Origin: Polytrichum commune
Taxonomy: Eukaryota; Streptophyta; Polytrichopsida; Polytrichales; Polytrichaceae
Direction of reading: 5' to 3'
DNA: 64,000 nucleotides
Assembly (NCBI GenBank): GCA_950295325.1
Contig: OX485806.1
Location: 56,291,169-56,355,168 of the forward strand
Shown: in pieces, positions 1-64,000 of the stretch
How positions within the stretch are numbered: the first letter of the stretch is position 1
Layout of the letters: each line of letters begins with the position of its first letter
Position numbers and translations under genes: made by a program
The notes under the pieces: generated by a model
The model's input: only the letters and a program-made list of their open reading frames with translations
The model's database searches: none
Told to the model about the DNA's origin: nothing

Positions 1-1119
1 TCTACCTTTCATTGAGGTGGCATCCATGGCAACTCATCTGAAAAAATATCCTAATGATTTGCAAGAAAATGCTCAAAAACTATTAGTTCTTCACAACATG
101 GTTCATACTAATGTAAAACCTTACAATTGCAAAGACTTCTTGTTTCTATCTCAAACACCTTTTCATTTATGTAGCAGAAAATAAAGATACTTTAGGTAAG
201 GTTCTTTTACCTTTGATCTTGAAAGCTTTGCCATTGGAAAGTTTTCCATAAACCTCTCTATGTTTGCAAGCAATTCTTGCATCCACATTATTGAACCATG
301 ACATTCCCTATTGGAATCAATAAGAGATAAGATTGCATAAGCATTGACACCTATACAAAGGTATGTGAACAATGCTTGGAGTGAGATGGTCTCATGCCCT
401 CTTTGATTTGTTTTTCTTTATTGTTTTTCTTCTCTTCATTGGTTCACAAAAACAATATGGGATAACTTGTATCCCTCTTCGGACTAGCATGGTAGCCTTA
501 TTCTAACCTTGTTCTTTCTCATGCGTCTTCCTTTATATTTCTATTGACTACAAGCAATCTAATGTTCTACCTTCTACACTCCCAATATGACGTCGAATTA
601 ATTTTTGTCAAAACTTCAAAATTTGCAATGATTTGTGTTCCTAACAATACCACATGTACTTCCAATAATCGACACTCAATTGGGCTCGACTCAACATTGG
701 AGAAGACTACCGTACAAAGTTATATTTTAGTGACCGGAAATCCTAAATTTGATGCAAACGCATATGACATCAAGTCATGGGTTGATCTTAAATCAATCAA
801 CATAGAAGTTGATCGATTGCCAATGGACCCTTGAACTTGGAGCATGGTGGTTTGTTCCTACCTGCTCCTCAAAAAATGGAGCAGACACACGAACCACCTC
901 TATACCTTGGACACTATTGGTGTTTCTACATCCACCACCAACGCTGCAAACTGCCTAGGACATTTTTCCAAAGGACGCAAACAATCCTTAGCCAAATATC
1001 CTGACTCATTCTAGTTGTGCACAACTATCTCTTTCGGTGTTTTGTTTAGTCTTTGTAGTTGAATTTGTTGCTCGATCAAACATTGTTTTGTCCCTCCGCA
1101 CCTGGAAACGTTTGGGACC
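1..1119. other. Unassigned flank left of LTR-like repeat
   Basis: No recognisable gene. A 96-codon open frame on plus (544-834) and a 69-codon one on minus (163-372) show no motif I know and no convincing splice context. The segment may be the interior of a decayed retroelement ending at the repeat that starts at 1120, but no polypurine tract is evident before it. Confidence 0.4.
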
Positions 1120-2091
1120 TGTCGCAACCCTTGCTAGCTCCCTTAACAATCTTTCCAATTATCGTTTCTAGCAAAGGTTACGAGCGCTAACCCTTCACAT
1201 TCCGCCATGCTAATGGTTAGCTCCTCCTACCCCGGACCTTATAGTTCGTAAGAGGGAACCAACCCTCCTACTTTGCTTTCAGGACTCACCCCTTAATCGG
1301 TAACCCATTTCTTCGATGTGGACTTCCATCCATGGAAGTCCAATCTCATGTTGATCATCGCATTGCCGAAGCAACACTACAACAACCCGAACCATACTAG
1401 GCAACTATGGCCTCACAATGGGCCAAAGCCCATGGAGGCCGTGCCGTTCGGCCTCGGGTGGGTGAGGCCACACCACCTCACCCATATAAGCCTCTAGGAC
1501 TCTACGCAAGGCCCTACCCCACCGCCAAGAAACCTCTTGTCTCTCTACCAAGAGTTGGGGCCAAGTACACATTTTCCCTTAGCCGTTGGGCCTAGAACCC
1601 CCTAGCAGCTTCAGACCATCATAACTTCCTTGTATGATGTTTGATGCGAGCAAGCAACCACTCCGTCTTCATCTATGCTTCACGTAGATGCCAATGGACT
1701 CCTCACTTGCCCCATTCAAGAAAATATTGAGGAAGTTATGCCTGTTTGAACCTTGGCAGTCCCGGGAATCACACCCAGGCACTGCTGTCCCAGGGCGCTG
1801 TCCCGGACAGCACCCCACTCAAATGGCCATAACTCCTAGCTCACACCTCCGATTGAGGTGTTCTTGAGCGTTCTAGAATCACCACGCCATGAGCTACGCA
1901 TAGCTCTTGGCCTTACCCTCATGCCTCCTAGACTCCGTGGGTGGGAGGTGTTCCCAACGCTTGGGGCCCTCACCCACACTAGGATCACTTGGGCCCTCTC
2001 ACCAACGACGCCACAAGTCCCGGGTGTCACTCTGGGGTCCCTTTTGTGCCCATGATGTTTTGGGCACTGGTCATGGAGAGGTGCGCGATAT
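1120..2091 (+). repeat. LTR-like dispersed repeat, copy A
   Basis: The segment begins TGTCGCAACCC and aligns by eye over about 970 bp with 30777-31732, which begins TGTCACAACCC. Shared blocks include the stretch near CCTTAATCGGTAACC, the GATGTGGACTTCCATCCATG block, a TATA-like CATATAAGCCTCT (about 1483) and a terminal GGTGCGCGATAT. The TG start and internal TATA box fit an LTR with its promoter on plus. I see no PBS, polypurine tract or clear terminal CA, so it could be a solo LTR or a truncated copy. Homology ends abruptly at about 2091, and the LINE tail lies just beyond. Confidence 0.7.
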
Positions 2092-2824
2092 GATCGAGTA
2101 TGAAAATTTCCAGGAAATGACCAAAGGGTATTTGAAAAGGGCATAGAAGCAAGAGTACATAGACATTAATTCTCCTATCCCCAAGCCCTAGATGTATAAT
2201 AATAAAATAAAAACAACGTCTGGGTTTTTTTTACCCTGGCGTGAATGGGAGCCCGTTCCTCTTTACCATGATCATGTTTGACCAAGTGTCATAGGGTGGG
2301 GTACTTCCTCCCTCACAGGAGGTGGGTTCCTTTAGTTTACTCACTGGTTCAATCCCTAGCCTCAACGGGGGGATGTTTGTTGTCTAGTTTTCTTTTATTT
2401 AATATCAAGAATGTGAGGTATTTAATGGCAACTTGGTGTATTTGTTTCATAAGTGTTTTGATTTCTCTTTAGGTGTTTTAAGGTTTTCTAGTTCTTTAAT
2501 TGGTTGTTCATGGATAGCCCCTCTAACTCTCGTTGTGATTGTGATGAGCGGGTTGACTTGCCACCCAGTCATTCTAAGTGTTTGCATGAGTGGGTTGTAT
2601 TTCTCGATTTTTTCCTTGTGTGCGGTATTTGGGAATCTATCATGACAGTATGTGAATTCAATGAATTGTATGACGTTTGGTGGAGTTGGTATTAGGGGAG
2701 GTTGGCTTTTAGGGGGGGCACCTAGTACGCATAGTATGCATGGTCTGAGCCTGGCTAGGCATGTGCATGGTGTGGTATGGTATGAGCATTGGAGTAGCCA
2801 TATTGGGACTGTGTTGTCTCATGG

Positions 2825-3067
2825 TCAGAGGTTTTGGTGACCTGCGTTTATAAGGGCGTAGCATCTTGTATATTTGCTTGATTGTAATGAACGTACGATT
2901 TGGTGTATTGCCTTATTGTGTCTTGCTATACGCAATCCCTTTAAGTATTGGTTTGAGCATGTAGAGAGTATTTGTAGCCATGTATGTAAGGCCTTATTAA
3001 GGCATAGTGTACAGTTTGGGTTTGGGTATATGTTGGGCCAAACTATATGTTTACGGTGGTTACCCAT
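2825..3067 (-). pseudogene. LINE ORF2 C-terminal Cys/His domain
   Basis: This open frame carries CTLC followed by HTWLQILSTC, the CX2C...H...C pattern typical of the C-terminal zinc-knuckle-like motif of many LINE ORF2 proteins. It is followed by LRIARHNKAI, resembling the RH-rich tail after that motif. It lies directly downstream of the RNase H region on the coding strand. Its role in the family is thought to be RNA binding during target-primed reverse transcription. Its first codon is not a real start; the frame is a fragment of ORF2. Confidence 0.65.
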
Positions 3068-3079
3068 GTATTGGGCGTA

Positions 3080-3892
3080 TCATAATTTTAGGGTTTGTGT
3101 GATTTGGGCGTCTGTTATTCCAGGGTTTTTCCATAATTGGTTGGAAAGTTTAGGGTTGATTTGGTCGTTGGATGTCCATTTGTCTATGTATGCAAATTTG
3201 GATTGGGCCCACTTTAATTCTTGGTTTTTGTGTTCTTTGTTAACGTATGTTTGTAGGTTTTGTATGGCACCCATGTGTGTACCGGTTGGGACCCCATTGA
3301 GCCAATATGGTGTGTTATGGGCCATATGTATCCTAGGGATGTTGGTGGGTTTGTCTAAGAGGGCTCCATTGTTTGCTAGCTGGTCTGCAATTTCATTTCC
3401 TATTATTCCTGTGTGTGCCTTGACTTTTGGATTATGATTTTGTGTGTGGACCATGTTATGTGGTTGATTATAGCGGAAATGAATAGTTTATCCAGGTGGT
3501 TGTGTTGGGATGATGGATGTCGTATATGGCTATGTATTAGATATATGTTGTTAAGGCTATCTGTAAAGATGTGTGTATCTTGTGTGTGTTGTTGTGTTTT
3601 TTGAATTGCTATGAGGAGGGCATTTACTTCAACTATGAGGATATTTTGTAGGCCTGGGAGTCTTTGTGCGATTTGAAGGTTGTTGGCGGGGCAATTTACA
3701 CCTGAGGTAGTTGTGTTCCCGATGTCGTTTCTTGTCTGGGGGGATAAATGATCCGTCGATGTATATACATTGTTGGGGTTTGGATTTAAGGGGGTGGGTG
3801 TGGTATAGTTCTATTGGTAGTTGTTGTGTTGAATGTGTGATTTCCTGGTGTTCATATATTGGGGTTTTATGCCATGCGTGTGATAGTTTCAT
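3080..3892 (-). pseudogene. LINE ORF2 RNase H domain
   Basis: Two open pieces (3892-3629 and 3454-3080) plus the sequence between them give a recognisable RNase H1-type fold. CIYIDGSFI carries the first catalytic Asp. VEVNALL carries the Glu. IFTDSLNNIY carries the second Asp. VKAHTGIIGNEIADQLAN holds the conserved H-x-G-x-x-GNExAD-x-LA signature with the last Asp. So all expected acidic residues appear retained, unlike in the RT and endonuclease. The domain would remove the RNA strand of the RNA/cDNA hybrid. RNase H occurs only in some LINE clades, including some plant L1 elements. Frameshifts separate the pieces. Confidence 0.8.
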
Positions 3893-6800
3893 TTTTTTCT
3901 TAGAGGGGGTTGTTTGTTGTGGATGTATTTTGGCTTGGGTGTTATAAAGCTCAAATATGTTGGTTGCGAGTGTGTTGAGTGTTATAGATTTACCTAGGGA
4001 GGGGGTTTGTATGTTAATTATGGTGGTGTATTGGTTTTCTAGTTGGTGTAAATATTTTGGCCATTCCGTTGTAGGGTTGTATTATATGGTGTTGGACGGT
4101 ATAGTTGATATTATGTGTACTTCCGCATGCGTCATTGGGAGCGGGTTCTTTTTTATGATTGATTATGATGATGGTTGTGGTATTGCGGTCTTCTTGGGTG
4201 GCCATGTGGGCCCAATGGATGGATGTCATGGCAATTTTGAGGTCTGAAGGGTGGGCCAAGCCGTTAGCTATTCCATTTTGATGAGTGTGCGAGCCCCGTC
4301 AAGCCAAATATTATGTCTTTGTTGTGTGGGGAGTTGTATTGGGTAAGTATTATTGGGCATGTAAAGGGTGAGGAGTAGTATGAATGTATAATATTATATG
4401 TTTCTACTAGGGCTTAAAGGGTGGAAGGGTGGAGGGTTTGATGGTTATTATGTGGATTGTGTTTTTTTGGTATTTTTTTTGGGAGGATAATAATATATCT
4501 TTGGGTTAGCCATAGTATTTCGATGGCAAAGTCTTGTGGTGGGGGGTTTAGGAAGTGGGTCATAGGGTGCTTTTGGTTTTGGTTATATCTTTCCCATAGC
4601 CATTGTAGTCTTGTAAGTGGCATGGTTAGGATGAATGCTCCCGTTTGGTCGCATATGTTGGATTCCGTTCCGTGTATTTGTATAGTGGGTTTGTTAGTGA
4701 TGATATCTTTGTTTGGGTTACATTCCTTAGTGTTTAATGTGAGGTTTGTGGCTATGATGGGTGGGCGGATGAATCTTTGGTCTCAGGATTGTAAGAAGTT
4801 TATGCATGAGTTGTATGTGGCTAGAGTGTTGGTTTTGAGTTGGCTTTGTAGGAATTCGTGAAGTATGAATATATTGTGGTCTAGGTAATATTATCATGGT
4901 GAAGGAGTATTGGTGCTTCCACCCATTTTGTCGTGTTAAGTGGGTGGTTATTTCATTGACATAGGAAGTGTTGTTTTATGGCTTTAGCTTCCATATGTCT
5001 TTATTAGTTGTTGTTTTGGCGTTTGTTATGGCTTGGATTGGTCTTCTGTATATGGGATCCATTTGATTGTTGGTGTTTGTGGGTGGGGTGCATGTTGGTT
5101 CTTGTTGTGGGGAGTTGTGTAGTGTGGGTGGGTTACATGGGAATAGCAATTGGGTTTGTGCTAAGACTTCTATGATGAGTTTTGGGGTAGTTTTAAATTT
5201 TTGTTTGAATTCTTTAGGGGTTAGTATTTGGAGGGTGTCAAGGTTTTGGATTTGATGAAGGGTGGTGATGTTGTAAGTGTGTAGTTTGTTGAGATATTTT
5301 TTTGAGGTTTGCTTCTACTCTGTGGAGAAGTGGGTATATTCCATGGATTGTGTCCACACAAGTTCTATTGTTGATTGTTTTATGGGAAAATGCTTTATAA
5401 TAGTATGTACATGGATTTCATATAACCTTTCGAGTAGGTATAATGTGTGTGCTATGGGTGATCTACCACATGCTTGGTATTTTAGGCGGGGGAGGTGGTA
5501 GGACCCTCCGTATTTTGCTGTGATATATTTGGTTAGGCCTTGGTAGATTTGGCCTAGTAGGCCTTGGTCATTGAGGGCATTTATTAATTGTTTACCAATA
5601 CAGTTGATGTATTCAGGGACGAGGGAGGTGGTTTTAATGCCAAAATCCTTGTTGGGGAGGTGGGTAAGTATGTTCAGTATGCTTTGGGGTAGGTTGCATA
5701 TTTCTTTGGTTAGCTTACTAAGGATTTTGTCGAGTTTTTTGATGTTTGGTTTGGAGAATGGGGCTGCATAGTAGGCGTAGGCTATTCCTGGTTTTATTAT
5801 TGTGTTGCGAACGTGTATTTTTTGCTTAATCGTGGCTGAAGATGTCATTAATAATTTGCTTTGTTTTTTAGTTTTTTCAAGGGTATTATTTATTTGGATA
5901 TTCCATTTTAGGGAGGGGACAAGATGAATGCCAAGGTATGTGTATGGTTTGTTTTGTGTGAGGATAGGGAAGGGTTGGTTTTTGAAGTGGATGTGTTGTG
6001 CGTGTATGTATGCTTTGAAGAGGGTGGGTTTTAATTTTGATTTGTATGGACACCCTGTGATTGCGCACTTAGAGAGGTTGAGGTCTAGGTATGCCCATTC
6101 TAAGAATTTTTGGAGTTTGTGAATTTGTGGTTGGATGTGTGCTACGTTATCGGTGAGGATGGCAAGATCGTTGGCATATGCTATAGTGTTACATGTGGTT
6201 GTTGATGTCTTGAGGTGGTATCCTTTGTTGTCTTTTTCTAGCCATCTGAGGAGTGGGTCTAAGAAAATGATAAGTAGGTATGGACCCTGGGTACGCAACT
6301 CCCGTATTATATGGTCCTGATTATAATCATTTATAATGCATTTTAGTCCAATATTGAGTGATACAATTTGTTTTAATGTAGGAAACCCTTGTAGTCCTTC
6401 TAACAAAGACTCCAAAAATGTAATTATATATAGGAAATGAATATATTTTGAAGCATATAATTGCATTCAAAACCTAATTATATATATCTTTTTTAATACA
6501 TGTACCATAGGTCAAACTACCCAAATTTTTGGATTTTTTAATAAAATTTTAACATTGTGAATGATTTATAATTTTAATGGGAGACAACTATTTGTGGCTT
6601 ATAATTCTAATTGGAGGCAAATATTCGTGTGGATTTTTTTAAATTATGTATAGGCAATTTACTGGTCTAACTGTTGGGATAGAAAACTAATGATTTGTGT
6701 TAGGATACAGTTGAGATATGTATTTTTAAGACCATATACATCATATGGTGCCCCAACTACTCAAAGATATCATGGGGTATTTCAAAATATCATGGGTTCC

Positions 6801-6842
6801 CGGTTTAGGGTTAGGGCTTAGGGTTTGAGGCTTCTATATATT
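6801..6842 (+). promoter_or_regulatory. Telomere-like repeats and TATA box inside the transposon
   Basis: From 6804 the sequence reads TTTAGGG-TTAGGG-CTTAGGG-TTT, a degenerate run of the plant telomeric heptamer (telo-box). It is followed within 10 bp by TCTATATAT (about 6832). This is a typical plant core-promoter arrangement about 120 bp ahead of the first ATG at 6964. Confidence 0.5.
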
Positions 6843-6963
6843 CGTTTTGAAGCTTTTGTGTTCGGTTTTGGAGTGTGCGGCTTTGCTTTGGAGCTTTTTG
6901 TGTCGTCGCTTTGGAGTGTGCTTGTGCTCATTTGGGAGGGTCATCCTTGGCTTAAACAAACAC

Positions 6964-7145
6964 ATGGATTGTGAGATGAAGCGTAGAGGCTCATGTAGTG
7001 GAGGTAGAGATAGGGAGAAGGAATATGTTACACATGTAATTGCCACAACTCCTTCCAAAAGAGGGAGACCTCGAAAGGACCCTCTATCATTTGTGAATAC
7101 TAATCCGACATCTACATTGAATACCCCTCTTAGACGCTCTACAAG
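6964..7145 (+). CDS. AT-hook first exon carried by the transposon
   Basis: From the ATG at 6964 an open frame of about 60 codons encodes a basic peptide with SKRGRPRKDP, a canonical AT-hook core (GRP flanked by basic residues) that binds the minor groove of AT-rich DNA. It ends at ACAAG|GTAAAA, a good 5' splice site, so it looks like a first exon with the rest of the gene missing. The open frame also reads upstream from 6847 without an ATG. It could be the 5' end of the autonomous parent's transposase or a captured host exon. No downstream exon is visible before the right TIR. Confidence 0.45.
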
Positions 7146-8309
7146 GTAAAAAAACTAGGTGTTTCAATTCTTTATATACGTTGGAGTTTTTTTTAATAAA
7201 TATGCAACCCAACTTCTTTTTTTCATCTCATTTATTTAATTTGGTCTTCACCCAACTTTTTTTTCATCTCATTTTATTTAATTTGGTCTTCACCCAACTT
7301 TTTGATCATTTTAATTTGATATAATTTTTACAAAAGCCGTCCTCTAAGCCGTTTTAAGTACGATGCCCCCTGCGTATAATATGGGAGTTGCGTACCCGGG
7401 GTATGGACTTAGAATGTCGCCTTGGATGGTACCTCTATTGATATGAACGGGTGGAGTCGTTCCAAAGTGGTTATCATGGAATAGGTGGTTGAGTTTGTAT
7501 ATATGTTTCGTATCAGTTCGACGGCGTCTCGGGGGTACCCTAAATCTTTTATTAGTGTGAGGAGTCTTGCATGGTCTATGGATCCAAAGGCGTTTTTAAA
7601 ATCTATGTAGGTAATATAGATGTCATTGTTGGTTAAGCGAGCGTCTTCTAGTGTTATTATTAGTGTTTGGATTTGTTGGGTCATGTTTCTTTGTGGTTTG
7701 AAACCTTTTTGGCTATAGTGTATTATTTTGTGTTTTTCGCCATAACTTGTGAGGAGCGTAGTGAGTGTACTGGTGTAGAGTTTATAAATGGTGTTAGCCA
7801 GAGCAATCGGTCTATAGTTGGTGAGTAGTAGTGGGTCAATTTTTTTGTGAAGGAGTATGGTTGTGTTGTGTTTCCAATATTGGGGTATGTTTTTTTGGTG
7901 ATAGCATTGCCAAAAGAAGAAAAATAGCATGTCATGGAAGGTTGGATGGAGGGCTTTAAGGATCTCATTTGGAATGTTGTCAGGGCTTGGGGTTTTTTCT
8001 CTTGCTAGTTTTTTAAGGCAGTTATCAAATACATCTCGAGAGAAATTTTCCGATATTGTGGAGTTGTGGGGGCCTCTTTTCTCCATAAGAAATCCGTCCT
8101 GATCATGTCATGGGTATTTTTGGACTGCGCATTGCCATGTTATGGGATGGTCCGTGGGGTCATCACAAAGGGGGGGTTTTCTATTAAAGGAATTTTGTTG
8201 TATTTGTAGGATTTCTTGTTTTATGTCTATTGAGTTTGTGAGTATGTTGCCCATTGTCGTAGTGTAAATACGTACACTATATACATGTGTATGTATTTTG
8301 TGTTTCATT

Positions 8310-9000
8310 GTGATTCCTTCATTTGGAGGAAAGTAAAAGGGAGTAGAATTAGATTACCTTTTTGTTTACTCATAGTTATTCTTAGTGACTTTTAGTTTAT
8401 CTTTTTTATTCTTATCTATCTTTTTTATTCTTAGTTTACTCTTATTACCCTTTTAGCCTTATTTCTAGTTTTATCATTAGTTTATTTTTAGACCAATGGA
8501 TAATTAGAAGCCATGTGATGAGGATAAGAGGAGGATTTTTGGCCTTATCTCACATGTGTGATTGAAGAGAAGAGATGTTGAGGAGACAAGAGTCTTTGTT
8601 GTGGAAAGCTCGTCGTCGTTGTTGTGTGTGTGTGGTTTTGAGAAGAAACTTGAAATAAAAAAGACAATTGCGTTTCATGTGACTGTTTTCTCTTGAATGT
8701 TTACATGCTTGAAAGAGAGTGAGCAAAAACAAAGTTGTGCTAGTTTGAGTGGAGGGAAGTCTGTTAGCTCTTGCATAGAAGGGTTGAGACTTCGACCGAC
8801 CACAAAAAGACGGACAAGTCTTTTGTTGGCAACAATCATTTGAGGGAGTAGCACTTATTGATAGATTTTTTTTTGTAAAGATTTGAAAGAAAGAAGAAGT
8901 TTTGAAGACAATTGAAGATTCGACGGTCCGGCAAGCAAAGCCAGTTGCAGCCAGAAGCCCAGTGCTTTCCTAAAGCGGACCCCTTTCTACACGACATCGT
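8310..9000. mobile_element. Unidentified ~0.7 kb insertion within LINE ORF2
   Basis: The G/T-rich bias of the LINE plus strand stops near 8310 and resumes near 9000. Between them the sequence is T-rich then purine-rich and breaks the ORF2 reading between endonuclease and RT. It may be a solo LTR, since it lacks terminal inverted repeats and has no long frame, but I could not fix its ends or a target duplication. Confidence 0.4.
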
Positions 9001-9009
9001 AGAGTCTTT

Positions 9010-9621
9010 GATGCAATTTAAGGGTGTGCTAATGAATGGTTTAAATATTTTTTTATGGATGTTCTTGGGTATAGTGTTTAGTAGGCCTGTATTTTGCGAT
9101 GGTTTTTTTGCAGTTGGTGGCAATTTGTTTGGTGATGATTTTGTGTGCTTCTATTCTGGCCGTACGACCTATAGTAGCAAGTTCTTCAATTCATTGCTTG
9201 ATGGTTGCATTGTTGGCGGGGGTGGGGGGGATGTGTGTGTTTTTTAGGGTGTATAGTTGTTGGATGTCTTGATGGCTTGGCCAACTTGTGCATGGTGTGG
9301 AGTACGCCACCCGTATTACTTTTCTAGTGGTGTGGTATATCTTGAGGTGGGATTTCCATAATTTTTGTTGCTTTTGTGGGAGGAAGTCACCTTTTTGCCT
9401 AGCTCTGTGTGACAATGGGTTGGGGGTTTGTGTATCGAGGCATGTTGCTTAGATGCATGAGCTTAAAGTGTTGATTAAATCTTGGAATTTTTTTGGGCGT
9501 TTTTCCATTCTGTTCGATTAAGGTGTGGGGTGTGTAGTTTCTGAGTGAGTGATTGTGTGGTAAGGTTGGTGGTTTCTTGGAAGTTGGTGTGTATTTGTTG
9601 AATATGTTCTGGTGGTATGGG
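9010..9621 (-). pseudogene. LINE ORF2 linker between endonuclease and RT
   Basis: The coding-strand frame includes an open piece (9415-9191) and continues past a stop through IEELATIGRTARIEAHKII to about 9070. It is basic and Lys/Gln-rich, like the helical spacer usually found between EN and RT in LINE proteins. Three in-frame stops fall just before the foreign segment at about 9000. No catalytic motif is expected here. Confidence 0.55.
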
Positions 9622-10528
9622 TTATGTAATTTTTGGGGTGTGTGCTATGGCTTTGTCAACTTTTTGGGCTAATGTGTTAGGGCCTAGGTCTAAGTTGACA
9701 GTGTAGTGGTTAGAGTTTTGATTTTGGTGGAGTAAGGTTGTGCATGTTATGTGCTTATGATTTGGTATGTTAGTATAGAAGCCGTCAATGAGGCTAGTGA
9801 ATGAGTAGTTTTGTCCTCCTTGTTGAGAGAGGGTTTCAATATTGCGAATTGAATGTAGATTTAGGTTATGCATAAGTCGTGCCCACTCTCTATCTTTGTG
9901 GGTGGGAGTTTGTGGTGTGCCTTTGTGGATATGTCCTTGCAATAAGATATCTCTGTTAGAGTCTCCTGCTAGTATGGTTTTGTGTGTAGAATGATGTGTT
10001 ATTAGAGTGTTAATTTGGACTATGATGTCAGGTATGAGATTTAAGTCACGTGGATGTGATGGCATATATAGGTTCATAATGAGGATTGATGTTAGTGGTT
10101 TGTTGCCTATGTTAAGTACTTGCAGGTAGGGTGAAACATTGGCTGGGGTGGCGATTTTGGTTATATTTTTAGGTGTATATATATATATTTTAATCATGAT
10201 TAGGACGCCTCCCCGAGGTGGTTCGTCCTTAGTATATTGGTGTTTTTCTTCCAGGGTTTTTTGTGTTCATATTGTTGTATAGTATTTTGTAGTCTAGGAA
10301 CATGTTGTCTATGCACATGGTATATTTGTCTTTGGTTAGTTTAGTTTTTTGTATTAGGATAATGTTGGGTTTGTTGTGTGTGATATGTATAAATTCTACA
10401 ACGCATGGTAGGCTAGAGCTTATATGCCATGTATTCCATGTGACAATGTGGATGTTTGTGTTGTGTGTGTATTGTGGTTGGAGGGGTTGTTCATGTGTGG
10501 GATTGTGGGTGTTTGTGTAGCCAGCCAC
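9622..10528 (-). pseudogene. LINE ORF2 AP endonuclease domain
   Basis: Two frames joined by a frameshift near 10200 give the order of an APE-like endonuclease: VTWNTW near the start, IILIQKTKL, ILIMNLYMPSH (the I-x-N-x-Y-x-P block), ILAGDSNRDI (G-D-x-N), SLIDGFYTN and NSNHYTVNLDL (normally S-D-H). The enzyme would nick the genomic target to prime reverse transcription. Two catalytic positions are replaced: the Glu of the Q-E-T block is Lys (codon 10346-10348), and the Asp of SDH is Asn (codon 9709-9711). Both are G-to-A changes on the coding strand. The domain is therefore inactive. Confidence 0.85.
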
Positions 10529-10552
10529 ATGTTGGGTGCGTTGGGCAATTGC

Positions 10553-11536
10553 TTATACAAATTGTTCGGGTAGGAGGGGGAAGTGTTGTGCTAGGTTTTG
10601 TTGGGTTACGACCTTTCTTTGGGCTATGCTTTGGTTAATGTGGTTATATATGGATGTTATTGAGGGGACTTGTGATGTGTATTTGGCGAATATTTGTGAT
10701 AGGTAGGGAGGTTCTATGTATTGGTGTGGGCCAGTGTTTTGTAACCTTTGTAGTATAGTGAGACATCTTGGGTCTAGATGTTTAGAGAGTTGTTCATTGC
10801 ATTGCTGAGGTATTGGGCTCATGGCTATTATGAAGGCGTATATCTGGTAATGTAGGGGGTATTGTGATAGTAGGATACTGTGCCGATGGAGATGAGGTAG
10901 GATTATGTTGTGGTTGGGTGAGGCATGTTGGGCCAAGTGTGGGGCAAAGAGCTCTTCTAGGTGTTGGTATTGAGGTTTAAGTCTTAGGGTATGTGTTATG
11001 AAGTACAGTCTTTATCTTTTGGTGTATTCTTTTGGGAGATTTTTGAGGATTTGTATGAGCGGTCCGGGGTTGGGTTGTATGTCTCCTCCTAGGAGTATGA
11101 GTGTTTGGAGGTCGCTGATGTATGTAGCTATTTTGTATATGTTTGGGTGTCTATGGTAAGGGCGTTTTATTGCGTAGAAGGTTATGCTGGTTATGCTAGT
11201 TATGTGCACATGTATGGGTTTTTGGTGTTGCAATTGTAATTGGTGTGGGGAGTGGGGTGGTATGGTAACTTGTGGGTCTATGGTATATGTGGGGGGTATT
11301 ATGGTTACTATTTTATGCGCATGTGTTATAAGTTGTGGCATGAGTGTTGGGGTTGTCATTTGTAAAGTATAAGTGTAGATTTGATTATGGGTAGTATGAT
11401 AATAAGGGTTTATTTGGTTGACGGGGGGGGGAGGTGGATTAGCCATATTATGAGTGTAAGGCTTAGTGTTGCTAGTTTTCTTAGATGGTATTTTGATTTT
11501 GGGTAGTGCTTTGGTGGTGTGCTTCGGTGGGGACAT
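10553..11536 (-). pseudogene. LINE ORF2 N-terminal extension with 2A-like motif
   Basis: ORF2 probably starts at the ATG at 11536. The pieces 11536-11012, 10936-10553 and 10528-10229 share one reading frame, interrupted only by stops, so this extension was fused to the endonuclease. The first ~140 residues are Pro/Thr/His-rich and end in LILLGGDIQPNPGP (about 11060-11100). That matches the D-x-x-x-NPGP core of 2A ribosome-skipping peptides, known at the N-terminus of several animal LINE ORFs. The following ~130 residues (10936-10553) match nothing I know. If active, the motif would release a short N-terminal peptide from the EN-RT polyprotein. Confidence 0.7.
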
Positions 11537-11868
11537 AATTGTTGGTAGCTAGTGTGCATGCATGTAATGGTAAGAGAGGGTGGCCGAAGTGTGAGTTTGC
11601 ACTCTTTATTATAAGTATGATATAAAGAATAAAACAAGACGTATAGGGACCATTGAAGGTAGTCCATGTGGTAGCTATTCATTAAAAGTATGAAGCCCTT
11701 GATGGTGGATTGGAGGGTTGCCATGGAAGCCCGGGGGCGCTTGGAGTGGGAGCGGTGGGCGGTTGTGTTGGGTCTTTGTAGCATTGGAGGTGGGATGGTC
11801 CTTTGGAGAATTTCCGGGGCGGCGGCGGATAGGCCAATGACTATCCCTTGCATTCGAATATTGGATTG

Positions 11869-14085
11869 TTAAAATTCGTGGGCGATCGTCCTGAGGAGTG
11901 CTTGGAGCTGGGTGGTGTAGTGGATGATTGTTGTCGTAGTTGCTTCAAGTCTTCGATCCGTGTGGGTATTGATTATTGTGGTGAGGGTGCCAAATTTCTC
12001 GTCGAGTTTGTTCCCGAGGTCCTTCATGGTCTTGATGAGGTGTTTTCCGGTGACGAGTGGGTTGAGATTGGCGGCATTATTCATTGCTTGGATCTTGTCC
12101 GTCATGGCCTCTCTTACGGGTGCGTATGCAAGGCGGATTGTCATGTTGTTGGGGTCCGTACCATCAATATTTCCTTGATCTGTGATGAAATCTATGCGCC
12201 TTCCGAGTATGTATGTTGACTTTTGTAACCATTCCGTGTGTACCGCGGCATTAAGGCATTGAATGTGTCACCATCCCACTTACTTATCGGTGTGAGGGTG
12301 ATTGTTAGCGCCAAAATTTACTCCATCTATGTTGTCCACAACAAATATTTGTTTTATGGCTTGTGTGATGGATGTTTGGGTTTCACGTTGTAGAAGGTTG
12401 TTGGCCACGAAGGTGGTACTAATCCAGAGCTCCGATGGGTTGCCGGCGCTTCAATCCCGGGTGATATTTACTTGGAGTTTCTCGTGGTTGAAGACAAGCC
12501 CGTCCTTGAGCACTATGTCTTTTGCTTCTTCCGTGGTGAGGGTAAGGAATGTGAAGTTCTTGTCTAGCTCCCGTTTGGTGAGGCTCGTAAATTCGTGTTA
12601 TTTCCCGGAGTAATAACTCTCATGTACGAGGGCCTCGAATATGTTGAATGCGTGTTCGTGACATAGCGATTCTCCTTTGAGATATAGTCATAGATTGCGG
12701 ACCTTGGTAACAAGCTCATATCCCTTCTCTACCTTTCCGATAACCGACACTCCATCCTCCATGTCCATGGCGAATGCTCGACTACCTTGGAGGAGTGTGA
12801 TTCCGTCGCCTTGTGGGTGTTGGAGGTGTATTTTGATGAACCCCACCCAATTTTTGGTGATGGCGTTAATACCAATATCAATTGGGTTTGAGTATGTCAT
12901 TTTGAGGGGTATGTCCATTTGCTAGAGTCTATTTAGGCAAACTCCCTTCGCCTCTTGCCTACTAATGCTTTTGAATATGTAGTCAAAATAGATGGTAATG
13001 TGGAATCCTTCGGATAGTCCGGTGGTGAAGTGGAGATGGTTGCCAGAGACCACATCCGATCTCTCACTTGGATACAATAATTGTGGTATCCGCAGGAATA
13101 TTCTCATGGTGTCTTGAAATCTATGATTTCTCTTGAGGGGGTCCCGATCTTTGCGAACTCTTCATTGGTGCAGTGCTCGTGTATGATGTCTTTGTCCTTT
13201 TGTAGCGCGACGGCTTTGTGGATTGGGAAGCCTAGCCACATTTGTGAGACTATATTCATGCTCGGGATTGCTTCTTTGGTCTTCAAAATTTGGGATTTGC
13301 TTGAGAGGGAGGTGGCCATATGTCTCCTCACCTCACTTTTTTTAGTGCTATGGGTGTCGGTTGTAGTTTTCCTCCTTGGGCTTTCATGTGATGTTGTTGT
13401 GGGTATCATTTACACTAGGTTGATGCCGTCTAGTCGGAATGCGGCGGCTTAATTGAGAGCGGTGGTGAATTCATCATTTGAAATGGAGAGCTGGAGGGAG
13501 TTCTTCCCATGTTCGGGGGAGACATCTTCGAGTTACATGTCAATGTCAAGTTCATGGTAGGGGGTTTTTTCCTTCATAAGTGTGGGTTGCTTTGCTTGGG
13601 GGCCATCTGCTCCCCCCTCATCCTCCTTGTTGAAGTTTTCTAACAAGGCTCTACGCCTCCTAAACATACTCTCGACCCCGCCCCTATTCACGGCCTCGCC
13701 CTCAGTGCCATTGGCTCCTATGCCTCCTTGCTGGTTTGTTTGTCTTTGCCCCGCTCCGCTCTTGCTTACGGCCCCGCCCCTGGTGTCACTAGCTCCTGAG
13801 TCTACTTGCACGGTTACCTATCTTCGCCCCGTCCCGCCCCGCCCCTGCTCACGGCCCTGCCGTCGGTGCCATCAACACGTGCGTCTGCTTACTCGTTTGC
13901 ATGTCTTTGCCCCACCCCCAGTGCCACCAGCGCCTAAGTCTACTCGCTCGCTCGCTCGCATGTCTTCGCCCAGCCCCACCCCTGCTCAAGACCTCGCCTT
14001 CGGCGTTGCTAGCCCCGATTTCGGTGTCCTCGTTTTTTTTGTAGCCACTCCCTCGCCTGCTCCCAACTTCATTGTTGGAGGCCAT
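11869..14085 (-). pseudogene. LINE ORF1
   Basis: A coding frame can be followed from ATG 14085 through repeats, a MFRRRRALLENF basic block (about 13650), and open pieces 13409-13104, 13107-12922, 12918-12688 and 12144-11869. From 13107 to 11869 a single frame persists with about six stops, for example before SAGNPSELW (12430) and around VGW (12260). A 1-nt shift lies near 13100. Recognisable stretches include KNWVGFIKIHL, LTTEEAKDIVLKDGLVF and TEWLQKSTYILGRRIDF. I do not recognise a standard RRM or zinc knuckle. By position it should be the RNA-binding ORF1 protein. Its base composition is more balanced than that of ORF2. Confidence 0.65.
13681..14032. repeat. GC-rich ~80-bp degenerate tandem repeat in ORF1
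   Basis: Units opening with CCCCTRYTCACGGCCYCGCC-like sequence start near 13681, 13759, 13842 and 13979 (spacing 78, 83 and 137, the last containing a truncated unit). Each continues with a GTGCCAYTAGCTCCTGAGTC-like half. On the coding strand they give a Gly/Glu/Arg-rich ~27-residue repeat (GASxTEGEAVxRGGAG type). Unequal unit lengths shift the frame between units. Confidence 0.65.
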
Positions 14086-15060
14086 GTTGATTGAAGCTAG
14101 GGTGGTAGGGGCTTGGATGAGAGGATGTGTGAGGTATTGGGGTATTTGAGGGTGAGCTTGTGGGTGGTGGGGTTGTTTATTTTGGCATTGTGGGGCTTGT
14201 TTTGGCTTGGAGTTTTTGCATTTTTTGGTGAATTCCTTTTTTCTAGTCTTGGAGTAGGTGGGTGTTTGAGTGGGGTTTTCCGATCTTGGGTGGTATGGTG
14301 GATTGAGCTGTAGCAAAATTTGTGGTATTTGGTCGTTTGTGGTGTATAGATCTACATGGGTTTCAGCATTTTGGCATAGTGGATCTGATTTTAGTTGAGG
14401 TTTGTGGCGGGTTTGAGTATATGGTGGTTTGCTTGTTTTGGCATAATTAGGTGTCAAAGTGTGGTTTACTGATCTAGGGTGGGTTGGCTTGTTTTGGGGT
14501 TTTTTGTGGTTATTTGTGTGGTTTTTAGTATGGATCTGGTGTGGAGGTTGTTTGATCATGGTCGTGTGGAGGCGCGTGGGTCGGTGGCAATAATGTTTGA
14601 GAGGTAAGTTTATGGATAGTTTTGTGTTGAGTTTTTGGTTTTTTGAGGGGAAGTGTTTGCTAAGTGGTAGATGCAAGTGGTTTTGCTTACCCTTATGTGT
14701 GTGGTGTTGTGTTATGTGGGTGGCAATGGCGATTTTGTTGTGCGTGGAGCACATTGCGGTCTTGGAGGTAGCTTTTGGTGGTGATTTATAGTTATTAGGG
14801 AGTGGTAGTTTGTTAGGTGGGGTGACATTCTTGAGTGATACCTTAGTGGGCGTTGTATTGTGGGTGAGCGGTAGCAACTTAGTGGGTAGATTGTGGGTGG
14901 TGGCATTGGAGGGTGGTAACTTGGTGGATAGATTGTGGGGGTTAGCATTGATGGGTGAATATTGTGGTGTGTGTAGGCACACAAGGCAATGGTGCTTATG
15001 AGCACCCATGTTATAGAGAAAGGTGAAACCCTAATGTTGGTGTGTATAATGGTGTTGATG
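14086..15060 (-). other. CA-rich LINE leader
   Basis: On the coding strand this region is almost wholly C/A-rich, giving a long accidental frame (15009-13849) of Pro, Thr, His and Asn. The same strand bias as ORF2 ties it to the LINE, and it precedes the probable ORF1 ATG. I read it as the 5' UTR/promoter rather than coding sequence. Confidence 0.5.
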
Positions 15061-17743
15061 CTCTTCTTTCTCCCTCCTCTCTTAGATCTAGATCTATTCC
15101 CCTTCTCTTCTCTCCTTTGGATCCGGCTCTTCGGTGGTTTCTTGTTGGGGTGGCCATCCCCTTACAACTCACTAGGAGTCTCTCGCCTTGTTTGTTGCTA
15201 TTATTGTTGCTTTTGGTCGCCAACATTTTGTTTTCATTTGACAAGGCTATCTATCCAGCTTTGTGCTCACGTACGTGTAGCTTATTTGCTTGCTTGCTTG
15301 CTTAACGGCCTAGAACTCTGTGCCATGTCTCTTCTTGGATCAAATCTCTCCTTGATCGGGAGTTGATGGTCTTGTTAGATCTCGGCCCTGTGCATTTCCA
15401 TCGATCACGTAGTCGTCCTTCGCCCTATATGTACATAATATCCATGAGATACCTTTAAAAATTTCAAGATTTTCTATGTGTAGACCAAAGTCTCCTCATC
15501 TATATGCATAGATCATTTTAATTTATATCCAAAATAATTATCCAACTTCTCATCCCTTGATTTCCCATTCACCATGCTCCTTAGTCTTGGACATTCATTC
15601 CTGCAATTTTCCCCCATCCTGAATAATGCATTTCCCAATCAATCCATTACAACTAGCAAACAATAATGATGTTGTTGAAGGCTTCGGCGAGGAGCGGCGA
15701 CCACTCAGAGAATGGTGCAAGAACCACATTTTGCCTCAATGTGGAGATGAATGGGCCAATGCAACAATATTTGAAGCTCCTTTGAAATTGAATGAAACAA
15801 TTAGGCATAATATGCGGAAATTTATGGTCGATGTTAGAACCTCACTATATAGAATTGAGAAACTAAGAAACTCAATAGTATTACAATTCTTTGACTACTC
15901 GCAAAGTGGGAGTGTTGAAGGTGGAGCATTAGATTGTTCATAGTCATAGAAATATAATACTAGAAGGAAAAGGCTACAAGGTTGGTCCGTAGTGGAAGAA
16001 GAGTTATCCTTAATTATTTGTATGAACCAAGTTGAAAATGAGCAACAAAGGGCAAAACAAGGGTTGAAGGAGAACATCTCACTTCAAGCATTGTTCATAT
16101 GCCTTTGTGTACGTATATATGCTTGTGCAATCTGATCTCTACTCCTATTTGACTTCCAATACTCCAAATCAACACCCTCTTCAAACACCATTACAATGGT
16201 GGTGGCAGTCCTTCCATTAGTAGTGGACACAAGGGATGCAGACACAAACTCCAAAGTGGCCATGGTTGTTGCCCCCCCAACATTGGACATGGAGACTTCT
16301 TTCAAAGAAGCCCGACCCATCATTCAATGATAGTGGCATGGAGTCACAAACCCAATGTAGAGGTTGAACAACCACGTTGTTGTAAGCGCGTTAGTAGAGT
16401 AATACATTATGTTTCGTCTTAGATGTCACTCTCTCCTTATCTATCTTGGTAATAGCACATGCTTTCCTTTTGCCTAGTGGTCTGGACCTTCTTCCCTTTC
16501 CTATGCTGCAACAACCTGGCCACCCATACCTCAACCAAGAACACCCTCCCAGAAAACACAAAGCCAAAACCACCAGATGAGAAGAATGACGTATACAACA
16601 TGCAAAGCTTGAGCCAATGCAGACTGGTGAATTAGAAATGCAACAAACATCATATATTCTGCACAGGTAAGTGCTAGGAAACAAGCATTCCACCATTCAA
16701 TCCACAAAACAGCGGTGAAAAAGGTCTATCATAGGGATTTCAAAAATGCGGATGGGAGAAAAAGGTGATGTGACCAGTGGCAACAAGCCTGCATTGAAGA
16801 GTTTGCAAGTTGGCAAGGGTAGCTCTAAACAGATGATCCTGGTAATATAGAATTGAAGCACTGAATAAGCTCATAGGTGAATGCTGTGAACTTTCTACAA
16901 TCCTCAATTTTGTAACTCATCGGAGGTCACAATGTCATGTTGTCTGAGCTGTTTACACAATAGCAGATGTCGGGAAATTTGAAGGACTAGAACCTTACTC
17001 AAGGTACAATCTGCAGAAGAGAAGATAAAAACGACCAAGGGAGGAGTATTTGCACAATGCAGGAGGGAGGCCATACAAAGCTCTTCTTCCAAAGCTAGAT
17101 GGAGCATGCATTGTGCCGACTACCAAAGTCATGTATTCTTGTCAAGTATGTGCGAACTCATCAAGCACCTTGCATACAGCAGCCAAATAAGGAATTTTAG
17201 CCCAATTGTCATGAGCACCTTTAATTTAATATCATCAAAAGTACACAACCAAAATCACCTCATTCCAAACTTCTTGGCCTCATTGGTGCCACTCTTGAGC
17301 GCTTCCAACTCTTGTTGCACTGCTCCAACAACAAAATAACACTGCTAAACAATGTCAACCATTGGCAAGCTGACGCTGAGGAACAGGTCAATGATACTAA
17401 GAATAATGTCAGGTTTCCGCACCTTCTATGGATTTTAGGTAATGCTTCAAAATGCAATCAGACAGTTTCCCTTCGAACCGGATCTGCAGTTGCTCCTCAA
17501 CACCAATATGACCTCAGCAAAGAGATGATGATTCACCCAGGCCTCTGCAAACCATATGATTTTGCCTCCAGAGATACATCTGCTTCAAGGGCTGAAAACT
17601 AAAGCAAATATCAATATCCATGATCTCATTGAGAACTCTGCAATCTCTGAGGCAACCCTCAGGTTGCAATGGTGATTGACCAAGCATTGACAGACAACTA
17701 TGTGGCTACTCCACTTAAAGGATTCTTTCAAAAGGAAAAGCAG
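15061..17743. other. Spacer between LINE and FolD, no gene recognised
   Basis: The segment starts with a CT-rich tract (15060-15130). It contains a 105-codon plus frame (15626-15943) and a 79-codon minus frame (16323-16084), neither with a motif I recognise. From about 17743 leftward it must hold the FolD 3' UTR, but I see no decisive polyadenylation signal. Confidence 0.4.
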
Positions 17744-20043
17744 TTACAAATCCTCCACTCCGAATGACCTTTTGGCTGCTTCTAGAGTATTTGATAACAG
17801 CATAGCTATAGTCATGGGTCCAACTCCTCCTGGGACTGGCGTGATCATTGATGCTACTTCAGAGGCCTCCTTGTAGCATACATCTCCTAACAAGCGGTAC
17901 CCCTTCTTTGTAGATGGGTCCTGCAGATCACAACAGATACAAAATACTGTCAACAGAAAGATGAAAAGTAAGGGTACCAGAAATCAACAGCTAATGGAAC
18001 CTTGATGAAGGCACAAAGCCTACTGCTTGGTTTCTCAAGTTGGGAAGGGAGAAAGGTGCAAACCTCTACTCCATTAATGCCCACATCAATAACTACGGCC
18101 CCAGGCTTTATCCAATCACCTCGAACCAACTCAGCTTTCCCTACAGCTGCAATCACTATGTCGGCTTCCTTGGTGATCTCTGCAGGGTTCGGTGTGTTGG
18201 AATGAACCACAGTCACTGTTGCATTTTGACGCTGCAATTACCCACAAATTGCTCAGCATGCGTGCCACCCTGAAGGTTGTGAAAAGATGACAAGACACTA
18301 AACTTCTCTCAGCCTCCCACACTACAACATTACTGATAGGTTAAATAGTCACTAACAAACAAGACACTAGTTGATAATTTAATATGAACAACTATTAGGT
18401 CTAAATAATCTCATGAGTCGCTGCAAGAATGGCCCAGGAAATTCATTGCCATCAAATGGTTAGCTCCAGATTTCATCACCAAAACATTTCTTGATAGCTT
18501 CAGGCTTCAAAGTAGTGCCATCCATATCCACAATACCATGTAGCCTTTTCATAACATGCTGGGTTGCTACCAAGCTTCAATGTGATATGCTCAACATGCA
18601 TAGGTCATTCTCAACTTTCCCTGCACTATTTCAAGGTGAATTGGGTCAAGGACCTGTAGAAGCATAGCAGCAGGTGTGCCCACAATATTACTGCGGCCAA
18701 TAACAACAGCACGTTTCCCTTTTATTTGAACACCCGATCGCACAAGCAATTCAATGCAACCCTTCGGTGTGCAAGACACAAACAATGGTTTCCTTCCTTG
18801 CATTGCCAGGGTTCCCAAATTGATGGGGTGGAATCCATCCACATCTTTCTCATAGCTCACTGCCCCGAGCACCACCTCCTCATTCATGTGCTGTCAAAAC
18901 AAGAAGAATACTGTTCAGGTACATTCCCTGTAAATTAGTCTTGCCAATTAATTCATTAATTCACAATTGCTCCTACCCCTTTCCCCCAGGGTCTACCCCC
19001 GGACTGTGGCCATTTACTCATACCTTCGGGAGGGGGAGCTGTACCAGAATCCCGTGGACTTCCGGGTCATCATTAAACTTGCTGACGTGACTCAACACCT
19101 CATCCTGGGTGGACTCCTCTGGTAGGTCAACCCCAAAAGACGCAAACCCAACTTCCGCGCAAGCCTTTTTCTTGTTGCGGACATAGGTTGAGGAGTCTTT
19201 CCGGTCTCCAACCAGCACCACAGCCAGGCCAGGAACTTTCCCTACAACTTCTTTCATCTTTGCCACGTCGGCACCAATCTCCTTCCGTATCTGCTCTGCA
19301 ATCGCTTTGCCATCGATTACAGCTGCTTTCTTTTCCGCTGCAGTCAACGTGGATAACCAAGCTCATCAGTTCCAAGTACCTCAGCAAATCTAGCACCAAC
19401 ACCGACGCACCGGCTTTGCTCCAAGTATCCAATGCCATCACACCATTTGGCTGACCTTGAACCCTAAACCCTCTCATTACGGAAAGGATTTTGTGTTACA
19501 AACCAGCGATCCACCACGAGACCCCTGCACGTAATAGGCGGAAGGAACAATTCCTGCACTAGAAAGAAAAAAAGAAAGACGGAAAGAAAATCGGCATACC
19601 AGTCTCTAAACTGGCACCGCTGCATCGTACATTTGTCACGACTCCTGCCACTTTCGAAACTGGGGATGCCCTCGTTGCGCAACTGAACGGAAGAGCCACG
19701 GTTGCTGCCATTGTACGCGGCTTCTGCAAGAAAACATCACAGAAGCAACATTTTCGCGTCGCCATCCTATAAACCCTAATTCTAAGAAAATCAGACAAGC
19801 TGAGTGCTATCCTCTACTCACAAACGAACAAAATGCTTCTTCTCCAAGACTACACTACAGTCCGAAACAAACCCGCATACCAGAATAAAAGAACATAACA
19901 CTACGCAATGCATCAGAATACCTCCATGGTGGAACTCTAGGCCAACCCAATACAAAAAAGCTTCACATTGTTATGCCAAAACATGAACCCAAATGTCTGG
20001 AGCTTACCACAACTGCTCCGCTTGAGAATTGGAGGGCTTCCAT
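17744..20043 (-). CDS. FOLD4: Bifunctional methylenetetrahydrofolate dehydrogenase/cyclohydrolase, plastid type
   Basis: FolD interconverts 5,10-methylene-THF, 5,10-methenyl-THF and 10-formyl-THF using NADP(H), supplying one-carbon units. Six phase-consistent exons: 20043-20008, 19723-19600, 19337-19024, 18890-18654, 18231-18064, 17920-17744 (1,056 nt, 351 residues, close to Arabidopsis FOLD4 as I recall it). All introns are GT-AG. The first ~50 residues are Ser/Ala/Val-rich without acidic residues until the end, fitting a chloroplast transit peptide. Core motifs: [10 protein letters not shown] (Tyr and Lys active-site pair), [29 protein letters not shown] (NADP site) and [12 protein letters not shown]. 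Sequence such as [18 protein letters not shown] is closer to plastid FOLD4 than to cytosolic FOLD2. The start rests on exon 1: the frame of exon 3 has no ATG upstream (only TTG), and two strong splice sites place the 12-codon ATG exon in frame. An alternative start is the ATG at 19711 in exon 2. Confidence 0.9.
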
Positions 20044-20571
20044 GTCGACCGAACACCGTGAAGGGGCACAGTGCCCACAAGGACAAAACCCAAAGACCCA
20101 AGCGACTCCTGTTGGCGCCGCTCACCAGCGGCTTCGCAAAGTATGTGCTAACCCGCCCTTATTAAGGTCCTGAGGCCTTAAAGTGATACTTTAAGAAACT
20201 TTTGCTATTTCAGGAAGGTTAAGTAGCTTGGAAAATTTTCAAAACAAATCTATAGATTAGCGCATCTATACAGAGTCTACAGATAGTGTACGGGAGATTT
20301 TTGAGCACAGTCGGTCAAAATCCTAGCGCTTCCAAGTCCAATCAGTTACATGTCGTGATCTTATGGTTTTTCCTTCAATAATTTGAGGTATATTCTAGAG
20401 ATTCCTCTAAATTTGTAGGTTATTTTCCTGAAGTCTTCAACTTTAACCAGTTATTTCTCAAGCTCAACCGGTTCATCTATGACTAGTGGTCGGGTCTCCC
20501 TATTCATTACTACAAAAACATTTTCGAAAAAAAAATGCAATGTACAAAAATTCTTGAAGTCATCTTAAGGG

Positions 20572-20573
<2 letters not shown>
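20044..20573. other. Upstream region of FolD
   Basis: This non-coding flank should hold the FolD promoter. Visible features are a GC-richer stretch to about 20160 and a short inverted repeat TTAAGG...CCTTAA (20161-20180). No clear TATA box could be assigned. Confidence 0.35.

Positions 20574-20602
<29 letters not shown>
20574..20602. repeat. (TA)n microsatellite
   Basis: Uninterrupted AT dinucleotides for about 29 bp. Confidence 0.95.
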
Positions 20603-20604
<2 letters not shown>

Positions 20605-23600
20605 CAACTAGAGGGGTTTATTGATGTTGGATCGCTAAGTGAGAATCACCACAAAATTATCTTTATTATAGGTGAGGATTTTCTATTAAATGAAGGTGTT
20701 GTCCCCCTTTCTTGGATCACTTCTTACACCACCTCATGGAGCGATAGATTCCTAATTAACCATTGCGATGGGGCAAAATTGGTGTTCTTCTAAAAGTGTT
20801 ATTGCATATTTCTTACACCATTATTATGAATGGTTGAAGTGATGTTATTTTATACTCAATGCCACATATAATTAATTGTTTTTAACAATATTTTACTTGA
20901 TGGCACCGTTGCACTCACTTGTTCACAACTTAAGGATTTAAAATAGGTGTCACCAAAGGAAAGGTATTATTATAAAACATGCATCTTTAATATTTACAAC
21001 TTATAAATAAATGTCATTTTAGACATTTGACCCCCAGTTGATGTATACATACTCAACAAAATTGCACAATTACTCATAGTGTTGAGTAATTGCCCACAAC
21101 AACAAACAACCTCCGAGCAGCTCAACAATGTTGTCTCACGGTTAAAACTTTCAACCTTCGCATGCGTTGGTTTTCGGCTTGAAGATCATAGGCCGTGATG
21201 CTAGAACAAGTGCAGTACGTTCTATAACTTGCCAATTTTGCACCTAACTCATACACAAGCATGGGGGGATGGTTGTTCTCGAAAGTAGATGAAACGCGTT
21301 CAGATATGGGCACACGACAAGTTCATAATGAGAAACTTCAAACATCACCACGAGGGCCAACACATGATCATCTAGAAAGAGTATTAGGCATTATCCAATT
21401 GTGAGAAGTGCATTTTCTTTCACAAACATGATACAACATCGTTGTACGCGATGTTTTTGTCTCGTCTCAACGAGCTATGGATCTCGATTGCTAATAAGGC
21501 CATTGTTGATGTGATTGTTAGCGATTTGTTCTAGTGTGATGAGGATGAGGAAGTCGAAGGTTCAAGATTAAAAACCTTATCACTTTTTGAATGCAACATT
21601 ATTTGACAAAAAAAAACATGGAAGATGATGATGTCCCCAACGCTTAGAAATATCATGTCAACATCATAAACGCGTTGTTGTTTAGCTTTATCATTGACTA
21701 TTTGGCGATGGGATGCAATTTCCACCAAACGGCTCATGTTTTGTTGGCAACGAAAGAGCGTATAAGCTTGTCAACACTCGGTTCCACTTGTGAGGGTGAC
21801 ATCACGAGCACTGCAATTCTTAACTAATAAGAACATTGCCATGAAGACACCTCCATCCAAGTGCTAGATTATATTGGCAATTGTCAATTAGATCATGGTA
21901 CAAGTCAACATGACATTTGTGACGTTGCAAAGACGTGACTTGATTGTCTCGGAGCAAATCGTAGAGTTTGAAAATCTTGATGGAAATATACAACTCAAGT
22001 TTGGCATATTTGTTTTTAATGAGTTTGAAAACTACGATGACGTCAATTCTAGTACGTACATTGTGCATGACGATTGGTTCATCAGACATAATGAAATATG
22101 CGATCTCATTAGCGATAACGTTTCGTGGGCCCTATTTGTTTTTCGGTATTTTGTGGACATGCTCGCACACAATGTTGTCTCGTCTTTGATTGGATTCATG
22201 ATCAATCTTGTCAATGACATTGTGTTGAACATGATGATGCATGACGAAAATAATCTCGTTAATGACGATGAGCCACTTCTAATCATGCATCACCAACTGC
22301 TCCGACTTGGAACACGCAACGTAGCTAATGTTGTCATGTAGTTTGAATCCCATCTTCAAGGACGTGGGACCAACAAAACATTGCCAACATTCTAATTTCC
22401 AAGCGTTCAAGTTGGCATGCTAGACATAACCAAGGTTGAAAGAAGCCATCGAAAGTATTAACGACTCAACCTCATTCTATGATGGATGAAAACTTCTACA
22501 CATAAGGATCTTATCCATGTTCGATTTTGTGGCGGTTTTACTACAATATTTCCGGACATCGTGATAATGGAGTCAAATTACAATTACTTGAAACACTGCA
22601 AAGACGACTCCTAGAAGGCACTCAACGACATATCGTTGGAAGGTCACCAACATTGTCGACAATTCAAATAACTCTAAAAGATTGCAGTGGGAATAAGATG
22701 GAATTACATCAATAATACAACACCGATGCCATTTAAATTCATTAAGCCCCTTAGGAACTGATCTATTGCTTACAAATGTGCGATGTATATATGACATCCT
22801 TGAGATGTGTACATATTAAGCTAAAATATTTATTTTGTACACATGTACATATTAAAGAGGCCTACTACAAGGCCTTAATACCTTATGGAAATTTATAATT
22901 TTGCATGATTTAAGCAGGTACATGTTCAATAACACCTACCACCTAGCATTGGGAGGGCAAAAACATTGATTCCTATGTAAACCATAGATATTATTATTTT
23001 TTTATAATTTAACATCTAAATCAAGTTCCTCCTTAATTAATTAAGCATAAATCAACAATAAATTTATACAAATAAAGTTTTTAGTACACCCCCAAATGGT
23101 AGGTTTTAAGCAAAAATCTCATTTTAACATTGAAAAAATTAGGCATTTCTTCAAATTATTTTTTTATTAAATCTAAAAACCAATTTCTAATTTCTAATAA
23201 ATTGTTTACATTTCTAAACATGATATGTATTGGTTAGGAATTTTAAAATATTATGCTAAGGTGGTAATTGATAGACCTAGTGGGACTTCATGTTAGAATA
23301 TTAAAGGTTGCATGATGCTCCACCCAACCAATGACGACACTATATGATTTGTGTAGTGCAAAACAAAGACCAAATACTATAGTGTATATTTAATTAGAAT
23401 TATAATTTGTACTGTCAAATATGTAATGATGTGAATTTGGACATTGAAACCATTTACAAAAAAATTATTTGAATATTCACACGTACCATGGGAGGCAATG
23501 AATAGTCCCTAGATGATCAATTTGAAGACCCATCTTCGTACTAATAAAAAAAACAACATCTTATTTTATGATACTCATCTATATGAACCAAAATGAAAGA

Positions 23601-24911
23601 ATTTATAAACAAACATTGAAAATTATCTACTTTTCATGGAACAACCTTTAGTGTCAAAATATAAAAATATTAATATATGTGCAAGGAACATGCCCAAACA
23701 CGGTGGTTGAAACTTTAATGCTTGAACACTTTGGAGTTCATCACAAAGGACATAATCCATCTCCAACTTTGTCAATGCATTTAAAAAAACATGTCTTAAT
23801 CAACCCCTGTGCCATGATGTTGGTAGCGGCCATGTCTATTGCCGTTTTTTTACTAGATTCGCCATTTGGACTGCCTTTCATGTTGGAATGGCCGTGATTG
23901 AAACCCATTTTGAGTGGGACATGAGTTTTTGTTGATTCGATTGGAATGTCATCCATTTTGGCTAGGCACCGCCATTTTGGTTGCATTTAGATTGTCGACT
24001 TTGGTTGTTCAGTGCACTTATTGGGTGGAATATGACTTATTGGTTACGTTTTCATGGTTTCATGTTGTACCGGTTTTGGTGGTTGCTCTATATGGGTTGA
24101 TGTGCACTATATGATGGTATGCTTGTCAACCCAACGCGTTTGTTTTTCAAGATTTTTTTTTTGTGGATGTCGTCTTTTTTTGCATGGTAGAGGATGGCAT
24201 CCTATGTTGTGTTATGGCCGGAATACCTTCAACACTTGTATTATTGGTTCTTGTGCCCACAAATTAACAACTTTTGGTTGTTGCAAAATACATGCACGCC
24301 ACATAATCCTTTAGAAATGATGAATATATCATGTCATTATATGATTGTAAGTTTTTTTTGCATGATTTAGTAATTAAGCATGGTGACCTTTACACTAGTA
24401 GCATGCTCTTCATTTTTCATTTTTTGTGGTTCCAACTTACATTCACCCAATGGTTGCAAAGGTCTTTGATGTTTTGTGGTATCATATCTAAGGTTGCATG
24501 TGCAACTTGTCATGGAGGATGGAATTTACACATTTTTATACCATTCATATTTTGGTTTGCATGACTTTAAAAACAATCATGTTAATCATTTTCGACTTTA
24601 GATTTTGGAGAAATCTTGATTTATTTTTCTTATTAAAATTATGAATGTTAACCATTTTGGTCCACCATTACCCATAGGGTATCATTTCACCCTAAACTTA
24701 CATGAATAACCTTGTTTTCGTGTATTGTTCACCAAGACAAATGTTTTTTTTTGTCCATGCTAGCTACTCTTAACATATACCATCCATATTCTAATTTTGA
24801 ATCAAGTTTTATTGATTGGTATGAGCCAATTAAGGCCCATAATTTTAAAAAATAAAGAAAAATAGTATTATAATTAATCAATATATAAGTGGCTATTAGA
24901 TTTTGGGACAT
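20603..24911. other. AT-rich intergenic DNA, possible retroelement relics
   Basis: No gene is supported. A 148-codon plus frame (21895-22341) and overlapping minus frames lack any motif I recognise. A minus-strand stretch near 21740-21600 (LVEIASHRQIVNDKAKQQ then FLSVGDII) faintly resembles the end of a Ty3/gypsy integrase, where a basic spacer precedes V-G-D, but too weakly to call. From 22800 the DNA becomes featureless and AT-rich. Confidence 0.35.
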
Positions 24912-24985
24912 CCGCCTGTGGATGCAAATTGTGTAAGAGACTGGTATTCAGTCTAGACCAACCCGGGTTCAAATCCGCTTGGTTA
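24912..24985 (+). repeat. tRNA-like relic (possible SINE head)
   Basis: CCGGGTTCAAATCC near 24964 contains a perfect Pol III B-box (GGTTCAAATCC). A short stem GACTG-GTATT-CAGTC (24940-24954) sits where an anticodon arm could be. The A-box and acceptor stem are poor, so it is not a functional tRNA gene. Confidence 0.4.
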
Positions 24986-25199
24986 CATTGACTGATGTTA
25001 TCCCAAATTGAGCTAGTGTTAAAACATAAATAATTTGTAGTATAATGCAAAGAAGGTACAAAGAATTATTGAAGGAAAAGAATAAGAATGATGGATAAAA
25101 GGATTTATGAACCCTATGAATGTTGAATAAAAGAGTTTTTAAAATTCTATTGAAGAAAATATTTTTGTCTAATTGCATTAGCTTTTATATTCTAATTTT

Positions 25200-25675
25200 T
25201 TTAATGTATAATTTTTTAGTTAATATCTTAGTCCATTAGTTCTTGTTTTAGTTTATACACTAGTTTATGTATTATTGTTGGATCATTCATCTGTATTAAT
25301 TTTTTATCTTAGTTTCTTGCATTATATTTTGCATTGAAATCTGTATTAGTCTCCTATATCAATATCTTACATAAGACTTCTATATTATAATTTGCATCAA
25401 TCTTCTGCATTAATCCTTTATATTAATATTTGCATTAGATTATGCATTAGATTAAGCATTAGACTTTGCATTACTCTCCTCCACAATGTTTAACATTAGT
25501 CCTCTGTATTAGATTTTGTGTTAGGCTTTGCATTAATATTCAACATTGAAGTCTGCATTACTCTTCTACATAAGTATTATGTATTTGTGCTCTGTATTCA
25601 TTTTCTATGTATTATGCAATAGTGTTCTGCATTAATCCTCTATATCAGGCCCTACATTAGTTTTTTGTATTATAG
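25200..25675. repeat. Degenerate T/A-rich minisatellite
   Basis: Successive short phrases of the type ATTAGnCTTTGCATTA and TCTGCATTAATCCT recur every ~20-25 bp across the segment with much drift. No coding potential is evident. Confidence 0.55.
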
Positions 25676-26202
25676 GAATTATAAGGTCATTACTTGGAGG
25701 CACTAGAGTAGTGCACCCATCCGGCCAATCTTGTGTGTTGTTACTTCACTTGGAGTAACAATTGTCACTACAATTGGTAATGCATCTTCTTTGCATGTGT
25801 CTTGCCTTTTTTTGCTCTATCATACCATGTTGGTCGGTTGTGTTTTGAAAAACCACCTACATCTAAAAAGAACATTGTCTAATGAAAACCCTAAAGTTCT
25901 AGGAGTTAGGGTCATTGTGGGATGCTTAATCATCTTAAAAAATAGTAATTTGTATGTGTTGATTATGACACAAACTTGTGGATGAAGATCTCAATGGAAG
26001 ATAAAGGTGGCCCTAGTTCCCATGAGAATTTTGCTTTTAAAAGAATTGTGGAAAAGTCACTACAAGAGAAACAAGGGTTTTTAGTATAATGTTTGAGCAT
26101 GCATGTGCTAATTGGACCAACACTTCATGAAAAAAAGGAAATCGACATGTTTCTAGTATAAGTGTTGGAAAATAATCATTGTAGACACATTGACGCCCCG
26201 AT

Positions 26203-26240
26203 ATTGTTTATAGGACGACTCTCATCGTCCTATAAACAAT
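26203..26240. repeat. Perfect 16-bp inverted repeat (hairpin)
   Basis: ATTGTTTATAGGACGA (26203-26218) is followed after the 6-nt loop CTCTCA by its exact reverse complement (26225-26240). Confidence 0.95.
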
Positions 26241-26299
26241 AAGACAATTTGCCCAATAGATTGTATGAATTATGGTCGGTAATTTTTAGGGCGTATGTG

Positions 26300-27060
26300 G
26301 AAAATCATGTACACAATAAATAGTAGACAATTTCCAGTATATGATAAATAAACTTCCATTAATAGTAAAATAATATATTATAAATAGTAAATAAGAATAT
26401 CACACCATTAATAAAACTAATATAATCATATAACAAAATAATAAATATCATACCATAAATAATATATAAGAATAACATACTCAAAATAATAAATAATATA
26501 CTATATAAAGTAGATAATAATAAAATACTATAAATAATAACAGAAGACCATTAATAGTACTAATATACTATGAATATTGAAAATTAAATATCAGACTATA
26601 AATAATAAACAATATACTATATACATTAGATAATAATAACATACTAAAAATAATAAAAAATAAAAAATAATAATAAATAAACATCAGACCATTAATAGTA
26701 ATAATATACTATCATACCATAAATAATATACTATATACTATATACAATAGATAATAATAACATACTCAAACTAATAAACTATAAACTATAATATAAAATA
26801 CTATAAACTATAAACTATAAACTATAAACAGTGAATATTAGGCAGTACATAGTAAAGATGATAATATAAACAGTAAATATGAGGCAGTAAATAGCAAATA
26901 CGAGACACTTAATAATAAATAATATGCAATATACAAAAAATATTGGATAATAAATTATAAGCAGTAAATAATATATGCCGTATATAGTTGATATTATATT
27001 GTATACATTAAATAAAAAATGAATAATAACTTGGGGCCTCTATATACAAATATTTTAAAT
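26300..27060. repeat. Low-complexity A/T tandem repeats
   Basis: Long run of AATAATA, ATACTATA and ACTATAA phrases. About four clean copies of ACTATAA occur near 26805-26828. The DNA is almost free of G and C and non-coding. Confidence 0.75.
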
Positions 27061-27072
27061 ACTTATAATATA

Positions 27073-27310
27073 TCATGCGCGGAGTGATGGCTTAGTGGCT
27101 AAGGCCTCTATGTGGGAGCTAAGAGGTTCAAGGATCAAATTTCTTGGCCCCTGCCCTTGGTTTAGCCTACGAGGTAAGTGTCTAGGCACTTAGAACTATA
27201 GGTGTTTATAGATGGCAAGGCTCGGGAGGTGAGGATTGGACTTACTAATGGTGGATATCTCTTTTAAAGGGCACTCATTTGTTAAAAAATCACTTATTAT
27301 TCAACATATC
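27073..27310 (+). mobile_element. tRNA-derived SINE-like element
   Basis: TGGCTTAGTGG (27088-27098) fits the Pol III A-box, and GGTTCAAGGATC (27125-27136) is close to the B-box, 37 bp apart. The block is more GC-rich than its AT-rich surroundings and extends about 240 bp. No target duplication or 3' tail could be defined. Confidence 0.5.
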
Positions 27311-30300
27311 AACCAATGATAGCCCTACACATGCATGCACGCTTTAACGTTAAGTAATAATTTAGTGTGAAGCCCGTAAAACAATTAGTATATTTAGACA
27401 TCATAAGCAATGGTCCTAAACATATTGGCTATGTCCAAATAAACGATCCATGGGGTGTAGGGCATGGTCCCCCAAGACATGTCCTAGACAACACAATTTC
27501 TAGTAATATATGTTATTAAGTCACGTCTTTGTTTACTTCAATAAATGTCTTATTACATGTCTAGATTATACACAATCTCTAGTAGTGAGTGGGATTTGGT
27601 ACCCATCACAACAAATGCAAATCTTCCCAATTGGCCATGGCCGTGGTTATGAAATTCAACCACACGTTGTTGTTCCCTTAATTAGATGTATAATTGTGGT
27701 CCATGGATATGATACACATGGAATAACAACAATTAAAAATAGACTTATTGAAATTTGGTTCCTTTCTTGTAGGCACGGTACATGATGATTTGAAGGTTTC
27801 AACTTGGCGGTTGTATAAATAGCCATGGAAGTTATAACCATTTTTTTGTTTAGGCTTTCTTTTGCTACCATGTTCCATGTGTTGTTTTGGATATGTGAGT
27901 TTTTATAATTGTTATGGAAATATTGGTCATTTTAGGGAGTAGTTTGGAAGTGAAAATCCCTCCATTCCATGGATATATAGGTATTTATCCATCACAAACA
28001 TAATGATGATGGATTGGTAATAAGGTCTTGACTCAATTCTTGGTCATTCCATCCTTCCAAATGGTTGTGTATTGTCTGTTTTTGTTTGTTTTTGTCCCAC
28101 ATGTTAGAAAACATCATTTTGATTGGACCAAAATGTCCACAATTCCAACTCATGTGAAGGGGTACACCTGTAGCCCACATCGAGGCAATGTATCAACATT
28201 GGTGGATGTTCCAAAAACCGTTCTCAATGTGATCGTAAAAACCTTGTCTGTGGAATAAAACTTATAAAAAATGTCCACATGGTTCACATGTTCTCCATGT
28301 GGTTGCACATACAATGCAATATGTATGCATGGATGTCCTTTCATAAGGACATCCATTGCTATTGGGGGAAGGGCCATACAAGTTGGATTGGCACAAGACA
28401 AAATGGCATAATTGATATCAATGGCGTAAAAATTGGTGGAGGGTGGCTATAAAATGACTCCATCTGAGCCTCAAATTCTAGTAAATACTAGCATGGGTTG
28501 GGTATTAGTGGGAGCCATGATGGTGGCCATGCAGGGATTTCTTATAGGTCTTTGTAGTGCTATGGCTCGCAACTACCCACATGCTATTCAAAGATCCCAA
28601 CTACTCCACATGTACTATCACAAGGCATGCATCAAAATCCTCAATCTTCTCTAAGATTTGTTGAACCATTCAAGGAATTGGATGATTGTTGCACACTTAT
28701 GTTGGGTCATCTACATGGGCCATACGCACATTATGGGAGCAACCACAAGGGAGCCCTAGTCTAAGGAAATTTCCACTTTCCCCTATGCCAAAACTTGAAG
28801 GGTGTCAAAATACTATCCAAGAAACTCATTTGTATGAACCTACTAGTTGTTTCCACATGTGTAGATGAATGGATGTTTGGGCATGTTATGGAAAACTACA
28901 TTTGATCGTACTATTTGTAGTTTGGGGATTCAAACAAAATTCAAATTGTTCTCGTGAATCGATATTTGATTCAGATGAAATGCAAGTTGAATATGTCAAC
29001 TTATCCCTTATTGTGTCGTCGTTGGGAGGTGTTGTTGTACAAAATGTTCTTTTATTGCCCAATTTTTGGTATGGTAGCCAAGGAAGACCTCCAAATGATG
29101 GCAAACTTGATTTTGTGGTGGGTGCCATAATTTTTTTGTGCATTGTATGCTTATGTGACATATGTGTGAAATGTGGTTATTTGCTAATGGGTGCCATCCA
29201 TCCTGTAGTTGGATATGTTATTTTCATTCATTGTGAAGTATGCATAAATGTTCTATGTTGCTTATGTGGTTGCAGTGTTCTTTTAATTAGTCTGGTGCAC
29301 CTGCCAATGGCAAACAAATTTAGATTGCTAGGGCCTTCGATGTACAACCTATTTTGAATGTAGTGAATGTTTATGCAAAATATATGAATCATGAAAACTA
29401 TTAGCACATGTTTTTTATTATAATTTTCAAGTGGATTTGAAATTTATCCTTCTCATTCGAAGGTATCTTTCCAATGTTAAGGTGCATTTCATCAATGTTT
29501 TAGAAATTGAGGTTGTTTTTTTTTTTTTGCTTATTGCACATAGTTATGTTTTTTTGACTTAATGCTCACATACATCAGACATTGCATAATTTTTTTAATT
29601 CCAACATGTTTTATATCAACAATGTTTACAAATTTTGTGATGTGCCACATTTCGCAAGTGTTTTTTACACTACATCTATATGCATGGCAGTTCTTCAACC
29701 AGCGTGTTTGGTGCATGGAGCATGTCTTCATATAAAATGGGGCTTACAATAATGTGTGGTCCATGTTGTGCATCTACAAAACCCTTGTCAATTGCGAGTT
29801 GCTCATGTCATCCTGTTGTTACAACAAAAATGATTGGTTTGTGCATACAAAACACGTAGGGATGGAAAAAAAATTAGGATGCCAAGTAATCAATAGTTGT
29901 GGAACCCGTTTGTCAAAGTCAATACATTCATAACATCAGGTCTGCCATTTTCATGTTTTGCCTATTTCTTGTCCCTCCCACCTTGCAATGTTCTAAATGA
30001 ATCATACTCAATCTTTGTTGGATATGTGGCCATAATCGCCTCTTATCAAAGGTGAAATTGAAAGCTAAACATTATTTCACACAAGGCTATAGTTCCTATC
30101 ACGCTTGGATTGTTTGATGTGGGGTGTACCAAAGCTTCAGCCGTGAAGGTTGGAATGCACAACCCAATGTGCATGAATTCTTTGGTGATCTAACGCAAAT
30201 TCTAGTTGACACACGGGATAATTTGATTTCTCTACAAGGATTTGTTTCCAACAAACTGCCTATGCATAGTGGTGGCAATTGTTGTATTGTACAAAATTAT

Positions 30301-30776
30301 GGTTGATTTCCTTTCATTTAGCTAGTAAGATGTTTCAGTTTGCTAAGTTTTAGAAGTCCAAGGCAAAACAAGATGGGAAAGTCTCTAACTCCCATTGCCA
30401 AATTAAGGGATCCTTTATTTTGAAGAATGAAAAAATTAGGCCTAGTAAATTCAAAGTCATATAATCTTGCTCAGTCTCCTAGCCACCACACTTGTACCAA
30501 TATCATCACAATGCCCTAGAGGAATTTTGAAGGATGCCAATATTGACATGGATATATTGGGGTGCACTTCATTCAAAACATATGGTGCTAGAGGTTTTAT
30601 ACCCAAAATCTTTCCGCATGCATAGGTAATTATGGCCCATCATAGTTTATAATGCATGTCACATCTAGATGTTATGGTGTTTTTCTCTTTATGTGTTATT
30701 TTTACAACATTTTTACAACATTTTTTTCAATATGCATAACATTTCTCTAGTTGTTGTGCACCTTTCCATGAGAGAC
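27311..30776. other. Intergenic DNA without a recognised gene
   Basis: Several open frames occur, the longest 28869-29357 on plus (162 codons, very hydrophobic and Cys-rich). None has a known motif, an intron context or a homologous partner in the window. I treat them as chance frames in T-rich DNA or as unrecognisable transposon remains. Confidence 0.35.
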
Positions 30777-31732
30777 TGTCACAACCCTTGCTAGCCCCTT
30801 AACAATTTTAATCATTTTCATTCCCAGCAAAGGTCACGAGTACTAACCCTTCGCATTTTGCCATGCTAATGGTTAGCCCCCCATACCGCGGACCTTATAA
30901 GTTCCTAAAAGGGGAACCAACCTTTTTACTTTGCTTTTGGGACCCGCCCTTTAATCGGTAACCAATTCTTAGATGTGGACTTCCATCCATGAAGATCCAA
31001 TCTTATGTTGATCATCGCGTTGCTGGAGCAATACTACAACAACCCGTGGCATACTAGCAACTATGCCCTCACATTGGCCAATGCCCGTGGAGGCCGTGCC
31101 GTTCCGCCTCGGATGGGTTTGGTGGCCACATCGCCTCATTCATATAAGCCTCTAACACTTTTGTTAGGCCCCTACCCCACCGTCAAGAAAAAATTTATCT
31201 CTCTACCAAGATTTGGGGCCAAGTAGACATTTTCCTTTAAGCGCTAGGGGTGGAAGCCCCCAACAGCTTCACTCCACTATAATTTCCTTGTATGATCTCT
31301 GATTATACCTTCCAACAACTTCATCAATATCGAAGTTTCACGTAGATGCCGATGGATTCCTCATTTGCTTCATTCAGGCAAATATTGAGGAAATTATGTT
31401 TGTTCAAACTTCGGTAGTCTCAGGAGCTACTCCCAAGCCACTGATGTACCAAGGTGGTGTCCCGGGACAACGCCCCATTCAAATTGCTATATCTCCTAGC
31501 CCACACATCTGATTGAGGTGTTTATGAACTTTCTAGAATGCTCACTTCATGAACTTACCGTCGTGACTCCTAGTCTCTATGGGTGGGAGGCGTTTCCAAT
31601 GTCCGGGGCCCTCATCCACACTAGGATCACCTGGGCCCTCTCATCAATGGCGCCACAAGTCCTGGATGTCACTCTCGGATTCTCCTAGATCCCATGGTAT
31701 TATGGGAACTCGTCATGGAAAGGTGCGCGATA
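30777..31732 (+). repeat. LTR-like dispersed repeat, copy B
   Basis: Begins TGTCACAACCC and is collinear with 1120-2091 in the same orientation, including the GCTAATGGTTAGC block, GGACCTTATA, GGCCGTGCCGTTC, a CATATAAGCCTCT TATA-like site (about 31140), the ACACTAGGATCACCTGGGCC block and the end GGTGCGCGATAT. Small indels and many substitutions separate the copies, so both are old. The copies are not obviously the two LTRs of a single element, since the 29 kb between them contains host FolD. Confidence 0.7.
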
Positions 31733-33074
31733 TTTATCCCCACGAAACGAAGTTGATACCCTCATCAACTACACTCATAATCGGCACACCAATTCTCAAA
31801 TTGCCATCCTCTATGAAGCCACGGTCACTACTACCATCTAACATGACCATCATCACCGAGTCTTTTATTGTATGTAGATAACATATATCCTCCGGAACCC
31901 CACCTTGTGTTGAACCTATCTTAACCCAACTTTCTTTGGCTTGGATAATACTTCATTGTCGAACGGCTATGTGCCGCCCATTGTGGGTTTGACCAACATT
32001 ATTGTTATTTTACAATGACATTTGCATTCATGTTGTCAACATGAAGCCACTATAGACCGTTATATCAAAGTCTTTAAACCAAAATGTTTGATGGACACAC
32101 CCATTGAGGGGGCTACTTATACCAAACCCTAGGGAAAAAAAATTGAAAATAAAACTCATTGGCATTTGATAATTTCCAATGCAATGTTTTCATGAGGATG
32201 GATAGGTGTCGATGTTAGGGTGGGACCCATACCCATGTAAGGAATCTAGAAACACTTGCATAAGATTGGCAAATGGCAAAAAACACAATCTTACCTCATG
32301 ACAAGGTAAAAACCACTTCACATACAATGCCCATGACCATTACATTTTAAACATTTTTATTTGTGGAGAAGACAAAGTCCGTCCAAGTTTGTTCCACACT
32401 ACGTTTGAGGGACCAACATAGTAAGTGAATGCAAGATGGATGCAAAATCTACATGGATATCAACATGGCATCAAATGGATTTTGTTTCAAAAATCACCTC
32501 TTGGAGATAGACCTAACACAAAACCGGTAAAGCATAGCACTCCAAAATCTCTCAATTCTTGATTTATTATAAATTATCATGTGGGATGACCCTACATGAA
32601 TAAAAAAAATCCATCAAAATATCATTTGGTTGAGGACCCGGTCACACGCAACTTCAAACTACATTTGAGGGCATGTGACCACAATACGTGATTTTGGAGG
32701 GATTTGGGGTTGCCTTTGGACACTTTCTTTTGGGCTCTTACAATTTCATGGTTACGGCTCTTGGCTCATTTGTGAAATGACCTTAAGCATGGTTTAAAAA
32801 ACAACATGCACTTGATCAATAGATAGGATAATTTATATTTTTTACTTTGCTATGATTGGTTGCTAGGGTGTTGGCTACAAAACACATGTTGAAGATATTG
32901 GACACATGTTTATTCTCATTGGGCATCACATTAATATAGCAAATCCCCTTGTAATTTTTTTAGGAAAAAAAAATATATATATGAAAAGACATGTCACAAA
33001 TACATATTTCTATGAAAGGCTGAAATAACAATATCATTTTCACACTTATACAACTTCAAATTTTTTAAACAAAG
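31733..33074. other. Intergenic DNA right of repeat copy B
   Basis: The first ~300 bp (31740-32040) may be the interior of the element whose LTR is copy B, but no open frame or primer-binding site supports this. The rest is AT-rich with no recognised gene. Confidence 0.35.
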
Positions 33075-34714
33075 TGTAACGAACCTCTCACCGGTTTATC
33101 ACCAACTTCCACACTAACACGTATCAACCCAAAACAATCATAGACCAAGTAGGTCTTGGTTTAAGCTCAACCACCCGACCATAGGAGAAAGACCAAAGGT
33201 GCTCTCTCCTCCCCTGAGCTTCTTCTTATGCCGAAGCACTACTTTTACTTTCTATCTTTACATATAGTAAAAATATCATATTCATAGCTCTATCTTTTAG
33301 TTCTACTATGAATCTTCTATCTTTGGTTCTTGTTCGACTTCCATGTTTATGACCGCAGTTGAGATGTTTAGAACTACTTCTTTGGTTGGCTCACCATCTG
33401 ACCCATCGTCGTCATCTTGTTCTACCTCTAAGGTTGCTATCTTTCTTTTGATTGTTGGGCATTCAAAGCTCCGATGCCCAGGCTTGTGACACTTAAAACA
33501 TAATCTTTTCTTAACATGCTCTTCTTGGTTTTCCTTGCTCAGCATTGAAGACTTGTTCCCTTGATTGAAGTTTAAAAATTGAGAAGGTTTGGAAGTTTTA
33601 GAAAACTTAGCAAATTTGGAGCTTTGATTGGCAGGGTAATTAGACACTAAGGATTTTTTCCCCAATTGACCTTTATTCCTCTCCATCATGCTATTAACTT
33701 CTCTTTCAAAGTTCATAGCCAACCCATAAGCTTCATCTAAAGTCTTTGGACTATGAGCACTAACTTTGAACCGGATTGAATCTTTTAAGTTGCGAACAAA
33801 TAATTCAATTATGTCACTTTCACCCCAATTAGGAAAGTAAATAATGTGTTCATCAAACTTTAACTTGAATTGGGTAACTGACAAACTTCCCTGCTTCAAG
33901 TCATACAATCCTTGGCGCATGTCCTCGCCATAGTTGCCAGGGAGAAATTGATGAAGAAATAATTCTTTGAAAGTACTCCATGTTGAAATAGGCCCCAATC
34001 CTCGGTTTTCGCGGTCCTTCTTTAATGTATCGAACCAAACTTTAGCTTTGTCTTGAAGAAAAAATATTGCGGCCTTGATCTTATCTGCATTCTTGTACTT
34101 TGACGGGAAAAAATCCTCCACTATCGAAATGAAAGACATGACTTCTTCTGGTTTGCAATTTCGCCTTCCAAAACTCGGTTTGATTGGATATTTTTTCAAA
34201 TCGTTCAAAATATCAATTTTTCCATGAGAAAATCTCCTTGGAGAAGATGTTGCACTCGACTCTACCTCTCTTGAGACAGGTGGTGTAACTGTAAGATTTC
34301 CTCTTGAAAGAGGTGGAGAATAAGGAAGAGTCTCCCTAGGAAGAGGTGGGATTCCAGGTTGTGCTAAACCTTGGCCTTCCCTCAATGCAGGCAAGACGGC
34401 TCTCACAATCCTTTCTTCAAATCCCTCCATAGGATCCATTCCTGCTCTGATACCAATTGTAACGAACCTCTCACCGGTTTATCACCAACTTTCACACTAA
34501 CACGTACCAACCCAAAATAATCATAGACCAAGTAGGTCTTAGTTTAAGCTCAACCACCCGACCATAGGAAAGAGACCAAATGTGCTCTCTCCTCCCCCGA
34601 GCTTCTTCTTATGCCGAAGCACTACTTTGACTTTCTATCTTTACATATAGTAAAAATATCATATTCATAACTCTATCTTTTAGTTCTACTATGAATCTTC
34701 CATCTTTGGTTCTT
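33075..34714 (-). mobile_element. Compact gag-only LTR element (TR-GAG type)
   Basis: Two 257-bp direct repeats (33075-33331 and 34458-34714) align without gaps and differ at about 11 positions by eye, mostly transitions. Each begins TGTAACGAACC on plus, so the LTR ends GGTTCGTTACA on the coding strand. Directly inside the 5' LTR on minus is TGGTATCAGAGC (about 34444-34457), the classic plant primer-binding site complementary to initiator tRNA-Met. The interior encodes only Gag, with no protease, RT or integrase. The element is 1,640 bp. It must use enzymes of an autonomous Ty3/gypsy partner. No clear target duplication was found. Confidence 0.85.
33306..34439 (-). CDS. Gag polyprotein with CCHC zinc knuckle
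   Basis: An intact 377-codon frame starts at an ATG about 18 bp inside the 5' LTR, just after the primer-binding site, and stops a few residues into the 3' LTR. Residues ~90-230 form a retrotrans_gag-type capsid region (KAAIFFLQDKAKVWFDTL, WSTFKELFLHQFLP, LKQGSLSVTQFKLKFDEH). Near residue 315 is CFKCHKPGHRSFEC, a perfect CX2CX4HX4C knuckle that binds RNA. An acidic tail follows. The protein would form virus-like particles packaging the element RNA. Intactness beside decayed neighbours suggests relatively recent insertion. Confidence 0.88.
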   Translation of the reverse strand: MDPMEGFEERIVRAVLPALREGQGLAQPGIPPLPRETLPYSPPLSRGNLTVTPPVSREVESSATSSPRRFSHGKIDILNDLKKYPIKPSFGRRNCKPEEVMSFISIVEDFFPSKYKNADKIKAAIFFLQDKAKVWFDTLKKDRENRGLGPISTWSTFKELFLHQFLPGNYGEDMRQGLYDLKQGSLSVTQFKLKFDEHIIYFPNWGESDIIELFVRNLKDSIRFKVSAHSPKTLDEAYGLAMNFEREVNSMMERNKGQLGKKSLVSNYPANQSSKFAKFSKTSKPSQFLNFNQGNKSSMLSKENQEEHVKKRLCFKCHKPGHRSFECPTIKRKIATLEVEQDDDDGSDGEPTKEVVLNISTAVINMEVEQEPKIEDS

Positions 34715-34753
34715 CTAAAACCTTTTTCCATCTCTTATCTCAATCTCATTCTT

Positions 34754-35118
34754 CCAATTGGAATTGTCTAATTCCAATTGGATTCATTCATCATTCTTTC
34801 TAGTTGGAACTGTCTATTTCCAACTAAATTCATTCATTCATTCTTCTAGTTGGAATTGTTTAATTCCAACTAGATCTATCTATTCATTAAGAGTTGTCTA
34901 ACTTCAATAAATAACATTCATCTTTCCAATTCTGGAGTGGTCCAACTCCAATGCACCTCATCGAGAGTTGCTTAACTCATGTGCACGTGTTCTCAATATA
35001 GAATGGTTTAATTCCAATGCACTATGTGCAGAGCTATTTAACTCTAGTGCACATGTTGTCAATCTTGAGTTGTCTAACTCCAATCCATCCATCTTCAACT
35101 AGGAGTTGTCTAGCTCCC
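34754..35118. repeat. Array of about ten short palindromes, 30-46 bp apart
   Basis: A core of the form GARTTGTYTAAYTC recurs at 34761, 34807, 34853, 34891, 34935, 34965, 35001, 35031, 35067 and 35103. The first and third units are perfect 12-bp inverted repeats around a 4-nt loop (34754-34781 and 34846-34873). The second has 9-bp arms. Later units keep mainly 4-6 bp arms. The array starts about 40 bp beyond the gag-only element. Confidence 0.85.
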
Positions 35119-35289
35119 ATCATCCTTTGCCTACACACTGGCACATGTGGTTAGAATATTCAATTATCCATCAATATTGGTAGTTACCTTACAATGACAC
35201 TACCGTCAATGATTAGGTGTTCATACACCCAACCTCGTCATCATGGTATACATTAGATATCACATTGTCAATTAGCCTTGTCGTTGAGG

Positions 35290-35612
35290 ACGCCTCGTCG
35301 TCGTAGGATGACAACTAAGTGTAGTTACATTACACAAAGGTTTCTTGAATTTATGGCAGCAGTATTGGACAACTTATCAATAAACCCACCAAAGCAACTG
35401 GAATGTGTTGCAACTCTAGTACGAACTCTTGCAAACATAAATGAGTTTGTGTGTCTTTCCTTATGAGAGAGCCGCCTTTTATAGGTTAGGCGGGAATTAC
35501 AATGCTAGGTGACGTATAAATCGTACTTAAGTAAACTGCTAGTTCTATATAGGACTGAAGCTAACTGCTAGTTAGCTCTTATTTCTATATAGCTAGCTTT
35601 TACACTAACAGA
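35290..35612 (-). mobile_element. Possible solo LTR or LTR fragment
   Basis: Read on minus from 35612, the segment starts TGTTAGTGTAAAAGC and contains a TATA box in CCTATAAAAGGCGG (about 35480), then GGCTCTCTCATAAGG, an LTR-like promoter layout. No paired copy, PBS or clear 3' end is visible. Confidence 0.4.
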
Positions 35613-36840
35613 ATGGGTGAAAAAAATGAAACCTTCTTGTGAATGTAGCCCGGGTACAATACTTGGCACAATTGATACACACAAAAATCCCAATGTTGCA
35701 TGGTACCCACCATGGACATAAAAGAGGTCCACCCAAACTTAAAATAACTTTGCAGTCATTCATTCATTTAAGCACAAAATAAACCATAAACTAAAATGAA
35801 CAATATTTTGGAAAATTTAAAGCAAAATGCACCACAATACAAATGAAGGGCGCATTTTCCTCCTCGTTCAACAAACATATTGAATTAAATAAATAGTGAA
35901 ATATACACAACAAAATTAAGTAGTGAAGTGCACAACGCAAGGAAAGAGGGAAACACATTCTAAAAGACCTCCCGAAGCGCAAATTGATACCCTAACATGG
36001 CCTGACATGGTACAACACCTGCAGACGTCATTTTTTTTTCTTGGATGGCAAGTTCCACTCCTCTTCGTCAACACCTTTCACATCACCACCTACCACCATG
36101 GCTATCCTGGGATAGATATCACCCGAACCTAAAGCCAATCATGTTTTCCCTTCATTTGGTTAGTCCACCCTAACCCCCAACTAATGCACATAAATAACTC
36201 CCACTTCTTGAGGGCCAAGCTCATTAGGTGTTGGTTTCAAGACACACGATGAATGTGTAAAGATAATCCTAAAAGTGAAAGATGATATAGTTTTAGACAC
36301 CAATGACAACCGTAGTTCTTTAAGAATGAGTATAATTGATATATGATATGAATTGTCACTAGGTCCATGATACATCAACATAGTATAATTCTTTAATTTT
36401 TTCACAACCAAATCATATTATGTCCAAAAAATATAAAATAAAATAAGATATTTGAAGTTGTTTTTAAAATTTACAACAAAATCTCTTATAAAATCTTGTG
36501 ATTTCCTCAATACATTATACATCAAGATGTAATAAGTTCATCTACCTTAGTATATTGTAGATTCCACATGTAAGAACACCAAGGGCTTTTGGATTAAATT
36601 AAGGGAGATTTATACCATGGCGCAAGTCTAGAAAACTTGGAGTCTAAAACAATCTTCTAATGAACCTCAAATTTGAAGATTTGTTTCCTAAACTAAGGGC
36701 CACTTTTTACTTGGGGTTGGATTGAGGGCCGACCTGAACTCCCATCTAGGGCCCGATTGGGATCCTCCATTGGATTGAGCTCATATTGTCCGTCAATCAT
36801 TAGGGGGTAATTTATTTTCCTCTCCTCTTCATTCCACTCC
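35613..36840. other. Intergenic DNA, no gene recognised
   Basis: Short frames on both strands only; AT-rich, with no motif or repeat I can name. Confidence 0.4.
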
Positions 36841-37530
36841 TCTAATAACACAACAATTAGCATAAATATGGTTGCATTAGATTAATAAGGCAACAAATAG
36901 GGCGTTAATCACACACTTAATATAAAAATGAAATATTTTAAGCATTTAAGCATATAGTATGGCCTAGGCTATGGGTTAGTCTAATAACGCATCAATTACC
37001 TAAAATATGATAGCATTAGACTAATAACACAACAATTAGGGTGTTAATCACACATTTAAGATAAAAATGAAACATTTAAGCATTTAATCAAGCACATGGT
37101 ATAGCTTAGGCTATGGGTTAGTTTAATAAGGTAACAATTAGTATAAGTATGTTAGCAATAGGGTAATAACACAACAATTAAGACACTAATCATACACTTA
37201 AGATAAAAATGAAACATTTTAAGTTGTCAATCAAGAATTTGGCATACATTAGGCAATGGGTTAGTCCAATAATACAATAATTAGCACAAATATGGTAACA
37301 TTAGGCTAATAACACAATAATTAAGGTGTTAATCACACACTTTAGATAAAAATGAAACATTTAAGTATTTAATCGAACATATGGGACGACTTAGGTTATG
37401 GTTAGTTTAATAAGACAACAATTAGTATAAATATGGTAGCATTAGGCTAATAACACAACAATTAAGGTACTAATTATACACTTAAGACAAAAATGAAACA
37501 TTTAAGCCATTAATCAAGAATATGTTGTGC
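36841..37530. repeat. ~141-bp tandem repeat, nearly five copies
   Basis: The landmark ATAAAAATGAAA (with variants) recurs at 36922, 37061, 37203, 37346 and 37487, spacing 139, 142, 143 and 141 bp. Each unit has two related ~40-bp halves with TAATAACACAACAATTAG, then TTAATCACACACTTAAG, then CATTTAAGCATTTAATCAAG and GGCTATGGGTTAGT. Units are diverged but collinear. Confidence 0.92.
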
Positions 37531-38234
37531 CTCCTAAAACACACTCATCGCTTAATCCATTGAACATGGTAGATATATTTATAGGAGCATTTTGATGTTG
37601 AAATAGATTCAAAAATCCCAATTTAGTCTGGTGGGACCCAATTTCGATTCACTAATCACAACCCTATAGATGTCGTCCCCCATAGTATTAAGTGTCATGA
37701 AACTTAATTATCAAAAACACCAAACATTGACCACAATAAGTTTTATGAAACTTAACCCTGAAAACCATTGGACCTCACCACTTTACATGTGATAAGGTTA
37801 TGCCCCAAAAAAATTCATAAAGTGAGGCCGGATTGAAGACTTAATCGGGCCTGTGCTTTGGCCGGCCCCAAGCCGTGTATAAAGCCGCCCTAAAATGGGT
37901 ATTTTCGTGACTTTGGGTCTGGGCCAATTCATGTCCTCATATCTTGGACCCGGACCTCTAAGTGCAAAGTCCTTTGGGTCCAATTTTTCTTCTCAACCAA
38001 AATGTATCGCTCAATTTTGGAGTTTATTTGGTCTTGGACCCTAATCTAAACCCACCCTTCGAGGCACAGGGCGAAGACTTCAGGAAATCGTAGGGCGTCA
38101 AAGATCTTCATTTCCATTATTCCCGTAACCCTAGAACCCCTCTGCGCTTCCGCTTCCTACCTCTCGGATATGCCGCGCACGTAGCGCTGTGGTGCTCCCG
38201 ACAGTGGAGTCTCAAAGGGGAGGATATTGGACTG
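37531..38234 (+). other. NAA35 upstream region and leader
   Basis: After an AT-rich start, the last ~200 bp before the NAA35 ATG become GC-richer. They include telo-box-like AACCCTAG (about 38127), common near plant transcription starts. No clear TATA box. Confidence 0.45.
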
Positions 38235-41200
38235 ATGGATCTTCTGGCGCTGCAAAGATCGCAAGAGGGGGGTGAAGCGGTCGTCCCAGTGATTATGAGT
38301 GATGTGGCTGCAGGGGATCAGACGGTGTGGCTCGACTCCTTCGGCTTTCTCGCGTCCGTTTGCACTGGTTTGATCTTTATTCATTATTTCTTTGGCTTTT
38401 CTTTCTGTATGGATCCCTTCCTGCCCGCGCTCACTCCTTGTGGAAACTTTTCATTGTAATAGTGATGAGCGATCTGTTTCCGCCCATCGGCGAAGTCATG
38501 ATTTAAATGTTTATCTTTCCAAAAACCAATGACGGTGTAAAAATTATCACCTAGAATTTTCTTTTGAAACCTGAGTCTGGATCTTCCTGCGCTTAATCCT
38601 TATTGTTTGTTTTGAGGTGAACCTTCCACGATCGATGCTCGGAGGTCATGAATTTTGGGTACAATTACATGGCAGAGCCTTGCTGATAGCTTGTAGTGAT
38701 TATACTTTTAGATCCTACACGCAGAGAACTTTGCTGAAGTCGTTGCATTAATTCTTGTAGTCATGTCTAGACATAATTCAAGCCCTATATCTTCTACTGT
38801 GAAATCATTTCAATGAACTGGACTGGGATTACAGAATTGGGAGTTGGGGAGCTTGTTCATGGCGACAATTTCAGTCTCTTCGAAGCCATGTCTGCTTTAG
38901 AGGTGTCATATCCACAACTAATTATGTTCGTGAATTTTTTCTGCTCTATGTATGTGATTCTTGCTGTTAATTTGTTGGCACCACTTCAATATACTGTTAT
39001 AAGAGGGATGTGAGGATGTTATCATACTATTTTTGTGTGTTTAATGACTTTTGAAAGTATCATTTGTGCACTGATCCTAGGTTTGTGCACTAACATTTCT
39101 TCTGCTGGTTTTAGATTATGGACCCAAAGATGGATGCAGGGATGGCTGTAGCAGGATTCAAGACTGTAGAAGAAGCCATAGAGAGTGGTGCGGCTCCTAT
39201 TCAGCTCAGTGTCCAGCAATTAGTGGATGTGTTTGACCAGATTTTAGCATGCGAGGTATGGTATAAAAAGAAGGATTCTCTCTTTACATACTTGTTTGTC
39301 AGCTACGTTCAAATCTAACAGTGGACTGTGACATTATCCAGGAACCTGATCAGTACAGATGAATTGAATCAGTGTTTCCTTTCTGTCATAAGTTCCATAT
39401 AGTTATGCATTTTGTTCACACAGAGTATATTTGTTCTGCCCTTTGATCTAATGCATTGATGTGTAGTGATAGCCAAGTGTTTTGTTGCAGTGTCTGGAAG
39501 AGATGTTACTGTCTGTTGCATGTAAATTACCTTGCCTGTCGTCATGAATTATTATGTGGCAGGCAACTTGGCATAACGGTCATGCTTTGGCACAAACTGT
39601 GTTTTCATGCCTATATTTATTGGATTTGGAGAGAACAATTCCCAATGCACTGCTTCATGCATTTTGCAAATGCACACGGGCCACTTGTTGTATTGTCAGG
39701 ACCACAATTGCTCTAGCTGATATCAGTGAGGTACGTGAACTATCAATGTAACATTTAGTAACTAACATGCTGGAGTTTAGGATTCACTATGTTTTCTTAT
39801 GAATATATTGCCCACGAACTGATTATGAGGTTGCAGTGAATGCCTTTATTTAGTACTCATGCAGGTAGTACATGGGACTGTATAACAAATCTCATGACTG
39901 CATGTATGCTGTGGTTCACAATTAGAAGTGTATCAGAGTTCAGACAGTTGATGGCAAGCAAGGTGTTGGTAATCTTCTTTTAAGAAGAAATTAGGATTGG
40001 TAACATGTGAATTTCTTTTGGCTTGATTAAATTAGAGAAACGAATCAGGTCCCTTAGTCTAAAATGACATCAAATCAAAGAGGATGCAATTCTGGTTTGA
40101 AACAGGAGGATGACTCCATTACGACGGCATATGGTTTGCCCCTTGAAGGGGAGGGGGACTCCAGATGCATATCACTATTGAATACAGTGGAGGAAGCTGT
40201 TGCTCGGCAGCTTCGAGGAAGCAAAGGCAGTTCCGCAGCTAGAAGAAAGGTTTTTGAGGGTATGCTTTTGAAGCAAACCTCTCAGATATAATTGGTCAGA
40301 TTTCTTAAGAGGCAGGTCATAGACAGAAAGTTGCAAGTGGGCTCTTATTGATGATGATGGGGTGATACATTATGCACTTTTGAGTGTATAAACCATCTCT
40401 ATGTAACGCTTTTTAGACACTTTCTGGAATCTCAATTTGGGCGTGGATGTTGATTTTTGCTTGCTGGGATTCCTGTAACAAAACTTCATTGGGATCTTCT
40501 GCAGATGGTGAGCCCTTGCAGGATGATCCTGCCCTGGAAGAAGGTTATTACCAGGCTGTGTTATGTCGACTGCGTTTTCGCAAGGTATGTGAATGGCTCT
40601 TAATTCATTGTGGCTTATTCACATCGCTTTCATTAAACCTTTTTAAAGACAATTCTAATAGAAAATTGGTGGGCTTTTTCTGTAGGCATTTCACCACACT
40701 TTGACATACATGGGCAAAGCACAAGGAAGAGGTCTGGATATTGCCCGCAAGCATGTTGCATCTGCTTTGTCAGAGCTGCGGGATATACGCTCCTCCTCAG
40801 CATTTCTGTCCTATGTACATGCTTCTAATATAACAGAAGAAAGTAGGGAGCGTGGCTCAACTGCTTCAGGGAGATCAGCGATTGGATTTGATGAGAGTGT
40901 CAACCGAAGACTACTAGCACCCACCCCCCCCCGGTCAATCCGAATCCTGAGCTGGGAGGATGTGAGCTCTTTTGTTCTGTTCCCACTTCTTGTTTTGTTG
41001 AACCCCACTGCTGTGTGACTACTGTGCGACTTTGAAATATAGCTGAATTAATATTGAATCAATGGTGCTGACTTTGAAGTTTAGCAACACATTCTTAACA
41101 TGTCCTTATACCATTATATACATGCTTTGCCTGCAAGACAGATGTATTACAAGCTTGTGTAAGTGGTCATTTTTGGGTCTAGATTGTTCAGATGCTAAAA

Positions 41201-44200
41201 AATGTATGGGATTTGTAACTTTAAACCATGACTTTGATTTCAGACGTTAGCATATTTTGAGAAACTTTTACAAGATCTTGATTGCGTATGCTCCCTACCC
41301 ATGACTCTTGGACTAGAAGAGCTCTTGCAGTTTGTGGCAGACTTCCACAAGTCACAACCTGATCTCCTAGCACGAGCAAGGTTGCAGGTAAAAGTCAACT
41401 TTTTCTTTTCAGCTTTCTGTTCTGTTCCTTCCTTTACATTAGTTTTCTTTTTTGTTTATCTAAATCTCTGTAGTGTATGATGCCGCATTTAATATCTACT
41501 TGGAGGAAAGTACAGAAGTTTTCTTGGGGATTTTGCCATTTATAGTCTTGATGTTAGGGTTTTCTGTTTTACTATAATTTTCAAAGCCTTGCTATTATTG
41601 TGTATGCTGTGAAACTTCAAGATTGTAATGTTTTACTTGTGGTGGCCTTCATGACTGTGGGGCCAAACCATCTGACAATGAAAGGTCCTGGTGCAGTTAC
41701 TTCTACTGCAAGATGGTAAGTTAATGGGAAGGGAGCCATTGGCGATTGCATTGGTCAAAGATTTCAATGTACCCTTGAACTTAACGAGTGGTGATCACCA
41801 TACTCAGGCCTTTGTCACCCATGCTACTCGGGTGAGTTGCTTAAAAGTGGAACAAGCCTGGAGACCTATATATGGGTGTGTATGAGTGCTATTATACATA
41901 TTTTCTATGAAACCATTACGATTTTCTTGTGATGTATTGAAGTATTTTTGTAAGGTATGTGTGCCTTAACCTCAAAGGCGTGGGTCTATTTGCTTATAGA
42001 CAGAACTTTAGTTGAAGAGGCTCTCTTATCTGTGATAAAAACCGTTATTGGATAATGGTGAACTCTGAAAAGGGAATGTCAAATTGCTGTAGTTTTAGTA
42101 CTATGTGAGTTTTGGTAGTGTAATCTAACAGGAAACTTTGTTGGATTCTGAGTGGCCCAGTTAACGCAGCAGTTGCTGAGGTTAATGTGCACCAATACCG
42201 CATGGCAACAGCGCAAGCTTGGGAGGGTAATACTAGACTGGGGCAGCCTGTTGCATGAGGTAGCATGCTTTTCTGAGCCTTGGCTAAACATGAGGAGTAG
42301 ATATCTAGAACAATTTGATTTGTTTCTACACTTCTCTTGTTGTTCCCTGGAGTGTGCATTCCACTTTAATTATTAAACTGACAAGGGGTTTAGAACCAGA
42401 TTGTGCAGGCATTGAAATGTTATGGATGCTTATTTCCATCGTTGGAGTCACAGTATGATAAAGATGGCATTTCTTTAGTGATTAAGTGGTATCGAAAGTA
42501 TTTTCAACCTGTATATTTATGTTTCATCAATTCTGCCACAGGAAATTTACTGTTGGTCTGGTTTTTGTGTGACAGGCAAAGGTTACTCAAGATTGCTTCC
42601 CTTGTTGCAGTAACCTGGGAAGTGCCCAGGATAAGGTGATGACACAGAATTCAGGAACTCTTGAGATCTTAAATTTCTAGTCAATATTACTGGGTGAATT
42701 CTATTAGAGAAGTAACTTAACATCTGAAGTTGTGATGATGCAATTGGTAGCTTTGTGGGCTTTAGGCTTTGAAAGTCACATCTCCGATCTTCTTTCAATA
42801 CTCATTGTTCTGTTGCAATTTGAGGTCTTCAATATAACACTCACAGATAACTTGGGTTGACAGAGCTGGGCAGGTGCTGCATTGACCATGTGGGTAGCAG
42901 AGCAAACCTGCTGGATTGTTCGTCAATTTCTTATGTTGGGTTTCCATTTGGACCTTTACTCCCTGAACGAATATTGCATGGTCTACTGGTACTTGTCACA
43001 GCCCAATACTCCAGATTTGAACTGCCTGTTTTTTTCTTAATGCAATTGTGATATCTTTGAAGTTCTGTAGCTGAAGGTTATTCCTTCCAGGTATTTGGAT
43101 CATGTGTTGTCAACATCTGCGCATTACATGCTTGCCAAGGAGACTTGCACTCAGTCTTCTCTAACACTGGATGCTCCTGACTCAGGTGCTTTCCTTACCC
43201 TGCATCATATAAGTTTTGTAATACAAGTAAGGCATTGGAACCAATTGCATAATTTCTCCTCTGCAATCCTAGTTCAGGTGTGGGTTGGTAAGTTCAGTTT
43301 TATCAAGTGCATGTGACTATGTAGAAATATGAGTTCTTCCTGTCCTCTGTAAGGCTATTGTAGCAAAGCATCTTGTTGAGGGTATCAGTGGAAGGAGCTT
43401 TAGAAGGAAATAGAGTGCCTGGGATATGAGATTAGTTCAGACGGGAATAGCAGGGAGAGAGCGATGACAGTTCGTGTTGCCTCCATAGGCTTACACAGAA
43501 GGCATCACTTGCTCTGTTGAATTTTCCACCATCAGTCAAAAAGAAGGGGAAGAAGAAGAAGGGTGTTGCCTCAGTGAAGCAGCTGGGAGGCATGTCAAAG
43601 GATTCCAGGAGCACTTCCTCTACTGTCCTGCTTCAGTGCTACAGCGACCTTTGTAAAGGATTTGTTTGGGTCAGTTCCCGTCCACTTCTGTTTTTGTTTT
43701 AGTGGTCAATCTTGACCAAGTAGTGTTTAGTCTCGTGCTTATTTCCAAAAATTACTGCACCATTTGAGTACTTACATGAAATTCAACAGTGTTGATGTAA
43801 TCTGGATGGAGAACTATGCCTGGGCTTCTGGTTTTGATCATGTGTGTCATTCTAACAGTGTGCTGTATACAAATATATGTTTCAGATGTTGTCAGCTTTG
43901 ACACATGACCACAAACTCGTCCAACGTTTCACAATTTTTAACACAGAAGAAGAGGTACAGTCTCTTCATGTGCATATGTATGTACTAATTGAGTCTCATC
44001 ATATTCCATTATATATCACATGTTGATTGAGGCAACGTTTCAGGACAATCTTGGTGGTCAATGGAAGTTGTTACATATTGTATGGCTTCAGTGAGATAGT
44101 AAACAAAGAGTTCATTCAACTGTCTTGATTTGTGATACTCTGCACACTTTTGGTAGCACTCTGATGATGAATGACTCCATGCAATATGAAAATGTGATGG

Positions 44201-44772
44201 AACAAAGTGATTCTTGTTCGCTGTTGTCAACAGAGGTTTTTGCAAAGGTTTGATGTGCTGCAAAAAGTTATGGTACCAGAGCCAATGTCCTACATCCACT
44301 TCAAAGAAAGCACTCGGCAGGGTCACTTATCTGTATGTCCTATGACACTTAATTGTGATCTGTATGATGCTGTTGATATTTGCATTTAATTCGATTATGT
44401 TTTAAAGTCTCTGAATGGAAAAGTCTTTGTTCTGGTATTTTGCTGTTGTCTCTAATTTCCAATAAGCATATGTGTATTGGCTTCGACTGTGTTGAGCAGG
44501 TGAAGGAATTATACCAACTTTCGTATGACCATTTCATGGCTGCCCAGCAGCATTTGCAAGAACTTGCGTTGTCTGCAGCCAAGGCCCCGGAGCTTTCAAC
44601 TGTAAGTCGTACACAATGGGCACTTGAGGTGAAGCAGATGGAACATGTAGTGTTACGGAACCGCATAGCCCTGCAGATTGCACACCAAGCTGGTCCGGGT
44701 GACAACCTTCGAGTGTCCTTTGACTTTGCCTACCACCCCTGTTTTGCAGTTGCTGTAGTCAAGAAATCTTGA
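38235..44772 (+). CDS. NAA35: NatC auxiliary subunit NAA35 / MAK10
   Basis: NAA35 holds the catalytic subunit NAA30 on the ribosome to acetylate nascent proteins starting Met-hydrophobic. Exons inferred: 38235-38367, 38835-38902, 39115-39255, 39563-39730, 40106-40259, 40505-40584, 40686-40961, 41244-41387, 41697-41831 (or from 41685), 42161-42259, 42864-42988, 43091-43185, ~43498-43669, 43886-43954, 44234-44332, 44500-44772; phases agree except where noted. Diagnostic stretches: [126 protein letters not shown] and a final VSFDFAYHPCFAVAVV. The product is about 740 residues, near the family length. The 5' end of the KKKGKKKKG exon does not match the phase of the preceding exon, and ~25 residues between 42259 and 42864 may be missing, so one or two small exons are unresolved. 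Confidence 0.92.
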
Positions 44773-47757
44773 AATGTTTCTTGAGCAATGGAAAATATAT
44801 GTCCATTCAATGGTTCCAGAGCTGTGTACTCACCAGTGTAAACTCTTTTGTATGCCTTCTTTCTACAGCCTCATAAACAGCAACTCCTGCAAGGGTTTTT
44901 TTACAGTGTAAGGCTGTTCCTTGTTCAGTGAAAATATTTGATAGACCCTTCATCAATTGAGTCTGCTATTTCATTTGGTTGGATGCTTCACCAGGGTCAC
45001 TTAAAGCAATAGACTGTCTTTTAAATCCATTCATCTGGATTGGTCATCTATTGCATTGTCACTGGTTTGCAAACTGGGGAGCCATGTGTATATGATGTGG
45101 CTGCTGGGACCTAGTCCGCAGGTGAGCTGGCAGCTGTTGCGAGTGCGGGGGTAAGGGGATGTGGGGTGTCTCTGAGTTGCTGCCCCTTGACCTTGGCAAA
45201 ATGTGTGAATGCACAGTCCATAATAAAGACCTTGGGTTGTGGGGCTCCACAATGGCTATTTAAGGCCGGCACGTGGGGGCTTATATTTCCTAAAGCCAAA
45301 ATTAGTCTGTTGCGGCCAGTTCTAAGGCAGACATTAAGTCCCCCCATACGAACAATGGGGTGTCAGATCCGGGCGGGGGCAGCCTCCTCGGAAATTTCTG
45401 AACCCGACCGAAAACTGCTGCCCGCCTCGCCCAACTTTGAAAAAAATATTGCTCTTGCATTCTTGAAGGCCGCTTGACTACAAATCCCATATTGAGTGCA
45501 CTTCACCTTCAAGGTCTAAAATCCAATATATATGTGCACTTCCCACTAGTAAATAACAATTCATTGGGATATCATTCCGGAAGTGAAACCATCAATGAAG
45601 CATGCAATTAACTTGGAGGTCAAATAAATTTACAAAATCCTCATTAACATTGCGGTTATAATTTTTATGACTTACCATTTGAAATTGTCTTTGTCATTCT
45701 AAAGTGAAACCTAAATTTAGTGTTCTGATTTAGTATGTATATTTTACAATTAATTTAGTAATGCCGAATACTTTCACAAGTATTCATACACACTCAAATC
45801 AATTAAGTGTGATTTAATGTGATCATAATTGGGCTCACAAAGGTGGAGTATAATCTATTTATATTTTATAGTTATTGGATTATCTCCGTGTTTCCATGAT
45901 GTCACCACGTGCACTACAAGGAACACAAGGCGGAACCATTGGATGATGTCATTGGGGGTTTCATGTCACTACAAATTGTGAAATATATCGCAATAAAATC
46001 CAATTGTGAAGTTCAAAGTCATTCATTTTTGGGTTCCAATGATTGTGGACACCAAAAAAGTGAATAAATCTACTATTTTCATAACATGTCATATTAATGT
46101 TATGGCGCCTAACTTCAACTTCAATTGAAACATGGAAAAATAGTGATTTTCTTGAGCAATCACTATAATTATGACAAAAATGTTAATAAATTGTGACTAA
46201 CCATGAATGTCATTTATTCTCCCCTCCACACATATTAAATTTAAGAACAAAAAGATTCAAGAGTTCATGACATTGCATTTTTTTAATGTAATTGTACACC
46301 AACAACTTGTATGTTGTGAGAATTGAGGTTGACAACAATAAACCTTAAACAAAATGTAAAATATATGTTTGTTGATATTCATTCAAAGACCCAATGACAA
46401 ACTTTGAGCTTAAATATACAGTACATCAAATGTCAATGTGACTCATCATAAGCATGGAAAAACCCCAATTCTCAATTTTAATAAACACATCTCATGCATG
46501 CATGCAACTCACTTCACAAAAACAACAATTATTTTAATTGTTATCCATTCATTTATGATGTTTATGTCAACAACAAACTTTAACATTGCAAATTAAAGCA
46601 TGCAAAAAACCATGAAGTGTTTCATAATCACAGTTGAATTTATTCAACTAGAGGTGAATAATGAATTCATAATCACTAGAGGTGGGCAAATAACAAAACC
46701 CTCATTTTATAGTGGAGGGACCCGATCTCTACATACAACCCTTACTACTACAAACCACCTTCTCCCTCTCCTCTGGCGCAGGAATGGTCTGAGGTTGGAT
46801 CATCTGCATGCATTGAATCTTCATTTCCTCATGTTGCAGTCCCAAACACTTGAAATGTAATGGGTAGCACTTCCTCATCACACAACTTTTAAACAACTTC
46901 ATGTAGAGAATGATATATCTAAGAATATCTAAGAGTATATTCAAGCACCCTTCCAGTCAATGCTACAACTAGTGCTTGTAAAGTCAAACACCAAAATGCC
47001 CTATGAGTGTTCCAATTTTAGAATAGATCCTTCAATTGGTTAGGTCACCCTCTATTCATGCCACTAGTGAGAATATAGAGTACAAAATATTTCAAAATTG
47101 AGATGTTCATAGCATTCTAAAACATGTGTAAGGACGTTCCCTTCCTGTTATAGCTTCAAGGATAATTTTTCAAGAAGCATGGTCCAAGAATACATGCGTG
47201 AATGTCGATGATAGTCCAGTGGCAAACTCTTATCAGTCAACACGTCATTTTTGCCAGCCTTTAACACAAAGCATGTGTAAGGACACAAAGGATGTAGAGG
47301 TAGAAGTGAAGTGGAATACATACATTCTAGCCTTAGCGAGTGAGCTAACATTGGACAATTTCAACCAAATATGATCAAACCACCATCACTCAAAATACAA
47401 TCTTTTGACACAACAACTAAGATCCCAAATAGACTGCTACCATTGCATAATACCAAATGCACACATGTCTATGAATTGTAGTCAATTAAGAAATAAAAAT
47501 AGTTGACAGACAAAATGGGTTGAGATAATGAGCAACTCACTTCATCAAATCAAAAAGTTACAACAGCCATGAGTTTCCAAAATCTGGCGTCAATAATGGT
47601 GGACATTTCTCAACTGTGGGGTTTGCAAATTAAGTAGAAATATTAATCAACTAAATACTCACATTCACCCACACTTGTAATGAGGATGTAACTAAACTAC
47701 ACAATACAATCCGGTTTGCTAGCCACCAGAGGAAGCATTTGACACCAAGTGACTTGA
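44773..47757. other. NAA35 3' flank and intergenic DNA
   Basis: The NAA35 3' UTR is followed by a GC-richer island (about 45100-45480) with open frames on both strands and a TATA-like CTATTTAAGG (about 45258) but no motif I can name. Beyond 45500 the DNA is AT-rich and featureless. Confidence 0.4.
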
Positions 47758-48343
47758 TTAGTTTTCGATGCTCTGGTTTCCCATTTTCTTCTTGGCCATG
47801 AGAAGCCTCTTTACGGCTGCTAAGGACTTTGGGTTTGATGCTGGAGTTGTTTCAGCTCTCACTTCGTCTTTTTGAGGCACAGCTGCACTCGGATTCTCCA
47901 GTATCTCCACCGTGTGTGAACCATCATCTACACATACTCGCACTTGTGCACAATCAATAGACTGAAAATATTAATAAGTTGTTTATTACATCTCAAAACA
48001 CACAGCACACCTAGGCCATTGCTTACCACTAATAAGTACAAAACATTGTGCTCATTGCTCCTTCCGCTATTGTTTTCTTGTCAAACCTTCCAAAACCTGG
48101 ATCCCCAAAACGATAAATAACATCAATTTTGTCTAGTATAACATGTTGAGAGCTAAATACCAAGTCCCCCAAATGACTTACAGAACTTGTGCTGAGTTTT
48201 AAACCCATAATCACCAAAGGAGACCTATAACTTTGATAAATGGACCTTATCTTGGCTAGTTGGCTTCGGTGTATCAAACTGTTCACTCTCCATCCACTTC
48301 TCCTAGGATGTGAGAGACACAATTGATGCGAGATGGTTGCCAT
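47758..48343 (-). other. Unrecognised open frames, possible small gene or gene fragment
   Basis: A 104-codon frame starts at ATG 48343 in good context. Its N-terminus is Ser/Arg/His-rich and transit-peptide-like, and a perfect donor GTAAGT sits at about 48186 on the minus strand. A second open segment (about 47962-47758) follows a good acceptor TATTTTCAG and encodes SIDCAQVRVCVDDGSHTVEI, ending in KRLLMAKKKMGNQSIEN and a stop. I could not join the two in frame. It may be a real small gene with an unseen exon, a pseudogene, or chance. Confidence 0.3.
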
Positions 48344-51300
48344 ATTTATATTATGTCCATAACCATTTGCCTCAACACATTTTGGAACTCATATGAATAT
48401 CCTATTCATTATCAAAATGATATTCTCAAGATAATTGAATCTATAAGTCCCCCAATGATGTTGACTATTGAACCTAGAATGACTAACAAATTTTGAATAT
48501 ATATTTCAATCTCTTTCAAATACAAATCCTTTTGGCTCTTAGATCCATGCCTAAGTATGCACCACTCAAATATAGCTGTTTGATTTTAAAAATTGACCAT
48601 GGAGTTTCTTAATATATGCATTTGTTGAGTTCAGCATTAGTTGGTCAGATTTTATGCACATCATTTAGTTTATGAAGTGATTAATGGACATGGGATGTCC
48701 ATTTTTTTTATAGGCTTTGTATTGAATTGGAGGTTTATAACAGAACTTGAGGATGATAACTATATCCTCTAAATCAATTCTTGATGGTTGTTTATTTAGT
48801 TTTTTGATTGCCTTGTTACACTGTATGTTTGGTTTTGAGTGTCTTGGCTCTTTTGTATTGGAAAAATATTGCAAGTTTCATTGGTGAGTTTCTTACTAGT
48901 TAGATATTCTATCAAAAATAAATATATGAAGTCTTAAAGGGCTTCATGATTGCTATGGAACTTTTATAATATCCTAGCATGCGTAACTTATTGTTGTTGG
49001 CTAATTAATTGCCTAAGTTGTTGCATCATCATCAAATGCAATGTAATTTGTTTGTGTTATAAATATACATAAATATGCTTATCTTACCTCCTTAATAATA
49101 TTCTATCCACTTGCTTGGGTGACAAGTCCTGACTCCTATCTATCTGTAAGTGTACTTCCTATGATCCTAATTCCCATACAGAACTCAAAGGTTCTTGTAG
49201 TATGAAAAGGGAGGAAAGTCCAATCATAAGGTTATAACTCATCTTAAGGTGCTTCCCTACCTCCACAAATCGCTCATTCACTCATCAATTACTTTTTTCA
49301 AACACCACACATGCACATTCCAATTTCCCACCTTGCCTTGGCGGCTATGAAATATGTATGTTATATATGTTATTTGTAGGTACTCATGTTCTACCTTAGT
49401 TTCATATATCTGTGTGAACTTTGCTCTTCCAACACCATTTGGGGTTATTACTTTGGTCTTGATGCATATTACATGTAGTTGCAGGCTGTTTGAATCTTAT
49501 AGGGCGTTGTAGCAGCTAGTCTTCTTGATTCAAGATAAGATTTTGTACAAGGTGTTTTACATGAGGTTTTTTTAAGGAGTTTCTAATTTAGTGTGTAGTG
49601 ATGCAGATTAATTCAATTCTTTGAATGCACCATAGCTTGGAAAAAATCCTCGGCTTGACTGACAATTTAATACCATTGACTTGTGCAAGTGATTTATGAC
49701 CAAGGCAAGAGTTTTTTCTCAGCATTACAAAGAGTAAAGAAGATCCTTAGACTGATCTGTGATAGTTCAATGAATTTTACTATGAGGATGCTTACTCTAT
49801 AGGCAAAAATTTGAATTCTTTTCTACTCTTGCATAGTGTATGTGTGAAATTCTCACAAGCTCTCAAGTTGTCTTCAACGTGAAAGAACGAAGAGTATCTC
49901 TTGGGCAATATGTTCCCACTTGGCCAAGATTGCTCCCCTTATTCACTCTTCTGCATTAAATCCTTCGGACTTGCAAGCAGTAGATGGATTCCTCCTCGTT
50001 CCATGTCACTCATCGCTTCCATTATTTTCTAGTCTTCTCTTGCTCGCTCAATGAAAGTGAACTAATGGTGTGCAAGCCATTGGCCTCAACTGTATTCATG
50101 GCGCTCTTGCCAAGTTTGTTTCTCTCATGTAGAGTCTATGAAATTCTCACCAGCTATCAAGTGCTCTTCAACGTGAAGGAACGAAGAGTATCAAGGTGCT
50201 TTTCAACATGGTCCTTTTTGGGGCTCAGGTTGTTACAATCACGATGTGCAGAATGAGAACTGCAACCTCCCTTACCCAACACCACACAAGAATGGGAGGA
50301 CGATGACCATCTTAAGCGATGCCATGGGGTGGACGAGTATATTGGGCAATTTGTGCATTATGCGTGCATGTGAACTACAAGAAATGAGTGAATATATAGT
50401 GAACCATCTGCATGCTATCAAGGAATTGGAGAAATACATGTACTAGACTTTTGTAGTCCCATATAGCATGGTGACTTGCTACATTTTGCAATGGACTAAA
50501 TGGTCCGTGTAGGTAGGTTTAGTGGTAGTTGAATGCAGTGACCATGACATTTTCATTTCTTGCTTGAGCTGTGGATTTGCCTACTGCACGATTCAAATCA
50601 TTTTTTCAGAATTTGAGGAATGGAAATTGATGTTGGTTATGTTACCCTTTTTGTGTGTACCGAAATGTGTATCATTTGGGAAGTCTTGAATACTTCAGCT
50701 GTGATTTTAAAAAATTCTCAATGTTTGGTTGTGAGTCGTGACTCAATGAATTTTGATATCTGGAGCAAGGGGAAAGTTGCACCTATTTGGAATGTGCACG
50801 ATACTTGAAGAATATTCTTGTATCACATTTTGTTGTGCACAATTCACTTAGAAAGCATATAAGTATTGCAAAATTTACCAACTTGCTATCTATTTTAATT
50901 GTGAATGTGAAATGTTAAACATGTCAATGATTATGCCAACAAAATAAATCTTGTAAAAATTGTGTGTAGAGGATACCATATTTTATAATTAAGTACTTGC
51001 GGACAATTTTTTATATGTGAATGTCAACTCATATGACGACAGGTGCAACATGCATTTTTTTAATAAATTTATATTTAAAAATTTATGCCAAACTTGTAAG
51101 TTTCCTTACAAAAATGCAAAATGTTCAAATATGGTCCGTCCCCTAGCTTTGGTCCCAAGCATAATGATATTGTGCTCAAATTTACAAGTGACATCTCACA
51201 TTTTATGTCGATAATACATGTATTATTGCAATGACATGGCCATGTGATCCTAGTAGTGAAGGTCAAGTGACAATATCTTGTCCATGACTACTGGTGCATT

Positions 51301-54300
51301 GCCGATTATCATGCATGGACATATATGAATACTAAAGAATATTGGGTATGTCCATTCTCGAGCATGCAGGATCCAAAAATTAGAGTAGTGGTGACTACCA
51401 ATGTAGTTGATGGTCTAGAGCTTTCATTACTAAGGTAGAGTGTGCTAAAACCAACACCCCATCCAAAACCAACATCTATAAACGTCTTCCTTCATGTCGG
51501 GTAGGTAACGGGTTCCACTATGTCTCATGTTGGTTCAAGGCGGGATTAAGGTGGCTTGTCAATGCCTATTTTAACCATTCTATTCACAACGCCAAGGAGG
51601 TAGGCCCACAAAGCACAAAAGGGTCATTTCCCAGGATGCAAGAGGGTCGGTTCCCGGGATGCAAGGTGATGGTTTTGCAAACGAATTGGGTGGGATCATG
51701 GAGGTAGCCATGTGGCTTTGCATAATATTACTAGGCTTTGACGTAGTTTGGGTCTAGTACCCAACTATGTTGTGTTGGTTCTAGGCAATAAAGGTGGGGG
51801 TCCTCATCATATCCGAGGTTGCCATACAAGGGGCCTATGGATTGGTTCAAGGAAGCTAGTAGTTTTGACTTTGAATATTCATCAAATATTCAATTGAGAC
51901 TATTTTTTTTTCTTTCTTCATACCTATGTTTAGCCCAAAGGCTAATATGAATATATATTTTTTATATCAACCATGTAGCCATATGTATGTGCAATAGCTT
52001 AAAGTGTTGGTTTAAGCACCCTCTACCTTATATGGTGCAACGGAGGGTGGTTAGGAGATAATAAGTGGTTAGCAATACTGTGGGATCATCTTTCCCATTT
52101 AACATTTGCAATGCCAAAGGTATGTATCGGAGCCAAATAGATATTTCTTCTTTTCACACATCAAATTGCAATTCACTAATTGAGGAAGTGATTTGATGTT
52201 ACCCAATGATTGTTCATCCCTCTTCCCATCCAGAGCTTACAATTATACAGAGAGTTCAAATTAATGTGCTTGTTAGAGCAATGTGAGACTCCAATGTGAG
52301 CCTTTTACATTACCATCAAAGAATAGACTATCCACACCAAAGTGAGGCCAAGGCCAACAAACATTTTTTGCATTAACATTCACATATAATTTGATGAGCT
52401 TTGTACATCACACCCTTGTCATGTTGAGATGTTTCTTACACCATTGGAGAGTTCTTCAAAATAGTTTTCCAACGTTAGTTCAATCACCCCCATTGAATAA
52501 GATCTAAATCTCGGGCAAATAAAAGAGGGGTGATGTGTCTAGGAGGCAATGTGATTTTTTTTGGGGGACAACCTTCAAACTTAACCTTCACGAGGTTTAG
52601 TTTGGTCCATAAGCACCTCTCCAAAGCCACCCATGTGCTTAACTATCCCTTTATATGGGAGGCCACTACCTCATCTTTGTGGGACTTGGGCATCACCCCA
52701 AGGTCCACTTCCACAAGCAGTGTGTTTGGTCACTCCAATTAGGGGCATGACAACTTCTTGTTATCAATCAACGCTTGGCAATAGAGAGTATTTGTGTCAC
52801 TGGGTGTGACAGTAGTCTTCTGGTCCCATATGTGGCTTAGAATTTTTTTTTGTGAGTGCCATTGATTGCACCCCACCACAACATGTAATCCATACATTGC
52901 CTGCAATTATAATTGAATGGGCGTTAGTTTTTGGCCCATGGGCCAGCACAACAAATCAGCTAAATTTTGTATTGACCCCTTTGTCATTCTGAACAATGTG
53001 ATGATCATCATCATTTTTTTCCACTACAAAATGATAGAACCAAATTTGTGGAACGAGGCTTCATGAAAACCCTAAATCAAGATCATTGAATATGATCAAA
53101 TTGCTCCTCCAAAAAAAATGCAGTATTGTGGTAGCCACAGCATTGAGGTCATCCACGCTTTTGCCACATTATGTTCTTCACATTGAAGCAGTATTGTGGT
53201 AGCCATGGCATTGAGGTCATCTTCACATTTCTTCTGCAACTGGGTCTTCAACATCCATGATAATGTACTCCAAGGATTTCTGTAGTAAGTCTCTTAACAT
53301 TCAGGGACAATATGAGAAAAATAGATACGAATAAGAGAATTGTTCTTGACCCTGGAAATATATCATGATTGCAATGGTTACCTCAATTTTAAACCCTGCA
53401 CATGTGAAAATGTGATCACATTCAAATGCTGAATTCCCATCTGAAAATGGTAATGTGAACCACAAACTGACTTGAAGGGCACTAAATCAATAGACTGCCA
53501 GCAAAGGTTTACCACAAAGGTTTGTGGAATGGAAGTGAGGCAAATAGATGTAAAGAAACTTGTATCATGGATGCTGCAATTTGATTACTTACAATGGGAG
53601 ACTGTATCCCCAATTATGCAAGTGGGTGTAGTTATCAAGGTAGTGCTGATTGCAAAAATGAAGGGCTTTGTCTTGCAAGCAGTAAGGTCAAGGCATCCAT
53701 AGTCGACCAAGTTTATTTGACTGCTCACTAGGGTCATGTAATGCCAACATCAATGAGATCTATATATTTAAGGTGAATGGAATTAAGGTTTATGTGATGG
53801 CGGTTTGTGATTGATCACCCTTATAAGATTTTTGACAACTTTCGTAGCCAAGCATTAGCATTTAGATGAGCGGTTATGCGTTAACTTGTAGATTGACTAT
53901 GTGTTACCCTAAACTTTGTTGCTTCGAAATTTATAACAATTTCCAAATTCATGAATTTTTTTCTTTTAACAAAAAAGTTACATTCTCCTTAGAATTGTTT
54001 CTTCTAGCAAGAAAAATAATTCCCCACTATTACTCTTCCTAAACAGATGCAAACTCTCTTGCTTTATTAGTTATAGATGCCTCAACCTTAAAGTTGAAGT
54101 GAACCCGCTGGATTAATTTGAAGGTTATATTTTAAAGTGAACTTGCTGGCTTTGAGTTTAAGGTTAAGATTTGATCATGGTTGGATGGCGCTTAGATTTG
54201 TCTACGTAGGTCGAAATGCAAAGACATGTGCAGGTTGGAACATAGTTTATACAGACCTTGGATTTTCCAGTGTTGGGTGTAGTCCACAAATGTAGCTCTC

Positions 54301-55348
54301 TGTTGTATCTCCACTGTCGTCTCACTTGCCGCCTGGGTTTGCAATGCAGTGCTCTAGATGTATGATTGCATCACCTGCATCATGGAAATTGAGTAGTTCA
54401 TCAAAGCAAGAAATGTTAGGGTTTGATGGACCATGTTTCACAAATAAAATCAAAATAAATTCACAAGACACCTTAGTGGCCCCAAGCCAGGCTTGGAAGA
54501 GGGGCAAGAATAAAACATTGATGATGGACATATATTTTCGAATATTACATTTTTATATTTATGTTGTGTATGCAAACATCTTATTATTAAAAGACAGCTT
54601 CTGAACTATAAGTAGTATGATCTCGGTTTTTTTAATTTAATGGGTCAATTTTGACATTCTCAGCTACAAACAGCAATGAGGAACTTGAAACATGGCCAAA
54701 GCTAGACGCCCACCTCTTTGTGTGGGTCCCACCATCACTACTGAGGTAAAGGGGTAAAGGGGAAAAACCTCACCCCCATAGGTTTGTGGTGAGTTCTTTT
54801 TAAGTGGGTTTAATCTAAACTAAGTCGGGACCTTTGATCCTCATTCCAAGGTCAATCATCTAAAAAACAAAATATACATGTTATATATGTTATATATGTT
54901 ATATATGTTATATATGTTATATATGTAATTGTGTGCATTTTCACTGTGGGTAATAGTGGTAGGGGCCCAACTCAAAGAAGAGGACATCGGGTGAATGTTC
55001 ATAATGCCTATCAAAGGGGGATGTGACTTGAAGGAGGGGAAGATGAAAACGCTAATTACTATTGTAGAGCCCATATATTATTATTCTAATCTAAAATAAC
55101 TCCAAAATCAAGATTAGAGACACTGAATTAACCTAGTGAATCTGAACTACAACATATCAACAACCAATCGATTAGGGACACGGTTTACTATTACCCCCTT
55201 GGTAGGTGTAAAGAAATCAAACATGTGGGCATCTATCCCTGGCCCTGAACATCTCCATTGTATGACATGTTTAGTGTTAAAGGGAGACTGGGAGTGTAAT
55301 TGGCTATTTAGAGTTCCGTAGTTGTGCCAACAACAGGGGCATACCTTT
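48344..55348. other. Long intergenic block with small local repeats
   Basis: No gene recognised. Local features: a ~55-bp direct repeat ending CTTCAACGTGAARGAACGAAG near 49845-49905 and 50143-50200; two copies of a GCAGTATTGTGGTAGCCA block (53122 and 53188); two GGTTCCCGGGATGCAAG-like units (about 51627-51665). A 69-codon minus frame at 54531-54322 has no known motif. Confidence 0.4.
54877..54927. repeat. 9-bp minisatellite TGTTATATA
   Basis: About five uninterrupted copies of TGTTATATA. Confidence 0.93.
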
Positions 55349-55972
55349 TGTTGAATCCTATACTCTACTCTTGCCAATACATAATGTAATGAAACCCAAT
55401 CATCTAATCAAATATTCTTGCACAAGGTAAACTTTCAATAGGATAATGTTTTATTACATGGGGAACAATCCGTTGAAATAGCACATCAAAGGATGTGTCT
55501 ATACAAGTCTTATTGGCTCATAAAAGGTCACACTCCTTTAGCTATTCACTACTCCCTCTTTGTACTTGTAACTCCAAGCTTAAGTTTACATAACTCGTGT
55601 TTAGTTCGAGGTATAGTTTTTGTAAGGAAATCTGCATATTGATTTTTTTTTGTTGCAATATGTAAATTCCATGTCTTCACTAAGCATTTTTTTCACGTAC
55701 AAAGTGATGATGAATTTCTACTTGCTTCATTCTAGCATGGAACTTAGGATTTTAAGATAAAGTAATACAACTTTGATTTTCACAAGAAATGGTAGTTGGT
55801 TTAACTTGGTGAAAACCAATGTCCTTACAATGTTGTTGAAGCCATATAGTTTCCTTTGTTGCATTCGTGGAAACTATATATTATGCCTTTGTACTTGAAG
55901 AGGCCACCGTTGATTGTTTTTACTATTCCAACTTATGACCCCTTGACCTAGTAAAATATAATACTCGGTTGT

Positions 55973-57194
55973 TCATTGACGGTCATCTACTTCACCCGCC
56001 CAATCGGAATCACAATACCTGAACATTTGAGTGTCTCCATTTGTGTTTGGTCCATAATGTACTCCATGAGTAGTGGTACCACGTAGGTACCTCATACTTC
56101 GTTTGACGACGCTCCAATGTTTGACACCCGGGTCCTCTAAATATTGGCTTACGATACTAACTACAAAGGTGGTATCCGGCCGGGTACAAATCATGGCGTA
56201 TACTAAACATCCTACCACTCTTCGATATTGAAAGTTGGCCATGAATTGCTTTTCTTCAAGTGTTTGGGAACACATGTCTCTTGATAATTTTACATTGGCC
56301 TCCATTGGTGTAAATGAAGGTTTACAATTTGCATATTAAACCTCTTAGGTATATTTTCTATATATTTTTGTTGACTCAAATTGATGGTTTTAATTTCTAT
56401 ATTGCATATGACTTGTAAACCTAGGCAATAGTGCACTTCACTAAAATATTTCATTTCAAATTGTTGAGATAAGACCTTTTTTGTGTGCTTCAACAAATCT
56501 ATATTGTTACTAAATAGAATAGCATTGTCTACATATTAAGCCAACATGACAAATGACTTTCCCTCCCTTTCTATGTAGATGTTGTTATCCGCATGACTTT
56601 GGATAAATCATTGAACTTGGGTAAGGGAGGAATTTTATTTTTTGTGCCATGCGCGTTGAGATTTTCTAAGACCATATAAGCCTTTAGTTAATCAACATAC
56701 AAGATATTCATAACCCTCTACAACATACCCTTCGGTTGGTCCATAAAGATAATTTCTATCAAATTCCCATTAAGGATGACCATTTGGTGGTCCATTTATG
56801 ACATCCATTTGGTGGACTTCTAAATTGATTATGACAGCTATAGGAAAAGGATGTGAAAGGTAGTCATTTTGACTACGGGTGACAAAATGTCATGGAAGTC
56901 TACCCCTTTGACTAGAGAATAACCTTTTGCTACAAGTCTAGCCTTGTAGCGGTCAATTTTTACCATTAGCTTTATATTTGATTTTAAAGACCCACTTACA
57001 ACCAACCATTTTACGGCCGGGAGGTAATTGAATAAGGGTCCATGTCTTATTTTTTTTAGTAAAGTATAATATTTGGTATTCACGGCCTTTTGCCATTGAT
57101 GAGCATTAAGACCACTTAATGCCTCTTTTACGGTTTGGGATTCCGTACCTTGGGTAAAATGTAATTCTTCAGTGAAATCCAAATAATGGATCAA
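55973..57194 (-). pseudogene. Copia reverse transcriptase and RNase H remnant
   Basis: The 57194-56838 piece has HQWQKAVNTKY and RYKARLVAKGYS...GVDFHDILSPVVK, diagnostic of copia RT (RVT_2). The 56496-56290 piece has FEMKYFSEVHYCLGLQV. The polymerase motif near 56540 reads YVDNAIL, with Asn for the second catalytic Asp. The 56305-55973 piece has GCLVYAMICTRPDTTFVVS, HWSVVKRSMRYLRGT and CDSDWAGEVDDRQ, the RNase H side. The frame is broken between pieces. Confidence 0.88.
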
Positions 57195-58377
57195 TCTTTG
57201 AGATGGGCGCCGTTCACTTGTGGATCATCGTAATAATGAGGTTGATGTTTGATGGTCATCTTGCGGAACTTCTCAGGACTGAGAATCCCATTTCGGAATT
57301 GTACTATTCTAAATGATTAGAATCCGAGTCCTAAAATCATAATAGGTGATTTCCAATAGGTGTTTGAGGAGGAGCGACCCTTATGTTAGGGGCATTTTGT
57401 TGTGGTTGGCCGTGCGGGAGGTTTCGGCCACCTTGCTTTATCGTTTGGTCTTCATCCAACAATAAAGGTTGTAGATCAATGAATGTATCATCTTCTGGTA
57501 GTTGTGCTTCTTCTTGGTTTTGGGTGTCTTCAATAAATGCTACATAATGACTAATGATGACAGATTTTGTGTTAAGGTTGTACAAACAATATCCCTTGAA
57601 ATTCTCATTATATCCGATAAGGATGCACTCAAGGGTTTTTTAAGTCTAATTTCTTTCTCTATCCTTTGGGATATGAGAATATGCTTTATTCTAAGAAACA
57701 TGTAGGTGGGCTACACTTGGTTTTCTATCCAACCATAGTTCTTCAAGGTTTTATTTTTAAGGGCAGAGGTAACCAATATGTTTTGTAGGTATACTGCAGT
57801 GGACACGACTTCAACCCAAAAATATATTGGGTAATCTAGCACTTGTTAACATACTACACACACATTCCATTATGGTGGGATTTTTATGCTCCGCTATACT
57901 ATTTTGTTCAGGGATATAAGGAACTTGTTTGGTGAACTATACCATTGTCTAAACGAAAATTTGTAAATGCTCCAGACATGTTCTCCCCATCATTGTCAAT
58001 CCTTAGCATTTTTATTTATTTTCATGTTTGTAGCTCCACCATTAGTTTATAAGACTTAAAAAACTCTAAAACTTCCCCTTTAGTTTTTGTAAATTTTACC
58101 ACACATGTTCGAGAGAAATCATTTATAAATGTGACAAAATATTTTGCACCCCCATGAGAAAATATTTGAATGGGACCACATATGTCAGAAGGAACTATTT
58201 CTAATAATTTTGTACCTTACCGCCCTCCCCATTTGGGAATTTTTTTACAACTTTATTTTCCCTCTTAACAACTAGTACATAAAGGAATTTCAAAATTTGA
58301 GGGTTTGTTTGAAGTGGGTGTACCAATCCATCTTCGTACATCTTTTTTAGCTTATGTAAAGTAGGATGATCCATCCT
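57195..58377 (-). pseudogene. Copia integrase remnant and connector
   Basis: Between the pre-integrase and RT pieces the minus frame is full of stops. Only fragments of an integrase core can be followed (58370 to about 57800), plus an 82-codon acidic connector (57585-57337). Catalytic residues cannot be placed with confidence. Confidence 0.5.
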
Positions 58378-58752
58378 TCAGTGCCATAACTCTACATTGG
58401 TAGAATTTAAGTCACGTACAACATGAGACCAACTATGATTGTGGGTATGGGATGTCCCTAGTTCATATAGATTACCTACCCTTCTTCCCGAGAAAATTAA
58501 TGTTTTACTCTCTTGGTCCTTTGTAAGGCATGAGTATGTTATGAACTCTACTTGGTAGCCCGCATCCGTAACTCTACTAACATGAATTAAACTCTTTTTT
58601 AAAGCCGGTATATGTAGGACATTCTTGATTGTCCTAGCTTCTCCACTATCTAGTGCAATCATGACAATCCCTCGTCCTTCAATATCATGACTCAAGTTGT
58701 CCCCCAAGCATACTTTACTTTTGCCAAGTTCTTGGTGTAGGACACAAACCAC
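58378..58752 (-). pseudogene. Copia gag-pre-integrase region
   Basis: A 124-codon frame with VLHIPALKKSLIHVSRVTDAGYQVEF and a terminal LWH, the typical segment between the copia protease and integrase. Confidence 0.8.
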
Positions 58753-58852
58753 TCAACGTGTGGCGTCATGTGTTATGTTGCTATGGAACCGAGGTATCAC
58801 TTGTCACTCGATGTGTCTTCAACCTCCAATGCCATCATAAATAATTTAGTGT

Positions 58853-59640
58853 TTAAAACACTATTGGCTTGGTGATGGACTTCACTTTTTCCTCTTGAAA
58901 GCAAATCCTATAATCTTTGATGTGGTGATTGGCCTTGCCACAATGAAAATCATTATTTTTTAAATGAAGGGTTTTATTAATAGTCTCAAATTTCCTCTTT
59001 GGAAATTTGAAATTTCCCTTAAATGGTTTTTTGTTAGAGTACAAGGCTTGAGGTTTATCCTCAAGATCTCTCCCTTTGGATTTCCCCCTTATCTCTTGTA
59101 ACAAGAGACTTGTAACACCTTCTAGTGTTAAATTGGGTTGACCACTTATGAAAACTACTAATCCTTCATGGAATTCGGGCAAAGAGCCCAAAATTACAAT
59201 AGCACTATCATTATCACTTATATTGGTTCTTGTACTTGCTAAATTATCATTTAGAGAACGGAATGTGTTTACATGATTTGTTGATGTATCTTCCTCTGAC
59301 ATTTTTAATGTAAACAATTTTTTATTGTAGTAAATTTTTGTTAGAGCACGAAAAGTTTTAAATATTTTCGTTAGCCTATTCCATACTTCTTTTGATGTTA
59401 TGCATTTATTAACATGTGAAAGTTGACACGTCTTTCAAAGCAAGTAATATGTTTGTTTTTGCCTTGCTATCTTTCTTATCCCATGTTGATTGATTTGTCG
59501 GAGTTGTTGGTCATACTTCCAAGCCGTCCGCATGTCCGAAAAAAACTTTGTTCAACAACACCATCTCCATCCGAATTTTCCATCTATGAGAATTCATGCC
59601 ATCAAATTGATTGATTTGGCGGACATCCATAGATGAGGAT
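58853..59640 (-). pseudogene. Copia Gag remnant
   Basis: The N-terminal part (about 59640-59480) reads FDGMNSHRWKIRMEMVL, the usual F-x-G-x-N-x-x-x-W opening. The 59317-58853 frame has the UBN2-type capsid core (LGSLPEFHEGLVVFI, LTLEGVTSLLLQEI). The zinc knuckle is damaged: HCGKANHHIKDYRIC lacks the first Cys of CX2CX4HX4C. Confidence 0.8.
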
Positions 59641-59962
59641 GCCACGATGTTCTACCTTTGTAGGATGGGATATGTAATTTTATGAGAGCATCACAAACTT
59701 GCAATATTCATGCTTTCTTTTTATGATCACACTCTGATATTGTGTTAAATCCGAGACTCTACTCTTGCCAATACATAATGTAATGAAACCCAATCATCTA
59801 ATTAGATATTCTTGCACAAAGTAAACTTTCAATAGGATAATGCTTTATTACATTGGGGATATCCTTTTATTTAAAGGGATGTTGCTATTCCTTTAAGTAG
59901 CACGTCAAAGGATGTGTCTCTACAAGTCTTATTGGCTTATAAAAGGTCATGCTCCTTCTACA

Positions 59963-60633
59963 TAGCCTTTGACCCTTGAGAAGTTAATCTGCGTCAATAG
60001 ACATGTATAATGATTTGTATTTGTATGCACATTTGTATTATGTAGTCTAAATTAAAGTACTACTTTTCTACATTACTATCTTAGTAATTCGAAGGCAACA
60101 GAAGAATAGGCCCACCGTCCACCTTAAAGCGGAAAGCGTAAACTTGTTTGCTGGAGCATTGCTGAAAAATATAAGTAGGGAAAATAGTTCTTAAGTTGTT
60201 AGTGAATCAAATGGTGGGCTAATCACGTTAAATTGCTTCTCTTCGCATCCATTTGCCTTTAATTACCTTTTGCTCGCGAAGCTCACCTCCGAAGCGAGTC
60301 ATAACCTTTTGGCTTCCTAGACTTTACAATCAATATTTTATTTCGTTTCAGACGGGGATCCAATGGGTACATCTTTGAGGAGAAAAATCACTCATTGCTC
60401 ACCATCCAGCCGCATCGATTTCAATCTCAAAATCAAAATCAAAATCAAAATCAAAATCAAAAGCGCAATTCAAGCTCACGGATGGTATCAAGGTAGATCT
60501 GGCAAGTTTAAAGGGCCCACAGGCGGCGACCTCGGAGCTATTTTTGCAACATCGCAATGAAAGCTCAGAGGATTCATGCGCTCCAATACTCACCTCCATC
60601 CTCGCAACTGCTCTCCGAACCATCTATTGCACC
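59963..60633. other. Spacer with AAAATC microsatellite
   Basis: No gene recognised. A hexanucleotide run (AAAATC, about five copies) lies at 60428-60462. Confidence 0.5.
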
Positions 60634-61027
60634 TGGTTCTCAAACGTCCCTGCTGCTGACTGTTGCCTCAGATCTTGTGTAGAGGTGAATAGTGACTCGA
60701 GAGAATTGGTAATCTGGAGGGTGTCGCAGTTTCTAGAGTTCTGATAGCTCGAGGAGCCAGGTTCCTTTGGTCGGATCCCTCTGCTTTGCCGTAGCATCGA
60801 AGCCACCAAAGACTCAAACAGTATGATGTGGGATTGAATAACCTCCAGACACTGTTTGTTGTAGTCCTCAGATATTGTCTGTTGTTTCATTTTCTCTTGT
60901 AAGTTGTGTAAGCATGGGGCGACTTGGTTGTTGGAGGTTGCCCAGTTTTGGGAATTTTCATCAGTTGCATCAGTGAAAGTTTGCTGGAGCAATTCATCCC
61001 TTGCTGGATGGTTCCTAGTATAGCTCT
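60634..61027 (-). other. Splice-bounded open exon of unknown identity
   Basis: On minus, an acceptor ACACCTACAG precedes an uninterrupted frame of about 131 codons, which ends at a donor-like ENQ codon run CAG|GTGCAA; a stop follows just inside the intron side. The peptide (NHPARDELLQQTFTDATDEN, later ILFESLVASMLRQSRG) is hydrophilic and Gln/Ser-rich, with a plausible amphipathic helix. It resembles a genuine coding exon more than chance sequence, but I recognise no family and no partner exons. It would be transcribed divergently from the kinesin about 350 bp away. Confidence 0.35.
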
Positions 61028-61378
61028 GTAGGTGTTAGTGTAGGGTTTAAGCCCTTTGTAAATTAGAATAGATAATTCTAGAAGCTTTCATAGAGATCCC
61101 TTTAGAGCTTCGAAGATCGAGGTTGAGAAGATGATCGTCAGTAGAACTTGATGGTGTTCTATTGCTCTAGAAGGTCGTAGATCAGAAAATCCCAGAAACT
61201 TTCGATCCAGTTCATTGGAAGGGGTTATAGGAACTTGGTAGAAATATTGCTTAGAAATTTTCAGCTGTTGAGATCTGGATGCAGTGAGAGAAACGCTAGA
61301 AAGTTTGTACAAATTTTCTAGAAACTTTTGCAGAGTTTGTTGGAGCTTCTGGATGTGGTGAGAGGAGGTTGAGAAGCA

Positions 61379-63936
61379 ATGGCATTCTCCCAGGCGCACA
61401 AGAACCAGGGTGGGGGGGGTTCTATTAATCCTCGCACGGTGCTGCGCACCGATCGCCCTCTGTCTGCGAACTCCATCACCAGCAAGAATGTAACAACTGT
61501 GGCTGGCACTCTTGCATCTGCGCCACAGCGCACTAAGTCCTCCAACTCACCCTTGACTAATATTTCCTCCGGCGCTACCCCTGCTAATCGGCGTCATAGT
61601 AATGGCTCCAGCAAATGCCACGACGGTGGAGGTAGGACACAAGCCACTCCCTTTTTTTATTAAAATGACCATGGTTCTCCACTTTCTTCCTGCCTTGATC
61701 TTTCGCAATATGCTGAAAATCTTGTCATGTATCGTCTAAGCCTGACCAATCTTTGAGTAGTTCTACTCTCGAAGTCCTGGCACATCCAGCAACTTATGGA
61801 GGCCTTATGGTTTGGGATCATTGGTGGGAGGGTTAGATCATAGATGGGATACGTAAGCGATCCTAGTCAACGAGATCTTCACATTGGACCTCGGACCTTT
61901 AGGAGAGAGTCCGGAACTAATTTGATTCTCCTGGTGGTTACCATCTGGAGGCAAAGTGCGAAGTCCGGATCAAAACTGAAGCTCGAAGGGGAGCTCTCTT
62001 TTAGAATAGGCAACAGGCAACCAAAAAGCAAGCTAGGGTCCAATTCAAGGGTTCAATTTACCTCCTTACGCTTCTTGGTGTCTGGCCGCATCTAAAGCGG
62101 CCCTTAGACCAAGCGAAGAGTACTTCAATTTCCATTACAGGAGCTGCCTAATTTTCAACTGATGTGAGATCTACTAAATGTGTCAGTATTGCAGAACATA
62201 TTATACGGACATCGTGGATTTGACACGAATTGTATGTAATCATTGTCAATCTTGGCGTAGCTTCAGTCTTCATTGCCTGACACATCCTGCAGCCATATCT
62301 CCAGAGCATGATCACTTCCTGTCGCATTACAGCACACGAAGACCCTGCTAAATTTTCTACTTGATGCGGATCAAAGATTTAGGGTGATCCATAGAAATGT
62401 TTGAATTTTGATTGCAGGCTTTAGGTTCCGGTGAAGTGTACTCTTTTTAGAATTAGATTCTTTGGATCAGAACTTCGATAGGATACGGTGCAAGAGCCGT
62501 AGCCTGATGCGACACTCTCGTGGAAAATTCTGTAAATCACTGCGAAGCAGACTTAAGACTGACCTTGCGTAGGTGCTTATCACAAAGACGACTGCTCGTT
62601 GAGAAGATTCCTTATGTCGATCCTAGCGTGCGAAGTACTTCTAGATGACTGAAGTGATTTGGATCAAAGAGACGGTTAGAGCACAACGTCAAAGTGAACT
62701 CGCAAGTTCACGGATATTTTGTAGGTGTAGTCGTGTTGGTGTTGATCTTCTGAGTTTCTGTGAGTTGTACAGTGGCGAACAGGGTAAGGGTTGCGGTGCG
62801 CCTTCGACCTAGGAATGCCGAGGAATCAGTGGCAGATATAGATTTCGCTGATTGCGTGGAGCTTCAACCTGAGGTATACTCATACGCCGCGACGTTCAAT
62901 TTTTCATTTGAATGAGGTGTGCGTGGGGGTTTGAGCAAGTTGGTTCTTTGGATGCTTTGAAGGCAGCTCATGCCTATATGGATACTGGGTGTGCAGCTGA
63001 AAAGGTTGAAGCTTCGCAAGAATAACTGGGACTGTGAGACATACCAATTTGATGAGGTTCTAACGGAGACGGCCTCCCAAAAACGTGTCTATGAAGTGGT
63101 TGCAAAGCCTGTTGTGGAGGTTTTCATTCTCTCCCTCTTTACGCTTTGCTCTACTTCTCATTCTATTCATCTGGAGTTCTTGCGTTTTGTGACTTACCGG
63201 GAATTAGATACCTATCTCTCATATACCACTTTGATTTTGCTATTTATGCACTGGCACCTTAGTGTCTTGAAACTTACTCGTTAGGTTTTAGATTTTTGAA
63301 TTGTGCTTGTGTGACGCCTCGCCAGAGTGAAATATTCTAGTATCTCTTATGCGTACATCTCATATAAAGGCCAGCTGACAGATTATTTGAGTTGTTCCAG
63401 AGTGTTCTCGATGGATACAATGGCACCGTCATGGCATATGGCCAAACTGGAACTGGGAAGACTTTTACACTTGGGAAGCTGGGTGGGGAGGACATTTCTG
63501 ATAGAGGAATAATGGTCCGTGCTTTGGAAGACATAATGGCCAATGTCAACCCTGTTGATGATACAGTAACAGTTTCTTATTTACAGGTACTCAAAGAAAT
63601 GCTAATTTCAACTCCTTAATTGAGATATACAATACTATTCACTGATAAGAGGTTTTTTGATGTGTGATATCGTTTCAAATTGATAATATCTGGGGTACTG
63701 TTGATGAAATGCAGCTTTACATGGAATCAGTTCAGGACTTGCTAGCACCAGGAAGGGACAACATTGCAATTCAAGAGGACCCAAAGACAGGAGATGTTTC
63801 TGTTCCTGGGGCATTACAAATACAGCTTAGTGACCAAGAGAGCTTTGTGAACTTGCTCGATGTTGGTGAATCGAATAGGATTGCAGCTAACACCAAGCTC
63901 AATACTGAGTCCTCTCGTAGTCATGCTCTTTTATTG
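61379..63936 (+). CDS. ARK: Armadillo-repeat kinesin (ARK type), N-terminal part
   Basis: Plant ungrouped kinesins with C-terminal armadillo repeats move along microtubules and shape cell growth. Five exons with consistent phases: 61379-61631, 62773-62873, 62997-63119, 63401-63586, 63715-63936; the gene continues past the window edge. Exon 1 gives a Ser/Thr/Asn-rich low-complexity head. Exon 2 starts the motor (RVRVAVRLRPRNAEESV). Exon 3 has LKRLKLRKNNWDCETYQFDEV. Exon 4 has the P-loop GQTGTGKT with N-terminal GYNGTVMAY. Exon 5 has LYMESVQDLL and switch I NTESSRSHA. The armadillo part is not in view; the ARK call rests on the close match of these motor stretches to Arabidopsis ARK1-3 as I remember them. 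The 1.14 kb first intron is unusually long for this gene. Confidence 0.93.
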
Positions 63937-64000
63937 GTGGGTTAATTTCTAATAATGCAACAGATTGCCATAGACCGTTTGGGTTGAGTCTGTATCCCGA

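Follow-up and report, generated by a model that had tools for sequence, protein, structure and literature searches.

The window, by which we mean the whole 64,000-nt stretch of moss DNA analysed, lies at 56291169-56355168 on C4, one of the 64 contigs of a 407.8 Mb genome assembly, nearly all of which is contained in seven chromosome-sized contigs of 77.9, 70.3, 59.2, 59.1, 52.9, 44.7 and 42.1 Mb; seven chromosomes would suit a polytrichaceous moss. Judged by homology, the minus strand of the window carries a decayed copy of an APE-type LINE, which belongs to a large and diverse family (Table 1). The anatomy of the element was worked out by tblastn and Pfam, with a related copy, L022, as the guide. 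ORF2 of L022 matched PF03372 (E 8.9e-8), PF14529 (E 2.2e-7) and PF00078 (E 8.9e-33), in this order, and the endonuclease (EN) thus precedes the reverse transcriptase (RT), as in APE-type non-LTR retrotransposons (LINEs). The L022 RNase H (PF00075, E 6.7e-16) lies in a frame separate from that of the RT, and in a further copy, L046, one open frame contains the RT, a PCIF1-like domain and RNase H. Pfam returned no match for pieces of the L022 ORF1. The best PDB match of the RT was an R2 protein, a match that does not settle the clade, and no relatives turned up in an IMG/VR scan that used a portion of the L022 RT as the query.

Table 1. Features of the LINE copy, with positions in the window.
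Feature	Position	Strand	Basis
ORF1 remnant, decayed	11675..13658	minus	homologous to L022 ORF1 (tblastn); stop TAG 11677-11675
ATGAATAG, ORF2 start codon overlapping ORF1 stop	11675..11682	minus	ATGNNTAR in 20/20 located copies
MNSYHMDYLQWSLYVLFYSLYHTYNKE, conserved, moderately hydrophobic ORF2 N-terminus	11602..11682	minus	
Variable Pro/Thr/His-rich ORF2 leader, with frame change inside in this copy	11102..11601	minus	
Core of the 2A-like motif, DIQPNPGP	11083..11060	minus	translation
Predicted skipped G/P bond	G codon 11065-11063, P codon 11062-11060; junction 11063/11062	minus	
Post-2A domain, ~158 aa	10505..10990	minus	domain search match at C4:56301673-56302158
APE-type endonuclease, two frames, approximate ends	9697..10456	minus	PF14529 E 4.4e-5 (under its cut-off); tblastn with L022 ORF2
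Second ORF2 insertion, EN-RT interval, approximate ends	8249..9000		
Reverse transcriptase, insertion-interrupted	5921..7837	minus	PF00078 on both pieces; tblastn
Inserted element inside RT	6286..7399	plus	direct repeats, inverted ends
PCIF1-like domain remnant, RT-RNase H interval, approximate ends	4276..4548	minus	homology to L022 (tblastn)
RNase H, broken	3335..3741	minus	PF00075 E 0.0013 on C-terminal piece (under its cut-off); homology search with relatives
C-terminal zinc-finger-like C-x2-C ... C stretch CTLCLNKALHTWLQILSTC	2957..3013	minus	read from translation; region aligned to L046
Approximate 3' end of element	2193..2203	minus	homology with L009 and L016 stops there (blastn)

The PCIF1-like domain was matched by PF12237 in L022:8152-9870 (E 3.4e-8) and on the reverse strand of L046 at 5964-10000 (E 4.2e-11). 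Its assignment rests on Pfam, because the PCIF1/RNase H piece, when compared with the PDB, gave RNase H1 only, and no PCIF1. The catalytic NPPF motif of PCIF1 appears to be lost in the LINE domain, judged by eye. Literature searches found no LINE with a PCIF1-like domain. The description of the element as a plant LINE with a 2A-like motif, given in the initial annotation, holds: EN, RT and RNase H were found by Pfam, and the genome contains an intact rbcL on C8, with rubisco large chains as the best PDB matches. It is followed by tRNA-Arg(CCG) and by an ORF that we take to be accD, an arrangement commonly found in bryophytes and in certain other non-seed plants. The insertion inside the RT has inverted ends around GGTACGCAACTCCC and is bordered on either side by the 9-bp sequence GGTATGGAC as a direct repeat (6277-6285 and 7400-7408), features that resemble those of a non-autonomous Mutator-type DNA transposon.

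The StopGo/2A-like motif is the 14-mer LILLGGDIQPNPGP, read by translation from the minus strand at 11101..11060, practically where it had been placed (11060..11100); the minus strand at 11104..11057 reads T-LILLGGDIQPNPGP-L. It is the sole match in the six frames of the whole window to the motif patterns searched. The window copy has NPGP at p16-p19 and DI at p12-p13, where StopGo sequences have D/G/C/N followed by V/I, and its upstream hexapeptide, LILLGG, fits the LLLLSG-like class. At p14 it departs from the expected E and has Q. This Gln for Glu replacement had been remarked upon at the outset, and it proved to be a fixed variant of the window subfamily, E being the commonest residue genome-wide. 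The ORF holding the motif runs from ATG 11536 to a stop at 11014-11012, 15 codons past the last Pro, and the motif lies 145-151 codons behind this ATG, in agreement with the earlier figure of about 148. The claim that the motif is in frame with the endonuclease stands in that the frame is the one in which the EN begins (NIHIVTWNTW at 10456), but this frame is interrupted by stops. ORF1 and the EN also contain stops and frame changes, and ORF2 is broken by two insertions. The window copy is dead, and is incapable of making an EN-RT protein.

The position of ATG 11536 as the ORF2 start, proposed in the initial annotation, was ruled out, since relatives share with the window copy another, ancestral start, ATGAATAG at 11682, which overlaps the ORF1 stop. 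A leader-peptide search of the retrieved loci matched 24 loci or windows, from which L013, L019, L026 and L039 were dropped (weak, partial and short of a Met). All 20 located copies contain the ATGNNTAR overlap, with TAG as the ORF1 stop in 19 and TAA in L025, and upstream of it the ORF1 reading frame runs without a stop for as many as 979 codons. NPGP out of frame, or upstream of the true start, would have spoken against a 2A-like role; instead it lies downstream of the ORF2 start, and start and first site still share a frame in 12 of the 20 copies. The 11682 start and the core are separated by 599 nt in the window copy, and a frame change must therefore lie between them. Termination-reinitiation occurs in other LINEs, and by analogy ORF2 may be coupled to ORF1 in this way.

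The first 27 residues of ORF2 are conserved (M-x-S ... W ... NK). The N-terminus is moderately hydrophobic, with best 15-residue Kyte-Doolittle means of 0.71 to 2.32, and in some copies the maximum falls just past the 27-residue stretch. The leader is about 200 residues or more in length, and its hydrophobic opening sits about 200 residues from the site in most copies measured. This length and hydrophobic start, together with the presence of up to four sites in other copies, do not agree with the original proposal of a single site freeing one short Pro/Thr/His-rich peptide. The E-type copies L034, L036 and L037 have a frame open across the full 499 codons examined upstream of the 2A, and contain degenerate MASAYRPRH-like repeat units.

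The back-translated pattern for GGDIQPNPGP matched the genome exactly at 36 places, which vary synonymously among themselves, and the reversed pattern matched nowhere. The patterns D-[I/V/L/F]-E-x-NPGP and D-[I/V/L/F]-H-x-NPGP gave 269 and 69 matches, each against 0 reversed, and D(I/V/L/F)xxNPGP, with any residue at p14 and p15, gave 455 against 8. Residues were counted on contig C1, where the list of sites is complete (96 sites). Position p13 is I in 95 and V in one; p14 is E in 56, Q in 20, H in 14, K in 4, and R and Y in one each. Position p15 is free, and all four Pro codons at p17 and all four Gly codons at p18 are used.

Conservation across related copies, the check that the initial annotation had called for, was also assessed independently of the motif, using the post-motif domain of L022 as the query. 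Among the 150 candidates scored out of 425, we took 80 copies that start within the first three query residues and lie outside the earlier set, leaving out about 15 further qualifying ones, and read 210 bases at the start of each. The motif was recognisable in 75 of the 80 and NPGP exact in 57 (50 in frame and 7 in another frame), while 18 were altered, one of them by a stop, and 5 had no motif. The 23 copies without an exact NPGP are what is expected of decaying copies, which is no proof of decay. The conserved positions in the 65 in-frame copies are G11 (61), D12 (63), N16 (64), P17 (55), G18 (63) and P19 (61), with I (60) or V (4) at p13, an L/I-rich p6-p9 and a free p15. Codon differences in these copies are synonymous in 80-92% of cases at D, N, G and P19, and in 56% at P17; the losses of P17 are mostly to L or S, single changes as decay would yield. 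With the domain of the E-type copy L046 as a second query (150 of 642 candidates scored), 32 of the 36 matches on C1 were preceded by an exact site at a distance of 80-93 nt (90 or 93 nt in 31, 80 nt in one), in frame with the domain in 31 of the 32; three of the four matches without a site contain internal stops. These data show that the motif is conserved through selection at the protein level, and not by chance.

Several copies contain more than one site. On C1 there are 15 neighbouring same-strand pairs less than 1.5 kb apart, and the spacing is a multiple of three in 14. Outside C1, 14 pairs could be formed from the GGDIQPNPGP and H sites listed, and 9 of them are in frame and 5 out. Together, 23 of 29 pairs are in frame against an expected one third (binomial 5e-7, the related copies being non-independent, with a spacing of 462 occurring eight times). 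Counted as distinct spacings, 13 of 18 are in frame, 461 and 463 differing from 462 by the shift of a single base. A single open frame holds four sites in L042, whose p14 residues are Q, E, Y and H, and three in L043, and L022, L010 and L011 have two each. An open frame of 2131 codons contains two copies of the post-2A domain, at C2:36080587 and 36081388, and an E-type site of its own precedes each.

We know of no StopGo sequence with K or R at p14 that works. In PMC12846837, the StopGo core is given as (D/G/C/N)(V/I)ExNPGP, with p14 nearly always E in viral StopGo and an LLLLSG-like hexapeptide ahead of D12 as one functional upstream class. The same paper reports activity above 95% for the rare variants with H at p14 and, from earlier work, 56% or 26% for E14Q. 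According to Li et al., rare variants performed better in native than in foreign contexts. The E sites of the family are predicted with high probability to be active, and sites with Q, H or K at p14 are less certain than those with E. For the Q sites of the window subfamily we lean, on balance, towards predicting activity. It is also conceivable that only the E-type subfamilies, and perhaps the H-type, skip, the Q-type window subfamily being nearly or fully inactive with its leader left fused. The published loss of activity in E14Q would suit this, given that Q stands at p14 in the window copy and in the other Q copies read. However, Q has been kept over many diverged copies, the 36 exact matches among them, with D, N, G and P conserved, which speaks for continued use, and the native-context effect of Li et al. 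points the same way; we consider an inactive Q type rather doubtful.

NPGP might instead be kept as a structural turn that borders a folded N-terminal domain of ORF2, with no skipping at all. Conserved I, L, P, Y, R and YF columns do continue behind the motif, for about 20 residues past NPGP, and p14 is not confined to E. Nevertheless, the fixed p11-p13 and p16-p19, the free p15 and the L/I residues at p6-p9 are the StopGo pattern, E is the commonest residue at p14 on C1, and the site, which separates a variable leader from a conserved domain, recurs in frame at each module, all of which makes a mere turn unlikely. The Pro/Thr/His-rich leader could raise the suspicion that the 14-mer is a chance resemblance in a low-complexity, Pro-rich translation, a reading of negligible probability that is ruled out by the reversed-pattern counts and opposed by the presence of the motif, at a fixed distance, in copies picked without it. 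The LINE could also be foreign to the plant genome, as an animal contaminant or through recent horizontal transfer: 2A-bearing LINEs are known in animals and trypanosomes, and are named also in PMC4981915 and PMC11512398. Such an origin is very improbable, as sites are present on all seven large contigs (C1-C7), and the subfamilies differ at about half of the post-2A domain residues; the family has therefore been long present or long diversifying. An ancient transfer of the LINE family would be compatible with these observations.

The explanation that we favor, and regard as likely from the sequence comparisons, is that ORF2 of this LINE family bears StopGo/2A-like sites at the boundary between a leader and a catalytic polyprotein, where ribosomes would skip. 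The family layout comprises ORF1, the overlapping ORF2 start, the hydrophobic-tipped leader, one to four L-rich-G-D-I-x-x-N-P-G-P sites, a conserved domain, EN, RT, the PCIF1-like domain and RNase H. Ribosomes past the ORF1 stop would restart at the overlapping ATG and translate the leader. At each site the G-P bond would be skipped, the leader and whatever module lies between sites would come off as individual proteins, and translation would proceed into an EN-RT-RNase H protein that starts with Pro. Skipping is possibly partial, with a ratio of released to fused product that may vary with the p14 residue (E, H, Q or K). The likely use would be to detach the enzyme from the leader, since the hydrophobic tip of the leader might send a fused protein to the wrong place. 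More tentatively, we suggest that the family may encode a serial StopGo polyprotein of a plant nuclear transposon, consisting of leader, module(s) and EN-RT-PCIF1-like-RNase H, in which E, H, Q and K at p14 would act as tuned release settings.

LINEs bearing 2A belong to the clades Rex1, Crack, L2, CR1 and Ingi, and those of animals tend to have lost ORF1. L1Tc, associated with Heras et al. (2006), is reportedly a 2A-bearing LINE as well. The moss family resembles the known 2A-bearing LINEs in having an APE-type EN and an RT, and in that the ORF encoding them carries a D-I/V-E-x-NPGP-type sequence close to its N-terminus. It differs from them in its plastid-bearing host, retained ORF1, up to four serial sites, Q/H/K at p14, PCIF1-like domain, RNase H and ATGNNTAR overlap of ORF1 and ORF2. 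In its features it is a variant of these elements. Plant L1-type LINEs with RNase H likewise combine ORF1, EN, RT and RNase H in a plant genome, whereas the moss family adds the 2A-like sites, the post-2A domain and the PCIF1-like domain.

Outside LINEs, the StopGo/2A of RNA viruses, as presented in PMC12846837, shares with the moss sites an L-rich hexapeptide ending in G, D12, I13, N16-P-G-P19 and a free p15, but the moss sites have E at p14 in only 56 of 96 cases on C1 and are located in a plant retrotransposon. Picornavirus polyproteins with several 2A-NPGP (PMC11512398) similarly have several sites serially in one ORF, whereas the moss case is a nuclear LINE, and its inter-site modules are copies of the leader and the post-2A domain. 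Sea urchin NLR proteins have an N-terminal 2A that acts as a signal sequence (PMC4981915); there too a hydrophobic stretch precedes a 2A close to the N-terminus, and what becomes of the product could depend on skipping. In most moss copies measured, by contrast, this stretch is about 200 residues away from the site and only moderately hydrophobic.

StopGo is common in RNA viruses and rare in cellular organisms, and no natural use was found in plant viruses, although StopGo works in plant cells, according to PMC12846837. A 2A sequence is described as functional in N. benthamiana in PMC4981915, and both that paper and PMC11512398 place cellular 2A sequences in non-LTR retrotransposons and NLR genes. 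Our literature searches found no 2A in a plant or moss LINE; the survey of Rao et al. (2025), reportedly of eukaryotic 2A sequences, may already include plant cases. A plant genome with hundreds of conserved sites, partly canonical and some of them serial, would provide a natural plant StopGo system. It would also show many natural p14 variants (E, Q, H, K) side by side in one genome, exemplify a LINE in which ORF1 and 2A are kept together, and provide native plant 2A sequences for testing.

Other repeats occur in the window. At 33069-34714 there is a gag-only LTR element with a 377-aa ORF (Retrotrans_gag and a CCHC knuckle) and two 263-bp direct repeats that are 95% identical, between which there is no pol ORF of at least 120 aa. 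A dispersed repeat of about 1 kb occurs at 1119-2091 and 30776-31733 (78% identical within the window), and is also found beside or in L012 and L023. A tandem array with a period of 285 (2.4 copies, 81% matches) lies at 36843-37523, and a remnant of a copia-type element (Retrotran_gag_2) at 58378-59317.
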